From an uncultured Pseudomonadota bacterium (GTDB lineage Bacteria; Myxococcota_A; UBA796; GCA-2862545): a stretch of 64,000 nt of DNA. Both the position numbers and the translations under genes were made by a program. Below are positions 1 to 64,000 of this stretch, one piece after another (position 1 is the first letter of the stretch; each line of letters opens with the position of its first letter). Under the pieces are notes generated by a model. It was not told the DNA's origin and made no database searches. It saw only the letters and a program-made list of their open reading frames with translations. The stretch is from positions 1-64,000 of the forward strand of contig CAIOSP010000014.1 of NCBI GenBank assembly GCA_903861005.1, written 5' to 3'.

Positions 1-1
1 C

Positions 2-1462
2 CCCTTCCGCGCGGACCAGATCGTCGCCCTCGGCGCCGACGGTGAGGTGTGGCGCGCGTCGGGCCCCACGGGCCGGGTCGCCATCAAGATCGCGCGCGGC
101 GACAAGGGCCCGGAGCGGCTCGCGCGCGAGGCCGAGATCCTCGAGCAGCACGCCCACCCGCACCTCACGCGCCTGGAGCGCAAGGGCCGCGGCTTCATGG
201 TCGTGGAGTACGTCGAGGGCAAGTCCATCGAGCAGTGGAGCCTGGGCCGTCCGCTGCACGAGGTCGTGGGCGTCTGCCTGGAGCTGGTCGGCGCCGTCAT
301 GCACCTTCATCAGGTGGGGGTGATCCACGGGGATCTCAAGCCCGGCAACGTGATGGTCGACGGCTGGAACCACGTGAAGCTTCTGGACGCCGGGAACGGG
401 TCGCCGCACGGCGAACGACGCGGCACGCCGGGCTTCACCGCGCCTGAGGTCCTCAAGGGCGGCGCCAGCACCATGGCGTCGGACCTGTACGGCCTCGGCG
501 CCGTGATCTACGCCAGCTTCGCGGGCCGGGCGCCGTTCGACACGGCCGACCCCGCGGCGGTGCTGCATCTACCGGTCTCCAGCATCCCCGTGCCCATGTC
601 GGCGTGGCGCACGGACGTGCCCCTGCGGCTGGAGCGGGTCGTGTCGGCGCTGCTCAACCGTGACCCGGCCCGCAGGCCTGATCTGGCCGCCGTGGCGCGC
701 GTGCTCGGCGGCGCGTGGAAGGATCGGGTCGCGAGGCCGGTGCTCGGCATGGCGCGCGCCCGCATGAAGCTGATGTCCGAGGTCGCGCGCGCGTCGGACG
801 GCGCGGGCGTCGTGGTGGTCGTCCATGGGCCGGCCGGGTCCGGTCGCCGCACGCTGATCCACGAGGCGCTCAAGGCGGCGCGCCTGGAGGGCATGGAGAT
901 CCACTCCAAGCTCGACATCGCCCGCTTCAAGGAGGCGTGGGCCGCCGGCTCGCGCCCGGTCGCGTTCGCGCGCGCCTCGTCCAAGGACGCCCGCCGCCTG
1001 GGCCGCGCCGTGCTCGGCGCCGACCAGGGCGCGCTGCTGCTCCTGTACTCGCCCCGTGCGTCCGCCAGCCTGACCAAGGCCGTGCAGCTCACGCCGGACA
1101 GCTTCGACTCGGACGACGCCACGCGGCTGGGTCGGTGGCTCGGGGTCGCGAACATGGGCGAGGTCGCCAAGGCGCGCACGGCCACCCGGGGCCACCCGCG
1201 CACCGTGTGGATCGCGCTGGAGCACCTGGCCACCCGCCACCTGGACGAGCGCGCCCCGTTCGCGCTCCCGCCCGCCTCGCACCGGGTCCTGGAGGCGTTG
1301 GAGCAGCACAACGGCGTCCTCCCGCTCGACCGGCTGGCCCGGCTGGCGGACCTGCGCCTCACGGCGCTGCCGGACGCGACCGCGCCGCTTGAGGCGTCGG
1401 GGCGCATCACCGTGGATCCGAGCGGATGGATCGTCCGCCTGGTGGACCTGGACGAGCCGTGA
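2..1462 (+). CDS. Ser/Thr protein kinase with C-terminal ATPase-like region (5' partial)
   Basis: The frame is open to the window edge, so the true start lies upstream. The first internal GTG is the Val of the glycine loop (LGADGEVWRA), not a start. Kinase motifs follow in order: VAIK (Lys for ATP), HGDLKPGN catalytic loop, DAG in place of DFG, and GTPGFTAPE in the activation segment; these suggest an active Hanks-type kinase. After the kinase domain (to about base 720) comes GPAGSGRRT (about bases 827-853). It looks like a P-loop whose Walker-A Lys is Arg, within a roughly 240-residue AAA/STAND-like tail. No transmembrane segment is seen, so the protein is probably cytosolic. Kinase-ATPase fusions are common in myxobacteria. 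The next gene starts 31 bases downstream and is probably co-transcribed. Confidence 0.88.
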   Translation, partial: PFRADQIVALGADGEVWRASGPTGRVAIKIARGDKGPERLAREAEILEQHAHPHLTRLERKGRGFMVVEYVEGKSIEQWSLGRPLHEVVGVCLELVGAVMHLHQVGVIHGDLKPGNVMVDGWNHVKLLDAGNGSPHGERRGTPGFTAPEVLKGGASTMASDLYGLGAVIYASFAGRAPFDTADPAAVLHLPVSSIPVPMSAWRTDVPLRLERVVSALLNRDPARRPDLAAVARVLGGAWKDRVARPVLGMARARMKLMSEVARASDGAGVVVVVHGPAGSGRRTLIHEALKAARLEGMEIHSKLDIARFKEAWAAGSRPVAFARASSKDARRLGRAVLGADQGALLLLYSPRASASLTKAVQLTPDSFDSDDATRLGRWLGVANMGEVAKARTATRGHPRTVWIALEHLATRHLDERAPFALPPASHRVLEALEQHNGVLPLDRLARLADLRLTALPDATAPLEASGRITVDPSGWIVRLVDLDEP

Positions 1463-1493
1463 TCGGCGCGCGCCGATCGCACGCGGAGGACGC

Positions 1494-2399
1494 ATGAAGG
1501 TGGGCATCGTCGGTGGAGGTCGCTGGGGTCAGGCGCTCGCGCGTCTGGTGCTGGCCGCGGGCAACGAGCCGTTCATCGCCTACCAGGGCAAGCGCCCACC
1601 TCACATCCTGCCGTCCACCGACGACCCGCCGCAGGTGGCGGCGGAGTGCGAGCTGCTGCTGGTCGCCACCAGCGCCGCCGAGGTGCGCGCCTCGATCCGC
1701 CTGGTGAAGCCCGGTTCGCAGAACCTGATCGTCGTCGCCGGTCGTGGCCTGGATCCGGTCACGGGCGACTGGCTGACGGACGCGGTGCTCCAGGAGTGCG
1801 ACACGGTGCGTGTGGGTGCGCTCGCCGGCCCCGCGCCGGTCGAGGAGATCCTCAACGGCGGCCTGTGCGCGGGCCTGATCGCCAGCCGCGACGAGGCGCT
1901 CCGGCAGATGGCGGTGACCGCGCTGCACTCGCCGCGCTACCGCTGCTACGAGACGCCCGACCTGACCGGCGTGCAGCTGGCCGGCGCCGTGGTCCCCGTG
2001 CTGGCGGCCCTGGTTGGCCTGGCGCTCAACCTGGGCGGCGCAGGCGTCGGCATCCACGCGATGGTCCTGACCCGCGGCCTGGCCGAGGCCACCCGCCTGG
2101 GCAACGCGATCGGCGCGGACCCCGCCACCTTCATGGGCCTGGCCGGCGTGGGCGATCTGGTCGCCGCGCAGGCCCGCCCTGGGCACCCGCACTACGACGT
2201 GGGCAAGGCGCTGGCGAGCGGCCACCCGCCCCACGGGTCGGGCCCGGAGCAGCTGGCGCGCGCGCTGCACAAGCTGGCGCAGATGCACGGCGTCGACGTG
2301 CCGCTGATCAGCGCGATCGTCGGGATCTGCGACGGCATGCCGCCGGTGGACGCGGTGCAGCGGCTGATGATGCGCGAGGCGAAGGTCGAGACACGCTGA
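1494..2399 (+). CDS. GpsA-family (glycerol-3-phosphate dehydrogenase-like) protein, probably non-catalytic
   Basis: 301 aa; ATG chosen because GGAGGA ends three bases before it. The N-terminal Rossmann motif is GGGRWG (residues 7-12), and the C-terminal half follows GpsA closely (LTRGLAEATRLGNAIGADP, then GLAGVGD at 215-221). The classical catalytic set is mostly lost. The Lys of ATKG is Arg84, the Lys of AVKN is Val167 (followed by Pro), and the Thr of GDLVLT is Ala225; only the Asp (221) remains. The SRNRRFG substrate loop is replaced by ARPGHPHYDVG. I infer an NAD(P)-binding paralog with altered or no dehydrogenase activity. It follows the kinase gene by 31 bases and could be a partner or an adapted sensor. 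Confidence 0.85.
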   Translation: MKVGIVGGGRWGQALARLVLAAGNEPFIAYQGKRPPHILPSTDDPPQVAAECELLLVATSAAEVRASIRLVKPGSQNLIVVAGRGLDPVTGDWLTDAVLQECDTVRVGALAGPAPVEEILNGGLCAGLIASRDEALRQMAVTALHSPRYRCYETPDLTGVQLAGAVVPVLAALVGLALNLGGAGVGIHAMVLTRGLAEATRLGNAIGADPATFMGLAGVGDLVAAQARPGHPHYDVGKALASGHPPHGSGPEQLARALHKLAQMHGVDVPLISAIVGICDGMPPVDAVQRLMMREAKVETR

Positions 2400-2432
2400 G
2401 CGAGCAGACGGGCCGGGTCGTGGGGCAACCGA

Positions 2433-2522
2433 CTCAGCGAGCCCGAACGGCCCGCTCAGAACATGGGATCCAGCCGCCTCCGCGAGCGCGAACGGACCGA
2501 TCAGACCATAGGCTCCAGCTTC
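2433..2522. repeat. 45-bp imperfect tandem repeat, two copies
   Basis: Copies at 2433-2477 and 2478-2522 match at 36 of 45 positions. The second copy contains the last codons of the leftward gene ending at 2501. On the minus strand that copy reads LEPMV-stop, and the first copy reads LDPMF-stop, so the end of the gene including its stop has been duplicated in the convergent intergenic space. Confidence 0.75.
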
Positions 2523-3313
2523 CCCACCAGACCGCGCTCGAGCCACTCGCGCGCGACGCCATCGCAGCGGGCGTCGTGGGCGCAGAAGCGGCACGAGTCG
2601 ATCTTGGCCCAGCGCACCACGTCGGGGAAGAACAAGCGCGCGGCGGCCAGCTGGTGGTCGGCGTCGACCAGGAAGCGGTTGCGGCTGCGGCGGACGCGCG
2701 CGGCGTGCGCGCCCACGAGGCACGCGGGCAGGCCCTTGATCACCCAGTCGGCGTCGCCGCGCGCGGCGGCGAGCGCGTCCAGTCGCGGGCCCACCTGATC
2801 CAACGGCATCGGCTGCGCAGGCGGGAACGGCCAGGTCACGGCGACCGCGTCGATGCCGTCGAGTCCGCCCACGCAGGCGTCGAACGACGCCGCGTCGTCG
2901 AGCAGCAGCACGGCCGTGCGGCGGGACGCGGGCCACGCGCGCAGCCGGGCGACGTCGTCGGGCCCGCGGACCACGACCCCGACCGCGTCGAGGCCGATCG
3001 GCTGAGGTGGGACGTCGGCGGCGGTGTGCAGCGTGACGTGTCGGATCCCCCACCCTCGCGCGGACGCGATCACCTCCGTGAGGCTCCCGACCCGATAGGC
3101 GGGGACGCCCGACAGCACGAGCGCGTCACACGGGTGCGCGCGCGGGCCGCGCTGCCCTTCGGTCTGGTGGCGGATGTTGGCGATCAGCTCGTCGGCCGTG
3201 AGCGCGCGCCCGGGCGCGGCGTGCGCGCGCACCAGGCCGTGACCGTCGGGCGCCACGCGCACCTGCAACGTGGTCGGCGTCGACACCACGCCCGCGCCGG
3301 TGAAGGTCAGCAT
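2501..3313 (-). CDS. Radical-SAM-like protein lacking the CxxxCxxC motif
   Basis: 270 aa. Residues 62-100 (CDALVLSGVPAYR, then RGWGIRHVTLHTAAD) resemble the barrel strands of radical SAM enzymes that normally read TGGEPTL and FRHVTLQTNG. The C-terminus carries C241-x2-C244-x5-C250-G followed by WLERG and LEPMV, like the Cys cluster that closes many PqqE/SPASM-type proteins. The N-terminal region where CxxxCxxC should bind the catalytic 4Fe-4S cluster contains no cysteine. The fold assignment is an inference; if correct, this is a degenerate member or pseudoenzyme. It starts three bases after the stop of the upstream gene, so the two are co-translated and probably act together. The substrate is unknown. 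Confidence 0.6.
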   Translation of the reverse strand: MLTFTGAGVVSTPTTLQVRVAPDGHGLVRAHAAPGRALTADELIANIRHQTEGQRGPRAHPCDALVLSGVPAYRVGSLTEVIASARGWGIRHVTLHTAADVPPQPIGLDAVGVVVRGPDDVARLRAWPASRRTAVLLLDDAASFDACVGGLDGIDAVAVTWPFPPAQPMPLDQVGPRLDALAAARGDADWVIKGLPACLVGAHAARVRRSRNRFLVDADHQLAAARLFFPDVVRWAKIDSCRFCAHDARCDGVAREWLERGLVGKLEPMV

Positions 3314-3316
3314 GGA

Positions 3317-3838
3317 CTAGGCCCGCTTCAGGTGGACGTGCGCCGCGCCGGACAGCTCCCACAGGACGTGGAAGTCGGCGAGCGGCAGGTCGAGGTTCTC
3401 GTCGAGGTCGTCGTAGGGGTTGGGGTCGAGGATGTGGGCGTGGGTGTCGACGGACAAGACCACCTCCCAGCCGGGGCGGACCTCACCGTCCTCGTGCCGC
3501 TTCCAGAGCCGCGCCAACCAGGGCAGGCCCACCTTGAAGTCGTAGGCGCGCAGGCGCTGGCTGCGCTCGTCGCGCGTGGCGGCGGAGAAGGTCTGGACGG
3601 CGCGGTCGCCGAACAGCGCGACGGCGGCGGACTCCACGCCCCCCGACTCCGCGATCACCGCGCCGATCGCCTCGACGAGCCGGGCGCCCGCGTCGCGGGT
3701 GGGCTGGCCGAAATTCGCGAACACCAGCGCATCACACGCCTTCACGACGTCCTCGCGCGCCGCGCGATCCCCCGTGCCGTGGATCAGCGCCGTCCACGTC
3801 GCCAGCACCCAGGCGTCCCTCGTCGAACCGTCCCACAT
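3317..3838 (-). CDS. Hypothetical protein, partner of the radical-SAM-like gene
   Basis: 173 aa, not recognised. ATG at 3838 chosen because GGGAGGG lies just upstream (GGGAGGGTCGC-ATG); the long open frame above it is only the antisense shadow of the neighbouring sulfatase-like gene. No signal peptide or transmembrane helix is seen. The sequence is mixed helical, with an acidic segment PYDDLDENLDLPLADFH near the end and a His/Lys-rich tail (AAHVHLKRA). It is the first gene of a two-gene leftward unit, with the radical-SAM-like gene three bases downstream. The divergent 93-bp gap to the rightward gene at 3932 must hold both promoters. Confidence 0.75.
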   Translation of the reverse strand: MWDGSTRDAWVLATWTALIHGTGDRAAREDVVKACDALVFANFGQPTRDAGARLVEAIGAVIAESGGVESAAVALFGDRAVQTFSAATRDERSQRLRAYDFKVGLPWLARLWKRHEDGEVRPGWEVVLSVDTHAHILDPNPYDDLDENLDLPLADFHVLWELSGAAHVHLKRA

Positions 3839-3931
3839 GCGACCCTCCCGAGCGCCCGCCGACACACTTTGGCCATGCGGATCATGTGGCGATAGGCGAG
3901 ACTCCTCTGCCACGTCGCGCTCGGAAGGTCC

Positions 3932-6625
3932 ATGCTCGTCCCGCCTCGTCCCGCCCTGACCGCCCGGTCCTCCGCTCGCCTGCTCCGCCCCGTGCTCGTC
4001 GCCAGCCTGGTGGCGTGCGGCTGGGGTGAGCCCGAGGTCGCGGCGCCCGTGGTGAAGGCCCCCGCCGCCTGGACGGGTGACGCGCTGCGGGCCACCAGCG
4101 GCGCCCACGCGCTGGTGCTCGACCGCCTGCCGATGACGCTGGTGCTGCCGGAGACCAACCGCGCGGTGGACGAGGCCGAGCGCTCCGCGTTTGTGTTCAA
4201 GGGCGAGCAGATCCAGAACCAGGAGGGCGGCGCCAGCACCATGCCCATCCCTTTCTACGTGCCCAAGGCCGAGCGTCGCATGGCGCCCGCCGGCATGCAC
4301 GTGTGGGTGGACGGCGAGGAGGCGAGCTTCCTCACGGCGCTCGGCAACGGCGGTCGCGCCAAGGGCCCGGTCTGGTCGTTCCGCGGCGAGGACCTCTGGG
4401 TGCGCGTCGGCCAGGGCGGCATGGGCGGGCAGAGCGCGAAGGAGGTGAAGGTCGTCAACCCGAACGTCCTGCTCACCGCCCGTCGCATCAACTGGGCTGA
4501 GGCCCGCGCGGACGGCATGACCGACCAGCAGTTCGTGCACTACGGCATGTCCACCGCGCCGCCCGCTACGCAGGAGCGCGACGCCAGCCAGCAGTCGCGC
4601 GAGGGCCTGCTGCTCCCCGCCCCCGCCACCGCGACCTGGAAGGACCTCACGATCCCCGCGGGCGCGTCGTTCAGCGCCTACCTGGGCATGGTGCCGCCGC
4701 CGATCGCCAGCGCGTCCGACGGCGCCGAGGTCGCGCTCGTGTGGATCGACGCCAGCGGCGAGAAGGAGCTGGACCGCCAGAAGCTCCCCGGCCGCCCCGC
4801 CAGCTTCATCCCGTGGAAGCTCGACCTGTCCAACCTGTCGGGCAAGACCGGCACGCTGGAGCTGCGCACGACGGTCGGCGGCAACTCGGTCGACGACTAC
4901 GTGTTCATCGGCAGCCCGGAGGTGGTCGGCGCGTCGACGGGCGGCACGCGCCACGTGGTCGTGATCGGCGTCGACACGCTGCGCCCGGACCACCTGGGCG
5001 TCTACGGCTACGACAAGCCCACGTCGCCCGAGATCGACGCGTGGGCCAAGGACGCGGTGGTGTTCGACCACGCGTGGACCAGCGCGCCGCGCACGCGCCC
5101 GTCGTTCCGCGCGGCGACCACCGGCCGCCTGCCGCTCGACGCCGTCTGCGCCAAGAACATCGGCGGCGTGTTCGACGACGCGGGCTACGCCACCGCAGGC
5201 ATCGTCGCCAACCCGCACCTCAACCCGCGCTTCGACTTCCAGGCCGGGTTCGACATGTGGTGGCTCGACGGTGACGCCAAGGCCGACGATCAGGTCAACC
5301 GCGCCGTAGCCTGGATGAAGGAGCAGGAGGGCCGCGACACCTACCTGTTCCTCCACCTGATGGATCCGCACCTCAACTACATCGCGCCCAAGAGCTACGT
5401 CGACACCTTCACCCAGGATCTCCCGCCCTTCCCGGACGGCGACACCCTGCCGCCGCCGGGTCAGCTGGGCCGCGCCCAGATCTATGGGATGATGGCGCGC
5501 GACCGCCTCACGGACCTGGACAAGAAGGTGATCCAGGCCCGCTACAACGGCGAGATCGCCTACACGTCCCATGAGCTGGGCCGGCTGTTTGAGTACCTCG
5601 ACTCGCTCGACGGCGAGACGCTGGTGGTCCTGCACAGCGACCACGGCGAGGAGTTCTGGGAGCACGGCGCGTTCGAGCACAACCACCAGATCTACGACGA
5701 GACCACGCGCGGCGTGCTCATCGTCCGGCCGCCGGGCGGCACCGGCGGCGCGGGCATGCACAGCGACGCGCCGGCCACCCTGCAGGACATCGGGGCGACG
5801 CTCTACGCGCTCGCCGGCCTGAAGGACACGCCCACCACCGACGGCGTCGACCTGACCGGCGCGATGCGCGGCGAGCCCTTCGACGCCGACCGCGCCATCC
5901 CGATCGCCCACATCCAGTATGAGGCCGACCGCTGGGGCATCGTCTGGAAGGGCCACAAGTACATCCTGTGGACCGGCACCGGCCGCCAGGAGCTCTACGA
6001 CCTGACCACGGACCCGCACGAGACGAACGATCTGGCCGCCACCACCGACACCCGCGCGTACTGGGAGAAGCTGGGCATCGCCCACCACATCGGCGTGGGC
6101 GACGGCTGGCGGATCGAGGTGGATCTGGCCAAGGGTGCTGATCTCGACATCACGCTGCCCGCCAAGGCTGAGTCGGCGTTTGTCCTGGATCCGGAGCTGA
6201 TCACCCACAACCCGGTCAACCAGGAGTGGGGCGAGGTGCCGCCCGTGCAGCCCGAGGAGGTCGCCGCGGTCACGCTGTCGCAGGACGGCCAGAGCGTCCA
6301 TGTGGTCGCGGGCAGCAAGGGGAAGGGCACGCTCGTGGTGCGCTTTGCCGCTACGCAGGCCGTGAACGGCGTGCAGGTCAAGGGCGCAAAGGACACCAAG
6401 ACGGTGTCTGAGGGCACGACGGTGATCGAGAACAGCACGCTCACCTTCAAGGCGGGCGTGGTGATCGTGCCGCCCGAATCGGAGTTTGAGCGGATGCAGC
6501 AGTGCGTGACCCGCGCGGGGTCTGTCTCTGAGCTCCAGATGCTCCAGGACCTCGGGTACATGACGACCCACCCGGGCGGGTCCAAGCCAGCCCCCAAGGC
6601 CGACGGCCACGACCGCGACGATTGA
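3932..6625 (+). CDS. Sulfatase/alkaline phosphatase-fold lipoprotein
   Basis: 897 aa. The N-terminus is basic and hydrophobic, with a lipobox-like LVASLVACGWG giving Cys29, so a lipid-anchored envelope protein is likely. About residues 30-330 form an unrecognised region. The sulfatase/PglZ-type core starts at VVVIGVDTLRPDHLGVYGY (metal Asp), continues with SAPRTRPSFRAATTG where the nucleophile should sit, and ends with HSDHGEEFWEHG (metal ligands). There is no CxPSR, so formylglycine sulfatase chemistry is unlikely; Thr probably takes the nucleophile position, as in phospho- or phosphoglycerol transferases. A C-terminal region of about 180 residues looks beta-rich. GGAAGG precedes the ATG. 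The substrate is unknown. Confidence 0.85.
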   Translation: MLVPPRPALTARSSARLLRPVLVASLVACGWGEPEVAAPVVKAPAAWTGDALRATSGAHALVLDRLPMTLVLPETNRAVDEAERSAFVFKGEQIQNQEGGASTMPIPFYVPKAERRMAPAGMHVWVDGEEASFLTALGNGGRAKGPVWSFRGEDLWVRVGQGGMGGQSAKEVKVVNPNVLLTARRINWAEARADGMTDQQFVHYGMSTAPPATQERDASQQSREGLLLPAPATATWKDLTIPAGASFSAYLGMVPPPIASASDGAEVALVWIDASGEKELDRQKLPGRPASFIPWKLDLSNLSGKTGTLELRTTVGGNSVDDYVFIGSPEVVGASTGGTRHVVVIGVDTLRPDHLGVYGYDKPTSPEIDAWAKDAVVFDHAWTSAPRTRPSFRAATTGRLPLDAVCAKNIGGVFDDAGYATAGIVANPHLNPRFDFQAGFDMWWLDGDAKADDQVNRAVAWMKEQEGRDTYLFLHLMDPHLNYIAPKSYVDTFTQDLPPFPDGDTLPPPGQLGRAQIYGMMARDRLTDLDKKVIQARYNGEIAYTSHELGRLFEYLDSLDGETLVVLHSDHGEEFWEHGAFEHNHQIYDETTRGVLIVRPPGGTGGAGMHSDAPATLQDIGATLYALAGLKDTPTTDGVDLTGAMRGEPFDADRAIPIAHIQYEADRWGIVWKGHKYILWTGTGRQELYDLTTDPHETNDLAATTDTRAYWEKLGIAHHIGVGDGWRIEVDLAKGADLDITLPAKAESAFVLDPELITHNPVNQEWGEVPPVQPEEVAAVTLSQDGQSVHVVAGSKGKGTLVVRFAATQAVNGVQVKGAKDTKTVSEGTTVIENSTLTFKAGVVIVPPESEFERMQQCVTRAGSVSELQMLQDLGYMTTHPGGSKPAPKADGHDRDD

Positions 6626-6627
6626 CC

Positions 6628-6658
6628 GGGTGGTCGGTCCTTTTGGACCGACCCACCC
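6628..6658 (+). terminator. Hairpin after the sulfatase-like gene
   Basis: GGGTGGTCGGTCC, a TTTT loop, then GGACCGACCCACCC: a stem of about 13 bp with one bulge, starting two bases after the stop codon. It has no U-tract, which is common for hairpins in very GC-rich genomes. It probably ends or stabilises the upstream transcript. Confidence 0.6.
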
Positions 6659-6710
6659 CGCTCTGCGCCGGATCGAGTGCGGTGAACCACGCGGGTCGGC
6701 GTCGATCTCC

Positions 6711-6739
6711 CTGACCACCGCGCGCTGATGTGCTATCGT
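6711..6739 (+). promoter_or_regulatory. Sigma70-like promoter candidate for the OmpA-family gene
   Basis: CTGACC (6711-6716) lies 17 bp before TATCGT (6734-6739), which is preceded by TGC. Each hexamer matches the sigma70 consensus at four of six positions. Transcription would start near 6746, about 24 bases before the ATG. This is by-eye matching only. Confidence 0.35.
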
Positions 6740-6769
6740 GCAGCCTCTTACGGGGAGCCCAGACCGCCC

Positions 6770-8554
6770 ATGCTGCGACGCGCTCGCGCCTTCGCGATCA
6801 CTGCCCTCGCCGGCCTGCTCGGCGCCACCACGGTGGCGCACGCTCAGGAAGGCCGTCTGAAGAACGGGTTCGATGGCGACATCGACCTGTTCCGTCCCAA
6901 CTTCGGCATCGAGGGGACGCTCCCCGGCATCGACGTCGCGCGCAATTGGCGCGGCGGCTCGGCCCGGTGGGGTCTGAACCTCATGTACAGCAACTCACCG
7001 CTGGTGCTGTACAAGTTCGACCAGGAGGTGGGATCGGTCATCAACAACCGCGTCTCCGCGTACCTGGGCGCCTCGGTCGACATCACGCGCGCGTTCACCG
7101 TGCGCATGACCGTCCCGGCCTACTTCCAGTTCGGCACCAACGTCCCGCAGCTGGCGTCTGAGGGCTTCGCCCTCGGCGACATCGGCGTCGGCGGCCACGG
7201 CATCTTCTTCAACAAGCCGAACGTGTCGTTGGGCCTGCGGGCGGACCTGTTCCTCCCCACCAGCCGCCACAACTTCTACGCCGGCGAGCGCATGCCCCAC
7301 ATCCAGGGCGCGCTGCTCACCACGTTTGATGTGGGCCGCGTGCGCATCGCGTCGGACTTGGGCGTGGACGGTCGCTTCAAGCTGATCGACACCAAGGACG
7401 ACCTCAAGCTCGGCACCGAGCTGATGTGGGACGCGGGCGTCCGCGTGAACGTGCTCCGCGAGAAGCTGGACATCGGCGCGTCGATCTACTCGCGCTTCGG
7501 CTTCACGCACTTCTTCGGCGCGGGCGAGTCCAGCGGCGAGGCCATGCTGACCGCGTCGTACCATGCCATGCCCTTCCTGGTGGTCGACGTGGGCGCGGGC
7601 CGCGGCTTCACCAAGGGCTACGGCTCCACCGACGTGCGCGCCTTCGCGCAGCTCAAGTTCCAGAAGCGTCACAAGGAGGTCGGCGAAGACGGCGCCGAGC
7701 TGACCGACGAGGACAAGGTCGTCGCGTGTGTGCACGCCTACGACAAGTGCATGGCCGACGGCATCGACCCGATGGTCTGCAAGGCCCAGCTTGACCAGTG
7801 CAAGGACGTGATCTTCCACGTGCGCACGGGCGGCACCACCATCACCGCGCCGCCGGACGCGCCGCTGACCGACGAGCAGGAGTGGGCCGATCCCAAGCAG
7901 GTCGTGCGCGTCACCAGCGACGGCCAGCAGCTGGAGATCCGCTTCGCCATCGAGTTCGAGAAGGACACGAACATCATCCGTCCTGACTCGCTGCCGGTCG
8001 TCGACGCGATCGCCGAGTTCCTGAACAACGACGCCCGCATCGCCCACCTCGTCATCGAAGGCCACGCCAGCCCCGACGGCGACGACGCGGTGAACTACCC
8101 GCTGTCGCAGAGCCGCGCGGGCAGCATCTGGGAGCGCCTGGTCACGGTCGGCGTGGTGCCTTCGCGCCTGTCCTACCGCGGCATGGGCGAGGTCATGCCC
8201 ATCCTGGGTCCGGACGGTGAGCCCGATCCGGTCAAGAGCCGCCGCGTCGTGTTCCACATCGTCCGCCAGTACGATCTGGCCTACGAGACGCCGCCCAAGT
8301 TCAAGGTCGACCTGCGCTACCCGTGGGACGGCCAGCCGTACACCGCGGTCCAGCCGCGCGTGCCGTCGGCGGACGAGGCCTCGGGTCTCGACCAGATCAT
8401 GCAGCGTCGCGACGTGAAGGAGGAGCCGGACACCCTTCAGGGCGTCCAGTTCGACAAGCCTGAGGACGAGGAAGACACCATTCCTCTCGACGACGGCTCC
8501 ACGCCGCCCCCCGACGCCCCGCCCGCGCAGACCCCTGCCGAGGAGCCCAAGTGA
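6770..8554 (+). CDS. Outer-membrane beta-barrel protein with C-terminal OmpA domain
   Basis: 594 aa. ATG at 6770 chosen because it begins a clean signal peptide (MLRRARAFAITALAG..., cut after VAHA); an earlier in-frame ATG lacks this. Residues to about 300 alternate as amphipathic beta strands with many Gly and aromatic residues, as in a porin-like barrel. A linker with paired cysteines follows (CVHAYDKCMADGIDPMVC, QLDQC). The OmpA peptidoglycan-binding domain runs from about residue 400 (IRPDSLPVVDAIAEFL, VIEGHASPDGDDAVNYPLSQSR, YRGMGE). The tail is Pro/Asp/Glu-rich. The stop overlaps the next start (TGATG), so it is translationally coupled to the TSP3 protein. It probably links the outer membrane to the cell wall. 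Confidence 0.9.
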   Translation: MLRRARAFAITALAGLLGATTVAHAQEGRLKNGFDGDIDLFRPNFGIEGTLPGIDVARNWRGGSARWGLNLMYSNSPLVLYKFDQEVGSVINNRVSAYLGASVDITRAFTVRMTVPAYFQFGTNVPQLASEGFALGDIGVGGHGIFFNKPNVSLGLRADLFLPTSRHNFYAGERMPHIQGALLTTFDVGRVRIASDLGVDGRFKLIDTKDDLKLGTELMWDAGVRVNVLREKLDIGASIYSRFGFTHFFGAGESSGEAMLTASYHAMPFLVVDVGAGRGFTKGYGSTDVRAFAQLKFQKRHKEVGEDGAELTDEDKVVACVHAYDKCMADGIDPMVCKAQLDQCKDVIFHVRTGGTTITAPPDAPLTDEQEWADPKQVVRVTSDGQQLEIRFAIEFEKDTNIIRPDSLPVVDAIAEFLNNDARIAHLVIEGHASPDGDDAVNYPLSQSRAGSIWERLVTVGVVPSRLSYRGMGEVMPILGPDGEPDPVKSRRVVFHIVRQYDLAYETPPKFKVDLRYPWDGQPYTAVQPRVPSADEASGLDQIMQRRDVKEEPDTLQGVQFDKPEDEEDTIPLDDGSTPPPDAPPAQTPAEEPK

Positions 8555-9912
8555 TGCGCGCCTCCACTCTGATGTCCGTGCTTGTCTTCTCCGCGATCGG
8601 CGGCTCGTCGGCCTACGCCGCGAGCTGCGCGCCGCCGGTGTTCCCGTTCTCCCTGGCCACGCGCCCGTGGCAGGACATGAACTGCAACTACGTCCCGGCG
8701 CCTATCGACCAGTGGACGACGCCCAAGACCAACCTGCCCGTGAGCTACACGGGCCCGCGCGAGGTCCCGGTCGACCTGTCGAACGCCGAGTGCGTGTCCA
8801 ACCTGGACAAGGTGATCGCGGGGACCAAGTACCCCAACGACACCAGCGACTACTACTACGACTACATCGACTACAAGTGCAAGTACCCGCTCAACGAGTT
8901 CGACGCGGACTTTGACGGCCTGTCGTTCGGCCAGATCGAGCTGCTCACCGACCCGAACGCGACCACGCCGTACCTGACCATCGTCATGGACTGCGACAAC
9001 TGCGCGGACGACTTCAACCCGGATCAGGCCGACGAGGACTGCGACTTCGCGGGCGACGTCTGCGACAACTGCCCGGGCCTGGCCAACGACGATCAGGCGA
9101 ACGGCGACGAGGACGTGCTCGGTGACGCCTGCGACAACTGCCCTGACGTCACCACGCCGATCGACCCGAACACCGGCCTGCCGGATCAGGCCGACAGCGA
9201 CGGCGACAACGTGGGCGACGCGTGCGACGTGTGCGTGGACTTCCCGGACCCCGACCAGGACGACGCGGACGACGATGGCTTTGGCGACGGGTGCGACAAC
9301 TGCCCCACGCTGACCAACGCCGACCAGGCCGACCGTGACCAGGACGGCGTCGGCGACCTGTGCGACAACTGCCCGTACGACGGCCGCTCCGCCGACCAGA
9401 CCGACTCCGACGCGGACGGCCTGGGCGACGTGTGCGACAACTGCGCGTTCATCTCCAACGCGCCCGCCGTGACCGACCCGCCCACGCCGCAGCCGGACAT
9501 CGACCTCGACGGCGTCGGCGACGTATGCGACATCTGCCCCGAGAACCCGGACGCGGACCAGGAAGACGGCGACTTCGACGGCCTCGGCAACGCGTGCGAC
9601 GACTGCCCCACCGAGACCAACCCGCAGCAGGAGGACGCCGACCTCGACGGCGTCGGCGACCTGTGCGACATCTGCCCGACACAGACGGACCCCGACCAGC
9701 TCGACGGCGACGGCGACGGCCTGGGCGACGTGTGCGACAACTGCCCGGACGACCCCAACGCGGAGCAGGTCGACGCCGACGAAGACGGCATCGGCGACCC
9801 CTGTGACCTGGATCGCCTCCGCGGCGGCGGCTGTGTGCAGGCCGACGTCAACACGCTCTGGCCGGTCAGCCTGTTCGCGCTGCTCGGCCTGCGCCGGCGG
9901 CGTCGCGCCTAG
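8554..9912 (+). CDS. Secreted thrombospondin type-3 repeat protein with MYXO-CTERM-like tail
   Basis: 452 aa. Signal peptide MRASTLMSVLVFSAIGGSSA followed by AYAAS. An N-terminal domain of about 120 residues contains Cys and a Tyr-rich stretch (DYYYDYIDYKCKY). Eleven TSP3 units follow, each with CDxC and DxDxDG-type loops that bind calcium in this family. The C-terminus is a Cys, a hydrophobic stretch and an Arg cluster (GGGCVQAD...SLFALLGLRRRRRA), as in the MYXO-CTERM sorting signal of Myxococcota, so I expect a surface-anchored protein. It overlaps the barrel gene by one base. TSP3 repeats are often fused to OmpA proteins; here the two parts are separate, coupled genes. Confidence 0.88.
   Translation: MRASTLMSVLVFSAIGGSSAYAASCAPPVFPFSLATRPWQDMNCNYVPAPIDQWTTPKTNLPVSYTGPREVPVDLSNAECVSNLDKVIAGTKYPNDTSDYYYDYIDYKCKYPLNEFDADFDGLSFGQIELLTDPNATTPYLTIVMDCDNCADDFNPDQADEDCDFAGDVCDNCPGLANDDQANGDEDVLGDACDNCPDVTTPIDPNTGLPDQADSDGDNVGDACDVCVDFPDPDQDDADDDGFGDGCDNCPTLTNADQADRDQDGVGDLCDNCPYDGRSADQTDSDADGLGDVCDNCAFISNAPAVTDPPTPQPDIDLDGVGDVCDICPENPDADQEDGDFDGLGNACDDCPTETNPQQEDADLDGVGDLCDICPTQTDPDQLDGDGDGLGDVCDNCPDDPNAEQVDADEDGIGDPCDLDRLRGGGCVQADVNTLWPVSLFALLGLRRRRRA
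8992..9813 (+). repeat. TSP3 repeat array (11 CDxC units)
   Basis: Tandem coding repeats with spacing of about 21-30 codons, each ending in CDNC or CDIC/CDVC/CDDC and carrying DQxDxDxDGxGD. The units have diverged at the DNA level but keep the Asp and Cys positions. Confidence 0.85.
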
Positions 9913-9921
9913 GACCGCCCC

Positions 9922-9945
9922 CTGGCGCGCGGCGACGCGCGCCAG
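9922..9945 (+). terminator. Hairpin between the TSP3 gene and tyrA
   Basis: CTGGCGCGCG, a GCGA tetraloop, then CGCGCGCCAG: a perfect 10-bp stem ten bases after the TSP3 stop codon. It has no U-tract but is very stable. It probably separates the envelope transcript from tyrA. Confidence 0.6.
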
Positions 9946-9975
9946 GACGGGCTAGGACGGCGACCCGGAGGAAGT

Positions 9976-11070
9976 ATGTCGAAGCTGGAGTCGCTGCGCG
10001 CTGAGCTGTCCGCCCTGGACCGTGACATCCTGGCGGCCGTGGCGCGGCGCACCGAGATCAGCCTGGAGATCGGCCGGGCCAAGCAGGACCTCGGGTTCGG
10101 CACGCGAGACTTCGCCCGCGAGAAGGTGGTTCTGGACCGTGCGCACGCCGCCGCGGTCGAGCTCGGCATCAGCCCCGCGCTCGCCGAGCGCCTCACGCTC
10201 ATGCTCATCCAGGCGTCGCTCTCCGCGCAGGAGCAGCACCGCGTGGCGCAGACCAACACCGGCAGCGGTCGACGCGCGCTGGTGATCGGCGGCGCGGGCA
10301 AGATGGGCCGGTGGTTCGCCGGCTTCCTGGCCGCGCAGGGCTTCGGCGTCACCGTGGCGGACCCCCTCCCTGGCCCGGACGGCGTCGAGCGCGTCGAGGA
10401 CTGGCGCTCGCTCGATCTCGACCATGACCTCATCGTCGTGGCCGCCCCGCTGCACGCCACCAACGACGTGCTGCACGAGCTGGCCCGGCGCGCGCCGAAC
10501 GGCGTCGTGTTCGACGTCGGCTCGCTCAAGACGCCGCTGCGCTCCGGCCTGATCGCCCTGCGCGACGCCGGCGTGCGCGTCACGTCGGTCCACCCCATGT
10601 TCGGCCCGGACACCAGCCTGCTGTCGGGCCGCCACGTGATCTTCGTCGACCTGGGCGTGCCCGAGGCCACCGCGGTCGCCCGCACGCTGTTCGCCGCCAC
10701 CATGGCCGAGCTCGCGGACATGGACCTGGACACGCACGATCGCCTGATCGCGTTTGTCCTGGGCCTGTCGCACGCGGTCAACCTGGCGTTCAACGACGCG
10801 CTCGCCGCGTCCGGCGCCGACCTGCCCATGCTGGCGCGCATCTCCTCCACCACGTTCGACGCGCAGCTGGACGTGTCGTCCCGCGTGGCGCAGGAGAACC
10901 CCCGCCTGTACTTCGAGATCCAGGCGCAGAACGCCTACGGCGACACCTCGCTGGCGGCCTTGGAGCGCTCGGTGGAGCGCCTCCGCGAGCTGGTGTCGCG
11001 CCAGGACGAGGCCGGCTTTGTGCAGCTCATGACCGCGGGCCGCGACTACGTGAACGCCCGGCGTCGGTAG
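9976..11070 (+). CDS. tyrA: Chorismate mutase-prephenate dehydrogenase (bifunctional)
   Basis: 364 aa, close to the 373 of E. coli TyrA. Residues 1-90 form an AroQ-type chorismate mutase with the expected LR, ARR, AK, REK and Q positions. Residues 100-364 are an NAD-dependent prephenate dehydrogenase: VIGGAGKMGRWFAGFL (Rossmann loop), DVGSLK, and HPMFGPD with the catalytic His. It converts chorismate through prephenate to 4-hydroxyphenylpyruvate for tyrosine synthesis in the cytosol. GGAGG five bases upstream fixes the start. No other aromatic-pathway gene is adjacent. The arrangement matches the enterobacterial T-protein rather than the usual stand-alone dehydrogenase. Confidence 0.93.
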   Translation: MSKLESLRAELSALDRDILAAVARRTEISLEIGRAKQDLGFGTRDFAREKVVLDRAHAAAVELGISPALAERLTLMLIQASLSAQEQHRVAQTNTGSGRRALVIGGAGKMGRWFAGFLAAQGFGVTVADPLPGPDGVERVEDWRSLDLDHDLIVVAAPLHATNDVLHELARRAPNGVVFDVGSLKTPLRSGLIALRDAGVRVTSVHPMFGPDTSLLSGRHVIFVDLGVPEATAVARTLFAATMAELADMDLDTHDRLIAFVLGLSHAVNLAFNDALAASGADLPMLARISSTTFDAQLDVSSRVAQENPRLYFEIQAQNAYGDTSLAALERSVERLRELVSRQDEAGFVQLMTAGRDYVNARRR

Positions 11071-11174
11071 CGCGTCCTGCGCCGTTGACGCAGCCAGACA
11101 CCGCCCGATGGCGGAACTGTGGTACACTGCTCTCTTGGCCCAAGCGCACTCCGCGCGGGCCTCGCGGAGCCTTT

Positions 11175-12023
11175 GTGCAGCGCATCGCGTTCTACGGAAA
11201 GGGTGGCATCGGCAAGTCGACGATCGCCACCGGCGTCAGCCTCTACTACGCGCAGAGCGGCCGCCGCGTGCTCCACGTCGGGTGTGACCCCAAGGCCGAC
11301 TCGTCGATGGTGCTCGTGCGCGACGACACCTACAAGACCGTGATCCAGAAGTCGTTTGAGATCGATCCCGACGATCTGGTCGCGTCCGACCTGATCATGA
11401 AGGGCATCCTCGGCATCGACTGCATCGAGTCCGGCGGCCCCGAGGCCGGCATCGGCTGCGGCGGTCGGGCCGTGTCCAAGTCCTTCGAGATCTTCGACGA
11501 GCTCAAGGTGATCGACGAGGCGCTTTACGACGTCACCACGTTTGACGTGCTCGGCGACGTGGTGTGCGGCGGGTTCGCAGCACCCATGCGCAACGCGGCG
11601 CGCTCCAAGGTGGCCGTGGTCCTGTCCGAAGAGATGATGGCGAACTTTGCCGCCAACAACATCGCGCGCGCCTGCAAGCGCTACGCCGACAACGGCATCT
11701 GCCTGGCCGGCTTCGTGGTGAACCTGCGCAGCAACGAGGCGGACATCTCGCCCATCCAGCGCTTCGCGGACGCCATCGGCACCAAGATCCTCCAGGTGAT
11801 CCCGCGTGACCCGCGCGTCGGCGAGGCGGAGCTGTTCCGCAAGTCCATCCTTGAGTACGACCCCGACTCGCCCGTCTCAGTCGCCATCCGCGAGTTGGCC
11901 GAGAAGCTGCTCGCGCTCGACCCCAAGACCTGCCCGATCCCCGAGCCGCTTGAGGGCGACTCCGTGCGCGACGTCATGCGCGGACCGATGCGCATCGAGC
12001 AGTTCGTGCGCGCCACCGGCTAG
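11175..12023 (+). CDS. NifH-like Fe-S ATPase (orphan nitrogenase reductase homolog)
   Basis: 282 aa. GTG at 11175 chosen: GGAG lies five bases upstream, and the P-loop then starts at residue 8 as in NifH. Key features are GKGGIGKST (8-16), GCDPKADS, ESGGPEAGIGCGGR with Cys95 and Arg98, and VLGDVVCGGF with Cys131. The two cysteines match those that bridge the 4Fe-4S cluster in the Fe-protein dimer. EEMMANFAANNIARACKRY and ILEYDPDS are closer to NifH than to remembered BchL or BchX sequences. The family transfers electrons in an ATP-driven way to a NifDK, BchNB, BchYZ, CfbD or NflD partner. No such partner is encoded in this window, so the acceptor is unknown. TACACT near 11123 may be a -10 element. 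Confidence 0.9.
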   Translation: MQRIAFYGKGGIGKSTIATGVSLYYAQSGRRVLHVGCDPKADSSMVLVRDDTYKTVIQKSFEIDPDDLVASDLIMKGILGIDCIESGGPEAGIGCGGRAVSKSFEIFDELKVIDEALYDVTTFDVLGDVVCGGFAAPMRNAARSKVAVVLSEEMMANFAANNIARACKRYADNGICLAGFVVNLRSNEADISPIQRFADAIGTKILQVIPRDPRVGEAELFRKSILEYDPDSPVSVAIRELAEKLLALDPKTCPIPEPLEGDSVRDVMRGPMRIEQFVRATG

Positions 12024-12093
12024 GGCGCGGCGCACGCGGCAGCGCGGCCAGGCGCGCGCCCCACGCCGCCACCGTGACGACCGGGTGGGAGCG

Positions 12094-13302
12094 CTAGCGC
12101 GCCCGCTCCAGCCGCCCTGTCCAGAGCCCCACGACGCCCATGACCAGCAGCGCCTCGATCAGGACCTGGGTCGCGACGCCGGCCGGGTGCGCGCGGAAGG
12201 TGGCCGAGTCCACCCCGACGGACTCGTGGAAGGCGCGCCAGGCCACGACGCAGAGCAGGATGACCGCCGCGTAGAGCAGCGGGCCGAGCCACAGCGAGCG
12301 CACCGTGTACCGGGTGCGCTTGGGGGCCACGAGCCACTCGCCCACGACCAGCACGCCGGACGCCAGCGCGCCGGGCAGCCACAGCACCAGGGCCAGCGCC
12401 AGCTGCGGGCCGAAGGTGCGCGCGATCAGCCCGTTCTGCGAGTGGCGGAGGACGTCGCCGGCCATCGCCAAGCCAATCGCCAGCCCGAAGTAGACGGCGA
12501 GCATCGACGAGACCAGCAGCACGCCCCGCTGCTCACGTCCCTTGTTCCACGTCCGCAGCGTGCCACGCAGGGGCTCGAGCGCAGACTTCATCGGCGCCAC
12601 GGCCTCCACCAAGGCGCGCGTCATGACCTGCTCCGCGCTCTGGCCTTGGGGTGCGCGACGCTCGTCCGCGGCTCGTACGGACTCGTCGCGACGCGACTGC
12701 GCGGTCGCCGACGCGCTCGACCGCAGGGAGGCCATCGACGCGGTGGACATCGACGCCTCGGCGGGCTCGATGGCGTCGAACGCGCTGCCGAGCACCCGCG
12801 CGCGCAGCGCGAGGTCATGTGGGGCGACACCGGACTCAGCATCGGGCACGGGCACCAGCCGGAGCAAGTTCGTGGCACGGCGCAGCTGCCTGGAGTCGGC
12901 GTAAGACAGCACGAGCGCGCGCTGAAGCGAGGCGCGCTCCCGGGGGCGCTCTGACAGTGGCAGCAAGCCCAACCCGAGGACCGCCGCCTCAAGCCACGTG
13001 GCACCTTCCTCTGGCCGCTCGCCCGAGAGCGCCAGGAACAGGCCGCACAGCGAAATGTAGCGGAAGTCCTGCACGCGCTCGTTCACCGCGGTGACGGCTT
13101 GGTCGCAGGCCAGGTCCACCTTGCCGTGCGTCCACGCGTAGGCCGCCTCCAAGAACCGACCGCGCGCCTCGCCACGCAGGTCCGGCGGCAGGGCCTCCAG
13201 CAGCTGCTTCGCCTCGGACAGCGAGCTGCCCTGAGGCTGCCGCGCCGATCCGCGAGAGGTGGTCAACCACAGCTCCCATGACTCGCTCCATCCCAGTGAC
13301 AT
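12094..13302 (-). CDS. Membrane protein with helical N-terminal half
   Basis: 402 aa, function not recognised. ATG at 13302 has GGGGGGAT just upstream; extending further adds an unlikely Gly/Pro segment. Residues 1-250 are soluble and helical with TPR-like spacing (RGEARGRFLEAAYAWTHGK, LCGLFLALSGERPEEGATWL). Four hydrophobic helices follow (around VSSMLAVYFGLAIGLAMAG, LALALVLWLPGALASGV, LLYAAVILLCVVAW, LIEALLVMGVVGLW). I expect an inner-membrane protein with a cytosolic repeat domain. It converges on the NifH-like gene with a 70-bp gap. A C10 tract and a hairpin lie in its leader. Confidence 0.78.
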   Translation of the reverse strand: MSLGWSESWELWLTTSRGSARQPQGSSLSEAKQLLEALPPDLRGEARGRFLEAAYAWTHGKVDLACDQAVTAVNERVQDFRYISLCGLFLALSGERPEEGATWLEAAVLGLGLLPLSERPRERASLQRALVLSYADSRQLRRATNLLRLVPVPDAESGVAPHDLALRARVLGSAFDAIEPAEASMSTASMASLRSSASATAQSRRDESVRAADERRAPQGQSAEQVMTRALVEAVAPMKSALEPLRGTLRTWNKGREQRGVLLVSSMLAVYFGLAIGLAMAGDVLRHSQNGLIARTFGPQLALALVLWLPGALASGVLVVGEWLVAPKRTRYTVRSLWLGPLLYAAVILLCVVAWRAFHESVGVDSATFRAHPAGVATQVLIEALLVMGVVGLWTGRLERAR

Positions 13303-13368
13303 GATCCCCCCAGACGCACCGGCTCCAGCCGGTACTCGAGGAGATGAACGCGCAAACAATCCAGGGGG

Positions 13369-13399
13369 AAGGGTGTGGATTGTCGGACCACCCACCCTT
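13369..13399 (-). terminator. Imperfect hairpin downstream of the valS-lgt operon
   Basis: AAGGGTGTGG (13369-13378) pairs with CCACCCACCCTT (13388-13399) with a two-base bulge, 52 bp past the stop of the last operon gene. A run of ten C (13401-13410) flanks it. It could end the operon or lie in the leader of the next leftward gene. Confidence 0.4.
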
Positions 13400-13451
13400 A
13401 CCCCCCCCCCGAGCGGGTGGATTTGGCGCCCCACCCGCCGCGCTGGGACGC

Positions 13452-13640
13452 TCAGCTCCGCTCGTCGAAGCGGACCTCGGCGGGCTCCACCACGTCAGTC
13501 AAATCCAGCGTGCGAGGCGGCGGCGACGGCCTCAGCGCGAACACGACACGGGCCAGCCCAGCGGCCGCCAGCACCGCGAGGCAGCCCAGGCCCAGCCAGC
13601 CGACCGGCGTGGGCATCCAGGCGGCCTGCAACCCGATCAC
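13452..13640 (-). CDS. Small membrane protein coupled to lgt
   Basis: 62 aa. The GTG start overlaps the lgt stop as GTGA, like the other junctions of this operon, which supports translation. It has one hydrophobic helix (WLGLGCLAVLAAAGLARVVFAL) and then a short acidic tail (LDLTDVVEPAEVRFDERS), giving a single-pass protein of unknown function. It is the last gene of the valS-nadC-birA-lgt unit. No family is recognised. Confidence 0.55.
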   Translation of the reverse strand: MIGLQAAWMPTPVGWLGLGCLAVLAAAGLARVVFALRPSPPPRTLDLTDVVEPAEVRFDERS

Positions 13641-14599
13641 GCAGGCTCCGCGGGCGGCGCGTCTGGCGTCGAGGTGGCGCCCGAGGCGACCGCCGGGAGG
13701 CCGAGCGCGCGTCGGCCCTGGTCAGGCTCAAAGTCAAGCGGCCAGGGGTGGAAGTCCGGACGCGGGCGGAACACCAGCCAGAGCCCGAACGCGAGCAGGA
13801 GGAACATGCCGTACTGCGCGGGCGTCATGCCGGCGTAGCGCGCGTCGTGGTTCTCGAGATCGTTGTTGCGCAGGAAGTCGAGGCCGAAGCGCATCGGCGC
13901 GTAGATCACGAAGAACAGGCCCAGGAAGAAGCCCGGCGGGCGGTCCTTCTTCCCCAGCTGGTAGAACAGCGCCATCATGGGCAGCGTGAGCACCATCTCG
14001 TACAGCCCCAGCTCGTGGCGCACGCCGGAGGCCACGCTCCCCGCCGGGAAGTTCACGCCGATCGGCCACGTGGTGATCGACCCGATGTGGTCGTGCACCA
14101 CCGCGCAGCCCGCGCGCCCAAACAGCCAGCCGATCGGGAAGCCGTAGGCGATCAGATCCGCGAAGCGCATCACGTCGCGCGGCTCCTTCCAGCCCAGGTA
14201 CCCGTAGCCGACCCACTTGTAGAAGATCAGCAGCGCCGCGATGCCGCCGATGAAGCCGCCGGTGGACGAGAAGCCCTGCCACACGCGCAGGAGCGCCCAG
14301 ATGCCGTCGGTCTTGAGGCGCTCCGGGTAGTACGCGACCACCGTCAGGACGTGCGCGCCGACGAAGCCCAACAGCACGGTGAACACGATGCCGTCGACGA
14401 TGTCGCGGGTGTCCAGCCCCATGCGGATGGCGCGCGCGCGCGACACCTCCATGCCCAACAGCACGCCCAGGCAGACCAGGGTGGCCCACGGGTCGATCGG
14501 GATGCCGAACGTGGGCACCACCGTCTGCCAGCTTCCGAGGATGACGCGCACGCCCTCCGGCAGCATGCGCAGCTCATAGAACGGGATCGCGGCGATCAT
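13637..14599 (-). CDS. lgt: Lgt-family prolipoprotein diacylglyceryl transferase (divergent active site)
   Basis: 320 aa, polytopic inner-membrane enzyme. It moves diacylglycerol from phosphatidylglycerol to the lipobox Cys of prolipoproteins, many of which are encoded nearby. The family fold is clear: [21 protein letters not shown] at the N-terminus, SSTGGFIGG (111-119), FGRAGC (160-165), HDHIG (169-173), RHELGLYE (194-201). Two positions that are essential in E. coli differ: the His of SFHGG is Thr113, and the Asn of GRIGNF is Cys165. The HDH triplet may compensate. ATG overlaps the birA stop as ATGA. Confidence 0.85.
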
Positions 14600-15338
14600 G
14601 GCCGAACCTCCCGGACCGCTTCCACATCGCCGGCCACGACGCGGTGAAGGGTTCCGTCGTCCATGCGTAGCCGAAGCGACCCATCGGGCGCCACATCCTC
14701 GGCGACTCCTTCCACGTGGGCCACGCGCACGCGCTGCCCCAGCGTCGCGCTCGCCTCGCTCCACGCCGCCAGCACGCGGTCCGGCGCGTCGAACGCGCGC
14801 GTCGTCCACGCCAGCAGCGCCGCCACCACGTCCACCGCCAGCTCGCCCAGGTCCGGCACCGGGCCCAGATCCGCGAGCGACGCCGCCGGCATCCCGTCCG
14901 GCGACGCCGACACGTTCACGCCCACGCCGAGGATCACGTGACGCACGCGTCCTCCCGAGATCTCCGCCTCGGCCAGAAGTCCCGCCACCTTGCGGCCATC
15001 CGGCGCCAGCAGGTCGTTCGGCCACTTGATGCGCAGGCGATCCGAGCACGCCGCGCGCACCCCCACCGCCGCCGCCAGCGGCAGAAGGCCCAGCCGGGAC
15101 GTCGGCACGTTGGGGCGCAGCACGATCGACATCGCGAGCGCGCCGTCCGTCGCCACCCACGTCCGCCCCAAGCGACCGCGACCGTCGGACTGCGCGAGCG
15201 CGATCACCGCGACGCCGGCGGGCTTCCCCTCCTCCGCCCAGGCGCGCGCCACGTCTTGGGTCGACCCCACCTGCGCCAGCACCACGGGCACCGGCACGCC
15301 GCGCGCCTTGGCGCGCGCGCTGAGCCTCGCGGGATCGA

Positions 15339-15342
<4 letters not shown>
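14596..15342 (-). CDS. birA: Biotin-[acetyl-CoA-carboxylase] ligase
   Basis: 248 aa, without the N-terminal DNA-binding domain of E. coli BirA. Motifs are [12 protein letters not shown] (biotin pocket), GRGRLGRTW (adenylate loop), KWPNDLL and GVGVNV. It attaches biotin to carrier proteins such as the one encoded at 55663-56169. The start is uncertain. No ATG or GTG lies close to the nadC stop, but a CTG overlaps that stop as CTGA, matching the NTGA junctions of the operon, and GAAGG lies seven bases upstream. A GTG at 15372 inside nadC and a GTG about 35 bases downstream are alternatives. Confidence 0.88.
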
Positions 15343-16183
<841 letters not shown>

Positions 16184-16184
<1 letters not shown>

Positions 16185-18844
16185 CAGACACCTCCCGACA
16201 GGCTCGCGTGGTTGCGGGCCAGCACCACGCGGCGCGCGATGGCCTCGGCCTGCTTGGTGCGCAGGTCGACCACCACGTCCTCCGGCGCGCGATCGACGAA
16301 GTCAGCGCTGCCGAGCTTGCCCGCGAAGTAGCCCAGGTCCTTGTCGACCTTCTCCAGCTCCTTGCCCAGGCGCGTGATCTCGGTCGCCAGATCCACGTCC
16401 GCAGGCAGCGCGACGCGGCCTTCGAGGCCGCCGATCACCACCGCGGCCGCCGGGCCCGGCAGACCCGCGTCCAGCTCGACCGTGGTGCCCGCGATCTGGG
16501 ACATGGCGCGACCGTGGCGCATCAGCAGGTCGGCCACATCACCAGCCGGCAGGCGCAGCGTGAGCGGCACGCGCGGCGACAGGCCCATCTCGCCGCGCAG
16601 GTTGCGCATGGCGGTGATCGCCTCCTGCAGGCGCGCGACGTCGGCCAGCAGGCCCGCGTCCTGGTTCAGCTCCGACACCGACGGGAACGGCGCAACCGCG
16701 ACAAAACCGGTCGTGCCCGGCAGCCGCGACCACATCTCCTCCGTGAAGAAGGGCATGAACGGGTGGAGCATCCGCGCGATGACCTTGAGCATGCCGAACA
16801 GCGTGTGGCGCACGGCGTTCTTGCGGGCCTCGGGTGCGGCCTCGTCGTACATCGTGGTCTTGGCCAACTCCAAGTACCAGTCGCAGTACTCGCCCCACAC
16901 AAACGCGCGGATCTCGTGGGTCGCCTCGTTGAAGCGGTAGCCGTCGATCGCCTCGCGCACGCGCACGATCGCCTCGGCCGCGCGCGCCTCGATCCACGCC
17001 TCGTAGGGGCCGCGCTCCATCGGTCCCGCCGCGTCGTAGCCCTCAGCGTTGAGGTACGCGAAGCGCAGCGAGGACCACACCTTGGTGAGGAAGCGCTGGC
17101 CGTCGTCGACGCGCTTCTCGTCCCACACCACGTCGCGGCCCTGGGCCGACAACGCCATCAGCGTGTAGCGGAACGCGTCGGCGCCGCGGCGGTCGATCAC
17201 GTCAAGCGGATCGACCACGTTGCCCTTGGTCTTGCTCATCTTCTCGCGGTTCTCGTCGCGGACGAGCGCGTGGATGATCACGTCGGAGAACGGCACCTGG
17301 CCGGTGAAGTGCACGCCGGCGACCATCATGCGGGCCACCCAGAAGAAGATGATGTCGAAGCCCGTGACCAGCACGCTCGTCGGGTAGTAGCGTGCCAGAT
17401 CCTCGGTCTTCTCGGGCCAGCCGTGCACGGCGAACGGCCACAGCGCCGAGCTGAACCAAGTGTCGAGCGTGTCCTCGTCCTGCGTGAGCGCGGTGTGGCC
17501 GCAGCGGCCGCACGACTCGGGCAGCGCGCGCGCGACGTGCACGTGGCCGCACTTGTCGCAGCTGTAGGCGGGCACGCGGTGGCCCCACCACAGCTGGCGG
17601 CTGATGCACCAGTCGCGGATGTCGCGCATCCACGCGTAGTAGGTGTTCTCCCACATCTTGGGGACGAACTTGGTGGCGCCGTACTCCACCGCGGCCAGCG
17701 CGGGCGCGGCGAGCGGCTTCATCTTCACGAACCACTGCGTGGACAGCATCGGCTCGACGATGGCGCCGGAGCGCTGCGAGCGGCCGATCGGCAGGAAGTG
17801 ATCCTCCGCGCCGCGGTGCAGGCCAAGCTTGTCCAGCTCCGCCTTCACGTTCTCGCGGGCGACGAAGCGCTCCTGGCCCGCGAACAAACCGCAGCCCGCG
17901 TTCAGCGTGCCGTCGCGCTCGAGGATGTTGATCAGCGGCAGGCTGTGCCGCTCGCCCACCGCGAAGTCGTTGAAGTCATGCGCGGGCGTGACCTTCACGG
18001 CGCCGGTGCCGAACTCAGGGTCGACCAGGATCGCGTCGCCGACGATCGGGATCAGTCGATCCACGAACGGGTGCTTCACCGTCTTGCCGATCAACGCCTG
18101 GTAGCGGGGGTCCTCCGGGTGCACGGCGATCGCCGTGTCGCCGAGCATGGTCTCGGGGCGCGTGGTGGCGACCACGATCTCGCCTGAGCCGTCCGACAGC
18201 AGGTAGGCGAACTTGAACAGCTCGCCCTTCTCCTTGACCGTCTGGCCCTTCTTGTCCTTCTTGTACTCGACCTCCAGATCTGACAGCGCCGTCTGGTCCT
18301 TGGGGTCCCAATTGATCAGGCGCTCGCCGCGGTAGATCAGGCCCTGCTCGTAGAGCCGCACGAAGTGCTCGGTCACCGCGTTCTGCAGCGCCGGGTCCAT
18401 GGTGAAGCGCTCACGCGACCAGTCGCACGACACGCCGAGCCGCTTGAGCTGGTCGATGATCGCGCCGCCGGTCTCGGCCTTCCAGGCCCACACCTTCTCG
18501 ACGAACGCCTCGCGACCCATGGCGCGAAAGTCGATGCCCTCGGCCTCCAGCTGACGCCGCACCACCCACTGCGTGGCGATGCCCGCGTGGTCGGTGCCCG
18601 GCACCCAGCACACGTTGTAGCCGTCCATCCGCTTGTAGCGGACGAGGACGTCTTGGATGGTGTTGTTGAGCGCGTGGCCCATGTGCAGGCGGCCCGTGAT
18701 GTTGGGCGGCGGGATGACCACGGAGAACGCAGGCCCAGGAGCGGCCGGATCCGACGTGAAGATGTCGGCTTCAACCCAGGCCTTGGACCAGCGCGCAGCG
18801 GCGTCAGCGGCGTCGTAGGAGGCGGGCAGCTCGGGTCCGGTCAT
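16184..18844 (-). CDS. valS: Valyl-tRNA synthetase
   Basis: 886 aa class I synthetase. It charges tRNA-Val in the cytosol. It has the HIGH-type motif PPPNITGRLHMGHALNN (residues 46-61), an editing domain, WWGHRVPAY, a zinc-like CDKCGH...CGRCGH segment, and the KMSKS-type motif KMSKTKGN. The C-terminal arm ends in a predicted coiled coil (TEITRLGKELEKVDKDLGYF). It is the first gene of the operon valS-nadC-birA-lgt-small ORF. The promoter should lie in the 122-bp gap to the divergent membrane-protein gene. Confidence 0.97.
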
Positions 18845-18966
18845 GGGGTCTCCAGAAGGGCACCGGGACTAACCGGGCGGGCCCAAACGCGCGCGGTCGC
18901 CGTCCGCGACGCGCCCCGCCGGGTCGACGCGGCGAGCGGGCCGGGTTGAGGGTCAGGCGGTGGTGC

Positions 18967-20580
18967 ATGCCCGACGGCCCCGCGATCCTGCTGACCCTGC
19001 TTGAGGTGCTGACCGCGCTGGCGATCGCGGGCGCAGCCACCCTCGGGCTGCGCGGCGCGCGTTGGCTGGACCGTCGCGCGCAGGTCGGCGTGCTCGCGCT
19101 CTTCGTGGTCGGCCTGGCGCTGCGGCTCTACGCCCCCGCCTCGCCGCACGACATCAACTTCCGCGGCTGGGGATCCTACAGCGGCGGCACGCTGGAGATC
19201 GAGCGTGGCTACGGCCTGCCCGCGTTGGGTCGCCTGCTGCACCCGTTCATCGTCGGCTGGGACCGGGACGACGGCTGGCTGTTCAACCTCGTGGCGGTCG
19301 TCGGGGCGCTGGCGCCGGTGGCGCTCCTGGCCTGGCTGCTCGTCGCCGGGGCCAGCCCCACCCTGGCGTGGGCGGCGGCGGTGCTGATGTGCTCCGCGAC
19401 GCCGCACGTCCGGTTCAGCCACACCGACGCCCAGCAGCTGCCTTCGCTCACCTTCGCCCTGGTGGGGCTGGCGGCGTGGGCCGAGCACGCACGCAGGCCC
19501 TCGTGGTTCGCGGCGATCACCGCGGGCGCCGCCATCACGGCGGCGGCGTGTGGCCGGATCGAGTGCCTGGCGGTGGCGGCCGCGGTGGGCCTGGTGTCGC
19601 TCGTCGACGGCGCGGGGGTGCCCTGGCGGCACCGCGGCACCTGGACGGCGATCCTCGGCGCCACGGCGGTGGCGTCCTGGCACCTGGACATGATGCTGCG
19701 AAGCAACCCCAGCTGGGATGCGTCCATCTACGCGCAGTCTGGCTTGCAGCTGATCACGGGTCACCCGCTCGCCCAGGTGGGCTACCGGCACCTGATCATC
19801 CTCGACCCCGCGTTCACGCCCGCGCCGCTGGCCGCGCTGATCGTGGCTGGGCTGTTCGTCGGGCGCCTGCCCGCGAGCACCCGCGTCGCGCTCGCCGTGT
19901 CGGCGTTCGGGCTGTGCGTGGTCGTGCCGACGTGGAGCCCCTACGGCGCCGAAGCCTACGCGATCGCGCGCTACCAGATCGCCGCGCTCCCCTTCGCGCT
20001 CACGCTCGCCGCGTCGGCGGTGGACGCGATCGCCGCGCGACTGCCGCAGGTTGGCGCGCGCGCGGCGCTCCTGGTCGCCATGACGGTGGTGGGCGCGTGG
20101 CGGCTGCCCCTGGACTTCCAGCCGAGCACGATGGGTGCTGAGTACGCGTTCATCCGCGCCGAGCTGCCCAAGCTGCCGCCCGACTGCGTGCTGCTCTTCG
20201 ACGAGTGGCAGATGGACACGGGCCTGGCCTTCCCCACCCACCTGATCGACATGATGCGGCTGCCGCTGCGCGCGGTGGCGACCGGCGGCGCGGCGCCAGC
20301 TCCGTCGGCCTGCACGATCTACTACCGGGCCGCGACCTGCTCGTCCGTCGTGGATCCGGCGAGCCCGGTGCCCGCGGTCGCCGCGACGTGCAACGGCCCT
20401 GGGCCGGGGCTGACGCTCACGCCGATCGCCGGGGCCGACCTTCCGCGGCGTCAGTGGGTGTACGACTTCTACGCGACCGACCCGGTGAAGGTCGGTTTCT
20501 ACCGGGTGACCTCGGCCCCCTCGGGCGGGCTGAACGTCCCGCCGCCCTCTGCGGGATCGATGCCCCCCGGCGCCGAGTAG
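18967..20580 (+). CDS. Polytopic membrane protein, GT-C-like, paralog of the protein at 29770-31356
   Basis: 537 aa, family not recognised. It has about 10-12 hydrophobic helices and then a C-terminal soluble region of about 130 residues with spaced cysteines (CVLLFDEW, CTIYYRAATC). Motifs shared with the second copy are ASPHD in the first loop, PHVRFSHTDAQQLP, the W-S-P-x-G-x-EA-A-x-RYQ pattern, and LPxRQWVYDxY...VGFYRV near the end. The topology, with an early acidic loop motif and an external C-terminal domain, resembles lipid-linked sugar (GT-C) transferases, but I see no decisive catalytic signature. ATG chosen at 18967; a TTG 21 bases upstream is also possible. Confidence 0.75.
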   Translation: MPDGPAILLTLLEVLTALAIAGAATLGLRGARWLDRRAQVGVLALFVVGLALRLYAPASPHDINFRGWGSYSGGTLEIERGYGLPALGRLLHPFIVGWDRDDGWLFNLVAVVGALAPVALLAWLLVAGASPTLAWAAAVLMCSATPHVRFSHTDAQQLPSLTFALVGLAAWAEHARRPSWFAAITAGAAITAAACGRIECLAVAAAVGLVSLVDGAGVPWRHRGTWTAILGATAVASWHLDMMLRSNPSWDASIYAQSGLQLITGHPLAQVGYRHLIILDPAFTPAPLAALIVAGLFVGRLPASTRVALAVSAFGLCVVVPTWSPYGAEAYAIARYQIAALPFALTLAASAVDAIAARLPQVGARAALLVAMTVVGAWRLPLDFQPSTMGAEYAFIRAELPKLPPDCVLLFDEWQMDTGLAFPTHLIDMMRLPLRAVATGGAAPAPSACTIYYRAATCSSVVDPASPVPAVAATCNGPGPGLTLTPIAGADLPRRQWVYDFYATDPVKVGFYRVTSAPSGGLNVPPPSAGSMPPGAE

Positions 20581-20656
20581 CGTCCGGCGCTGGTCGCGAC
20601 GCGACGCGTGCATACAGTGGCCGCGGGCCCGCCTCTCCGGTGCCCACGGAGCCACT

Positions 20657-21256
20657 ATGACCACGCAGCTCGCCTACTTCGACTTCGACGGATCCCGCGG
20701 CCTGGACTGCCGCCTCGCCCTGGCCCTCGCGGGGGTCGCGTTCGAGGACGACCGCGTCGCGCGCGCGGACTGGCCGGCGCGCAAGCCGACCATGCCCTTT
20801 GGCGCCATGCCGGTGCTGACCGTCGACGGCAAGCAGCTGGCGCAGGCGAACGCGATCCTGGTCTACGTCGGCCGCACGAACGGCCTGCACCCGACCGACC
20901 CGTGGGAGGCCGCGCAGCACGAGGCGCTGATGGCCTCCGTCGAGGACCTGCGCGCCAAGGTGCCCGGCAAGGCCGCCACGGACGACGAGACGCGCGCGGC
21001 CCGTGAGGCGTTCGCGGCGGGCTGGCTGACCGCCTGGGCGAAGACGGTGGAGGGCGCCATCGAGGGTCCGTTTGTGTCCGGTGCGGCGCCCCAAGTCGTC
21101 GACGTGAAGCTCTACGTGATCCTGCGCTCCCTCGCGTCGGGCACCTACGACCACATCCCCGCCAGCTTCCTCGACGCCTACCCGAAGGCGCGCGGTCTGT
21201 TTGAGGCGGTCGACGCGCTGCCGGCGATCCGCGGCTGGTTCGCGCCCAAGGCCTGA
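20657..21256 (+). CDS. Glutathione S-transferase family protein (sigma-like)
   Basis: 199 aa, typical of the two-domain family. The N-terminal thioredoxin fold has YFDFDGSRGLDCRLALALAG, with Tyr8 in the usual activating position, and then PFGAMPVLTVDGKQLAQANAIL, where the cis-Pro and the SxAI-like glutathione contact are visible (Ala replaces Ser). The C-terminal domain is helical. It conjugates glutathione to electrophiles, or acts as a related thiol transferase, in the cytosol. It appears monocistronic and is followed by a strong bidirectional hairpin. Confidence 0.85.
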   Translation: MTTQLAYFDFDGSRGLDCRLALALAGVAFEDDRVARADWPARKPTMPFGAMPVLTVDGKQLAQANAILVYVGRTNGLHPTDPWEAAQHEALMASVEDLRAKVPGKAATDDETRAAREAFAAGWLTAWAKTVEGAIEGPFVSGAAPQVVDVKLYVILRSLASGTYDHIPASFLDAYPKARGLFEAVDALPAIRGWFAPKA

Positions 21257-21265
21257 GCTTGGCGC

Positions 21266-21306
21266 GGCGCTCGGTCCGGGCTCGAGACGCGGACCTACCG
21301 AGCGCC
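21266..21306. terminator. Bidirectional hairpin between converging genes
   Basis: GGCGCTCGGT (21266-21275) pairs perfectly with ACCGAGCGCC (21297-21306). An inner GGTCC/GGACC pair could extend or compete with the stem. It sits exactly between the stop codons of the GST and M81 genes, so it can serve both strands. Confidence 0.65.
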
Positions 21307-21308
21307 GA

Positions 21309-22796
21309 TCAGCGCCAGCCCGCGACGGCGTCCTTCGGGTGGACCGGGCGGTCGTACCGGATCGTCCGCCAGGCGTCGAAGTCGGTGACGCCGCGCGTCT
21401 TCACGTAGATCGTCATCCGGTTGTGCAGCAGGAAGTAGAGCCGGAACGGGAACAGGCTCTTCACCACGCAGATGTCGGCGTCTTGAATGTGCAGCCCAAG
21501 CTCATGGTAGAACGCGGGCTTCATCACGAGCGGCGCCGCCTCGGTGATCACCAGCTTCACGTGGCCCAGATCCAGCAGCACGGCGCGGCCAAAGCCCGCC
21601 GTGTGCCGCTTGCGGAGCAGCACCCCGGTCACGTCGATCGGCGCGTACCACTCGGGCGCCAACTTGCCGCCCACCTGCACCGCCACACGCTTTCCGAGGG
21701 TCTGATCCCACAGCTGCGCGACGACCTCGGCGTCGCGGATGGGCGCAAACGACAGCAGCCCGCGGCCCTCGTCGATCAGCGCGCGGATCAGCGCGGTGTT
21801 CTCGCCCACCGCGCCCGCGCCCACCATGTCCGACGCGTCGGAGAGGCAGACGACGCCCAGCCGCCTCCGCCACGTCGCGTCGCGCGCCATGCGGATCGCC
21901 TCGCTCGCGCTGGGCAGCGTCGGCGGCTGCTGATGGCGCACCGCCCAGTTCATGTCCGCCAGCTCGTCGGCCAGGCGATCGGCGAGCTCGGGATCGCCGT
22001 CGGTGGCGACGTAGACCACCCACCCCGCGTGCGCGGCGTCGTTCCACAGCTGACACTGGTAGGTCCACGCGCCGAGCACGCCGGGGATTCGCTCCATCTC
22101 GGCGATGCGCTTGTAGATCGCGCGCATCGGCTCCAGGAAGTCGAGCGTGGTGCCGCCGCCCATCACCAGCGGCAGCCGTCGCCAGGTGGTCGTCAGCTGG
22201 ATCTCGCCGCGCAGCTTGCGCACCATCAGGTTGGCGGCGCGGCGGCCGCAGCTGGCGTGGTCGCGGTGCGGGTTGGTCTGGTAGCCGACGATCACGTCCG
22301 CGAGCGCCACCTTGTCGGCCGTCACCAGCGCGTGCAGGTCAAAGGTGACCGCGATCATGCAGTCGGGCCCGACGACGCGCCTCACCGCGCGCAGCAGCTC
22401 GGCCTCCGGATCGACCGAGCCCTCAGCGCCCATCGCGCCGTGCATCGACAGCATCACGCCGTCCAACGGACCGCTGGCGATCAGGTCGGTCGTCAGCCGT
22501 TCGAGGAAGAACTCGAGCGCCTCGACGGAGAGCTTGCCGCCGGGCACCGCCCACGCCGAGAACAGCGGGACCAGCTCCACGCGACCCGCGCGCCGGGCCT
22601 CCCGCACAAAGCCCGACAGCTCGGCGTTGAACGTGAAGCCGGGCGCCTCCTTGCGCAGCCGTGATCCGCAGCGTTTGAGCAGCGCCGCGCCCTCAAACCA
22701 GTGCGTGCGCGTGAAGTCCGAGACCTCGGTCGGCACGGGCGACAGCGAGTTCGTCTCCTGCGCGATCCGCCCGAACGCCAGCCGAAGGCGCCTCAC
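21309..22796 (-). CDS. M81-family metallopeptidase (MlrC-like)
   Basis: 495 aa, the usual length for M81 proteins such as the microcystin-degrading MlrC. It has GRIAQETNSLSPVPT at the N-terminus, SMHGAM, TFDLHA, YQTNPHRDH and SDASDMVGAGAVGENT, which hold the expected metal-binding Asp/His residues. The GTG start (22796) overlaps the stop of the upstream PLP enzyme as GTGA, so the two proteins are made together. Members hydrolyse small or cyclic peptides, or related amides; the substrate here is unknown. No signal peptide is seen, so it is probably cytosolic. Confidence 0.88.
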   Translation of the reverse strand: MRRLRLAFGRIAQETNSLSPVPTEVSDFTRTHWFEGAALLKRCGSRLRKEAPGFTFNAELSGFVREARRAGRVELVPLFSAWAVPGGKLSVEALEFFLERLTTDLIASGPLDGVMLSMHGAMGAEGSVDPEAELLRAVRRVVGPDCMIAVTFDLHALVTADKVALADVIVGYQTNPHRDHASCGRRAANLMVRKLRGEIQLTTTWRRLPLVMGGGTTLDFLEPMRAIYKRIAEMERIPGVLGAWTYQCQLWNDAAHAGWVVYVATDGDPELADRLADELADMNWAVRHQQPPTLPSASEAIRMARDATWRRRLGVVCLSDASDMVGAGAVGENTALIRALIDEGRGLLSFAPIRDAEVVAQLWDQTLGKRVAVQVGGKLAPEWYAPIDVTGVLLRKRHTAGFGRAVLLDLGHVKLVITEAAPLVMKPAFYHELGLHIQDADICVVKSLFPFRLYFLLHNRMTIYVKTRGVTDFDAWRTIRYDRPVHPKDAVAGWR

Positions 22797-24223
22797 GGTT
22801 GCCTCCAGATCCCACGGACCGCGTCCTTGACCCGCTTGAGCGCGCGCGCGGCCCGCTCGACCGTCGCGTCGACGCCCGGCGCGGCGGTGGTGGCGCCGGG
22901 CGCGTACATCTGGGCCATGGCGTCGCGCACGGCGCGATCGGTGAGACCGCGCACCGGAATGGCGGCGATCACCCCGTACATGGCGGCGTTGCCGCGCGTG
23001 GCGAGCGACGGGTCGGCGCGCACCACCGACACCGCACGCCCGAGGTCGGCCAGGTAGTCGTCGATGACGCCCGCGTTGGCGGCGCCCACGCTGCAGTGGA
23101 TCGACGGCGGGTCCTGCTGCCGGTCGACGTGCCAGCCCGCGGCCTCGAGCTGGTCGGCGAGCGCGTACACGTCCAGCCCTGGGTCGTCGGACGTGTAGGA
23201 CACCACCGTGCTGTGCGGCAGCCCGAGCACGCGCAGCCCCGGCAAGGTTCGGATCCCGGCGCGCAGCCGCTCGGCGGCGTCCCAGGCCTCGCGCGCCTTG
23301 TCCAGGTAGCCAGACTCGCCCATCCCCTGCATGGCGGCCCACGCGGCGGCGATCGGCCCGCCCGGCCGCGTGCCCTGCATGGACGGCGACGCGTACACCC
23401 CGCCCGGCCAGTGCGTCGCCACGAAGAACTGGTGCCGCATGTGGTCCATGTCCCGGTAGAGCAGGACCGACGCCCCCTTGGCTGCGTACCCGTACTTGTG
23501 GACGTCCGCGGAGATGGACGTGACGCCCGGCACGCGAAAGTCCCATCCTGGGAACCAAACTCCAAGCCGCTCCAGCCACGGCAGGATGTACCCACCAAAG
23601 CAGGCGTCGACGTGCATGGGGATGCGCCGACGGCGCGCGATCGCTGCCATCTCGACGATCGGATCGACCACGCCCCACGGGTAGCTGGGCGCCGATCCGA
23701 CGATCAGCACGGTGTTGCGGTCGACGGCGCGCTTGACCGCACGGAGATCGGCGCGACCCTTGGCGTCCACCGGCACGCGCTTGATCCGCACGCCCAGCCA
23801 GTGCGCCGCCTTGTCGAGCGCGACGTGCGCGGTGGTCGGCATCACCACGTTGGGCCGCCGCACCCACGGGCGCTTCACCCGCGCGCGCTCACGGGCGGCG
23901 AACACCGCCACCATCAGCGACTCCGTACCGCCCGACGTCATCGAGCCCACCGCAGAGGGCGGCGCCGACAGCAGCCCCGCCGTCATCTCGACGACCTCGG
24001 CCTCCATTCGCTTGAGGCTCTGGAACGCCATCGGGTTGAGCGCGTTCTCCGCCATGTACATGCCGTGCGCACGCTTGAGCAGGTCATGGTGCGCGTCGCC
24101 GGCCCAGTAGACCAGGGAGAACGTTCGCCCGCCCTTGTAGTTGGCGTCCCGCGCGCGGAAGGACTCCATGTCGGTGAGGACCCCGTCTGCGGGCCGACCT
24201 CGGGTGGGGATCCTTGCGCGCAT
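22793..24223 (-). CDS. Sphingosine-1-phosphate lyase-like PLP enzyme
   Basis: 476 aa, PLP-dependent group II decarboxylase superfamily. VPGVTSISADVHKYGYAAKG (231-250) places the PLP Lys at 243. The following FFVATHWPGGVYASPSMQGTRPGG and PPSIHCSVG match the lyase subgroup far better than glutamate decarboxylase. Such enzymes cleave phosphorylated long-chain bases to phosphoethanolamine and a fatty aldehyde. Unlike the human enzyme there is no N-terminal membrane anchor. ATG at 24223 chosen; the longer frame adds unsupported residues. It is first in a two-gene unit with the M81 peptidase. Confidence 0.88.
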   Translation of the reverse strand: MRARIPTRGRPADGVLTDMESFRARDANYKGGRTFSLVYWAGDAHHDLLKRAHGMYMAENALNPMAFQSLKRMEAEVVEMTAGLLSAPPSAVGSMTSGGTESLMVAVFAARERARVKRPWVRRPNVVMPTTAHVALDKAAHWLGVRIKRVPVDAKGRADLRAVKRAVDRNTVLIVGSAPSYPWGVVDPIVEMAAIARRRRIPMHVDACFGGYILPWLERLGVWFPGWDFRVPGVTSISADVHKYGYAAKGASVLLYRDMDHMRHQFFVATHWPGGVYASPSMQGTRPGGPIAAAWAAMQGMGESGYLDKAREAWDAAERLRAGIRTLPGLRVLGLPHSTVVSYTSDDPGLDVYALADQLEAAGWHVDRQQDPPSIHCSVGAANAGVIDDYLADLGRAVSVVRADPSLATRGNAAMYGVIAAIPVRGLTDRAVRDAMAQMYAPGATTAAPGVDATVERAARALKRVKDAVRGIWRQP

Positions 24224-24348
24224 GGTTCGTCCTAGAGCAGCGATTCTCCGGTTGCAAACAGCAGGCCGAAGGCAAAACAAACGGCCGGAACCAGATTTGG
24301 GTAGGCACGGACGCCGCGCCGCGTAGAGTGGGGGCGCGAGGTCGATGC

Positions 24349-26916
24349 GTGCAGGGCGGGGTTGACGCGACGAGGCCCACGAGCGGGTGGGAGCATGTGC
24401 TGGTCGGCGCGTTGGCGCTGGCGACGGCCGCGCTGCAGCTGCCGCTGTCTAAGTGGAACGTGGACGACGCCGGCATCGCCGCGTCGTACGCGCGCAACCT
24501 CGCGAACGGCCTGGGTCTGGTGCCGTACCCTGGCGGCGAGCGCGTCGAAGGGTACAGCGACCCGCTGTGGGTGGCGCTGCTCGCCGTGGGCGAGCGGCTC
24601 GGCCTGAACGCGCTGGACGGCGCCAAGGTGTTGGGCGCGGTGCTGGCGGCGGCGTGTGTGCCGCTCGCGTGGCGCATCGCGCGCAGGCTCGCGCTCCCCA
24701 ACGTCTCGTCACGGGTGGCGCGCGTCGTCCCGCTGGTGGCGGCGCTGCTGGTCGCGACCAACGCGCAGCACGTGATCTGGGGCGCGGCCGGCCTGGAGAA
24801 CGCCCTCTTCTCGTTCATGCTGGCGTGGGGCACGTGGCGGGTGCTGGTCGAGGCCGAGGCGGGCGGAGTGCCGTGGGCCTCGCTGGTCTTCCTCGGCGTG
24901 GCGCTGACGCGACCGGAGGGGGTCGTCTACGCGGCCGGCGCGCTGTTCACCGCGGCGGTCTTGGACGCGAGGCAGGGCCGGGGGCGACGCGTCTGGGCGA
25001 TCGTGTTGACGTTCGTGGTGCCCTTCGTGGCCTACCACGTGGTCCGCTACGCGTACTTCGCGCTTCCCTTCCCCACGACCTACTACGTGAAGGTGGTGAA
25101 AGCGCGCCATGATCCCTTGATCTGGGACTCTCGGTCCTGGCGCTACGTGCGGAATTGGGCCACCGGCTTGGGCTGGGCGTGGACCGCGCCCGTGCTCCTC
25201 GTCGGGGTCGTCGGCACCCGGGGTTGGCGCGCGTTGGGCTGGCTCGCGTGGTCTGCCGCGCTCGGGCTGGCGCTGTGGTGGCCCGACATGGAGGGCGGCG
25301 CCGACGCGCGGGTGGCGCTGCTGATCGCGGGCGGCGCGTTGCTGCCGTTCTTGGCGACGGGCAGCTCGCGCGGCGTGACGCGGCTGCTCGCCGCTGGGTG
25401 GGTCGTGTGCACGGTGGCGTTCGCCGTGCGCGCCGGCGGTGACTGGATGCGCGCGTCTCGGTTCATGTCGCCGCTGGTCGTGCCGCTCGCCGTGCTCTAC
25501 GCGTCCGGCCTGGCTGAGATCGCCGCGCGGGTGCCGCGGTGGCTGGGTCCGCCCGTGTTGGCGGGGCTGATCATGACGCCGCTGCACTTCAACCTGAACT
25601 ACCTCGGCGCCTACCAGCGGCGGCCTGAGGAGATCAACGTCGAGGCGGCGCACCGGCGCGTGAACTTCTACAACCACCTCGCGGACCGGCTGCGCCTGCG
25701 GCGCCCGTGGGTGGCGGTGGATCACACCCAAGGCGGCATGACCTGGTGGGCCCCGCCCCGTGGCCGCGCGATCGACACCGTGGGCCTCACCGACGTCGCG
25801 TTCGCCCTGCGCTCCGAGGGGCCCGCGTTTCGAGCGCAGTACATCGAGAGCCCGCCCACCTTCGACTTCGCGCACGTGATCGGCGGCGGCGGCGTGACCA
25901 CGGACACCCCCTTCCTCGACCAGTTCGTGCGCGTGCCCGGCTACCGCAACGGCAAGCGGCTGGATCACGACACCTGGGTCAACCGCGGCCTGATGACGAC
26001 GCCCACGTGGCCAGGGCCGCCGCGCCAGATCCTCTTCGAAGGCGACATGCAGCTGGAGGGCCTTGACGTGCCCGCGCCCGAGGTGCGCGCGTTGGGCACG
26101 CTGTACGTAGAGCTCGGGCTGCGGCGCGGCCCCGAAGGCCTGCCCGACTTCAAGGTGCAGGTCTTCCTCACGGGGCCGCGCACGGTCGTGATGGACGCGC
26201 CGCTCGGGTACGACGGCCTGCTCCCCGTCCCCACCTGGCGCGCGAACGAGGTGTACATCGGGCGGTACAACTTCCGCCTGCCTGCGGATCTGCCCGCCGG
26301 GGACTACGATCTGGGCGTGGTCCTGTCTGCGCCGGACGGCACGGTGCTCCGCGCCCAGCGGGCGCCCGACGACGTGGTGATCGGCGGGCCCGAGCACGTG
26401 GTCGCGCCCGGTGAGGTCCGCTTCCCGGCGAAGGTCTCCGTGCGCACGCGCAACGACGTGTCGACGCTCACGGAGGCCGACATCAAGCGCGCGCTGAAGC
26501 GCGCCTCGTCCGGCAACTGCGAGGGCGCCGAGGACGACTGGCGGCGAGCCGGGGCGCGCCGCGCCGACGACGCCAAGTGGCTCGCCGCGCTGGACGACCG
26601 GGTTCGGACGCCGCTGGCCAACTGCTGGAGCCGCGCCGTCCCCAACGTGCCTGACCTGGATCAGAAGCTGCTCGGCCTGGCCAACGCACGTCGCTGGGAT
26701 CCGACGTCGGCGGCCGCCTACGCCGCGGGCAGCGTGGTGGCCGACGCCGTCATGCGGCTCGCCGACAACGCGCGCGAGGACGGCGACGTGGCGCTCGCCC
26801 GCGAGTTCTACGAGGCGGTCGTCACCGCGGATCCGCGCCGCTCGTGGGCGCGCCGCTACGCCGAGGAGGCGCGGACCGAGGAGCTGGAGCTTCCGCCGGC
26901 CCAGCGAAGGCGCTGA
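24349..26916 (+). CDS. GT-C-fold membrane glycosyltransferase-like protein
   Basis: 855 aa. GTG at 24349 chosen because GAGG lies eight bases upstream; upstream in-frame codons read as non-coding. The first external loop carries the GT-C signature region WNVDDAGIAASYARNLANG, with paired Asp and then PGGERVEGYSDPLW, as in bacterial mannosyl/arabinosyl-type transferases that use lipid-linked sugars. About 10-11 hydrophobic helices run to residue 420. A large C-terminal region follows (about 430 residues): a beta-rich part, then a helical end with TPR-like spacing. I expect an inner-membrane enzyme with its active site on the periplasmic side. Donor and acceptor are unknown. Confidence 0.8.
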   Translation: MQGGVDATRPTSGWEHVLVGALALATAALQLPLSKWNVDDAGIAASYARNLANGLGLVPYPGGERVEGYSDPLWVALLAVGERLGLNALDGAKVLGAVLAAACVPLAWRIARRLALPNVSSRVARVVPLVAALLVATNAQHVIWGAAGLENALFSFMLAWGTWRVLVEAEAGGVPWASLVFLGVALTRPEGVVYAAGALFTAAVLDARQGRGRRVWAIVLTFVVPFVAYHVVRYAYFALPFPTTYYVKVVKARHDPLIWDSRSWRYVRNWATGLGWAWTAPVLLVGVVGTRGWRALGWLAWSAALGLALWWPDMEGGADARVALLIAGGALLPFLATGSSRGVTRLLAAGWVVCTVAFAVRAGGDWMRASRFMSPLVVPLAVLYASGLAEIAARVPRWLGPPVLAGLIMTPLHFNLNYLGAYQRRPEEINVEAAHRRVNFYNHLADRLRLRRPWVAVDHTQGGMTWWAPPRGRAIDTVGLTDVAFALRSEGPAFRAQYIESPPTFDFAHVIGGGGVTTDTPFLDQFVRVPGYRNGKRLDHDTWVNRGLMTTPTWPGPPRQILFEGDMQLEGLDVPAPEVRALGTLYVELGLRRGPEGLPDFKVQVFLTGPRTVVMDAPLGYDGLLPVPTWRANEVYIGRYNFRLPADLPAGDYDLGVVLSAPDGTVLRAQRAPDDVVIGGPEHVVAPGEVRFPAKVSVRTRNDVSTLTEADIKRALKRASSGNCEGAEDDWRRAGARRADDAKWLAALDDRVRTPLANCWSRAVPNVPDLDQKLLGLANARRWDPTSAAAYAAGSVVADAVMRLADNAREDGDVALAREFYEAVVTADPRRSWARRYAEEARTEELELPPAQRRR

Positions 26917-26922
26917 CGCCGT

Positions 26923-27582
26923 CTACCCAGGGCAGGTGCACTGCCGGTAGCCGTCGCCGCCAAGGCCGCCGTCGCTGGTGCCGGACGGACACCCGCAGGC
27001 GGGATCGAGCGCGCACAGGACCACACCCGCGCTGGGGCAGCAGTCGGCGAACGTGAAGGAGGCGCACGAGTCCGGCGTGTCCGCAGGATCAGGCGACCCG
27101 ATCTCCAGCGGGAACCACGTGGTGCTCGAGCTCTGCGTCTCGTTCGCGCCCCACAGCAGGGCCTGGGTGGTCTCGTGCTCCACGGGTGCTGCGCACCAGC
27201 CGTTCTGGCCGTACTTGGTGTTCACCTCGCACGACCGCTCGGTGGGCTTGTCGTCGCGCAGCTGGATCTCGATGTCGGCACCGCCGGCGGCGATCTCCTC
27301 TTCGCTGAACGGGTAGACCCACTCGTCCACCGCGGGCACCGTCAGGATGCGGACCTCGGTCAGCAGCACCTCAGTGACCATCGTGACGTCGACATGCATC
27401 GTGACGCTCTCGCCCACCACGAGCTGCGGGACCCCCTGCACCACCGTGACGACCGGCGCCTGCGCGGTGGCCTGGGTCTGCGGGTCGTCCCCGACGAACA
27501 CGTAGGCGCCGGGCACGGCGACGTACTGCTTGTCTGCGCACCCCAGGAGCGCGGCGAGGAGCGCGAATGACAGGACGGGCAT
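26923..27582 (-). CDS. Lipoprotein, Cys-rich C-terminus
   Basis: 219 aa. Signal and lipobox MPVLSFALLAALLGC make Cys15 the lipidated residue. GAGAGG precedes the ATG at 27582. Residues 30-120 look like a beta-sandwich domain. The C-terminal 50 residues hold repeated cysteines (CASFTFADCCPSAGVVLC, CGCPSG, CTCPG), suggesting disulfides in the periplasm or on the surface. No family is recognised. It converges on the GT-C-like gene with only six bases between stops and lies 50 bases downstream of an SDR gene on the same strand. Confidence 0.8.
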   Translation of the reverse strand: MPVLSFALLAALLGCADKQYVAVPGAYVFVGDDPQTQATAQAPVVTVVQGVPQLVVGESVTMHVDVTMVTEVLLTEVRILTVPAVDEWVYPFSEEEIAAGGADIEIQLRDDKPTERSCEVNTKYGQNGWCAAPVEHETTQALLWGANETQSSSTTWFPLEIGSPDPADTPDSCASFTFADCCPSAGVVLCALDPACGCPSGTSDGGLGGDGYRQCTCPG

Positions 27583-27632
27583 GGGGCACCTCTCGGTCCC
27601 CTGGGTCGCAACGGACGTGCCGGGAAGGCCCT

Positions 27633-28430
27633 CTACTTCCCCGCCATCTTCTTCCACACGTGGCCGACCAGCCCGATGACGGTCGCGCGCGGCAGCAGGC
27701 GCGGGAGGATGCCCGCCGAGAACAGGTTGCTGAAGCCAGGGACCACGTAGGTCTGCCCGGCCTCGAACCCGCGGATCGCCGCGACCGCGACGTCCTTGGC
27801 GGTGCCGAAGCGCCCCTCGGGCACCTGGATGTCGGCGTTGGCGACCGCCGCGAAGTTGGTGTCGGTCCCGCCGGGGCACAGCGCCATGACGTGCACGCCA
27901 CGGCCGGCGTACTCGCCGTAGAGCCCCTCGGAGAACGACAGCACAAACGCCTTGGTGGCCGCGTAGACCGTCGCGTACGGCACCGGCACGAGCGCGGCGG
28001 TCGACGCCACGTGGATCACGCCGAGCCCGCCCCGGGCGACCATGCCGGGCAGGTAGGCGTGGGTCAGCGCCACCAGCGTGGTGATGTTGAGCGACAGCAT
28101 GCCGACGTACACTTCCGGGCTGAAGTCGAGGAACTCGCCCCACTTGCCAAAGCCGGCATTGTTGACGAGCAGGTCGACCGTCAGGCCCCGGCGCTCGGTC
28201 TCGGCGAACACGGTGGCTGCGGACCCCGAGGTCTGCAGATCCGCACCGATCACGTGCACCTTGACGCCGTGCGCCGTGCTCAGCTCGGCGGCCAACGCAT
28301 CGAGCTTGTCCACGGAGCGCGCCACCAGCACCAAGTCGACGCGTCGCTCGGCGAGCAAGATGGCCAGCTCACGCCCAATACCCGACGACGCCCCCGTCAC
28401 CAGCGCCGTCTTCCCAGCCCATGCAACCAT
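27633..28430 (-). CDS. Short-chain dehydrogenase/reductase (classical SDR)
   Basis: 265 aa. TGASSGIG near the N-terminus binds NAD(P); NNAG is present; the catalytic Ser and Tyr-x3-Lys are seen in HVASTAALVPVPYATVYAATK; PGGTDT follows. The length and the DLV-type spacing fit the DltE/YqjQ-like group that acts on lipids or unknown carbonyls. The C-terminal tail (LPRATVIGLVGHVWKKMAGK) is basic and hydrophobic and could touch the membrane. GAGGAA precedes the ATG at 28430. It probably shares a transcript with the lipoprotein gene downstream. Confidence 0.88.
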   Translation of the reverse strand: MVAWAGKTALVTGASSGIGRELAILLAERRVDLVLVARSVDKLDALAAELSTAHGVKVHVIGADLQTSGSAATVFAETERRGLTVDLLVNNAGFGKWGEFLDFSPEVYVGMLSLNITTLVALTHAYLPGMVARGGLGVIHVASTAALVPVPYATVYAATKAFVLSFSEGLYGEYAGRGVHVMALCPGGTDTNFAAVANADIQVPEGRFGTAKDVAVAAIRGFEAGQTYVVPGFSNLFSAGILPRLLPRATVIGLVGHVWKKMAGK

Positions 28431-28592
28431 CCGGTTCCTCCCGAGGAGAGCCCGGTAACTTCGCATCTCTGAAATCCGACGAGCCTCCGACCGAACGTGG
28501 CAACGCCAATCTTCCTCGCCCACTCTGAAAGCAACTACCCATCCCATGGACACCCTGTTCGCGCCCCGGCGCGGAAGCCCCTGGAGACGATC

Positions 28593-28853
28593 ATGAAGCC
28601 GCTTCAATGGATTGGATGGATCGCGCTCACCACCTCGTTCGCAGGCTGCAACGCCCCCGCGCAGGCCCGCGTCCCCGGCGCCCAGCTCGCGTGCGCCTGT
28701 CCGGGCGGCACGGACGGCGCGCTGCCCCTGTCGCGGGTCGGGCCGGGAGACGCGACCGTGTGTGACGCCGTGCCGCTGGACTGCCTGGCGGGGTCGGACC
28801 AGGGGTTCGCCGGTGACTGGGAGACGGTGGACTTCACCGCGGCCGCCGCCTGA
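28593..28853 (+). CDS. Small lipoprotein
   Basis: 86 aa, not recognised. ATG at 28593 has GGAG six bases upstream. Signal and lipobox are MKPLQWIGWIALTTSFAGC. The mature part has four further cysteines (CACPGG, CDAVPLDC) and an acidic end, so probably a small disulfide-bonded periplasmic protein. It lies 24 bases before the LigB-type dioxygenase gene, and the two are probably one transcript. Confidence 0.7.
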   Translation: MKPLQWIGWIALTTSFAGCNAPAQARVPGAQLACACPGGTDGALPLSRVGPGDATVCDAVPLDCLAGSDQGFAGDWETVDFTAAAA

Positions 28854-28877
28854 CCGCGAGTCGGCTAGGAGCCCGTG

Positions 28878-29768
28878 ATGACCACCCGCCGAACCATCCT
28901 CGCCGGGGCAGCCGCGACCGCCGCGGTCGTCGCCACCGGAGCCTGGAGCGCCACCGTGTCGTCCACCACCCGTCAGCCCGTGCTCTACATCCCTCACGGG
29001 GGCGGCCCGTGGCCGTGGATGGATCAGGCGTTCTTCGGCGGGCCGGGCTCGCTCGACGCCCTGCGTCGCTACCTGGAGAGCCTGCCCAGCGCGGCGTCGC
29101 AGCCGCCCAAGGCGATCCTCGCGGTGACCGCGCACTGGGAGGCGGCCGTTCCGACCGTGTCGTCCGCCGCGAAGCCCGGGATGCTCTACGACTACTACGG
29201 GTTCCCAGAGGACACATACAAGATCCTCTGGCCGGCACCCGGCGACCCCGCGCTGGCGACGCGGGTGCGTGCGCTGCTCGACAAGGGCGGCTTCCGATCG
29301 GCCGAGGACGCGGAGCGCGGCTACGACCACGGCACCTTCGTCCCGCTCGCGGTGGCCTGGCCCAAGGCCGAGGTGCCGGTCGTGCAACTGTCGCTGATCG
29401 CAGGGCTGGATCCAGACGCGCACATCCGCCTGGGCCGCGCGCTGACAGCGCTTCGCGACGAGGGCGTGCTGATCGTCGGCAGCGGCATGAGCTACCACAA
29501 CATGCGCGGCTTCAAGAGCTCGGGCGGCGCCGCGGCGTCGGTCGCGTTCGACACCTGGATGGCGAACACGGTCGGCCTGCCCGCCGCGCAGCGCGACGCC
29601 GCGCTGACCCGCTGGACCGACGCCCCGGGCGCGCGCGCCTGCCACCCGCGCGAGGAGCACCTGCTCCCGCTGATGGTGATCGCAGGCGCCGCGGGCGCCG
29701 ACGTGGGTCGGGTGCCGTACCGGGACCAGATCCTGGGCACCACGGTGTCGGCGGTGCAGTTCGGCTGA
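28878..29768 (+). CDS. LigB-family extradiol dioxygenase (DODA-like) with Tat-type signal
   Basis: 296 aa. The N-terminus MTTRRTILAGAAATAAVVA has the twin-Arg and Ala-rich stretch of a Tat signal, unusual for this normally cytosolic family. The core matches plant/bacterial 4,5-DOPA-type extradiol dioxygenases: IPHGGGPWPWMD, VTAHWEA, YDHGTFVPL and CHPREEHLLPL provide the His ligands for the metal. It would open a catechol ring in the periplasm if exported folded. GGAG lies six bases before the ATG at 28878. The tatB-tatC genes are in this window. The natural substrate is unknown. Confidence 0.85.
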   Translation: MTTRRTILAGAAATAAVVATGAWSATVSSTTRQPVLYIPHGGGPWPWMDQAFFGGPGSLDALRRYLESLPSAASQPPKAILAVTAHWEAAVPTVSSAAKPGMLYDYYGFPEDTYKILWPAPGDPALATRVRALLDKGGFRSAEDAERGYDHGTFVPLAVAWPKAEVPVVQLSLIAGLDPDAHIRLGRALTALRDEGVLIVGSGMSYHNMRGFKSSGGAAASVAFDTWMANTVGLPAAQRDAALTRWTDAPGARACHPREEHLLPLMVIAGAAGADVGRVPYRDQILGTTVSAVQFG

Positions 29769-29769
29769 G

Positions 29770-31356
29770 CTACGGCGCGTCCGTCGACGCGCCCACCCGG
29801 TAGAAGCCGACCAACACGGTGTCGCCCGGGTACACGTCGTAGACCCACTGCCGCGACGGCAGGTCCGCCGTAGCCAACGGCTCGAGGGCGTGCCGCGCCG
29901 GGAAGTCCGAGCAGACCGGCCCGCCCTGGTTGTCCATCACGCAGCTGGCGCCCCGGTAGTAGATCACGCAGCCGGCGGTGTCCCCACCCCACTGGCTGAC
30001 GTCGACGGCCTGGATCGGCATGTGGACCAAGGGCGGGATCAGGAACGGGAAGTACAGGCCCTTGTCGCCGCCCCAGCCCTCGTAGAGGACCGTGCATCCA
30101 GGTGACAGCGTGGTGAGCGTGTCGCGGATGAAGGTGTACTCGGCCGACAGCGTGGAGGGCGCGTAGGCCACGGGCAGCCGGGTCGCGCTGGCGAGGAGCG
30201 TCGCCGCAAGCCCCACGAGCGCCACGCCGCGCGCCGGCCACATCGCGACCAGCGCCGCCAGCCCGTTCGCCGCGAGGATCACCGCAAACGGGCTCGCCGC
30301 CACCTGGTAGCGAGACAGCGCGAAGGCCTCGCCGCCGGCTGGGGACCACACCGGCATCTCCAGGCAGAGCGCGACCGCGACCGCGCCGAGCGCCCAGCGG
30401 AGCCTGCGATCCAGGCCCACGCCAAACAGGCCCGCCACGGTCAGCAGCGCGATCCACGGCGCGGTGTAGGCCGGATCCAGGATCACCAGCTGCTTGAGGC
30501 CGTAGGTGAGCACGCTGTGGGTGGTCCAGTCCTCGCCCGACTGGCCTGCGTACTCCAGCGGCTTCCACGCGCCGACGAACACCAACCCGTAGGTGTGCAC
30601 GCTGACGACCCCCAAGCACAGCGCGCTCGCGGCCACGCCCGCCGGATGCCGCCACCCGGCGAACCCGCGATCCGCCCACGCCACCACCGCGAACACCACC
30701 GGCAGCGCCACACACTCCAGGCGCGCTGAGCCCGCGGCCGCGAGCGCGCACCCGGCCACCAGCGCCGGGAGCCACCGCGGCGAACGCGCGTGCAGCGCCC
30801 AGGCGCACAGCCCAATCCACACCAGCGTCAACGCCGGGATCTGCTGCGCGTCGGTGTGCGACAGCCGCACGTGCGGCGACGACAGCGCCATCAGCGCGCC
30901 GGCGGCCCACACGACCCGCGGCGCCGCCTCCAGCACCCACAGCCACGCGACCACCAGCACGGGCAGCAGCGCGCCGACCACCGCCACCCGCTCGAACAGC
31001 CACAGTTCGTCCGCGCGCCACTCGGCCAGCCAGGGTCGCACCAGCTGCCCGAAGGCCACAAAGCCCATGCCGCGATCAAAGCCCGGCCAATCGTTCCACA
31101 GCGCGCCCTCGGAGCGCATGTAGGTGTCGTGCGGGGACGCCGGCGCGGCCTCGCGCAGCGTGAGCGACGCCGCGAACAGCAGGACCAGCCCGCAGCGCTC
31201 GTACCAGCCCATCCGCGCGGCCACCGTCCACAGCGTCCACGCACCGCCGAGCAACGCGACCAGCGTGCACAGCTTGAGCGTGACGAGCACGATCGCCGCG
31301 AGGTCAAAGGGCAACGGGGCTCCACCGAGGGGCGCGCGGACGACACCCGCACGCAC
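29770..31356 (-). CDS. Polytopic membrane protein, paralog of the protein at 18967-20580
   Basis: About 528 aa from GTG at 31356; TTG 31314 and GTG 31290 are alternative starts. It shares with its paralog ASPHD, PHVRLSHTDAQQIP, WSPAGGEAFALSRYQ, SAEYTFIRD and the ending LPSRQWVYDVYPGDTV...VGFYRV, and has a similar length. It also has a C-terminal soluble domain with cysteines (CTVLYEGW, CVIYYRGASC, VCSDF) that would face the periplasm. Many helices and the GT-C-like layout suggest a glycosyltransferase or a related lipid-linked enzyme, but no catalytic proof is visible. The stop is one base from that of the dioxygenase gene. Confidence 0.78.
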   Translation of the reverse strand: MRAGVVRAPLGGAPLPFDLAAIVLVTLKLCTLVALLGGAWTLWTVAARMGWYERCGLVLLFAASLTLREAAPASPHDTYMRSEGALWNDWPGFDRGMGFVAFGQLVRPWLAEWRADELWLFERVAVVGALLPVLVVAWLWVLEAAPRVVWAAGALMALSSPHVRLSHTDAQQIPALTLVWIGLCAWALHARSPRWLPALVAGCALAAAGSARLECVALPVVFAVVAWADRGFAGWRHPAGVAASALCLGVVSVHTYGLVFVGAWKPLEYAGQSGEDWTTHSVLTYGLKQLVILDPAYTAPWIALLTVAGLFGVGLDRRLRWALGAVAVALCLEMPVWSPAGGEAFALSRYQVAASPFAVILAANGLAALVAMWPARGVALVGLAATLLASATRLPVAYAPSTLSAEYTFIRDTLTTLSPGCTVLYEGWGGDKGLYFPFLIPPLVHMPIQAVDVSQWGGDTAGCVIYYRGASCVMDNQGGPVCSDFPARHALEPLATADLPSRQWVYDVYPGDTVLVGFYRVGASTDAP

Positions 31357-31449
31357 GGGTCGACTACCACGTCGGACGGCGTCCCGGACGACCCGTGATA
31401 CGGTCGCACGTGGGGTCGCGCGACCAGGCCAGCGCCCCCAGGGAGCCCG

Positions 31450-32859
31450 GTGACCTTCCTCCTGCTCCAAATCATCACGCTGATCTGGCTGGTCGCGCTC
31501 GTGATCGCCGCGCCGCGTGCGTGGGAGGCGTGGGCGTGGTTCGCGCTGGCGCTCGTGGTGCGCGTCCTCGTCGCGCCGCCGCACGTCCTGATGAGCTGGG
31601 GCTATCCCTACCAGGTCTACCTGACCTACATGGGCCTGCTGGATCCGAGCCCGCTGTACGGATCGGGCTGGGCCGCGTGGATGAGCCTGCCGCGCTCGAT
31701 CGTCGGCGCGTCGCCGGACCGCGTGAACCAGCTGCACGTGGTGCTTTCGGCGCTGGTGCCCGCGCTGCTCTGGGCGACGATCGAGCGCGCGACCGCGGAC
31801 CGCACGGCCGCGCGCTTTGGGGCGCTGGTGTCGACGCTGCTGCCGCTGCCGATCGCGGTGGGCGCCACGGAGACGCCGCTGATCCTGTGCGCCGCCCTGC
31901 TCGCGACCGCACTGCTAGGCCTGGTCCGCGCCGATCGCGTCGGCCTGACCCTCGCCACGTCCTCGGCGGCGCTGCTGTCGCATGTACGGACCGACCAAGG
32001 CGGCGTGGTGTTGCTGCTGGTCGCGGCGTTGCTGGTCGCGCGAGCGTGGGGGCTGGCGGCGGCGGCGGCGGTGGTGGCAGCGCTGCGGGTCGCGGAGCTG
32101 ATGGCGTCGAGCGCGATCCCCCTGCCGGTACACGAGCTGAACGGCATCCCCACGGTGCTGGAATACGCCTACGGCCGCGGAAGCAGCACCACCTTCCTCG
32201 ACCCGTGGGTCACGCCATTCTGGCTGGTGCCGCTGGCGCTGACGGGCCTGTGGGCGGCGTGGCGCACGCCCGGCCTGCGCGCGCTCGGCGCGATCTGCGC
32301 GCTCACGCTGATCGCAGGGACGCTGCCCTACGTCGGCCTGCACCGGGTGACGGATCTGGCGCGCTTCCATCTGCCGCCGCAGGTGCCCGCCTGCTTGCTC
32401 GCCGCGCTCGCGTGGCCGGTGATCGACAAGGGCGGCTGGGCATCGCGCGCGGCCCTGGCCCCGGGGCTGGTGGCGGGCCTGTGGATCGCCCGACAGCCGC
32501 TCGGGGGCGCGCTGGTGCACGACGTGGAGGACGCGCGCCTGCGGGCGATCCTGCCCACGCTCCCGACCGACGCGACGGTGCGCTACGACGCCTCGCGTGA
32601 TCAGCACGGGGCGCTCCGGACCTACGTCGCGCACCGCTTCGGCGTGACGATGACGCCTTGGTCCGACCAAGCGCCGCTGGCGCCGGGCGAGCTGGTGTGG
32701 CGCGGGGTCGGCGACCGCTGGGACACCCCGCGCCCCACCCAGCGCTGCGCGACGACGTCCCTGGACCTCATCGAGACGCCCGCCTGGGACGGGGGCTTGA
32801 TCTACCTGGGGCCAGGCGCGGTGCGCGTGGGCCTGGAGCGCGTCGACTCCTGCCCGTGA
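31450..32859 (+). CDS. Polytopic membrane protein, GT-C-like
   Basis: 469 aa from GTG, with GGGAG just upstream. About ten hydrophobic helices, a first external loop with GYPYQVYLTYMGLLDPSPLY, and a C-terminal external part of about 110 residues (ILPTLPTDATVRYDASRDQ). The layout resembles the other membrane proteins in this region, though I see no close sequence match to the paralog pair. Function unknown; a glycosyl- or phospho-transferase is a guess. It is divergent from the gene ending at 29770, with about 93 bp between starts. Confidence 0.72.
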   Translation: MTFLLLQIITLIWLVALVIAAPRAWEAWAWFALALVVRVLVAPPHVLMSWGYPYQVYLTYMGLLDPSPLYGSGWAAWMSLPRSIVGASPDRVNQLHVVLSALVPALLWATIERATADRTAARFGALVSTLLPLPIAVGATETPLILCAALLATALLGLVRADRVGLTLATSSAALLSHVRTDQGGVVLLLVAALLVARAWGLAAAAAVVAALRVAELMASSAIPLPVHELNGIPTVLEYAYGRGSSTTFLDPWVTPFWLVPLALTGLWAAWRTPGLRALGAICALTLIAGTLPYVGLHRVTDLARFHLPPQVPACLLAALAWPVIDKGGWASRAALAPGLVAGLWIARQPLGGALVHDVEDARLRAILPTLPTDATVRYDASRDQHGALRTYVAHRFGVTMTPWSDQAPLAPGELVWRGVGDRWDTPRPTQRCATTSLDLIETPAWDGGLIYLGPGAVRVGLERVDSCP

Positions 32860-32866
32860 GCGAAGT

Positions 32867-33862
32867 TTAGACGCCCAGGACCGGCACGCCGTGGTCATCG
32901 GCGTCGGTGAGGATCTCAAACGCCGCGCGGTGGGCGGTGCGCAGCGTCACGGGCGCGCCACCGCGGGGGGTGAACGTCACGGCGCAGCAAGCGATTTTGG
33001 TGTTCAAGCACGTCTTCCGCCCACCGGGCGGGTTGTCGTACGGCAGCCCGACGAACGCGGCCGCGGGCGCATCCACGTGGCCCGAGATCGTCCCATCCTC
33101 GCTCGACCCGGAGAAGTCGGCGTAGAACAGCCCGTAGCGGCCTATGTTTCGCAGCGTCGTGCCCAGCGCGTTGAACTTCAATTCCCGGCCCTTGTGCCGC
33201 AGCACGATTGGCGTCATCCACGGCGTGTGGATCGGCCCGGCCAGCTTCACCTTGGCGATCCCCAGCTCCAGAAAGCTGTCGGGCGCGTCGTCGAACCCCG
33301 CCACCTGCACCCAGGCGTACTGGTCGGTGTGGCGCGAGCCCCAGTTGTGGTTCTGGCTGCCGAGCCAGCCGTTGATGCGCTGCTCGACGCCGTCCACCGT
33401 GACCGTGCCCGTGTAGACCGCGAGCGGCGAGCCCACCAGCGCCTTAGCGCGCGGGAAGCCCGCCGTGTACATCGACTCCTGGAGCAGCAGCAGGGGCGCC
33501 TCGGGCGACGTGTAGGAGAGCGCCCAGGACAGCTCGTGTCCGCGGCAGGCGGCCGCACCCTGGAGCTGGTCCGCGTCGAGCACGGCGTCGGCGATCTGCA
33601 CGTCCAGCCCGCGCCCCGCGGTCCGGCATCGCGCGTAGGGCACCACGTCCTTCACCGCCGTGATGCGCCCCGCCTCGCCGTCGAACCACACCGCCCAGCG
33701 CTCGCCCGCCGCGTCCTGCGGCCGACCGCGCGGGATGAACAGCGTGTAGCGGATCCAGAACGCCAGCGGGCGCGTCGGGTGATTCGCCCGTTGAAACCAG
33801 GACTCGTAGTGGCCCGTACCCAGGCCATCCCACCGACAACCGTTCGCCGTGTCCCGATCCAT
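32867..33862 (-). CDS. CrtC/AttH-like lipocalin-fold protein
   Basis: 331 aa. The segment INGWLGSQNHNWGSRH, followed by QYAWVQ, resembles the conserved core of hydroxyneurosporene synthase (CrtC)/AttH-like proteins, which have two lipocalin-like barrels and act on hydrophobic molecules. GHYESWFQRANHP near the N-terminus also fits. No signal peptide is seen. ATG at 33862 (GAGG nine bases upstream) chosen over GTG at 33877. The gene is divergent from the GMC oxidoreductase gene (108-bp gap), so both may share control and a lipid or isoprenoid substrate. The family assignment is moderate. Confidence 0.65.
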   Translation of the reverse strand: MDRDTANGCRWDGLGTGHYESWFQRANHPTRPLAFWIRYTLFIPRGRPQDAAGERWAVWFDGEAGRITAVKDVVPYARCRTAGRGLDVQIADAVLDADQLQGAAACRGHELSWALSYTSPEAPLLLLQESMYTAGFPRAKALVGSPLAVYTGTVTVDGVEQRINGWLGSQNHNWGSRHTDQYAWVQVAGFDDAPDSFLELGIAKVKLAGPIHTPWMTPIVLRHKGRELKFNALGTTLRNIGRYGLFYADFSGSSEDGTISGHVDAPAAAFVGLPYDNPPGGRKTCLNTKIACCAVTFTPRGGAPVTLRTAHRAAFEILTDADDHGVPVLGV

Positions 33863-33970
33863 GGCCGTGTGCCTCACGCGTCGAGGGAGCTGATGCGCGC
33901 GCCGTTGCGGTCGCCCGCAGAAATGCGATACCCCATAGTCACGATTTCTGCACGCGGCCCTGGAGCGACC

Positions 33971-36406
33971 ATGAACACGACGCGCCCGTCTGCCTCGACG
34001 CCTACCCCGGACGCCGCGTCACGGGTGCTCTTGGCGATCGCGCAGGCCGCGGCGCCCGGGGGCAGGTACGCCCCAAGCCCTAGCCTGGAGACGCTCGCTG
34101 CGGCGCGGGCGATCGTCGTGCGCTTCTTCCCCGAGGCGCCCTACGCCTACGCGGGCATGGTGCGCGCGCTCGACCTGGCCGCGATCCCGCTGACCGGTCG
34201 CCCGCTGTCCGCCCTGCCGTTGGATCGCCGCACGGCCGCGCTCGAGACCCTGATGCGCGCCTCCCCCACCCACTGGCTCGCGCGCGGCGTGACGATGCCG
34301 CTGCGGCTGGCGCAGGTGCTGGCGGCGAACCTGCCGACCCACCTGGGCAGCGAGCTGGGCGCGGGCCCCCGCCCCGCCGCCGAGCCACACCGCTGGGCCG
34401 AGCGCCTGATGGACGCGCGCGAGGTGGCCGACGGCGAGACGCTGGAGGTCGACGCGGTGATCGTGGGATCCGGCGCAGGCGGCGCCCCCACCGCCCACGC
34501 GCTGGCGCGGCGCGGCCACGCCGTGCTGATCGTCGAGGAGGGCGCCTTCTTCGACCGCCCGGACTTTCACGGTCGCCCGTCGGAGCGCGCGCTCGACCTG
34601 CAGCGCCAGCACGCGCTGCTCGGCCGCGGCGTGATCCTCATGCCCACCGGCGTGACCGTCGGCGGCAGCACCACCATCAACTCCGGCACCTGCCTGCCCA
34701 CGCCCGACCACGTGCTCGCCCGATGGCGCGCTGAGCAAGGCCTGGTCGAGCTGACGCCCGAGGTCATGGCGCCCTTCTTCCGGTCGGTCGAGGCGATGCT
34801 CGAGGTAACGCACGCGCACCCATCCACGCTCGGCGGCTGCGCGCGGGTGGTGGCGCGGGGGGCCGAGGCCTTGGGCTGGTCGCACGGGCCCCTGCCCCGC
34901 AACGCGCCCGGCTGCGACGGCCAGGGCACGTGCTGCTTTGGCTGCCCGACGGACGCCAAGCGCTCGACCAACGTGTCCTACGTACCCGCCGCGCTGGAGT
35001 CCGGCGCGATGCTGATGCACCACGCGCGCGTCGACGAGGTGTTGCTGGCGGGCGGCAAGGCGGTGGGCGTGATGGTCCGCGCCACCGACGCCGACGGCCG
35101 CACCCGGCGGGTGCGCGTGCTCGCCAGCGCCGTCGTGCTGAGCGCGGGCGCCATCGGCACGCCGGGGATCCTGCTCAAGCAGAAGCTGGCGAACCGCTCT
35201 GGCCAAGTCGGCCGAAACCTGACCGTCCACCCGGCGACCAGCGCGTGGGCGCGCTTCGCCGAGACGATCGACGGCTGGCGCGAGATCCCCCAAGGCTACG
35301 GCGTGGACGCGTTCGTCGACGAGGGGATCCGCATGGAGGGCAGCTTTGTACCGCTCGACGTGGCGGCGGCGACCGTGCCGTTGGTGGGCCCGGCGTGGAC
35401 GCGCTTCGTCGACCACTTCGACCACATGGCGTGCTTCGGCTTCATGATCGAGGAGACCTCACGCGGGCGCGTGATGCTGGATCCGACCGGTCGACCGCAG
35501 GTGGCCTACGTGATCAACGACGTCGACCGGCACAAGCTGCTGCGCGGCACGGGCCTGCTCGCGCGGCTGTTCCTGGCGGCCGGCGCCGAGGAGGTGTTCA
35601 CGCCGGTGCACGGGCTGGCGCCGCTCACCACCGAGGCCGACGTCGATCGCCTGATGCGCGACGCGGACCACCTGTCGGCCGCGCACCTGGACGTGGCGGC
35701 CTTCCACCCGCTGGGCACGGCGCGGATGGGCGTCGACCCGCGCAAGTCCGTGGTGGGGCCCAACCACGAGGCGCACGACGTGCCGCAGCTGTTCGTCATC
35801 GATGGTTCGGTGGTGTCGGGGCCGCTGGGCGTGAACCCGCAGGTCACGATCATGGCGCTCGCCGAGCGCGCGGCCCCGTTCGTGGAGCGGCGCATCGACA
35901 CCGCGGGCCGCAGCGCCAAGCCCCGCGCCGCCGCCATCAACACCCCACCCCAGGTCGAATTCACCGAGACCATGCAGGGCCCGCTGACGCTGTTGGACAG
36001 CGGCCGCTTGGTGGAGGCGACCTTCGCCGTACGCGCGGGCGCCGAGCGGCTCACGGCCGGGCAGCTGGCGTCCAGCGCGGGCGCCGCGCTGGTGTTGGAG
36101 GGCACCGCGACCGTGCCCGGCGTGGCGACGCGCGTGCCCTGCGTGGGCTCGCTCGCGATCCGACCGCGCCAGCGCACCGGCACCCTGGTCTACGACCTGG
36201 ACTTTGAGGACGACGCGGGCGTGGCGCTGCACCTGCACGGCGAGAAGAGCGTGTCACCGCTGCACGTGCTCCACGGCATGACCACGCTGGTGACCGAGGT
36301 GCGGCGGGTCGAGGATCAGGTCGTGATCGCCACGGGGACGATGTACTTTGCGATGCGCGATCTGGTGCCGTGGCTGACGACGTGGCGGGTGAGGCGCGGA
36401 CGGTGA
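33971..36406 (+). CDS. GMC-family FAD oxidoreductase (long-chain alcohol oxidase-like)
   Basis: 811 aa; ATG at 33971 with TGGAG upstream. The roughly 1-kb open frame above it is the shadow of the leftward CrtC-like gene. N-terminal helical domain (about 150 residues), then the FAD-binding fold DAVIVGSGAGGAPTAHAL, VGGSTTINSGTC, a Cys-rich CDGQGTCCFGCPTDAK seen in fatty alcohol oxidases, and the C-terminal GMC signature FHPLGTARMG with the catalytic His. A beta-rich extension of about 150 residues (from VEFTETMQGPL) follows. It probably oxidises a lipid alcohol or sterol-like substrate. No signal peptide is seen. Confidence 0.9.
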   Translation: MNTTRPSASTPTPDAASRVLLAIAQAAAPGGRYAPSPSLETLAAARAIVVRFFPEAPYAYAGMVRALDLAAIPLTGRPLSALPLDRRTAALETLMRASPTHWLARGVTMPLRLAQVLAANLPTHLGSELGAGPRPAAEPHRWAERLMDAREVADGETLEVDAVIVGSGAGGAPTAHALARRGHAVLIVEEGAFFDRPDFHGRPSERALDLQRQHALLGRGVILMPTGVTVGGSTTINSGTCLPTPDHVLARWRAEQGLVELTPEVMAPFFRSVEAMLEVTHAHPSTLGGCARVVARGAEALGWSHGPLPRNAPGCDGQGTCCFGCPTDAKRSTNVSYVPAALESGAMLMHHARVDEVLLAGGKAVGVMVRATDADGRTRRVRVLASAVVLSAGAIGTPGILLKQKLANRSGQVGRNLTVHPATSAWARFAETIDGWREIPQGYGVDAFVDEGIRMEGSFVPLDVAAATVPLVGPAWTRFVDHFDHMACFGFMIEETSRGRVMLDPTGRPQVAYVINDVDRHKLLRGTGLLARLFLAAGAEEVFTPVHGLAPLTTEADVDRLMRDADHLSAAHLDVAAFHPLGTARMGVDPRKSVVGPNHEAHDVPQLFVIDGSVVSGPLGVNPQVTIMALAERAAPFVERRIDTAGRSAKPRAAAINTPPQVEFTETMQGPLTLLDSGRLVEATFAVRAGAERLTAGQLASSAGAALVLEGTATVPGVATRVPCVGSLAIRPRQRTGTLVYDLDFEDDAGVALHLHGEKSVSPLHVLHGMTTLVTEVRRVEDQVVIATGTMYFAMRDLVPWLTTWRVRRGR

Positions 36407-36587
36407 GAGAGCGCGACGGGCGCGACGGCTCGCGCCGCCCACGGCCGTCGCGCCGCGCGGGTGCGCCAATCCTCGCTGGGCGAGACCAGCGCGTCGCTGC
36501 CGTCCTGTTCGACCCAATTGGCCTCGCGCGGACTGGCCTCACGGCGAATCGTCGCCTACGATCCCCGGGCACCTCTGGAGGATACCG

Positions 36588-37295
36588 ATGTCTGCACCTC
36601 GTACGTTCGCGCTCGCCTGCGCCTTGGGCTCCACCCTCGCCGGCTGCAACCTGTTCACCGTCCCGTTCGAAGTCGACCTGACCCTCAACCCGACCAAGCC
36701 CGTCTCGTTCGAGCTGGGCCCGTTCTCGACCGAGTGCGACGACCCGACGACGCGCGTCGACGACTCGCCTGGCTGGCACGAGTACGAGGACCACGTCGAC
36801 GGCGCGGCGTGCGTCGTCCACGTGTCGGGCGAGATGCCCGCGCTCGACATGGCCGACATCAAGGATGAGATCGACGCGCAGATCACGGACCTCGGGAAGG
36901 ACCCGGCGGACGTGACGGTCACCATCGACTCCATGTCGCTCACGTTCGACGACATCACGCTCGTGGACGGCAGCGGCGCTTCGGTCGAAGTGCCCCAGCT
37001 CGACTCGTGGTCCACCGCGTTCCGCTTTCAGGGCGAAGACCTCGCCTCGTTCTCCGGGACCGACACCCACACGCTGCTCGCCGCCGCGACGTCGTTCGAC
37101 CTGACCGACGCCCAGGTCGCCGCGATCAACGACCTGCTCATCGACACGGCCGCCGTGACCCTGGCCGGCGACGCGGACATGTCGCTCGACTTCGAGAACG
37201 AGTTCAAGCCCAAGCTCGCGACGGTGGACGCGCCGACCCTCCAGTTCAACTTCAAGGTTGAGCTGCACGCGTCGGGCAAGGTGCCGATCTTCTAG
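36588..37295 (+). CDS. Lipoprotein of unknown function
   Basis: 235 aa. GGAGG lies seven bases before the ATG. Signal and lipobox MSAPRTFALACALGSTLAGC lipidate Cys20. The mature protein is acidic and rich in Asp, Thr and Val, with alternating beta patterns (DVTVTIDSMSLTFDDITLVDG), suggesting a beta-sandwich. One pair of cysteines (TECDD, AACVV) may bond. No family is recognised. It stands alone between gaps of about 180 bp on both sides. Confidence 0.78.
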   Translation: MSAPRTFALACALGSTLAGCNLFTVPFEVDLTLNPTKPVSFELGPFSTECDDPTTRVDDSPGWHEYEDHVDGAACVVHVSGEMPALDMADIKDEIDAQITDLGKDPADVTVTIDSMSLTFDDITLVDGSGASVEVPQLDSWSTAFRFQGEDLASFSGTDTHTLLAAATSFDLTDAQVAAINDLLIDTAAVTLAGDADMSLDFENEFKPKLATVDAPTLQFNFKVELHASGKVPIF

Positions 37296-37471
37296 GGACG
37301 CGCCGCGAACCCAGGCCGACGGGCCAAGGAGCGTCGTCGCGCTCGCACCCGCTCGTCGGCCGCCGCTCAACCCTCCGCCCCCCCCCTTTTCGCCGAACCG
37401 CCGCGCGCCTCCACGAAGGGATTGTGGGGTTGGCAGGCTTTCTGCATACGGTGGGTCAGGGGGTTGCCCAG

Positions 37472-37756
37472 ATGCGACGTGGACCGCGAATCTCAGGCCT
37501 CTCCGCCACGCTTGCCCTGCTGGTCGGCGCGTGCGGCGCCCCGATCGAGCCCACCCCCGACTGCGACGCGTTCGTCGCCTGCACCACGGCGCGGGACGTG
37601 CAGCAGGGCATCACCACGGACATGGTCCGCTTCCAGCCCGGCGGCGCCTGCTGGGGCAACCCCGAGATCGCCGGCCTGTGCGATCGCGGCTGTCGCTCCG
37701 GCATGGCCTGGCTGCGCGACGCGTTCACCGACCTGCCGCGCGAGTGTGCGCCATGA
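37472..37756 (+). CDS. Small Cys-rich lipoprotein
   Basis: 94 aa. ATG at 37472 begins signal MRRGPRISGLSATLALLVGAC, so Cys21 is lipidated. The mature part has six cysteines in a short span (CDAFVACTTA, ACWGN, LCDRGC, EC), which suggests a compact disulfide-linked domain. AGGGGG lies about nine bases upstream. It overlaps the next gene by four bases (ATGA). Function unknown; first of three coupled envelope genes. Confidence 0.72.
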   Translation: MRRGPRISGLSATLALLVGACGAPIEPTPDCDAFVACTTARDVQQGITTDMVRFQPGGACWGNPEIAGLCDRGCRSGMAWLRDAFTDLPRECAP

Positions 37757-38313
37757 GGACCGCGCTCCTGCTCATGCTGCTGCTCGTCCCGGAGGCGTCC
37801 GCGCACCGGCCCTCGACCGCCGACGCGGTCACGACGATCGACGACCCGACGGTCAGCTGGGTCGTCAACGGCGAGCTGCACGACGGCGACGAGGTCTTCC
37901 GCGTGAAGCTCGACTTCCCTCACCCGTTTGCGCTGCCGTTCGAGTTGATGACCGAGCACCGCGCAGGGGCCGCGGACTTCCGTCCCGCGCTCGCGATCGT
38001 CGGACCGGGGCTCCCGCCCGCGTCCGACGAGGTCGCGGCCCGGCTGCCGCTGCCCGTGCCAGAGGGATGGGGCGTCTACGTCGACTTCAACGAGGCCACC
38101 GACCGCGAGGTGTACTTCGAGCAGGTGATGCGCCGCACCATGTACACGACCGGCTCGTTCGCGATCGCCTTGCGGGAGGGGCCGAACGAGGTGTGGATCT
38201 GGAACCCAGACGAGACGCCAGGCGACTGGCAGCTGGGGCTCGGCGTGGAGGAGGACTTCACCGGTGGGGCGTTCTCGGACATCTTCAGCCACTGGGGACA
38301 GTATGCTTACTGA
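37753..38313 (+). CDS. Secreted protein of unknown function
   Basis: 186 aa. The signal peptide MRTALLLMLLLVPEASA probably cleaves before His. The mature part is beta-like, with aromatic-rich strands (GWGVYVDFNEATDREVYFEQ, EVWIWNPDETPGDWQLGLG). No cysteines remain, so it differs in type from the lipoprotein before it. It overlaps both neighbours: by four bases with the lipoprotein (ATGA) and by eleven with the next gene. Probably periplasmic; role unknown. Confidence 0.72.
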   Translation: MRTALLLMLLLVPEASAHRPSTADAVTTIDDPTVSWVVNGELHDGDEVFRVKLDFPHPFALPFELMTEHRAGAADFRPALAIVGPGLPPASDEVAARLPLPVPEGWGVYVDFNEATDREVYFEQVMRRTMYTTGSFAIALREGPNEVWIWNPDETPGDWQLGLGVEEDFTGGAFSDIFSHWGQYAY

Positions 38314-38788
38314 GACCTTGTTGGCGATGTGGATGGCCGCCGCGCCCGCGAAGGACCACGACCCGGACGCGTCGCGCTGGAGCGTGGGCGTGCCCGTCGA
38401 GGTCGACCTCGTCGGCCTCGCGGCTGGCGCGCACCCGGAGATCCTGTTCCGTCCGGCCGCACCGGACGGCGCGCTGACCTTGCGGTTCGCGACCGGGGTC
38501 ATGGCCGGGCCCGAGCTGGCGCTGGTGCCGTTCTCGGTGGGTGTCCGCGGCGTGATCGTGCCGCGTCGGATCGTGCGGCCGTACGGCGGGCTCGGCCTGC
38601 AGATGCAGGTGTTCGCGCCCTACGGCGCGCCGGCTCGCGCGCGCCTGGACCTCTACCTGGAGCTCGGTCTCGACGTGCGCATCGTGGACTCGTGGCGGAT
38701 CGGCATGCAGATCAGCCCCGAGATCGGCCTCGCGCCAGGGTTCGGGCTCGGCATGGCCACGCGCCTGGGGTTCCAGGTCGATCTGTGA
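38303..38788 (+). CDS. Small beta-barrel-like envelope protein
   Basis: 161 aa. GGGGACAGT precedes the ATG, which lies inside the end of the previous gene. The N-terminus (MLTETLLAMWMAAAPA) is a short, weak signal-like stretch. The rest alternates Gly, aromatic and hydrophobic residues (PYGGLGLQMQVFAPYG, LDLYLELGLDVRIV) and ends LGFQVDL. An outer-membrane barrel of about eight strands is plausible, since its last residue is not the usual Phe but is hydrophobic. Function unknown; third gene of a coupled set. Confidence 0.65.
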   Translation: MLTETLLAMWMAAAPAKDHDPDASRWSVGVPVEVDLVGLAAGAHPEILFRPAAPDGALTLRFATGVMAGPELALVPFSVGVRGVIVPRRIVRPYGGLGLQMQVFAPYGAPARARLDLYLELGLDVRIVDSWRIGMQISPEIGLAPGFGLGMATRLGFQVDL

Positions 38789-38831
38789 GCGCGATCCACG
38801 CGCCAGCCATGGACATGCTCACGCGCGAGGA

Positions 38832-38855
38832 CGCGACCGCGACCGCGACCGCGAC
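38832..38855. repeat. (CGCGAC)4 hexanucleotide repeat
   Basis: Four perfect copies of CGCGAC in the gap between two converging genes. No gene is read through it in a way I can support. A short slippage-prone repeat. Confidence 0.8.
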
Positions 38856-38876
38856 GAGCGTGTAGGCCACGCTGGA

Positions 38877-40070
38877 TCAGTCCGCCCGCTCGATCAGCGT
38901 CGCCATCCCCTGCCCCGCGCCCAGGCACATGCTGATGACCGCGTAGCGGCCGCCGGTGTCCTCCAGGTGGTGCATGGCGGTCAGGGTCATCCGCACGCCT
39001 GTGGCGCCGGGCGGATGGCCGATGGAGATCCCGCCGCCGTAGAGGTTGGTGATCTCGCGCGGGATCGACAGCTGGCGCTCCGAGTGCAGGTTCACCACCG
39101 CAAACGCCTCGTTGATCTCCCAGTAGTCGATGTCCTTCACGGTCAGGTCGTTGCGCTCGAGGAGCCCTCGGATCGCGGGCACCGGACCGGAACCCATGAT
39201 GCGCGGCGCCACGCCCGCCACGAACCAGTCGACCACGCGGGCGCGCGCGCGCAGTCCGAGGCGCTCCGCCTCCGAGCGCACCGCCATCACCACGAAGGCC
39301 GAACCGTCCGTGATGCCCGAAGAGTTGCCGGCCGTCACCCGACCGTCCTTGCGGAAGGCTGGCTTGAGGGTCGCGAGCTTCTCGCGCGTCACCGTCGGAC
39401 GCGGGAACTCGTCTTCGACGAACAGGCGCGTGGACCGTCCGTCGGGCACCTGCATCGGCGCGATCTGCCGCGCGAGGAAGCCCGAGCGCATCGCCGCGCC
39501 GGCCCGCTGTTGGCTCATGAAGCCCCAGTCGTCCATCGCGTCGCGCTCGTACCCGAAGTCGTCCGCCAGCCGCTCGCCGGTCTCGCCCATCAGCGCGGCA
39601 TCGAACGGATCCCGATACGCGTAGTCGAGCCCGTCGACGAGCGTCTGCGGGCCGCGCGAGTGTCCCCACCGCGCGGTGTTCACCAGGAACGGCGCGCGGG
39701 AGAAGCTCTCCACCCCGCCCGCCACCGCAAGCCGGCTGTGCCCGGTGAGCATCTGCTCAGCGGCCGACACGATGGCCTGGGAGCCGGTGCCGCACGCACG
39801 CGACACATTCAGCGCGCGGCTCTCGATGGACATGCCGGCCTTGAGCGCGACCACCCGGCCGAGGAAGTAGCCCTGCGGATCGACCGGAAGGACGTTTCCA
39901 CACACGAGATGATCGACCTGCTCCGGGCGGACACCCGCGTCCTCCATCGCCGCCGTGGCCGCGTGCGTGGCGAGGTCCGCGATCGGCACGTCCCGCAGGG
40001 ACTTCCCGAAGTCGCCGAACGGCGAGCGCTTGCCTCCGACGATCACGATGTCTTCCGAGACGAGCTTCAT
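38877..40070 (-). CDS. Acetyl-CoA acetyltransferase / 3-ketoacyl-CoA thiolase family
   Basis: 397 aa, the normal thiolase length. The catalytic triad is clear: nucleophile Cys93 (NVSRACGTGSQAI), His352 (GGGISIGHPPGATG) and Cys382 (ISMCLGAGQG). NEAFAVVN is also present. It either condenses two acyl-CoAs or cleaves 3-ketoacyl-CoA. The ATG overlaps the stop of the upstream P450 gene as ATGA, so the pair is co-translated. That pairing suggests a fatty-acyl or polyketide-like substrate shared with the P450, rather than plain beta-oxidation. No acyl-CoA dehydrogenase lies nearby. Confidence 0.93.
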   Translation of the reverse strand: MKLVSEDIVIVGGKRSPFGDFGKSLRDVPIADLATHAATAAMEDAGVRPEQVDHLVCGNVLPVDPQGYFLGRVVALKAGMSIESRALNVSRACGTGSQAIVSAAEQMLTGHSRLAVAGGVESFSRAPFLVNTARWGHSRGPQTLVDGLDYAYRDPFDAALMGETGERLADDFGYERDAMDDWGFMSQQRAGAAMRSGFLARQIAPMQVPDGRSTRLFVEDEFPRPTVTREKLATLKPAFRKDGRVTAGNSSGITDGSAFVVMAVRSEAERLGLRARARVVDWFVAGVAPRIMGSGPVPAIRGLLERNDLTVKDIDYWEINEAFAVVNLHSERQLSIPREITNLYGGGISIGHPPGATGVRMTLTAMHHLEDTGGRYAVISMCLGAGQGMATLIERAD

Positions 40071-41305
40071 CCCTGGGTCCTCCGGGTGGGGTTCGCGCGC
40101 CGCAGCGGGAGTCGCCGCGCGCCGCGGATGACGATGGTGTCGGTCCACTCGAGCGCCTGGTCGGGCACCGCGGCCTCCACCGCGCCCAGCCGCTCAAGCA
40201 GGATCGGGAAGGCGACCTCGCCCTCCATGCGCGCCAGGTGGATGCCCAGGCACATGTGGATCCCGTGCCCGAACGTCACGTGGCGGCGTGCCTCGGGCCG
40301 CCGAACGTCGAAGGTGTCGGGGTCAGGGAACATGCGCGGGTCGCGGTTGGCAGACGCCGCGAACAGGTAGGCGCGCTGCCCGGCCCGGAGCTGATGCCCG
40401 CCCAGCGACAGGTCCTCGGCGAGCACGCGGCCCAGCGCCAGGCTCGGCCCGTCCCACCTCAGCATCTCGGCGATCGCGTTGCGTACCAGGTCGGCGTCGC
40501 CCGCGCGCACCCGCGCGAGCTGATCCGGGTGCAGCAGGAGCGCGCGCAGGCCGTTGGTGAAGAAGTGCGTCGTCGTCTCGTGCCCGGCGAACAGCAGCAG
40601 CACGAGGTTGGACAGCAGCTCGCCCTCGCTCAACGACTCGCCGTCCTCGGTCGCGTCGATCAGCCGATCCAGGATCGTGTCCCCCGGCGTGAGGCGACGC
40701 TCGGCCACCAGCGAGGCGAAGAAGGCGGTCATCTCCCGAAGCGACCGCGCCGCGATCGTGTACTTCTCAGGGTTGACGCGTGAGGCGAGCACGAATTGCG
40801 CGAGGTCGTCCGACCAACGCTTCAGGTCGTCTACGCGGTCCAGCGGCACACCCAACATCGTCGCGATCACCATCGCGGGGAGGGGCCCAGCCACCTCCTC
40901 CACGAAGTCGAACTCGTCCCTCCCCTCCACCCGGTCCAGCAGCCGGTGCACCAGCGCGTGGACCGCGGGGCGGAGGGCCTCGATCGCGGCGGGGGTAAAC
41001 GCCTTTTGCGCGAGCTTGCGCAGGCGGGTGTGCGTCGGCGGATCGTTGAACACCATCCACAGCGAGATGACCTCGCCAAGGTGATCCAGATCGGCGTTGC
41101 CGCGGCGGCGGTTGGCCTGCGCGAAGGGCCGGATGCGGTCGGAGCTGAACCGCGGGTCCATGAACGCCGCCTGCACGTCCGCGTGCCGGTACACGCACCA
41201 CGCGTCGAGCGAGGTGTTCCACTCGACGGGCGACTCTTCAAGCGCCTGCCGGAGCGACGGGAATGGATCGGCGATCACGTGGGCGGAGGCAAAGTCGACG
41301 GGCAA
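40067..41305 (-). CDS. Cytochrome P450 (bacterial class)
   Basis: 412 aa. TTG at 41305 chosen: GGGAGGG lies about four bases upstream and the length then fits bacterial P450s. Motifs are FAGHETTTHFF (I-helix, acid and Thr), EMLR (ExxR) and FGHGIHMCLGIHLAR, with the heme-ligating Cys near residue 352. It is a soluble monooxygenase needing a ferredoxin/reductase, none of which is encoded nearby. It is first in a two-gene operon with the thiolase, suggesting hydroxylation in fatty-acid or secondary metabolism. Confidence 0.93.
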   Translation of the reverse strand: MPVDFASAHVIADPFPSLRQALEESPVEWNTSLDAWCVYRHADVQAAFMDPRFSSDRIRPFAQANRRRGNADLDHLGEVISLWMVFNDPPTHTRLRKLAQKAFTPAAIEALRPAVHALVHRLLDRVEGRDEFDFVEEVAGPLPAMVIATMLGVPLDRVDDLKRWSDDLAQFVLASRVNPEKYTIAARSLREMTAFFASLVAERRLTPGDTILDRLIDATEDGESLSEGELLSNLVLLLFAGHETTTHFFTNGLRALLLHPDQLARVRAGDADLVRNAIAEMLRWDGPSLALGRVLAEDLSLGGHQLRAGQRAYLFAASANRDPRMFPDPDTFDVRRPEARRHVTFGHGIHMCLGIHLARMEGEVAFPILLERLGAVEAAVPDQALEWTDTIVIRGARRLPLRRANPTRRTQG

Positions 41306-41617
41306 TGGCCCTCCCTGGCGGGACAGGTGGCCCCTGCGTATGTCACGCCCCCCTGCGCGTCGCAACGCAAACTCGCGCACAGGCGAAGAGGTACGACGTC
41401 GACGGGGAGCCGTCGCTCATCTCGCGCGTCACCGACCCAACCCACTCACGCAACCCGAGGGGCATTAGGTCGAGGGGTTTACACGGAGCACAGGACACTC
41501 CCCAATGCCCTGCGCACGGAATCGATACGCAACCCGCGCGGACACGGGCGCCTCCATCCGTCTCTGCGTGCGATCGACCCAGGTCCAACACCACACAAGC
41601 CGACGCTCCAGGGCGCA
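41306..41617. other. 312-bp gap without a supported gene
   Basis: This space separates the P450 start from the stop of the yghU-type gene; both are leftward. A 92-codon open frame on the minus strand has no ribosome site and a composition unlike the neighbours, so I do not call it. The P450 promoter must lie here. No clear hairpin, repeat or tRNA is seen. Confidence 0.5.
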
Positions 41618-42496
41618 TCACCCCGCGCGCCCCTCAGCCGTCCCGTCAAAGTCGCTCGCGTCGTGCCGCTCGCGCAGGCGGGTCGACGGATCGCCCCAGG
41701 GCTTGTTCACCATGGCGCCGCGTCGCACCGCGGGGCGCTCCCGCAGCGCCAGCGCCCAGCGGCGCAGGTGCGGGTACTCGTCGACGCTCAAGAACTCGCC
41801 CGCGTCGTAGGCCTCGCCGAGCGCGACCACGCCGTACCAGGGGTAGATCGCCATGTCGGCGACCGTATACGCGTCGCCTGCGATGTACGGACGGGTCGAC
41901 AGCAGCTGGTCCAGCAGGTGCAGCTGGCGCTTGGTCTCCATGGTGAAGCGGTCGATCGCGTACTCGATCCGCATGGGCGCGTACTTGTAGAAGTGGCCAA
42001 AGCCGCCGCCCAGGAACGGCACGGCGCCCGCCTGCCAGAAGAGCCAGGACAGGCACTCCGCGCGGCCCGCGGCGTCGGTCGGCATGAAGGCGCCGAACTT
42101 CTCCGCCAAGTGGAGGAGAATGGCGGCGGACTCGAACACGCGGATGGGCTCGGGCCCGCTGTGGTCGACGAGCGCCGGGATCTTGGCGTTCGGGTTGACC
42201 TCGTAGAACCCGCTCCCAAACTGCTCGCCGTTGAGGATGTCGATCATCCACGCGTCGTACTCAGCGCCCGCGTGCCCGAGCGCCAGCAGCTCCTCCAGCA
42301 GGATCGTCACCTTCACGCCGTTGGGGGTGCCCAGCGAGTACAGCTGCAGCGGGTGTCGGCCGACCGGCAGGGCCGCGTCGTGCGTGGGCCCCGAGACCGG
42401 CCGGTTGATCTGCGCGAACGTGCCGCCGTTCGGCTTCTCCCAACGCCACACCGTGGGCGGCGCGTAGCCGGGCGGAGAGTTCAGCTCGTCGGACAT
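41618..42496 (-). CDS. yghU: YghU-type glutathione S-transferase
   Basis: 292 aa, close to E. coli YghU (288). The family's N-terminal extension is present (PPTVWRWEKPNGGTFAQINRP), followed by a thioredoxin fold (HPLQLYSLGTPNGVKVTILLEEL), NPNAKIPALVD with the cis-Pro, and FESAAILLHLAE with the Glu-Ser glutathione contact. The C-terminal helical domain carries QAGAVPFLGGGFGHFYKYAP. This group has disulfide-bond reductase activity toward organic disulfides and peroxides, and acts in the cytosol. It is probably followed in time by stress genes elsewhere; no partner is adjacent. Confidence 0.92.
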   Translation of the reverse strand: MSDELNSPPGYAPPTVWRWEKPNGGTFAQINRPVSGPTHDAALPVGRHPLQLYSLGTPNGVKVTILLEELLALGHAGAEYDAWMIDILNGEQFGSGFYEVNPNAKIPALVDHSGPEPIRVFESAAILLHLAEKFGAFMPTDAAGRAECLSWLFWQAGAVPFLGGGFGHFYKYAPMRIEYAIDRFTMETKRQLHLLDQLLSTRPYIAGDAYTVADMAIYPWYGVVALGEAYDAGEFLSVDEYPHLRRWALALRERPAVRRGAMVNKPWGDPSTRLRERHDASDFDGTAEGRAG

Positions 42497-42530
42497 GAGG
42501 CCGTCCAGGGCGGAGGGAGCGTGGATCGTT

Positions 42531-42980
42531 TCAGGGTGCTCTACCGCGCGCGGAGGCCACGCTCCCGTTTGACCCTGTTGGAGCGCTGCCCGTTCGGGGC
42601 TTCGGCCACGCCCGCATCCACTTGACGGAGCGCACGTCGACGAAGTCCGCCGTCCCGGTGCTCGACTTCCACTGCCCCACCGGCGCGACGACCTCAATGC
42701 ACAGCCCGCCCGCGTAGTCCGGGTTCAGCCCGACGCCGTTGTCATTCAGGACGCGCACCAGATCGGTGCGGCCATCGTGCTGGACCACGTAGCAGGCAAA
42801 GCCGCTGTCGCAGTCGAAGTTCGAACGCCGGAGCACCTCGCCATAGAGGTGCGTGACCTGACTCGGCCGTCCGTCCTCGTACGAGATCGGCGACGCGCTC
42901 GCGTCGGGCACCCACACGGGGTTGTCCTTGGAGTCGACGACGAACTGCGTCACGCTCACCGACCGCACGCCCAGCCACAC
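42531..42980 (-). CDS. Hypothetical protein, possibly truncated
   Basis: 149 aa from GTG; an in-frame stop lies 51 bases upstream, and no good ribosome site is seen. The middle reads like a true protein (FDCDSGFACYVVQHDGRTDL, GLCIEVVAPVGQWK), with three cysteines and beta-like strands. The last 23 residues are Pro/Ser/Gly-rich and look out of frame. No signal peptide is visible although the cysteines suggest an exported domain, so the 5' end may be lost. It may be a remnant of a longer gene; alternatively the start is unusual. Confidence 0.45.
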   Translation of the reverse strand: MWLGVRSVSVTQFVVDSKDNPVWVPDASASPISYEDGRPSQVTHLYGEVLRRSNFDCDSGFACYVVQHDGRTDLVRVLNDNGVGLNPDYAGGLCIEVVAPVGQWKSSTGTADFVDVRSVKWMRAWPKPRTGSAPTGSNGSVASARGRAP

Positions 42981-43167
42981 GCCGTGGCTCGCCGCGCTCC
43001 CCTGTCGGACGGACGCCGCGACCTGCCGTCACAACGCCGACTGGCCTGACCACGCGTGCGCGCTCGCCTAGCCCGCCGAGGACGCGTTCGCGTGTGTGTC
43101 GCAGACGTGCTTCGACTGAGTGGACCGTCCGCCGACGGCGCGGGCCGACCGCGATCGGCTCCGATAG

Positions 43168-44388
43168 GTGAGCGCGTCCCCGCCACGGCGCCCGCGCCAC
43201 CCCCGAGCCCCCGTGCCCCACCCGCCGCCCCTCCGTGACCTCGCCGCCCGCGCCGCCCCCTGGCTGGCGCTCGCCGTCGTGCTCGCCGTCGAGGCGGCGC
43301 ACATGCGGACCGAGTCGCCCCTGTGCGGCGGCGTGTGCACCATGCTGGAGCAAGCGCGCGCCTACGCCCACGGCGGCGACCCGTGGACCGGCTCGACGAT
43401 GGAGGGTGTGCAGCCCGCCTGCCCCACCGGCATCTCGGCGATGTACACGCCCGCGTCGCTGTGGCTGCTGTCGCCGCTGGCCGACCACGTGGGCGCGGTT
43501 TGCGACGTGTGGCGCGGCGTGCAGTTGGCGGCCTACGGCGTGGCGCTCGCCGCGGCCGCGTCGCTGCTGCCATGCTGGCGGCGGCGCGTCGCCATGCTCG
43601 CGCTGGTGCTGTGGGTGCGCGGCTGGCTCGGCGACCCGTTCTTCCGCGACAGCATGACCGGCAACGTGGCCTCGCTGGAGGCCGCGGGTCTGTGGACCGT
43701 GGCAGCGCTGGGCGCGCGGAGCCGCTGGTGGAGCCTGGTCGCGGTCGCGTTCGTGACGGGGATCCAGAAGCAGGTCTACTGGATCTTGGCGGTCATCCCC
43801 CTGCTCGCCCGCCGCTACCGCCCGACGCTGGCCGGTCTGGGGGCGATGGTCGCCCTGCACCTGACGATGTGGACGTTCGACGCGCACGGCTACGCCAAGT
43901 GGCTGACGCAGGCGCGCGCGCACGACGAGCGGGGGCTGATCCACCCGGCGCTGCGCTCGCTGTCGCACGACCTGATGGAGGCCTGGGGCGCGCCCGCATC
44001 CGCGTCGGACCTGCCCTGGCTTGGCGTCTGCCTTGGCGTCGGCGGGCTGCTCTGGTGGGGCTCGCGGCGCGCACCGGAGCGCGTGGCCACCGGCGAGGGC
44101 ATGCTCCTGGTCGTGCTGGCCTACCTGGCCGTCACGCCCTACCTCAAGGACTACACGCTGGTGATGGCCGTGCCCGCGGTGGCCGCCACGCTCGCGCGGC
44201 TGCGCCCGGCGGCGGCGCTTGCGGTCGTCGTCGTGCATCTCCTCGGGGGCGAGCTCGGCGGATACCACGCGCTGGCGGTGATCTGGGCGACGCTGCTCGC
44301 CCTGGCGTGGCGCGAGGGTCGGCGCTCCGTCCAAGGCCCGGCCGCTACGGGTTTGGGATCACCGGCGAGTCCATCAGCCCGCTCGTGA
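43168..44388 (+). CDS. Polytopic membrane protein (GT87/DUF2029-like)
   Basis: 406 aa from GTG 43168; GTG 43213 would remove a Pro/Arg-rich lead and may be better. About ten hydrophobic helices. Loop motifs SPLCGGVCTMLEQARAYAHGG and the paired-residue stretch ISAMYTPASLWLLSPLA recall mannosyltransferases of the GT87 type (polyprenyl-phosphate-mannose users), but the match is loose. The 3' end overlaps the converging SDR-like gene by 44 bases, so that last part, or its frame, is less certain. Function unknown. Confidence 0.62.
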   Translation: MSASPPRRPRHPRAPVPHPPPLRDLAARAAPWLALAVVLAVEAAHMRTESPLCGGVCTMLEQARAYAHGGDPWTGSTMEGVQPACPTGISAMYTPASLWLLSPLADHVGAVCDVWRGVQLAAYGVALAAAASLLPCWRRRVAMLALVLWVRGWLGDPFFRDSMTGNVASLEAAGLWTVAALGARSRWWSLVAVAFVTGIQKQVYWILAVIPLLARRYRPTLAGLGAMVALHLTMWTFDAHGYAKWLTQARAHDERGLIHPALRSLSHDLMEAWGAPASASDLPWLGVCLGVGGLLWWGSRRAPERVATGEGMLLVVLAYLAVTPYLKDYTLVMAVPAVAATLARLRPAAALAVVVVHLLGGELGGYHALAVIWATLLALAWREGRRSVQGPAATGLGSPASPSARS

Positions 44389-45226
44389 TCTCCCACAGCC
44401 GCGCGGCGTCTTGCTCGCTTCGCTCGATGGGCTCGGGCTTGTACATGCTCGGGGTTCGCAGCGTGGCGCCGCGGCAGCCGGTCGCGTCCACGGCCGTGAG
44501 CAGCCGGACGGCGTTGCGCGCCGACACGTCCGGCGAACCACCAAACGCACCCATCACCCGCATCCACCAAGGCATCCCAGGGTGGGCCATCGCCTTGCTC
44601 TTCGTGTTCCCTACGCAAGACACGGCTAGGCACACCGGCAGGTGCGTCCAACGACGCGACGCCTCCTGGACGTGCAGCGCGCCGAGCACGTGGGCGCCGA
44701 ACACCGAGCGCATGAAGCTCCACGACCGGCGGTTGAACTGAAGGTCGTCCAGGTCGACCTCGATGAAGCCGGGCACGTCGCCCGCGATGTGAACCACCCG
44801 ACCGTCGCCAGAGTACACGAGCGAGTCCAGGAGCCGTCGGTTGAGCACTGCGCGTGACAGATACTGGACCGCGAAGGGTAGGTCCAGACCATCCACCGTG
44901 CGGGTCTGCGCCTTCAACGGAGTGATCGCCGAGTGGACGACGCCGTGCAGCGCCGGGCGCCACCGACGCACTGAGGCGCCGGTCGACAGGATGCCCGCGA
45001 GCGAGGACAGGTCGGCCTGAAGGAAGTCCGCGGAGGCCGCCCCGGCGGCGAGCGCGCGCGCCACGGTCGCCTCGCCCTCCTCCTGGCCGCGCGCGACGAT
45101 CAGTACCGACGCGCCGCGCTCAGCCAGCGCCAGCGCCGCCGCTTGACCGACCCCCGCCGATCCACCGAAGAACACGAAGTTCGAGCCCGCGACCGGGCGC
45201 TCGACGATCTTGGGCAGGTCCATCAT
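44345..45226 (-). CDS. SDR-fold protein without the catalytic Tyr-x3-Lys
   Basis: 293 aa. FVFFGGSAGVGQAAALALAE is a Rossmann dinucleotide site with GG-SAGVG replacing TGxxxGIG. GRVVHIAGDVPGFIEVDLDD matches the retinol-dehydrogenase-like SDR strand, but the region that should hold YxxxK reads SWSFMRSVFGAHVLGAL, with no Tyr and no Lys. It may bind NAD(P) without classical reduction, or use other residues. ATG pair at 45226/45223, with GAGG upstream. The 3' end overlaps the converging membrane-protein gene. Confidence 0.78.
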   Translation of the reverse strand: MMDLPKIVERPVAGSNFVFFGGSAGVGQAAALALAERGASVLIVARGQEEGEATVARALAAGAASADFLQADLSSLAGILSTGASVRRWRPALHGVVHSAITPLKAQTRTVDGLDLPFAVQYLSRAVLNRRLLDSLVYSGDGRVVHIAGDVPGFIEVDLDDLQFNRRSWSFMRSVFGAHVLGALHVQEASRRWTHLPVCLAVSCVGNTKSKAMAHPGMPWWMRVMGAFGGSPDVSARNAVRLLTAVDATGCRGATLRTPSMYKPEPIERSEQDAARLWEITSGLMDSPVIPNP

Positions 45227-45294
45227 CGACCTCGACCTCTGCTGCACGGGGCAGACGCGCGCCAAGGGGCGCTCCCGCGGGGGTTGGTCCAGGG

Positions 45295-45326
45295 TTGTAC
45301 GAGAGGCTAGGCTCTAAATCTATAAG
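45295..45326 (+). promoter_or_regulatory. AT-rich promoter candidate before the propeller lipoprotein gene
   Basis: TTGTAC (45295-45300) lies about 18-20 bp before TCTATA/TATAAG (45319-45326), in an AT-rich patch that stands out from the GC-rich surroundings. Start of transcription near 45332 would leave a very short leader before ATG 45340, so ATG 45355 could be used instead. Confidence 0.3.
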
Positions 45327-45339
45327 GGAAAACCACCTC

Positions 45340-46470
45340 ATGCTCCGAAACACCATGCATCGCCGCTCCACGGCACGCCGCACGCTGCTCACCGCGACCG
45401 TCGCCTTGCTGGCCGCCGCGTGCTTCCCGATCGAGCTCGACGTGCGCGACGGCAAGCTGCTGATCGTGCGCGGCGAAGGCACCTACGTGCTGGATCCGGC
45501 GACCGGCTCGCTCACGCTCGTGCGCACCCCAGACCAGGGACCGACCGTGTTCGCGCGGTTCTCGCCCAAGGGGGACGAGGTGCTCACGGTGACCGAGAAA
45601 AAAGACGGGTTCAATGACTTTGACTTCATGGTCGGGCCCACGGCCGGCGGCCCCACCCGGCTGGTCTACCAGGCCAAGGACGCGGGCTACGTGCGCTGGT
45701 CACCGGACGGCGCGCTGCTCGCGGTGAGCGAGCTCAGCCCCGACAAGAGCAAGGAGTTCGACAAGCAGATGCCCGAGATCGTCCTGGTGCCGTCCGGCGG
45801 CGGCGAGGCCGCGCACATCCTCAAGGACACCGTAGGGACCACGCGGTGGTTCAAGGACAGCAAGCGGGTGCTGGCCTTCCACGCCACCTCCAAGCTGGAC
45901 GGCGTCGGCAAGACCAAGGGCGATCTGGTGGTGGCGAGCGGCGTCAAGGGTAAGCCGCCTGCGCTCGCCACGGCGATCGTCGCCGATGGCTTCACGGCGG
46001 ACCTGTCGCCCGACGAGTCGCACATCGTGTTCGCGGCCTACGCCTGCGCCGCGCCCGGCGCCAAGCTGCCTGAGGCGGACTTCGTCACCCACCTGTGCGA
46101 GCTCGACGTGGCCAACGGCACGGTGCGGCAACTCGACCAGCAGGCGGACTACGCGCTCTACGCCCCGGACGGCCAGCACGTGCTGGTGGGCTCCAGCGGC
46201 AGCTCGTTCAGCACGGACGTGGCGGAGCTGCGCGTCGCCGACGCGAGCCTCAACGCCTTCACCACCATCGCGCACGACTCGGCCAAGTCGGGGTCGGGCT
46301 CGGACGCGGTGTTCCCCGGCTGGATCGACGGCACCACGATCTACTACTTCGGCGTGAAGGTCACCTGGGGCAGCACCGGCAAGGCCATGATGCTCTACAC
46401 GATCGGCGTGGACGGCACGGGACGCAAGAACCTGCAGCCCGCGATCGAGACCGCGCTCGCGGACCAGTAG
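45340..46470 (+). CDS. PD40/TolB-like beta-propeller lipoprotein
   Basis: 376 aa. ATG at 45340 leads to a basic region and lipobox (TATVALLAAAC), giving a lipid-anchored protein; ATG at 45355 is also possible. The mature part has repeated propeller strands of the PD40 type: FARFSPKGDEVLTVTEK, YVRWSPDGALLAVSEL, ADLSPDESHIVFAAYA, YALYAPDGQHVLVGSS. TolB-like propellers bind partner proteins in the periplasm, but no pal/tol gene is adjacent. Function unknown. Confidence 0.82.
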   Translation: MLRNTMHRRSTARRTLLTATVALLAAACFPIELDVRDGKLLIVRGEGTYVLDPATGSLTLVRTPDQGPTVFARFSPKGDEVLTVTEKKDGFNDFDFMVGPTAGGPTRLVYQAKDAGYVRWSPDGALLAVSELSPDKSKEFDKQMPEIVLVPSGGGEAAHILKDTVGTTRWFKDSKRVLAFHATSKLDGVGKTKGDLVVASGVKGKPPALATAIVADGFTADLSPDESHIVFAAYACAAPGAKLPEADFVTHLCELDVANGTVRQLDQQADYALYAPDGQHVLVGSSGSSFSTDVAELRVADASLNAFTTIAHDSAKSGSGSDAVFPGWIDGTTIYYFGVKVTWGSTGKAMMLYTIGVDGTGRKNLQPAIETALADQ

Positions 46471-46529
46471 CGACGCGTGGTAGACGTCCCTCACGCCGGG
46501 CCGAGCACCTCCTGGCCCGCCGAGGCGCC

Positions 46530-47594
46530 ATGACCTCCCCTGCGCGCGTGTGGTTGAGGCGATCGGCGGCGGTCGTGGCCTCGCTCGCCCTGTTCGCGGG
46601 CACCGCCGAGCTCGCCGTCCGGCTGCTCGACCCAACCGCGCGCGTGCAGGTGATCCGCCACGACACGCTCGCTTGGCAGATGGTCCACGGGGCCCCCCAA
46701 TGGTCCGTCATGCCCACGTTCGCGCCCATCCTGGAGGGCCGTGAGTGCCAGGACGATCGGTCTGCCAGGCAGGTCGCGCTGATCGGCGACTCCGTCCTGC
46801 AGGTTTCGGACCAAGACCCGCACGCACTGGGCGTCCCTGGCGACACCCGGACGCGCCTGGCGTCGCACATGGCGCTGAAGCTGCAGGACGCGCTGAACGC
46901 CGCCGGGCCGCAGCGCTGGTGCGTCCGCGACCTCGCCCAGTCTGGCTACCTGCCCTACCAGTTCCACGCGGCGCTCCAGACCGCGCATGCGCGAGCCCCG
47001 GTCGACGTGGTGGTCCTGGAGGTGTTCAAGGAGGACGGTCGCTACACGCCCATCGGGCAGGACCTCTACAACCTGCAGGGCTGGCGGCGCACCGCCGCGG
47101 GCTCGCCCAATCCCTGGGGTTGGGTCCCGGACCCGCTCCAAGACACCCTCTTCCGGCGTTCGGCCGCCTGGGCCTACGCCTCCCTCGCCTGGGGCGGTCC
47201 CGATCCCACCACGCCCGACCCGCAGGGCTCGCTTGACGGCGCCTACCGTGAGACGGTCGACTGGTCGCGGGTCCATGGGCTGGACGTACTCCTGCTGCAG
47301 GTCCCGATGCTCGACATCCCGTTCGCGCAGTCCGCCGAGGCCGGCGCGGGCGAGTGGGCCTCCTTGGAGTCGGACGCCGCGGCGCGCGGCGTGGGCGTGC
47401 TCCGGCTGGCCGAGGCGCTCAAGGACCAGGACGTCACCCAGCTGCGCATGGACACCTGCTGCCACTACGGGCCCGCCGGCCACGCGGCGATCGCCAGGGT
47501 GCTGGCGGACGCGCTGCTGGCGCGCCTGCCCGCGGGATCCGCGCCGACGTCGACGCCCGCAGCCCCTACGCCAGCGGCTCAAACTTCGCCGTGA
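46530..47594 (+). CDS. SGNH/GDSL-like hydrolase-fold protein, membrane-anchored
   Basis: 354 aa. An N-terminal helix (AAVVASLALFAGTAELAVRLL) could be an anchor or uncleaved signal. VALIGDSVLQ is the GDS block with the nucleophile Ser; RDLAQSGYLPYQ fits block II (Gly); HYGPAGHAAIARVLADAL near the end holds the catalytic His, with an Asp a few residues before. Such proteins are esterases or O-acetyl-type enzymes for sugars or lipids. The tail is Pro/Ala-rich. The 3' end overlaps the converging tryptophanase gene by about 29 bases. Confidence 0.72.
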   Translation: MTSPARVWLRRSAAVVASLALFAGTAELAVRLLDPTARVQVIRHDTLAWQMVHGAPQWSVMPTFAPILEGRECQDDRSARQVALIGDSVLQVSDQDPHALGVPGDTRTRLASHMALKLQDALNAAGPQRWCVRDLAQSGYLPYQFHAALQTAHARAPVDVVVLEVFKEDGRYTPIGQDLYNLQGWRRTAAGSPNPWGWVPDPLQDTLFRRSAAWAYASLAWGGPDPTTPDPQGSLDGAYRETVDWSRVHGLDVLLLQVPMLDIPFAQSAEAGAGEWASLESDAAARGVGVLRLAEALKDQDVTQLRMDTCCHYGPAGHAAIARVLADALLARLPAGSAPTSTPAAPTPAAQTSP

Positions 47595-48933
47595 AGTGCC
47601 GCAGGCGCGGCGGCTGCGACACGATCCGCAGCCCGCGCAGCGACTCGCGCACCCCCACCAGCTCCTCGAACACCTCGACCAGGTAGTCGGCGTGCGACTG
47701 CGTGTAGACGCGGCGCGGCATGGCCAGGCGGACCAGATCCATGTCGGCGGCCTTCTCGGTGCCGTCGGGCTGAAGGCCGAACATGACCGTGCCGATCTCA
47801 CAGGATCGGATCCCGCCCCGCTCGTAGAGCGCCACCGCCAGCGACTGGCCCGGGTAGGACAGCGGCGGGATGTGCGGCAGCAGGCGGCGCGCGTCGACGA
47901 ACACCGCATGCCCGCCCACCGGCCTCACGATCGGCACGCCCAGCGCCAGCAGCGCGTCGCCGATGTACTCGTTCGTGCGCACCCGGTAGCGCAGGTACTG
48001 CTCGTCCACGATCTCTTCCAGGCCGGTGGCGATCGCGTCCAGGTCGCGCCCGGCCAGCCCGCCGTAGGTCGGGAAGCCCTCGGTCAGGATCAGGCGGTTG
48101 CGCGCGGCCGCGGCCAGCACGTCGTCGTTCATCGCGAGCCAGCCGCCGATGTTGGCGAACGCGTCCTTCTTGGCGCTCATCGTCATGCCGTCGGCCACGG
48201 CGAACATGTCGCGGACGATGTCGGTGACGGGCCGATCGCCCTGGGCCGGCTCGCGGCACTTGATGAACCAGGCGTTCTCCGCGAACCGGCAGCCGTCGAT
48301 GAAGAAGGGCTTGCCGTAGCGGTGCGCCAGCTCGGAGGCGGCGCGCAGGTTCTCCAGACTGACCGGCTGGCCGCCGCCTGCGTTGTTGGTCACGGTCATC
48401 ATCACCATGGGGACGTGCTCGCCGGCCGACGCCAGCAGCGCCTCCAGGCGCTCCAGGTCGATGTTGCCCTTGAACGGGTGCAGGCTGTCGGGGTCGTGGC
48501 CCTCGGCGATCACCAGGTCGACCGCCGTCGCGCCGGTGGCCTCGATGTTGCCACGCGTCGTGTCAAAGTGCGTGTTCGACGGGATCTGCTCCCCCGCCCC
48601 GCCCACGATCGAGAACAGGATGGCCTCGGCCGCGCGCCCTTGGTGCGTCGGGATGATGTGCTTGAAGGGCATCAGGTTCTTCACCGCTTTCTCGAAGCGG
48701 TAGAAGGACGGCGAGCCCGCGTAGGACTCGTCGCCGCGCATCACCGAGCCCCATTGGGCGGCGCTCATCGCGCTGGTGCCGGAGTCGGTCAGCAGGTCGA
48801 TCATCACGTCGTCCGACGCCAGCCCGAACAGGTTGAACGACGCGGCCTGGAGCAGCGCGCGGCGCTCGTCGGGGGTGGTCATCCGGATGGGCTCGACCGA
48901 CTTGATCCGGAACGGCTCGATGATCGTACGCAA
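47566..48933 (-). CDS. tnaA: Tryptophanase
   Basis: 455 aa (E. coli TnaA 471), beta-eliminating PLP lyase: tryptophan to indole, pyruvate and ammonia. TTG at 48933 chosen because GGAGG sits six bases upstream. The PLP Lys is K256 in MTMSAKKDAFANIGG. PVGGHAVFVDARRLLPHIP and LRHFTAK match TnaA. The closest paralog, tyrosine phenol-lyase, has Arg in the stretch SMERG; here it is SCEIG, as in TnaA, so I favour tryptophanase. The usual TnaC leader and tnaB permease are not seen. Confidence 0.88.
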   Translation of the reverse strand: MRTIIEPFRIKSVEPIRMTTPDERRALLQAASFNLFGLASDDVMIDLLTDSGTSAMSAAQWGSVMRGDESYAGSPSFYRFEKAVKNLMPFKHIIPTHQGRAAEAILFSIVGGAGEQIPSNTHFDTTRGNIEATGATAVDLVIAEGHDPDSLHPFKGNIDLERLEALLASAGEHVPMVMMTVTNNAGGGQPVSLENLRAASELAHRYGKPFFIDGCRFAENAWFIKCREPAQGDRPVTDIVRDMFAVADGMTMSAKKDAFANIGGWLAMNDDVLAAAARNRLILTEGFPTYGGLAGRDLDAIATGLEEIVDEQYLRYRVRTNEYIGDALLALGVPIVRPVGGHAVFVDARRLLPHIPPLSYPGQSLAVALYERGGIRSCEIGTVMFGLQPDGTEKAADMDLVRLAMPRRVYTQSHADYLVEVFEELVGVRESLRGLRIVSQPPRLRHFTAKFEPLA

Positions 48934-49105
48934 GGGGCGCCTCCACAGCAGCACGGCCCCCAAAGTGCGTGAGGGCGCTCGGGCACGGCGAGAGCAAGCA
49001 CCGGGCCAGGAGGGACACTCTCGCGTGCGCGGGGGGCCGCGCCGTGTGACCCGCCGCTGTCCGCGATCGACGCCATCGTCGTCCGGGCTACCGCAGAGGT
49101 CACGC

Positions 49106-50302
49106 ATGAAGCTCGCTCGGTTCGGTCTCCTGGTCATGGTCGCCGCCTGTGTGCACCGGGGGACCCTCCGCCAGGACTTCCAGGAGCGCCTGGACAACAC
49201 GCTCGCCGAGCTGCCACCCCTGCCCGACTCCTGGCCCGCCGACGCCAGCGCCTGGATCGCCGACGACGTGGTGCGCGGTACGCTGGACGCCGCTGTGCAC
49301 GACGTGGTCTTCACCCGCACCTTCAGCCTGGCGGGCATGTCGGCGACGCCCAAGCTGGCGCTCACCGAGCTCAAGGTGGGCCAGGCCACCCGCCCCGCGG
49401 TCGACACCCTGGGACTGGTCGCCCGGCTCGACGGCAATGTCGGCTTCAACGTGTTCGGCGGCGTCACGCAGATCGGCCTGGTCGCCACGCTGAAGATCGA
49501 CGCGAGCATCGACGTGGTCAGCGACGGCGACGCGCTCGCGCTGGTGGCCAAGCCCGTTCGGGTCAACGACGTGCGCGTGGCCTGGGACGGGGCGTCCGCC
49601 TGGGCCATCTCGGCGCTGCCGCTGCCCATGCTGACGTCGTGGCTGACCGAGAAGGCGCTCACCGCGTTCCCCGCGGTGACGGTGGCGCAGTTTGGGGGGA
49701 AGGGCCTGCCGGTCCGAGATCTGCGCGTGCAGGCCGTGCCGGGCGGCCTCAAGCTGGAGGCGCGCACCGCGGCCCCGCTGACCCTCGCCGTGGGCGCGGT
49801 CGCCCAGCCGGACCACGGCTGGACGGTGCGCGTGCCGGTCGACACCGTGATGCAGCTCGCCCGCCGCCAGCTCTTTCAGCAGGGGCCGGTCGATCACGAC
49901 GTGTGGATCGACCCCGTCTCCCTCAAGCTCGGCGACGGCACGTTCGCGCTCAAGCTGCGCCTGTGGCGCGTCGTAGGGGCGCCGTGGTGGCGCGAGATCG
50001 AGATCCGCGGCGCGCTCGCCGTGAACCGCCAGAAGATCGTGCTGCGCGCCGACGAGGCCGTGGAGATGGGCCACTCGAACGGGGCGGGGCTCGCCGATCC
50101 CCTGATCGCGATCGCCAAGGGCCGCGTGCTCGACGCGATCGCCGAGGCCGCCACCATCTCGGTCCCCACCACGCAGGCGCAGTCGCTCGGCAGCACGCCC
50201 ACGGCGTGGCGCATCCACGAGCTGTGGGTGGACGGCACCGACCTGGTGATCACCGGCGACGCGGCGTTCGGGGACGACGCCAAGAAGCCGGTCGGGCGCT
50301 AG
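49106..50302 (+). CDS. Lipoprotein, possible lipid-binding (TULIP-like) fold
   Basis: 398 aa. MKLARFGLLVMVAAC is a lipoprotein signal with Cys15. The mature part is a long mix of amphipathic beta strands and helices, with internal similarity between two halves in layout (FNVFGGVTQIGLVATLKIDA, VNRQKIVLRADEAVEMGHS). That pattern recalls DUF4403/TULIP-type lipid carriers, but I see no firm signature. GAGG lies before the ATG. It is divergent from the tryptophanase gene (172-bp gap). Confidence 0.7.
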   Translation: MKLARFGLLVMVAACVHRGTLRQDFQERLDNTLAELPPLPDSWPADASAWIADDVVRGTLDAAVHDVVFTRTFSLAGMSATPKLALTELKVGQATRPAVDTLGLVARLDGNVGFNVFGGVTQIGLVATLKIDASIDVVSDGDALALVAKPVRVNDVRVAWDGASAWAISALPLPMLTSWLTEKALTAFPAVTVAQFGGKGLPVRDLRVQAVPGGLKLEARTAAPLTLAVGAVAQPDHGWTVRVPVDTVMQLARRQLFQQGPVDHDVWIDPVSLKLGDGTFALKLRLWRVVGAPWWREIEIRGALAVNRQKIVLRADEAVEMGHSNGAGLADPLIAIAKGRVLDAIAEAATISVPTTQAQSLGSTPTAWRIHELWVDGTDLVITGDAAFGDDAKKPVGR

Positions 50303-50368
50303 GACCGCGGGACGCTCCGTGGACGCGCTCGCCGCACGGCCGACGCGTCGCGCGGCGCGAACCGCCCG

Positions 50369-50779
50369 CTAGCCCTCGAGCTTGGCCCGGAGCTTGAGCA
50401 GCGCGCCCTTCCAGAACGCCTCGACGTCGGCGCGGCGTGCGTCGTCGTCGAGCGAGGCGCCGGACTGCACCACGTGCACCTTGGTCTCGCCTTCGCCGCG
50501 GCCGACCTGGAACTCCAGGCGGGTGCCGGCGAGCGGGCCAGCGCCGCTCGGGTCCCAGGCGATCTCGATCGCGCGGGTGGGACGGACCTGGTGGAAGGAC
50601 CCACGGTCCTCCTGCCGGGCGTCCTCGACCGTGCGGCCGACCACGATGCGGCCGCCGTCGCGCGCGTCCAGACGAGCGTCCTCGACCCACCAGCTGGTGA
50701 CGCCCTCGACGGTGGTGAGGAGGTCCCACACCGCGCGGCTGGAGGCATCGACCGCGATCTGCTGACGAATCGAACCCAT
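50369..50779 (-). CDS. SRPBCC/AHSA1-like START-fold protein
   Basis: 136 aa. IRQQIAVDASSRAVWDLLTTVEGVTSWW is the typical first strand and helix of the Aha1-C/SRPBCC family. TRLEFQVGRGEGETKVHVVQSG and AFWKGALLKLRAKLEG form the closing strands and helix. These small proteins bind hydrophobic ligands in the cytosol; none is predictable here. ATG at 50779 has AGAGAGGACC upstream. It converges on the lipoprotein gene with a 66-bp gap. Confidence 0.85.
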   Translation of the reverse strand: MGSIRQQIAVDASSRAVWDLLTTVEGVTSWWVEDARLDARDGGRIVVGRTVEDARQEDRGSFHQVRPTRAIEIAWDPSGAGPLAGTRLEFQVGRGEGETKVHVVQSGASLDDDARRADVEAFWKGALLKLRAKLEG

Positions 50780-50915
50780 TCGGTCCTCTCTTCGAAGCGC
50801 GTTGGTAACCCAGCCGGGCACAGCCGCCCTTCACCGGAAATGGTGTAAGGACCGACCGCGACAGCCGATGAGACTGTCCGCGGATATCCTGTGCGAGGAG
50901 TAGTCTGCTCGGCCT

Positions 50916-53210
50916 ATGCATTCCAAACCCACCGACACCGGCGACACCGCGACGCGGTCTGGCTCCCGGCTGACCCGTGAGCGGTCGCGGTGGGCGGTGA
51001 GCACGTCGACGATGGTGTCGTTGGCCCTGCACGGAACGCTTGTGCTCGCCGCGCCAAGCTGCGGCTTCATCAGCCACTCTGCGACATCCCCTGAAGTGCT
51101 GCTTGAGGTAGAGGATGTCACCCTCGCCGACGCCCCGGATCCGGAGGCGAACGAGGACCGGACGCACGTCGCGTCGCCCGACCAGCAGGTGCGACCGACC
51201 GACGCGCCCGAAGCCGCACCCAGGCTTGCGGACGACGACGCCGTCGCGGACGCCGCACAGGACGACGCGACCGATCCGACACGCCGCGCCGAAGACCGCG
51301 CGCGGACTGACGCGGACGCGCCCGACGCGCGCCTGGACCGCGCGTCCGACACGCGGGCTCGCGCCGACGACGCCGCGCGCAACCGCCCCGACAAGGATGC
51401 TGACCGGAGCCGCGGCGACGACGCCGATCGGGCTCGGGCCGACAAGCGCGACGAAGACCGCGATCAGGCCGACAAGCGCGACGAAGACCGTGATCAGGCC
51501 GACAAGCGCGACGACGCCTCCGATCGGGCCGACAAGCGCGACGACGCGGGCGCCCCCGACGACCCGCACGACCGCGCCGCCAAGGACGTCGATCGCGACC
51601 CGCGGCACGCCGCAGACCCGCGCGCGGCAGACGACGCGAGCCGGAAGGTCCAGGACGCCCCTCCCGACGGCGCCGTCGACGCGACCGATCCGCGCACGAA
51701 CCGGCATGACGCGGACGCCCCCGACCCCGCCGTCGACGCCAAGGCGCCGCCCACCTCCACGCCAACGCCCGACGACCCGAATTCGGCGGCGGACCGCGCG
51801 GCGACGGCGGACCCTCGCGCCGACGCAGAGCCCCCGCGCGACACCTCGCACGTGAAGGATCGCAAGGTCTCTCCAAACCCGAATCCGCTCGAGCCCAGGC
51901 CGAAGATCCCCGATCTGTTCAAGCAGTACGTCCATACCGACGCGGCCGCCGCCACGGCCACGGGCACCGGCGACTGGATCAGCGCGAACCACGCCAACGC
52001 CCCAACCCACCGCGCCGTAGACGCCTCGTCGACGGCGGGCGCGGCCGTCGAGACCGCGGCCGGAGACTCCAAGCCCACGGTCCACGGTCAGCAGCGGAGG
52101 GTCGACACGCCCGCCTCCCAGCGCGGCCAGACCGAGGACGCCGAGGGCACCGAGTCCAACGCGCTCCCCGACTGGGTTCGCGCGGACCCCACGCCGCCGT
52201 CGCAGGCGCCCACCGCGCCGTCGACCCCTGCCAGCCTGGCGACTGCACCCATCGCGACGCAGGCGGGTGCAGCCGCGTCGCCGACCGCGCCGTCCACGCC
52301 CACGACCACGCAGACTCGGGCGCAGGCGCAGGCGCAGCCGGTGTCCACCCAGGCCGCCGCGGCGACCACGGCCCGACAGGCGGTGGCGCCGGTGTCCGCC
52401 CGGGCGGCGTCCACCGCGGCGCGCGCCGTCTCACCGTCGCCCGCCCTGCCGGTGGTCGACACCCCGCCGCCCAGCGAGGAAGGATGGGCGCCCAAGGCGT
52501 TCCGCATGCCGCCCGCGCCGCCGCGCGCCGCGGTCGCCAACACCCGCGAGTCGGCGGCCCGGGCCGCCCGCAGCGCCCAGACGGCGCTGCAGGCCTCCCA
52601 GGCGTCGGTGGCGTCCAAGCGCGCGGTCCAGGCCCCCTCGCAGCGCACGCCAGACGCTGTCGCCAGCGCGGTGGCCCCGCCGCCCAGCCCGGTGCCGCCC
52701 CCCAAGCCGCCCATGACCGCGGCGGACTCGCTGCGCGTCGCGCTCGGCTGGGGCACGCGCGACCAGGACCACACCACCGCGCCCAAGGCGGTGCAGGGCA
52801 CGCTCGGCGGCGACGCCACGCCGCTCGGCGGGACCGCCACCGTCCTGCCCGAGGACGCCGTCGCCGACGGTCAGGCCGGCGTCTCCGCGGTCGCGACGCC
52901 CACCGGCCGTTATATCGCCGAGGTGGAGGCGCTGGTGGTGGAGCGCTGGAACGCCAACCCCGTGCCGCCGGATCAGGTCGCGATGGGCGTGTCCGGCTCG
53001 GTCGTGGTGGAGCTGCGCATCGACCGAACGGGGCGCGTGTTCGACGTGCGCATCGTGAAGCACAGCGGCTTCCCCATCCTGGACATGCAGGCCCGCAACG
53101 CCATCCCGGACCGCGTGCCGCGCATCCCCCATGACGTGCCGCAGGACGAGATCGTCGAGCGCGTGACCATGCGGACCCGCAACGCCACACCCGTCCGGAC
53201 CGCCCCATGA
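50916..53210 (+). CDS. TonB-like protein with long low-complexity linker
   Basis: 764 aa. One N-terminal membrane helix (STMVSLALHGTLVLAAPSCG) anchors it. About residues 60-330 are Asp/Arg/Ala-rich and include a 10-residue tandem repeat (ADKRDEDRDQ). Residues 330-660 are Pro/Ala/Thr-rich. The last 90 residues form the TonB C-terminal domain (RYIAEVEALVVERWNANP, GSVVVELRIDRTGRVFDVRI). The linker is long enough to span the periplasm. It should couple inner-membrane energy to outer-membrane receptors, but no ExbB/ExbD gene is adjacent. The stop overlaps the next gene as ATGA. Confidence 0.85.
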   Translation: MHSKPTDTGDTATRSGSRLTRERSRWAVSTSTMVSLALHGTLVLAAPSCGFISHSATSPEVLLEVEDVTLADAPDPEANEDRTHVASPDQQVRPTDAPEAAPRLADDDAVADAAQDDATDPTRRAEDRARTDADAPDARLDRASDTRARADDAARNRPDKDADRSRGDDADRARADKRDEDRDQADKRDEDRDQADKRDDASDRADKRDDAGAPDDPHDRAAKDVDRDPRHAADPRAADDASRKVQDAPPDGAVDATDPRTNRHDADAPDPAVDAKAPPTSTPTPDDPNSAADRAATADPRADAEPPRDTSHVKDRKVSPNPNPLEPRPKIPDLFKQYVHTDAAAATATGTGDWISANHANAPTHRAVDASSTAGAAVETAAGDSKPTVHGQQRRVDTPASQRGQTEDAEGTESNALPDWVRADPTPPSQAPTAPSTPASLATAPIATQAGAAASPTAPSTPTTTQTRAQAQAQPVSTQAAAATTARQAVAPVSARAASTAARAVSPSPALPVVDTPPPSEEGWAPKAFRMPPAPPRAAVANTRESAARAARSAQTALQASQASVASKRAVQAPSQRTPDAVASAVAPPPSPVPPPKPPMTAADSLRVALGWGTRDQDHTTAPKAVQGTLGGDATPLGGTATVLPEDAVADGQAGVSAVATPTGRYIAEVEALVVERWNANPVPPDQVAMGVSGSVVVELRIDRTGRVFDVRIVKHSGFPILDMQARNAIPDRVPRIPHDVPQDEIVERVTMRTRNATPVRTAP
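51438..51557 (+). repeat. 30-bp tandem repeat, four copies, in the TonB-like linker
   Basis: Copies begin at 51438, 51468, 51498 and 51528 with GCCGACAAGCGCGACGA. The first two differ at one base, and the last two diverge in their second half. It encodes ADKRDEDRDQ-type units. Copy number could vary. Confidence 0.8.
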
Positions 53211-54271
53211 GCCGGGCCCTCGACGAGAAGCTGAACTCCAGGCGCGACGAACGCTCGTTCGTCGAGCGGCTGCTGCCCTGGCTGTTCCCGGCCATCTTGC
53301 TCCAGGGCCTGCTGGGGCTGATCGGCGGCTGGGCGGTCCCGCTGATGGGCGGCGATCGCGACGCGAACCACCGGCCCATGAAGATCGTGCTCATCGAGTC
53401 CGCGCCCGCCGAGGCCGAGCCGCCCAAGCCCCCACCGGAGGAGCCCGAGGACAAGATCGTGCAGCCCGACGGCCAGATCGTGGAGATCGCCAAGCCGCTC
53501 GACCCGCAGATCCCCGACCAGTCCGACTACCTGGCCGAGTGGAACAACCAGGTCGACCGCGAGACGCGCTCCGAGCAGTACGCGGTCAACCCCGAGGTCG
53601 TCTCTGACCAGTTCTCGCGCGAGACGCAGGTGGGCGGCGACACCCTGCCGGACGTGCACGCCGAGCGCCCCGCCACCGGCGCCATGGTCGGCAACGACCG
53701 CTTCGACCCGGGCCGCGACGGCAACTTCGCCTCGCTCCCCTCGCCCTACTCGGTCACCAACGCCCCCGGCCTGGACGCGCCCGTCCCGTCGACGCCCGGC
53801 AGCCGCGACTGGAAGGGCGCGCCCCAGAACGACCTGCTGAACGAGCAGATCGGCGACCGCACCGCGCTCAACACGCGCGAGTACCTCTACGCGTCCTACC
53901 TCAACCGCATCCGGCGCCTGGTGAATTTCTACTGGAAGCAGAACGTCGACAACCTGCCTTCGAGCGTGCGCTTCGCCAAGTCTTCCTACGACACCGGCGT
54001 GGACGTGGTGCTGACCAGCGAGGGCGGCCTGGACACGCTGGAGGTCACACACGAGTCGGGCAGCAACCCGCTCGACGACTGCGTGGTGCGCGCCTTCAAG
54101 CTCGCCGGGCCCTTCCCCAACCCGCCCGAAGGCCTCATCGAGCGCGACGGCCGCGTCTACCTGCCCGACTTTACGTTCCAGGTGACGCTCGGCCACGCCC
54201 AGCTGCGCTACGACGGCGTCGACCCGCGGGCCGGCGTGCAGTTCCCCGGCCTGCTCAAGTCGCCCTACTAG
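53207..54271 (+). CDS. TonB/energy-transducer family protein
   Basis: 354 aa. One N-terminal helix (LLPWLFPAILLQGLLGLIGG) after a charged segment, a Pro/Glu-rich stretch (EPPKPPPEEPEDK), an acidic linker, and a C-terminal domain of about 120 residues (YLNRIRRLVNFYWKQNV, TGVDVVLTSEGGLDTLEV, FPNPPEGL, FQVTLG) with the TonB fold pattern. The ATG overlaps the stop of the first TonB-like gene, so both are made together, perhaps as one complex. Stop codons of this gene and tatC share CTAG. Confidence 0.82.
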   Translation: MSRALDEKLNSRRDERSFVERLLPWLFPAILLQGLLGLIGGWAVPLMGGDRDANHRPMKIVLIESAPAEAEPPKPPPEEPEDKIVQPDGQIVEIAKPLDPQIPDQSDYLAEWNNQVDRETRSEQYAVNPEVVSDQFSRETQVGGDTLPDVHAERPATGAMVGNDRFDPGRDGNFASLPSPYSVTNAPGLDAPVPSTPGSRDWKGAPQNDLLNEQIGDRTALNTREYLYASYLNRIRRLVNFYWKQNVDNLPSSVRFAKSSYDTGVDVVLTSEGGLDTLEVTHESGSNPLDDCVVRAFKLAGPFPNPPEGLIERDGRVYLPDFTFQVTLGHAQLRYDGVDPRAGVQFPGLLKSPY

Positions 54272-55161
54272 GGCTTGGCTTCCGGGCGAACCTTGGTCGA
54301 CGAGAAGTACGCCACCACGATGCCCACGCCGTAGAGCAGCATCATGGGCATGGCGAGCAGGACCTGGCTGAGCATGTCCGGGCTGGGCGTGAGGATGGCC
54401 GCGACGATGAAGATGATCACCGTGGCCCAGCGGAAGCCCGCCAGCAGGTCCTTGTGGTCGATGAAGCCCAGGCGGGCCGCAAAGTATGCGCCGATCGGCA
54501 TCTGGAAGCACGCGCCGAACGCGATCATCATCTGCATCACGCTCGACAGGTAGTCGTCGGCGGACACGGTGACGTTGGCGTCGATCACGCTGAAGAAGAA
54601 CGGGAACGCGTTGGGGAAGATCACGTAGTAGCAGAACACCGCACCCGCGATGAACAGCGAGAGCGAGCTGAACCACAGCGGCGCCACCACGCGGCGCTCG
54701 GTCTTGTACAGGCCCGGCGCGATGAACTGCCAGAACTGCCAGGTGAGCACGGGCGACGCGATGCTGATGCCGCCGATGAACGCGATCTTGAAGTAGACGT
54801 TGATGCCCTCGTACAGGCCGATGGTCACCAGCGACGGCGTGACCGACAGGCCGGACTTGGACGCCGCGTCGTTGAACGGCGCGATGAGGATCGCGTAGAG
54901 GTCCGACGAGAAGTACAGGCCGATCAGACCGCCGAGGAACGTGGCGACGACCGACTTGATCAGGCGGTCCTTGAGCTCGATCAGGTGCTCCATCAGGGGC
55001 ATCCGGAACGCCTCAACCTCGTCGATCTCTCGGTCGAGGCGCTCGAGCTCGTCCTCCTCCAGGATGGCCTGACGCTTGGCCTCCGCCTGACGACGGCCGG
55101 GCGGCACGGGCTTGGCGACCTGGGGCTCAGGTGTCGGCTCTGGCGCGAACGGATCGCTCAC
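54268..55161 (-). CDS. tatC: Twin-arginine translocase subunit TatC
   Basis: 297 aa with six helices. Known family elements are MPLMEHLIELKDRLIK at the N-terminus, FIAPGLYKTERR in the periplasmic loop, FGACFQMPIG, and LTPSPDMLSQVLLAMPMMLLYG near the end. It recognises twin-Arg signal peptides and, with TatA/B, exports folded proteins such as the predicted dioxygenase at 28878. A charged N-terminal extension of about 50 residues (PGRRQAEAKRQAILEEDELERLDREIDE) is longer than usual. The ATG overlaps the tatB stop (ATGA). Confidence 0.95.
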   Translation of the reverse strand: MSDPFAPEPTPEPQVAKPVPPGRRQAEAKRQAILEEDELERLDREIDEVEAFRMPLMEHLIELKDRLIKSVVATFLGGLIGLYFSSDLYAILIAPFNDAASKSGLSVTPSLVTIGLYEGINVYFKIAFIGGISIASPVLTWQFWQFIAPGLYKTERRVVAPLWFSSLSLFIAGAVFCYYVIFPNAFPFFFSVIDANVTVSADDYLSSVMQMMIAFGACFQMPIGAYFAARLGFIDHKDLLAGFRWATVIIFIVAAILTPSPDMLSQVLLAMPMMLLYGVGIVVAYFSSTKVRPEAKP

Positions 55162-55574
55162 GTCACCCTCCGACGCTTCACGATCTCACGGATGTGCGCC
55201 GGCAGCTCGTTCCACTCCTCCTCGGTGAAGCCAGGGGCGGGCGCGGCCAGATCAGACGCCGCAGGGTCGGCAGGCGTGTCGACCGGCTCGGGCTGGGCGC
55301 GGGTGCCGTCGTCCGGGGGCGCGCCCTCGGTGGCCTGACGGTCCTTCTCGGCCTGGGCCTCAATCCGCTTGCGGCGGAGCTCCTTGAGGCGCTCCTCCTC
55401 GTCCAGACGGTCCGCCTCAAGCACCAGCGTACGCCGGAAGTTGTCGGCTTCACGCCGGACGCGCGCGTAGAGTTGGCCCAGGGTGCGGGTCGCCTGCGGC
55501 AGGCGCTCCGGGCCGACGACCAGGAGCATCACGATGCCGATGAGGATGATCTCTGGAAAGCCGAGGCTTGGCAT
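55158..55574 (-). CDS. tatB: TatA/TatB-family translocase subunit
   Basis: 138 aa. An N-terminal membrane helix (LGFPEIILIGIVMLLVVGPERLP) is followed by an amphipathic helix (TRTLGQLYARVRREADNFRRT) and a Pro/Ala/Asp-rich tail. Glu after the first residues and VGPERLP are TatB-like; TatA typically has FG-KLP. A second TatA gene is not in the window, so this protein may act as either or both. It forms an operon with tatC downstream (ATGA). Confidence 0.85.
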   Translation of the reverse strand: MPSLGFPEIILIGIVMLLVVGPERLPQATRTLGQLYARVRREADNFRRTLVLEADRLDEEERLKELRRKRIEAQAEKDRQATEGAPPDDGTRAQPEPVDTPADPAASDLAAPAPGFTEEEWNELPAHIREIVKRRRVT

Positions 55575-55611
55575 TCAACAACCCGCGCGAACACAACCGC
55601 TCAGGGGTACC

Positions 55612-55632
55612 TTGCGACCGGCCCGCTCGCAA
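55612..55632 (-). terminator. Short hairpin between the carrier gene and tatB
   Basis: TTGCGA (55612-55617) pairs with TCGCAA (55627-55632) around a nine-base loop, in the 88-bp gap between the biotin carrier stop and the tatB start. It might end the lon-to-carrier transcript, but the stem is short. Confidence 0.3.
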
Positions 55633-55662
55633 CGGCGCGATCGTCCCACACCGACGCCGGGA

Positions 55663-56169
55663 TCACCCGTCGATCGCTTCCAGGACGACAAGCAGCGTGC
55701 CCGCTTCGACCGCCACGCCGGCGGTGACCGCGACCGAGGTGACCTTGGCCGCGAACGGCGCCTTGAACTCGTTCTCCATCTTCATGGCCTCGACCACCAC
55801 CAGGACCTGCCCGGCGGCGACCACGGAGCCCTCGACCACGAGCACGCGCACCACGGCGCCCGGCATGGCGGTGGACACGCGCCCCTGACCGGCGTGGCCC
55901 GCGTGCGCGAGCGCGGCGGCGCGCGGATCCACCACCTCGCCCCGGGCCGGCGTGTCGCCGTCGAGCACGAACACGGTGTCCTTGTGGAGCGCGACGCCGA
56001 TCTTGCGGCGCGGGCCTTCGTTCACGCGGAGCGTCCAGGTGGCGGCGTCGGTGCGGTGGCCGTGGACCAGCACCGGCGGCTCCTCGTCCAACGCGACGAA
56101 CCAGCCGATGCCGTCGGGACGCACGTCCACGGTGCGGGTGCGCCCTTCGAGGGTGACCTCGTACTTCAT
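55663..56169 (-). CDS. Biotin carboxyl carrier protein
   Basis: 168 aa. The C-terminal biotinyl domain has VVEAMKMENEF, with the biotinylated Lys, near residue 128, plus AAKV and LLVVLE flanking strands. The N-terminal 90 residues are beta-rich (MKYEVTLEGRTRTVDVRPDG) as in the carrier part of PCC/MCC-type alpha chains. The ATG overlaps the biotin-carboxylase stop as ATGA. It carries CO2 from that enzyme to a carboxyltransferase, which is not encoded nearby. BirA in the valS operon would biotinylate it. Confidence 0.9.
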   Translation of the reverse strand: MKYEVTLEGRTRTVDVRPDGIGWFVALDEEPPVLVHGHRTDAATWTLRVNEGPRRKIGVALHKDTVFVLDGDTPARGEVVDPRAAALAHAGHAGQGRVSTAMPGAVVRVLVVEGSVVAAGQVLVVVEAMKMENEFKAPFAAKVTSVAVTAGVAVEAGTLLVVLEAIDG

Positions 56170-57695
56170 GACGGCCTCCGGTGCGTGGCCTTCCAACGGA
56201 AGGTGCGGCTCCAGGCGGAGCCCGAGTCATCCGATGCGTCCGACGCGGGCGCCTTGCGGCCCTTGTCGGCTTCAAACCGCGCGATGGCCGCGGCGATGAA
56301 CGCCTCGTCCGACGGCGCGCGCGCCGTACCCATGTTCGCGTCCAGCCACTCCTGCGTCAGGAAGCCGGTGTGGTAGTTGGCCGCGAGGAAGTCCGGATCC
56401 TTGAACAGGGTCAGGAAGAACGGGATGGACGTGGGGATGCCGACCACCCGGTAGTCGTGCAGCGCGCGGGTGGCGCGGCTGATCGCCTCAGTGCGATCGC
56501 GGCCCCAGACCACCAGCTTGGCCAGCATCGGATCGTAGGTGATGGGGACCTCGAACCCCTCGTCCACGCCGCTGTCGACGCGCACGAACGGCCCCGCGGG
56601 CTCCTTGTAGCCAACCAGCTTGCCGGGCGACGGCCGGAAGCCCGCGTAGGGGTCCTCGGCGTAGATGCGGCACTCGATCGCGTGGCCGCGGATGGTGAGG
56701 TCCTCCTGCTTGAAGTCGAGCGGGTGACCGGCCGCCACGCGCAGCTGGGCGCGGACCAGGTCGATGCCCGTGATCATCTCGGTGATCGGGTGCTCGACCT
56801 GCAAGCGGGTGTTCATCTCGAGGAAGTAGAAGTCGGTGTGGTTGGCCGCGAGCAGGAACTCGCAGGTGCCGGCGCCGACGTAGTTCACGGCCGCCGCAGC
56901 CCGGCAGGCTACCGCGCCCATGGCCGCGCGGACCTCGGGCGAGAGCACGGGGCACGGCGCCTCTTCAACCACCTTCTGGTGGCGGCGCTGCACCGAGCAG
57001 TCGCGCTCGAACAGGTGCACCACGTTGCCGTGCTGGTCGGCCAGCACCTGGATCTCGACGTGGCGGGCGCCCTCAACCAGGCGCTCGACGTAGACGGCGT
57101 CGTCCGAGAAGGACTTCTTGGCTTCCGACTGCGCGGCGGCGAGCGCGGCGTCGAGCGAGCCGACGTCGTCGACGCGGCGCATGCCCTTGCCACCACCGCC
57201 AGCCGCGGCCTTGAGCATCACCGGGAAGCCGATGTCGATCGCGATCCGGCGGGCTTCGGCCAGGTCAGACAGGGCCTCCAGCGTGCCAGGGACGATCGGC
57301 ACCTGGGCGGCGTGCATGCGTTGGCGCGCGCCGGTCTTGCTGCCCATCGAGTCGATGGCCGAGGGCGGCGGGCCGATCCAGATCAGGCCCGCGTCGATCA
57401 CCGCCTGGGCGAACTTGGCGTTCTCCGACAGGAACCCGTAGCCCGGGTGGATGGCGTCACAGCCGGTGGAGCGCGCCGCCTCGAGGATCTTCTCGACCAC
57501 GAGGTAGCTCTGGTTGGACGGCGGCGGGCCCAGGTGGACCGCCTCGTCTGCGCTGCGCACGTGAAGGGCGTCGACGTCGGCGTCTGAGTAGACGGCGACG
57601 GCCTCGATGCCCTCTTCGTGGCACCCGCGGATCACACGAACGGCGATCTCGCCCCGGTTGGCCACCAGGACGCGCCGGATCGGACGAACGGTCAT
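56166..57695 (-). CDS. accC: Biotin carboxylase subunit (acyl-CoA carboxylase type)
   Basis: 509 aa. ATP-grasp features: LVANRGEIAVRVIRGC, YSDADVDALHV, HPGYGFLSENA, KAAAGGGGKGMRRV, HVEIQVLADQHGNVVHLFERDCSVQRRHQKVV (in two parts) and EMNTRLQVEHPITE with the metal Glu/Asn. It carboxylates biotin on the carrier protein using bicarbonate and ATP. The length and its coupled carrier suggest a split acyl-CoA (acetyl/propionyl/methylcrotonyl) carboxylase alpha chain. The C-terminal 40 residues are basic and variable. ATG overlaps the upstream stop (TGATG). Confidence 0.93.
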   Translation of the reverse strand: MTVRPIRRVLVANRGEIAVRVIRGCHEEGIEAVAVYSDADVDALHVRSADEAVHLGPPPSNQSYLVVEKILEAARSTGCDAIHPGYGFLSENAKFAQAVIDAGLIWIGPPPSAIDSMGSKTGARQRMHAAQVPIVPGTLEALSDLAEARRIAIDIGFPVMLKAAAGGGGKGMRRVDDVGSLDAALAAAQSEAKKSFSDDAVYVERLVEGARHVEIQVLADQHGNVVHLFERDCSVQRRHQKVVEEAPCPVLSPEVRAAMGAVACRAAAAVNYVGAGTCEFLLAANHTDFYFLEMNTRLQVEHPITEMITGIDLVRAQLRVAAGHPLDFKQEDLTIRGHAIECRIYAEDPYAGFRPSPGKLVGYKEPAGPFVRVDSGVDEGFEVPITYDPMLAKLVVWGRDRTEAISRATRALHDYRVVGIPTSIPFFLTLFKDPDFLAANYHTGFLTQEWLDANMGTARAPSDEAFIAAAIARFEADKGRKAPASDASDDSGSAWSRTFRWKATHRRPS

Positions 57696-58045
57696 CAGGG
57701 CTTCTTGCCTCCGGCCGACGGGTTGGACCCGCTCGGCTCCTTCTGGATCTTGTCGAGCGCGTCCGACGTGGCGTCGGCGGCCTTGGCGCCTGCCTGTACC
57801 GCCTTCTTGCCCACCTGCACCGCGCCTGCGCCCACCTGGGCCCCCACCTTCACCGCTTCCTCACTTGCCTGATGGACAGCGGCCTTCACGGTGGGCGGCG
57901 CGGTCGCCATGAACACGTAGTAGACGGCCAGGCCACCGAAGCCCAGAAGCGCCGCAATCAGCGCCATCTTCACGAGCTTCTGCACGATGGCGATGACCAC
58001 GACGATCACCACCAGGGCGAACACGGCTCCAAACAACCAGCTCAA
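57695..58045 (-). CDS. Small membrane protein upstream of biotin carboxylase
   Basis: 116 aa. Two hydrophobic segments (FALVVIVVVIAIVQKLVKMALIAALLGFGGLAVYYVFM, close together) near the N-terminus, then a soluble Ala/Gly/Lys-rich helix with repeating VGAQVGAGAVQVGKKAVQAGAK. Five bases separate the lon stop from its start, and its own stop overlaps the carboxylase ATG as TGATG. No family is recognised. The spacing puts lon, this gene, carboxylase and carrier in one leftward unit. Confidence 0.7.
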   Translation of the reverse strand: MSWLFGAVFALVVIVVVIAIVQKLVKMALIAALLGFGGLAVYYVFMATAPPTVKAAVHQASEEAVKVGAQVGAGAVQVGKKAVQAGAKAADATSDALDKIQKEPSGSNPSAGGKKP

Positions 58046-58050
58046 TGGGA

Positions 58051-60474
<2,424 letters not shown>

Positions 60475-60488
60475 GCGTGGAAACTCGC

Positions 60489-60537
60489 GGTTGGGGGTGC
60501 CCGAACCTATTCCCCAACCCCCTTAGGGAAAAGGGGG
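60489..60537 (-). promoter_or_regulatory. Overlapping hairpins in the lon leader
   Basis: On the lon mRNA strand, CCCCCTT/AAGGGGG (plus positions 60518-60537, six-base loop) and GGTTGGGG/CCCCAACC (plus positions 60489-60519) share two bases, so they cannot both form fully. The second ends 15 bases before the ATG. The first could instead be the terminator of the upstream gene. Confidence 0.35.
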
Positions 60538-60574
60538 GGAGGCATGTCTGCTGGCATTTCCCGTCACCGCCCCG

Positions 60575-62956
60575 CTAGACGCCCTCGATCTGGCAGGCGC
60601 CGCTGCACCCGTCGCCGTCGATCAGGGCGCCGTCGTCGCAGCCCTCGCCCGGGTCCACCACCCAGTTGCCACAACGCCACGGCGGCGGATCGGTGTCCGT
60701 CGGCGGTCCGACGGTGTCGGTGTCGGTCGGCGGCACGTCCGTGTCTGTCGGAGGCGGCACGTCCGTGTCGGTCGGCGGAACCACCGTGTCCGTGTCGACA
60801 ACGGTGTCGGTGTCCGGCGGCGCGACCGTGTCGGTGTCGACCACCACGTCCGTGTCAGGCGGCGAGCCCGTGTCGGTGTCCACCACCACGTCCGTGTCAG
60901 GCGGCGAGGCGGTGTCGGTGTCCATCGACGTGTCGACGTGCGTGTACCCGCCGCTGTCGTACGAGTCGGCCGTGTCGGTGTCGACGTAGCCGCCCGGGCC
61001 GCCGCCGGTGTGGGGGCCCGGATCGGTGTCGTCGGTGTCGCCGCCGGTGTCGTCGGTGTCGCCCTCCCACGGCACGATCCCGTCCTTGGCCACCTCGACG
61101 TCGATCCAGTTGAACGGCTCGCGGAGCGTCAGGACGACGGCGAACTTGTGCGTGCCCTCGAGCGGCGTCTCAGGCGTCCACGGGATCTCCAGATGTCCCC
61201 CGCCTCCGTAGGACTGCGAGGCCACGGTGTCCCAAGCGAAGTCCTGCGCGTGCGCGATCGACACCGTGCCGATCACGTCCTTCCCGTAGAACTTGGTGTG
61301 CGTCAGGTCCACGGTGAACGTGAAGTCGCTGCCGTCTGGTTTCCCGTCCACGCCCAGCGTGCCATCCGGCAGCTTCTGCAGGAAGGTGACCCACTCCTTC
61401 CCCACCGAGACGTTCACGCTCGACAGGTCCGGCATGATGCCCTTCAACGCCTTGCTGACCACGGACAGGAGGTCCTTCACCGTGGCGCCTGGGCCGACCG
61501 ATGCAAACTGCGAGACGATCACGTCGGTTCGGTAGTCGCGATCGTTGAGCTCCTGCGCCAGGAACAGGCCGTAGTCGAAGGTCCCGCGCGCGCCGCCCCG
61601 CACCTCCACCAGCTCGATCGGAATCACCCCATACAGGGTCAGCCCAAACGTCGCGTACGCAAAGACGTCCGCCTTCACCTCGGCCGCGGTGACCATCGCC
61701 GACACCTTGCCCACTCGGGTGACGTCTCGGGTGGTGGTCGACTCAAACTCGTTGACAAAGCTGCAGTCGTCCGCCTGACACTGAAAGCCCGAGGTGAGCG
61801 CGTAGTTCTTGCCCACGCCCAGGTCGAAGAGGGTCAGCTGCGGCCCCACGAACGCCTTCGCGCTCATGTTCCAGCCAAGGCCAATGCTGACCTCGCCGGC
61901 CACACACAGCGGCAAGAACCCCACTGGGATGTACACGGCGCCCATCTGCCAGCGCCCAAAGCGTATCTTGCAGGACACGTCGAACGACCGTTTGTCCATG
62001 CCCACCAGAAACTTGGCGGACACGTCCAGGCCCAAGGTGCCCTTCAACAGGAGCCGAGGGTTGTCCGTGAACGCCACGTCGATCTTTAAATTGGGCTTGA
62101 GCTGCTGCACCCCAAGCTGGAGCTTGAAGAGCGAATCGGCGGAGGGGTCGTCGCACTTGATGCCCGAGGACCCGGGAACCGTGTAGATCGCGCTCACGCC
62201 CGTGTCGTCCGCCAGCAGCGGCGTGTACCTCCCGGTCTTCGGGTCGTACTCGACCACACCGTCCAGCTCCGGGTCGAGCAGGACCTCCTCCTGCCGCACC
62301 GGGATCTCGAACTCCAGCGGCGCCGAGATCAGCTGCGACGGGTGCACCGTCTCGAACTCGACCTCTTGTCCGTCGTCGAGGGTCCGTACGGCGGTCACCA
62401 CGCCCCCGACCGACTGCGCGCCGGTGCCCAGGATCGAGTCGCCGACCGCCAGCGGCGGGCCGCGCTGCACGAACCGGTAGACCGCGCCGAGGATGCTGCC
62501 CGTCTGCCGCACAAGCGTCGTCGGCACCACCACGTCCGCGTCCGAGACCAGCTTCACGCCGTCCACCACGTCGGCGCGCATCACGTTCAGCCGGGTGCGG
62601 GTGCCGGCCGGGCCCTCCACCACGACGTCGGACAGACCCGGCGTCGACCCGCCCGTGACCGACACGCCCGACGTGACGACCACGTCCGTGTCGCTGGAGG
62701 TCAGGGTGATCTGTTCTGCCGGCACCCTGCCCAGCACCACACCGTTGGCGTCGAGCGCCTCCACCTTCAGGCGCACCGTGTCGTCGGTGCCGCGCAGCAG
62801 CAGGGCCGCGGGGGTCACCCGCAGCGACGTCGCCGTCGAGAGGTCCGCCGCGACCGGGCCGCCGGTGTCGACGGGGTTCTGGACGTCATCCCCCGCCGGG
62901 TCGGGCGCGCCACAGGCCGCCACCCACGAGATCAAAAGGGCGAACAAGACACGCAT
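60575..62956 (-). CDS. Large lipoprotein with DTD-rich stalk and Cys-rich C-terminal module
   Basis: 793 aa. MRVLFALLISWVAAC is the signal and lipobox. Residues 20-150 form an Ig-like (BIG-type) domain with DTDVVVTSG strands. Residues 150-620 are beta-rich, with paired cysteines. About residues 630-760 are an acidic DTD/TDTDV stalk with Pro and Gly. The end, CGNWVVDPGEGCDDGALIDGDGCSGAC, follows the Myxococcus Cys-rich repeat pattern (here one unit; shown in two pieces in the genome). A cell-surface protein on a stiff stalk is likely. It appears monocistronic; divergent from the sulfatase-like gene. Confidence 0.82.
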   Translation of the reverse strand: MRVLFALLISWVAACGAPDPAGDDVQNPVDTGGPVAADLSTATSLRVTPAALLLRGTDDTVRLKVEALDANGVVLGRVPAEQITLTSSDTDVVVTSGVSVTGGSTPGLSDVVVEGPAGTRTRLNVMRADVVDGVKLVSDADVVVPTTLVRQTGSILGAVYRFVQRGPPLAVGDSILGTGAQSVGGVVTAVRTLDDGQEVEFETVHPSQLISAPLEFEIPVRQEEVLLDPELDGVVEYDPKTGRYTPLLADDTGVSAIYTVPGSSGIKCDDPSADSLFKLQLGVQQLKPNLKIDVAFTDNPRLLLKGTLGLDVSAKFLVGMDKRSFDVSCKIRFGRWQMGAVYIPVGFLPLCVAGEVSIGLGWNMSAKAFVGPQLTLFDLGVGKNYALTSGFQCQADDCSFVNEFESTTTRDVTRVGKVSAMVTAAEVKADVFAYATFGLTLYGVIPIELVEVRGGARGTFDYGLFLAQELNDRDYRTDVIVSQFASVGPGATVKDLLSVVSKALKGIMPDLSSVNVSVGKEWVTFLQKLPDGTLGVDGKPDGSDFTFTVDLTHTKFYGKDVIGTVSIAHAQDFAWDTVASQSYGGGGHLEIPWTPETPLEGTHKFAVVLTLREPFNWIDVEVAKDGIVPWEGDTDDTGGDTDDTDPGPHTGGGPGGYVDTDTADSYDSGGYTHVDTSMDTDTASPPDTDVVVDTDTGSPPDTDVVVDTDTVAPPDTDTVVDTDTVVPPTDTDVPPPTDTDVPPTDTDTVGPPTDTDPPPWRCGNWVVDPGEGCDDGALIDGDGCSGACQIEGV
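60687..61066 (-). repeat. DTD/PPTDTD stalk repeat
   Basis: About 130 codons of TDTDV, VDTDT and PPDTD units, read as GTGTCGGTGTC on the plus strand. DNA-level repetition is strong but not strictly periodic, so slippage or length variation is plausible. Confidence 0.8.
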
Positions 62957-63177
62957 CAAACAACTCCACGCCCGGGAAGAGCCCAGGGACACGAACAAGC
63001 CACGCCGGGAGGCTACCACTGGCCGGCCGATCCCCGAATAGGGGCGCAACCGCGCGCGCGAGAGTCGCGCTCCTACGCAGATCCAACATCGCCATCCGCC
63101 GAACCCTGACCGACCGAGTCGACGACGACGCGCGGACCGCCGCGGCGGGGTAGACGGCCCCGGTCCCAAGGTGGCTC

Positions 63178-64000
63178 ATGCGTCGTCTCCTCCCCTGGCT
63201 GGGCGCGCTCGCCCTGATCGCGGCCATCTTCGCCGCGATCGTCTCCCTCGCGCCCGCGCGCAAGCGCCCGAACGTCCTGCTGATCACGTTCGACGCCACC
63301 CGCGGCGACCACATGGACTGGGCCAGCGGGCGCAAGGACGTCACGCCCATGCTCGACGCGCTCGTCGCCCGGGGCACGTGGTTCAAGGCCGACATCACCG
63401 CGCAGCCGCTCACGCTGCCCTCGCACACGTCGATCATGACCGGGCTGTACCCGTACCACCACGGCGTGCGGAACAACGGCACCTACATCGTGCCGCCGGA
63501 CGCGGTGACGCTCGCCGAGCGCCTCAAGGACGCGGGCTACCAGACGCACGGCATCGTCTCGGCGTTCGTCCTCGACAGCCAGTTCGGCCTGGACCAGGGC
63601 TTTGACTCCTACGACGACGACCTGTCCGGCGGGCCCGAGCAGAAGATGTTCATGTTCAAGGAGGTCCGCGCCGACCGCACCGCCGCCCGCGCGGTGCAGT
63701 GGCTGACCGACGTGTGGAACCACCAGGACCCGTTCTTCATGTGGGTCCACTTCTTCGACCCCCACGCCGACTACGAGCCGCCCGCCGACATCGCCGCCCG
63801 CTTCCCCGGCGACCCGTACACCGGCGAGATCGCGTTCGCCGACCGCGAGCTGGGCCGCGTGATCAAGGAGCTGGACGACCGCGGCCAGCTCGACAACACG
63901 ATCATCGTCTTCACGTCCGACCACGGCGAGGGCCTGGGCGAGCACGGCGAAGACACGCACGGCTTGTTCGTCTACGACTCCACCACGCACGTCCCGCTGG
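63178..64000 (+). CDS. Sulfatase/alkaline phosphatase-fold protein (3' partial)
   Basis: At least 274 aa; the frame runs off the window end without a stop. ATG at 63178 with AAGGTGG upstream. The N-terminus MRRLLPWLGALALIAAIFAAIVS is a membrane anchor or signal. NVLLITFDATRGDHMDW gives the metal Asp, TLPSHTSIMTG the nucleophile region with Thr at the Cys/Ser position, FFDPHADYEPP a family loop, and FTSDHGEGLGEHGE the second metal site. There is no CxPSR, so it is probably a phosphotransferase- or phosphohydrolase-type member. It resembles the protein at 3932 only in fold. Confidence 0.88.
   Translation, partial: MRRLLPWLGALALIAAIFAAIVSLAPARKRPNVLLITFDATRGDHMDWASGRKDVTPMLDALVARGTWFKADITAQPLTLPSHTSIMTGLYPYHHGVRNNGTYIVPPDAVTLAERLKDAGYQTHGIVSAFVLDSQFGLDQGFDSYDDDLSGGPEQKMFMFKEVRADRTAARAVQWLTDVWNHQDPFFMWVHFFDPHADYEPPADIAARFPGDPYTGEIAFADRELGRVIKELDDRGQLDNTIIVFTSDHGEGLGEHGEDTHGLFVYDSTTHVPL

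Follow-up and report, generated by a model that had tools for sequence, protein, structure and literature searches.

The NifH-like gene and its surroundings

Positions 11175 to 12023 of the window (the whole stretch of DNA analysed, 64,000 nucleotides in length) hold a plus-strand gene for a NifH-like Fe-S ATPase, hereafter H. The gene begins with a GTG start codon, its stop codon ends at 12023 and its product is 282 amino acids long. The protein carries the P-loop GKGGIGKS (residues 8–15; 11196 to 11219), a first cluster cysteine, C95, within GCGGRA, a second cluster cysteine, C131, within VVCGGF (11565 to 11567) and the NifH-type segment EEMMANFAANNI (residues 152–163; 11628 to 11663), all on the plus strand and with both cysteines aligned to solved NifH. 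The motif CGGR (11457 to 11468) that begins with C95 also contains R98, three residues beyond the cysteine, which occupies the position of the ADP-ribosylatable arginine of NifH. These motifs, including an arginine after the first cysteine, had been listed in an earlier note on this DNA and every one was recovered in the translation. The Pfam family PF00142 (Fer4_NifH) gives H a score of 262 bits (E 8e-78), well outside what chance would produce, and the closest solved structures are nitrogenase iron proteins at approximately 200 bits. By its P-loop, its two cluster cysteines and its PF00142 match, H is an Fe-S ATPase of the NifH superfamily in the broad sense.

The upstream neighbour of H is tyrA, which encodes a chorismate mutase/prephenate dehydrogenase (9976 to 11070, plus strand), as had been described earlier. 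The downstream flank, then called a membrane protein, is a convergent ORF (12094 to 13434, minus strand) that is membrane-like by eye and has no match to a Pfam family. Upstream of tyrA, positions 8551-9912 of the window encode a thrombospondin type-3 repeat protein rich in calcium-binding-like DxDxDG repeats. All genomes compared are fragmentary MAGs, and the genome of the window is designated G000. A genome of the same genus, G118, carries H at 99% protein identity in an identical gene order. The codons of the two copies differ at 26 synonymous and 3 non-synonymous sites (pN/pS 0.037), and this retention under purifying selection indicates that H is a maintained gene. Comparison of gene neighbourhoods, which had been suggested as a check, revealed tyrA beside H within the genus alone (G118) and another arrangement in G152 and G088. 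Thus, tyrA is probably unrelated to H, and a functional linkage between the two was rejected. The convergent ORF is probably unrelated to H as well.

Among the curated NCBIfam models, H attains its top score with nifH (TIGR01287; 251.9 bits, cut-off 394). The scores with CfbC (NF033200; 241 bits, cut-off 402), BchL (TIGR01281; 187 bits, cut-off 345) and BchX (TIGR02016; 151 bits, cut-off 331) are lower, and the shortfall exceeds 130 bits in each case. As all of these cut-offs are missed, H belongs to none of the NifH, CfbC, BchL and BchX families by the curators' standard. The phylogeny that the earlier note had proposed was built with NifH, BchL and BchX as references and without a CfbC sequence. 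In this tree, the window protein forms one clade with those of G118, G152 and G088 (support 100/100), which lies outside NifH and apart from the clades of BchL and BchX, within a radiation from the window's phylum and Elusimicrobia. Both the tree and the family scores exclude a tight placement inside BchL or BchX with matching partners, which the earlier note had named as the refuting case. The inclusion of the stand-alone Elusimicrobia H genes in the window's clade was rejected by an AU test (p 0.008). Relatives of H occur in 43 of the 379 sampled genomes of the phylum. Five of these were set apart as BchL/BchX carriers, three by tree placement (G139, G212, G213) and two by similar scores and a two-copy pattern (G187, G349), leaving 38 genomes with a non-Bch H.

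Partner pairs and their cluster site

H had been called an orphan, as no NifD/K-type partner is encoded within 64 kb. This holds for the window, where no PF00148 match occurs, and does not hold for the genome: the suggested genome-wide search returned exactly two NifD/NifK-like pairs, both on other contigs. The first, D1K1, lies on contig C170, and the second, D2K2, is located at the end of contig C189 and continues on C6. The ends of C189 and C6 share an exact 141-bp overlap, through which K2 runs to its full 465 amino acids. The contigs of the pairs match the window in composition, with a GC of 0.70–0.71 and a tetranucleotide correlation (r) of 0.97 or more. No second NifH-type protein was found with PF00142 in the 5.8 Mb assembly, the search returning only short, distant P-loop matches. 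H is therefore the only candidate donor for both pairs. Against the curated families, D1, K1, D2 and K2 reach best scores of approximately 35–58 bits, nowhere near the cut-offs. Both of the options offered in the earlier note, a partner elsewhere and an undescribed reductase, appear to hold, given that two pairs lie on other contigs and that H and DK stay under the cut-offs of all characterised families.

NifB is absent from the genome, which argues against a FeMo-co enzyme. The top score of H with the nifH model could suggest an ordinary nitrogen-fixation, photosynthesis or F430 gene. The missed cut-offs, the separate clade, the absence of NifB and the lack of a match between the DK pairs and any such family leave this reading with a negligible probability, and H probably supplies electrons to a nitrogenase-like enzyme of a little-known kind.

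Within the window's order, DK genes of the D1/D2 clade are present in three of the four H-clade genomes (G000, G152 and G088), and none were seen in order members without H. In G088, H and the C-terminal part of K reside on one contig, approximately 7.5 kb apart. G118 carries H and Hxs genes with no DK detected; this genome is 85% complete, and its Hxs contig breaks off directly short of the part in which G000 carries D2K2. Among the genomes with a non-Bch H that were tested for PF00148, G118 is the only one without matches. That H reduces the DK pairs is, as a matter of judgement rather than computation, highly probable.

In the D tree, proteins of G000 and G152 form a D1 lineage and those of G000 and G088 a D2 lineage, next to a sister protein from Elusimicrobia (100/98). 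A scan with the D alignment returned 13 loci, from MAGs labelled Deltaproteobacteria, Myxococcota, Myxococcales, Oligoflexales, Elusimicrobia or simply "bacterium". In a joint tree with BchN and BchY, the deep placement of D is not firm because of long branches.

A range of other arrangements was noted in the genomes surveyed. One MAG of the same phylum (G211; loci L064, L071-L074, L122) has 30 PF00148 matches, an unusually large expansion. Genomes of family f17 (L052, L054, L058, L077, L086) share a recurrent operon of H, D', K' and a radical-SAM gene, in which D' has an extra N-terminal region of approximately 200 amino acids that also seems, by eye, to be present in the large radical-SAM protein. 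At five loci (L061, L062, L064, L065, L032), H stands beside a single D/K-like gene of approximately 357 amino acids, a gene content like that of CfbC-CfbD. In an Elusimicrobia MAG (L099, 1-3464), a D gene lies downstream of genes that are NifS-like and NifU-like by eye, which suggests a dedicated Fe-S supply. A CaiB/BaiF-type CoA-transferase gene (by eye) adjoins a D-K pair in G031 (L077, 7428-9998).

Three cysteines are kept in all 13 aligned D proteins, on the columns of the BchN and BchY cluster cysteines, and one cysteine is kept in nine K proteins, where BchZ has C35 and BchB has D36. The D cysteines align with NifD C62, C88 and C154 (A. vinelandii numbering) and the K cysteine with NifK C95; against Rhizobium NifD/NifK, they match the P-cluster cysteines. 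In a second alignment, which included Rhizobium NifD, the first BchY cysteine is off the D column, with BchN and NifD on it. At the FeMo-co ligand positions, eight aligned D proteins have Asp in place of Cys, and Arg or Gly in place of His. Judged from these alignments, the putative cluster site of DK is COR-like in pattern, with three cysteines from D and one from K at the BchY/BchZ positions.

For the AlphaFold2 model of D1 (pLDDT 82.6), the list of PDB matches is topped by nitrogenase component-1 folds, the first being NifE and methylthio-alkane reductase, and the best solved relative of the K profile is methylthio-alkane reductase K. NifEN likewise has a three-plus-one arrangement of cysteines. 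DK could be a NifEN-like scaffold that builds a metal cluster for another metalloenzyme, with H as its maturase partner, as NifE or NifEN ranks first or second among the solved relatives of D and K in both sequence and fold. This is very improbable in a genome without NifB and with Asp in D at the cofactor cysteine of NifE and NifD. Assignment of H to nitrogenase, DPOR, COR, F430 synthesis or Isr was rejected on the scores, the tree, the absence of NifB and the cysteine pattern.

The His-Xaa-Ser peptide cluster and the proposed reaction

The genes of D2 and K2 overlap, and K2 in turn overlaps a radical-SAM gene. At its other end, C6 is joined to contig C93 by an exact overlap, again of 141 bp, giving the order C93-C6-C189. 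Along C93, radical-SAM genes, HxsA4, HxsB, HxsD and more radical-SAM genes follow in one direction up to the join. HxsA4, an SHG-repeat protein, scores 194 bits (cut-off 55), HxsB 461 bits (cut-off 370) and HxsD 58 bits (cut-off 50), all above the curated cut-offs; a His-Xaa-Ser system is the neighbour of D2K2, with approximately 10 kb between HxsB and K2. HxsC-type radical-SAM genes are also present in the cluster, under the HxsC cut-off. C6 contributes a gene for a HExxH peptide-hydroxylase-like protein (85 bits, cut-off 40), with the last gene of C93 on one side and the D2K2 radical-SAM gene on the other. A histidine-rich peptide appears to be the target of the radical-enzyme cluster around D2K2. 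Hxs genes do not lie near D1K1, so that H may serve two different reactions. A second HxsB of the window's genome (C73; L174, 9173-10681) lies away from nitrogenase-like genes.

The proximity of DK and Hxs genes recurs in two Elusimicrobia genomes (G380, G379) and in G203 of the window's phylum. One strand of G380 contig C169 reads D'-K'-unknown-HxsD-HxsB-HxsA4, with every Hxs protein above its cut-off. On C151 of the same genome, H is followed, approximately 13 bp on, by two genes homologous to radical-SAM genes of C93 (246 and 276 bits). In G379, contig C85 carries K'-D'-K' and then homologs of three C93 radical-SAM genes, and contig C20 carries HxsD-HxsB-HxsA4 approximately 2–3 kb from a divergent D'K', with HxsA4 and HxsB above cut-off. 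In G203, a K gene adjoins HxsD-HxsB and a radical-SAM gene. The Elusimicrobia H proteins and most of the Hxs-linked D'K' belong to other subclades than those of the window.

HxsB is present in 35 of the 38 genomes with a non-Bch H and in 91 of the 341 others (Fisher p 1.7e-15, uncorrected for relatedness, with several families contributing many genomes each). The three non-Bch-H genomes without HxsB are 86, 68 and 58% complete; G152, with a D1-type pair and no HxsB, is 86% complete. HxsB is much commoner than H (126/379 genomes), and where a genome has several DK loci it mostly lies on another contig. Three related genomes (G044, G309, G325) carry the Hxs/radical-SAM cluster without H or DK, and DK is therefore not required for the Hxs system. 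The proposal that the radical-SAM battery depends on DK was rejected, as relatives have the battery without H and DK.

The current proposal is that H acts as the ATP-dependent iron protein, or reductase component, of a nitrogenase-like enzyme, as a homodimer with one bridging [4Fe-4S] cluster. Its catalytic partners would be the unlinked D1K1 (C170) and D2K2 (C189/C6), each holding a [4Fe-4S] cluster and no FeMo-co at the DK interface, ligated by three cysteines from D and a single one from K. With every docking event, driven by ATP, H would hand this cluster a low-potential electron, which would then move on to an organic substrate in the cavity of DK. In the case of D2K2, this substrate would most likely be an HxsA4-type ribosomal peptide or an intermediate from the adjoining radical-SAM enzymes. 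The fold, the cysteine pattern, the existence of the partners, the linkage of the genes and their co-occurrence come from computation; the transfer of electrons from H to both pairs and the substrate are inferred. This reading as a whole is given slightly better than an even chance. That D2K2 acts on an HxsA4-type peptide is given an even chance or slightly less, again by judgement and not by calculation. A more tentative proposal, put somewhat below even, is that H, D2K2 and related proteins of the phylum and of Elusimicrobia use ATP to drive a reductive step as HxsA4 His-Xaa-Ser repeat peptides mature, alongside the radical-SAM battery and the HExxH hydroxylase.

H could instead feed the radical-SAM enzymes of the peptide cluster directly, with DK dispensable or acting elsewhere. 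The two radical-SAM genes that directly follow H in G380, with no DK gene beside them, would agree with this, as would G118, which has H and Hxs with DK undetected. However, G118 is incomplete and is the sole exception to the PF00148 matches of the tested non-Bch-H genomes, and no case in which an iron protein reduces a radical-SAM enzyme is known to us. Such direct donation is improbable.

The main rival is tetrapyrrole reduction by H and DK, in the manner of DPOR and COR and perhaps for a new cofactor, the Hxs linkage being secondary. It holds this rank because a proposal of this kind is already published for the group VI homologs of Elusimicrobiota, which a passage of PMC11257099 describes as potentially involved in tetrapyrrole modification. 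The cluster ligand pattern of DK is that of COR (BchYZ), the radical-SAM neighbours have weak scores with the AhbD and NirJ models, and a protoporphyrinogen-oxidase-like gene (by eye) adjoins one DK pair in G211. Nonetheless, the AhbD and NirJ scores lie far under the cut-offs and reflect generic radical-SAM similarity. No tetrapyrrole biosynthesis gene was seen beside H or DK in G000, G152, G088, G379 and G380, and the nearest identifiable systems are HxsA4, HxsB and HxsD. Tetrapyrrole reduction is thus considered rather unlikely, and peptide-linked reduction by H and D2K2 is preferred.

Relation to known systems

To our knowledge, nitrogenase-like enzymes of known substrate reduce N2, tetrapyrroles or small sulfur compounds. 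In the literature searched, no nitrogenase-like component was found in Hxs or other peptide (RiPP) pathways. If true, the peptide-linked form would widen the chemistry of the nitrogenase superfamily, and the HxsA4 precursor offers a concrete, testable new substrate candidate for paralogs of open function. That a NifH-like gene without a nearby partner can be the sole donor for DK pairs far away is of consequence for surveys in which nifH serves as a marker of nitrogen fixation.

The family of H and DK is probably known in part already. Relatives of the window's DK and H occur in Elusimicrobia MAGs, and radical-SAM-rich loci and Myxococcales relatives are said to have been reported along with the Elusimicrobiota homologs. 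These group VI nitrogenase homologs (Meheust et al. 2020, as cited in PMC11257099 and PMC12057145) are, by the citing descriptions, likewise divergent nitrogenase paralogs. Compared with those descriptions, H in the window is unlinked from DK and forms its own subclade, and the HxsA4 linkage suggests a substrate other than the proposed tetrapyrrole.

COR (BchX-BchYZ) has three D-type cysteines and one K-type cysteine on the same columns, lacks FeMo-co ligands and uses a NifH-like donor. In contrast to COR, H is far from BchX, DK scores only approximately 19–28 bits with BchY/BchZ, and no photosynthesis genes were seen near H or DK. The Mar and Isr systems (MarBHDK, IsrBHDK; PMC11423573) are similar in that an H-D-K system works with a radical-SAM protein. 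Isr has one cluster cysteine on IsrD and three on IsrK, with isrBHDK in one gene cluster (PMC11423573), whereas here the arrangement is reversed, with three cysteines on D and one on K, which sets DK apart from Isr, and H is unlinked from DK. The Hxs system is matched by HxsA4, HxsB and HxsD above their cut-offs near D2K2, and by the same proteins beside D'K' in G380; the cluster of the window's genome differs from it in several added radical-SAM enzymes, each scoring under any equivalog cut-off.
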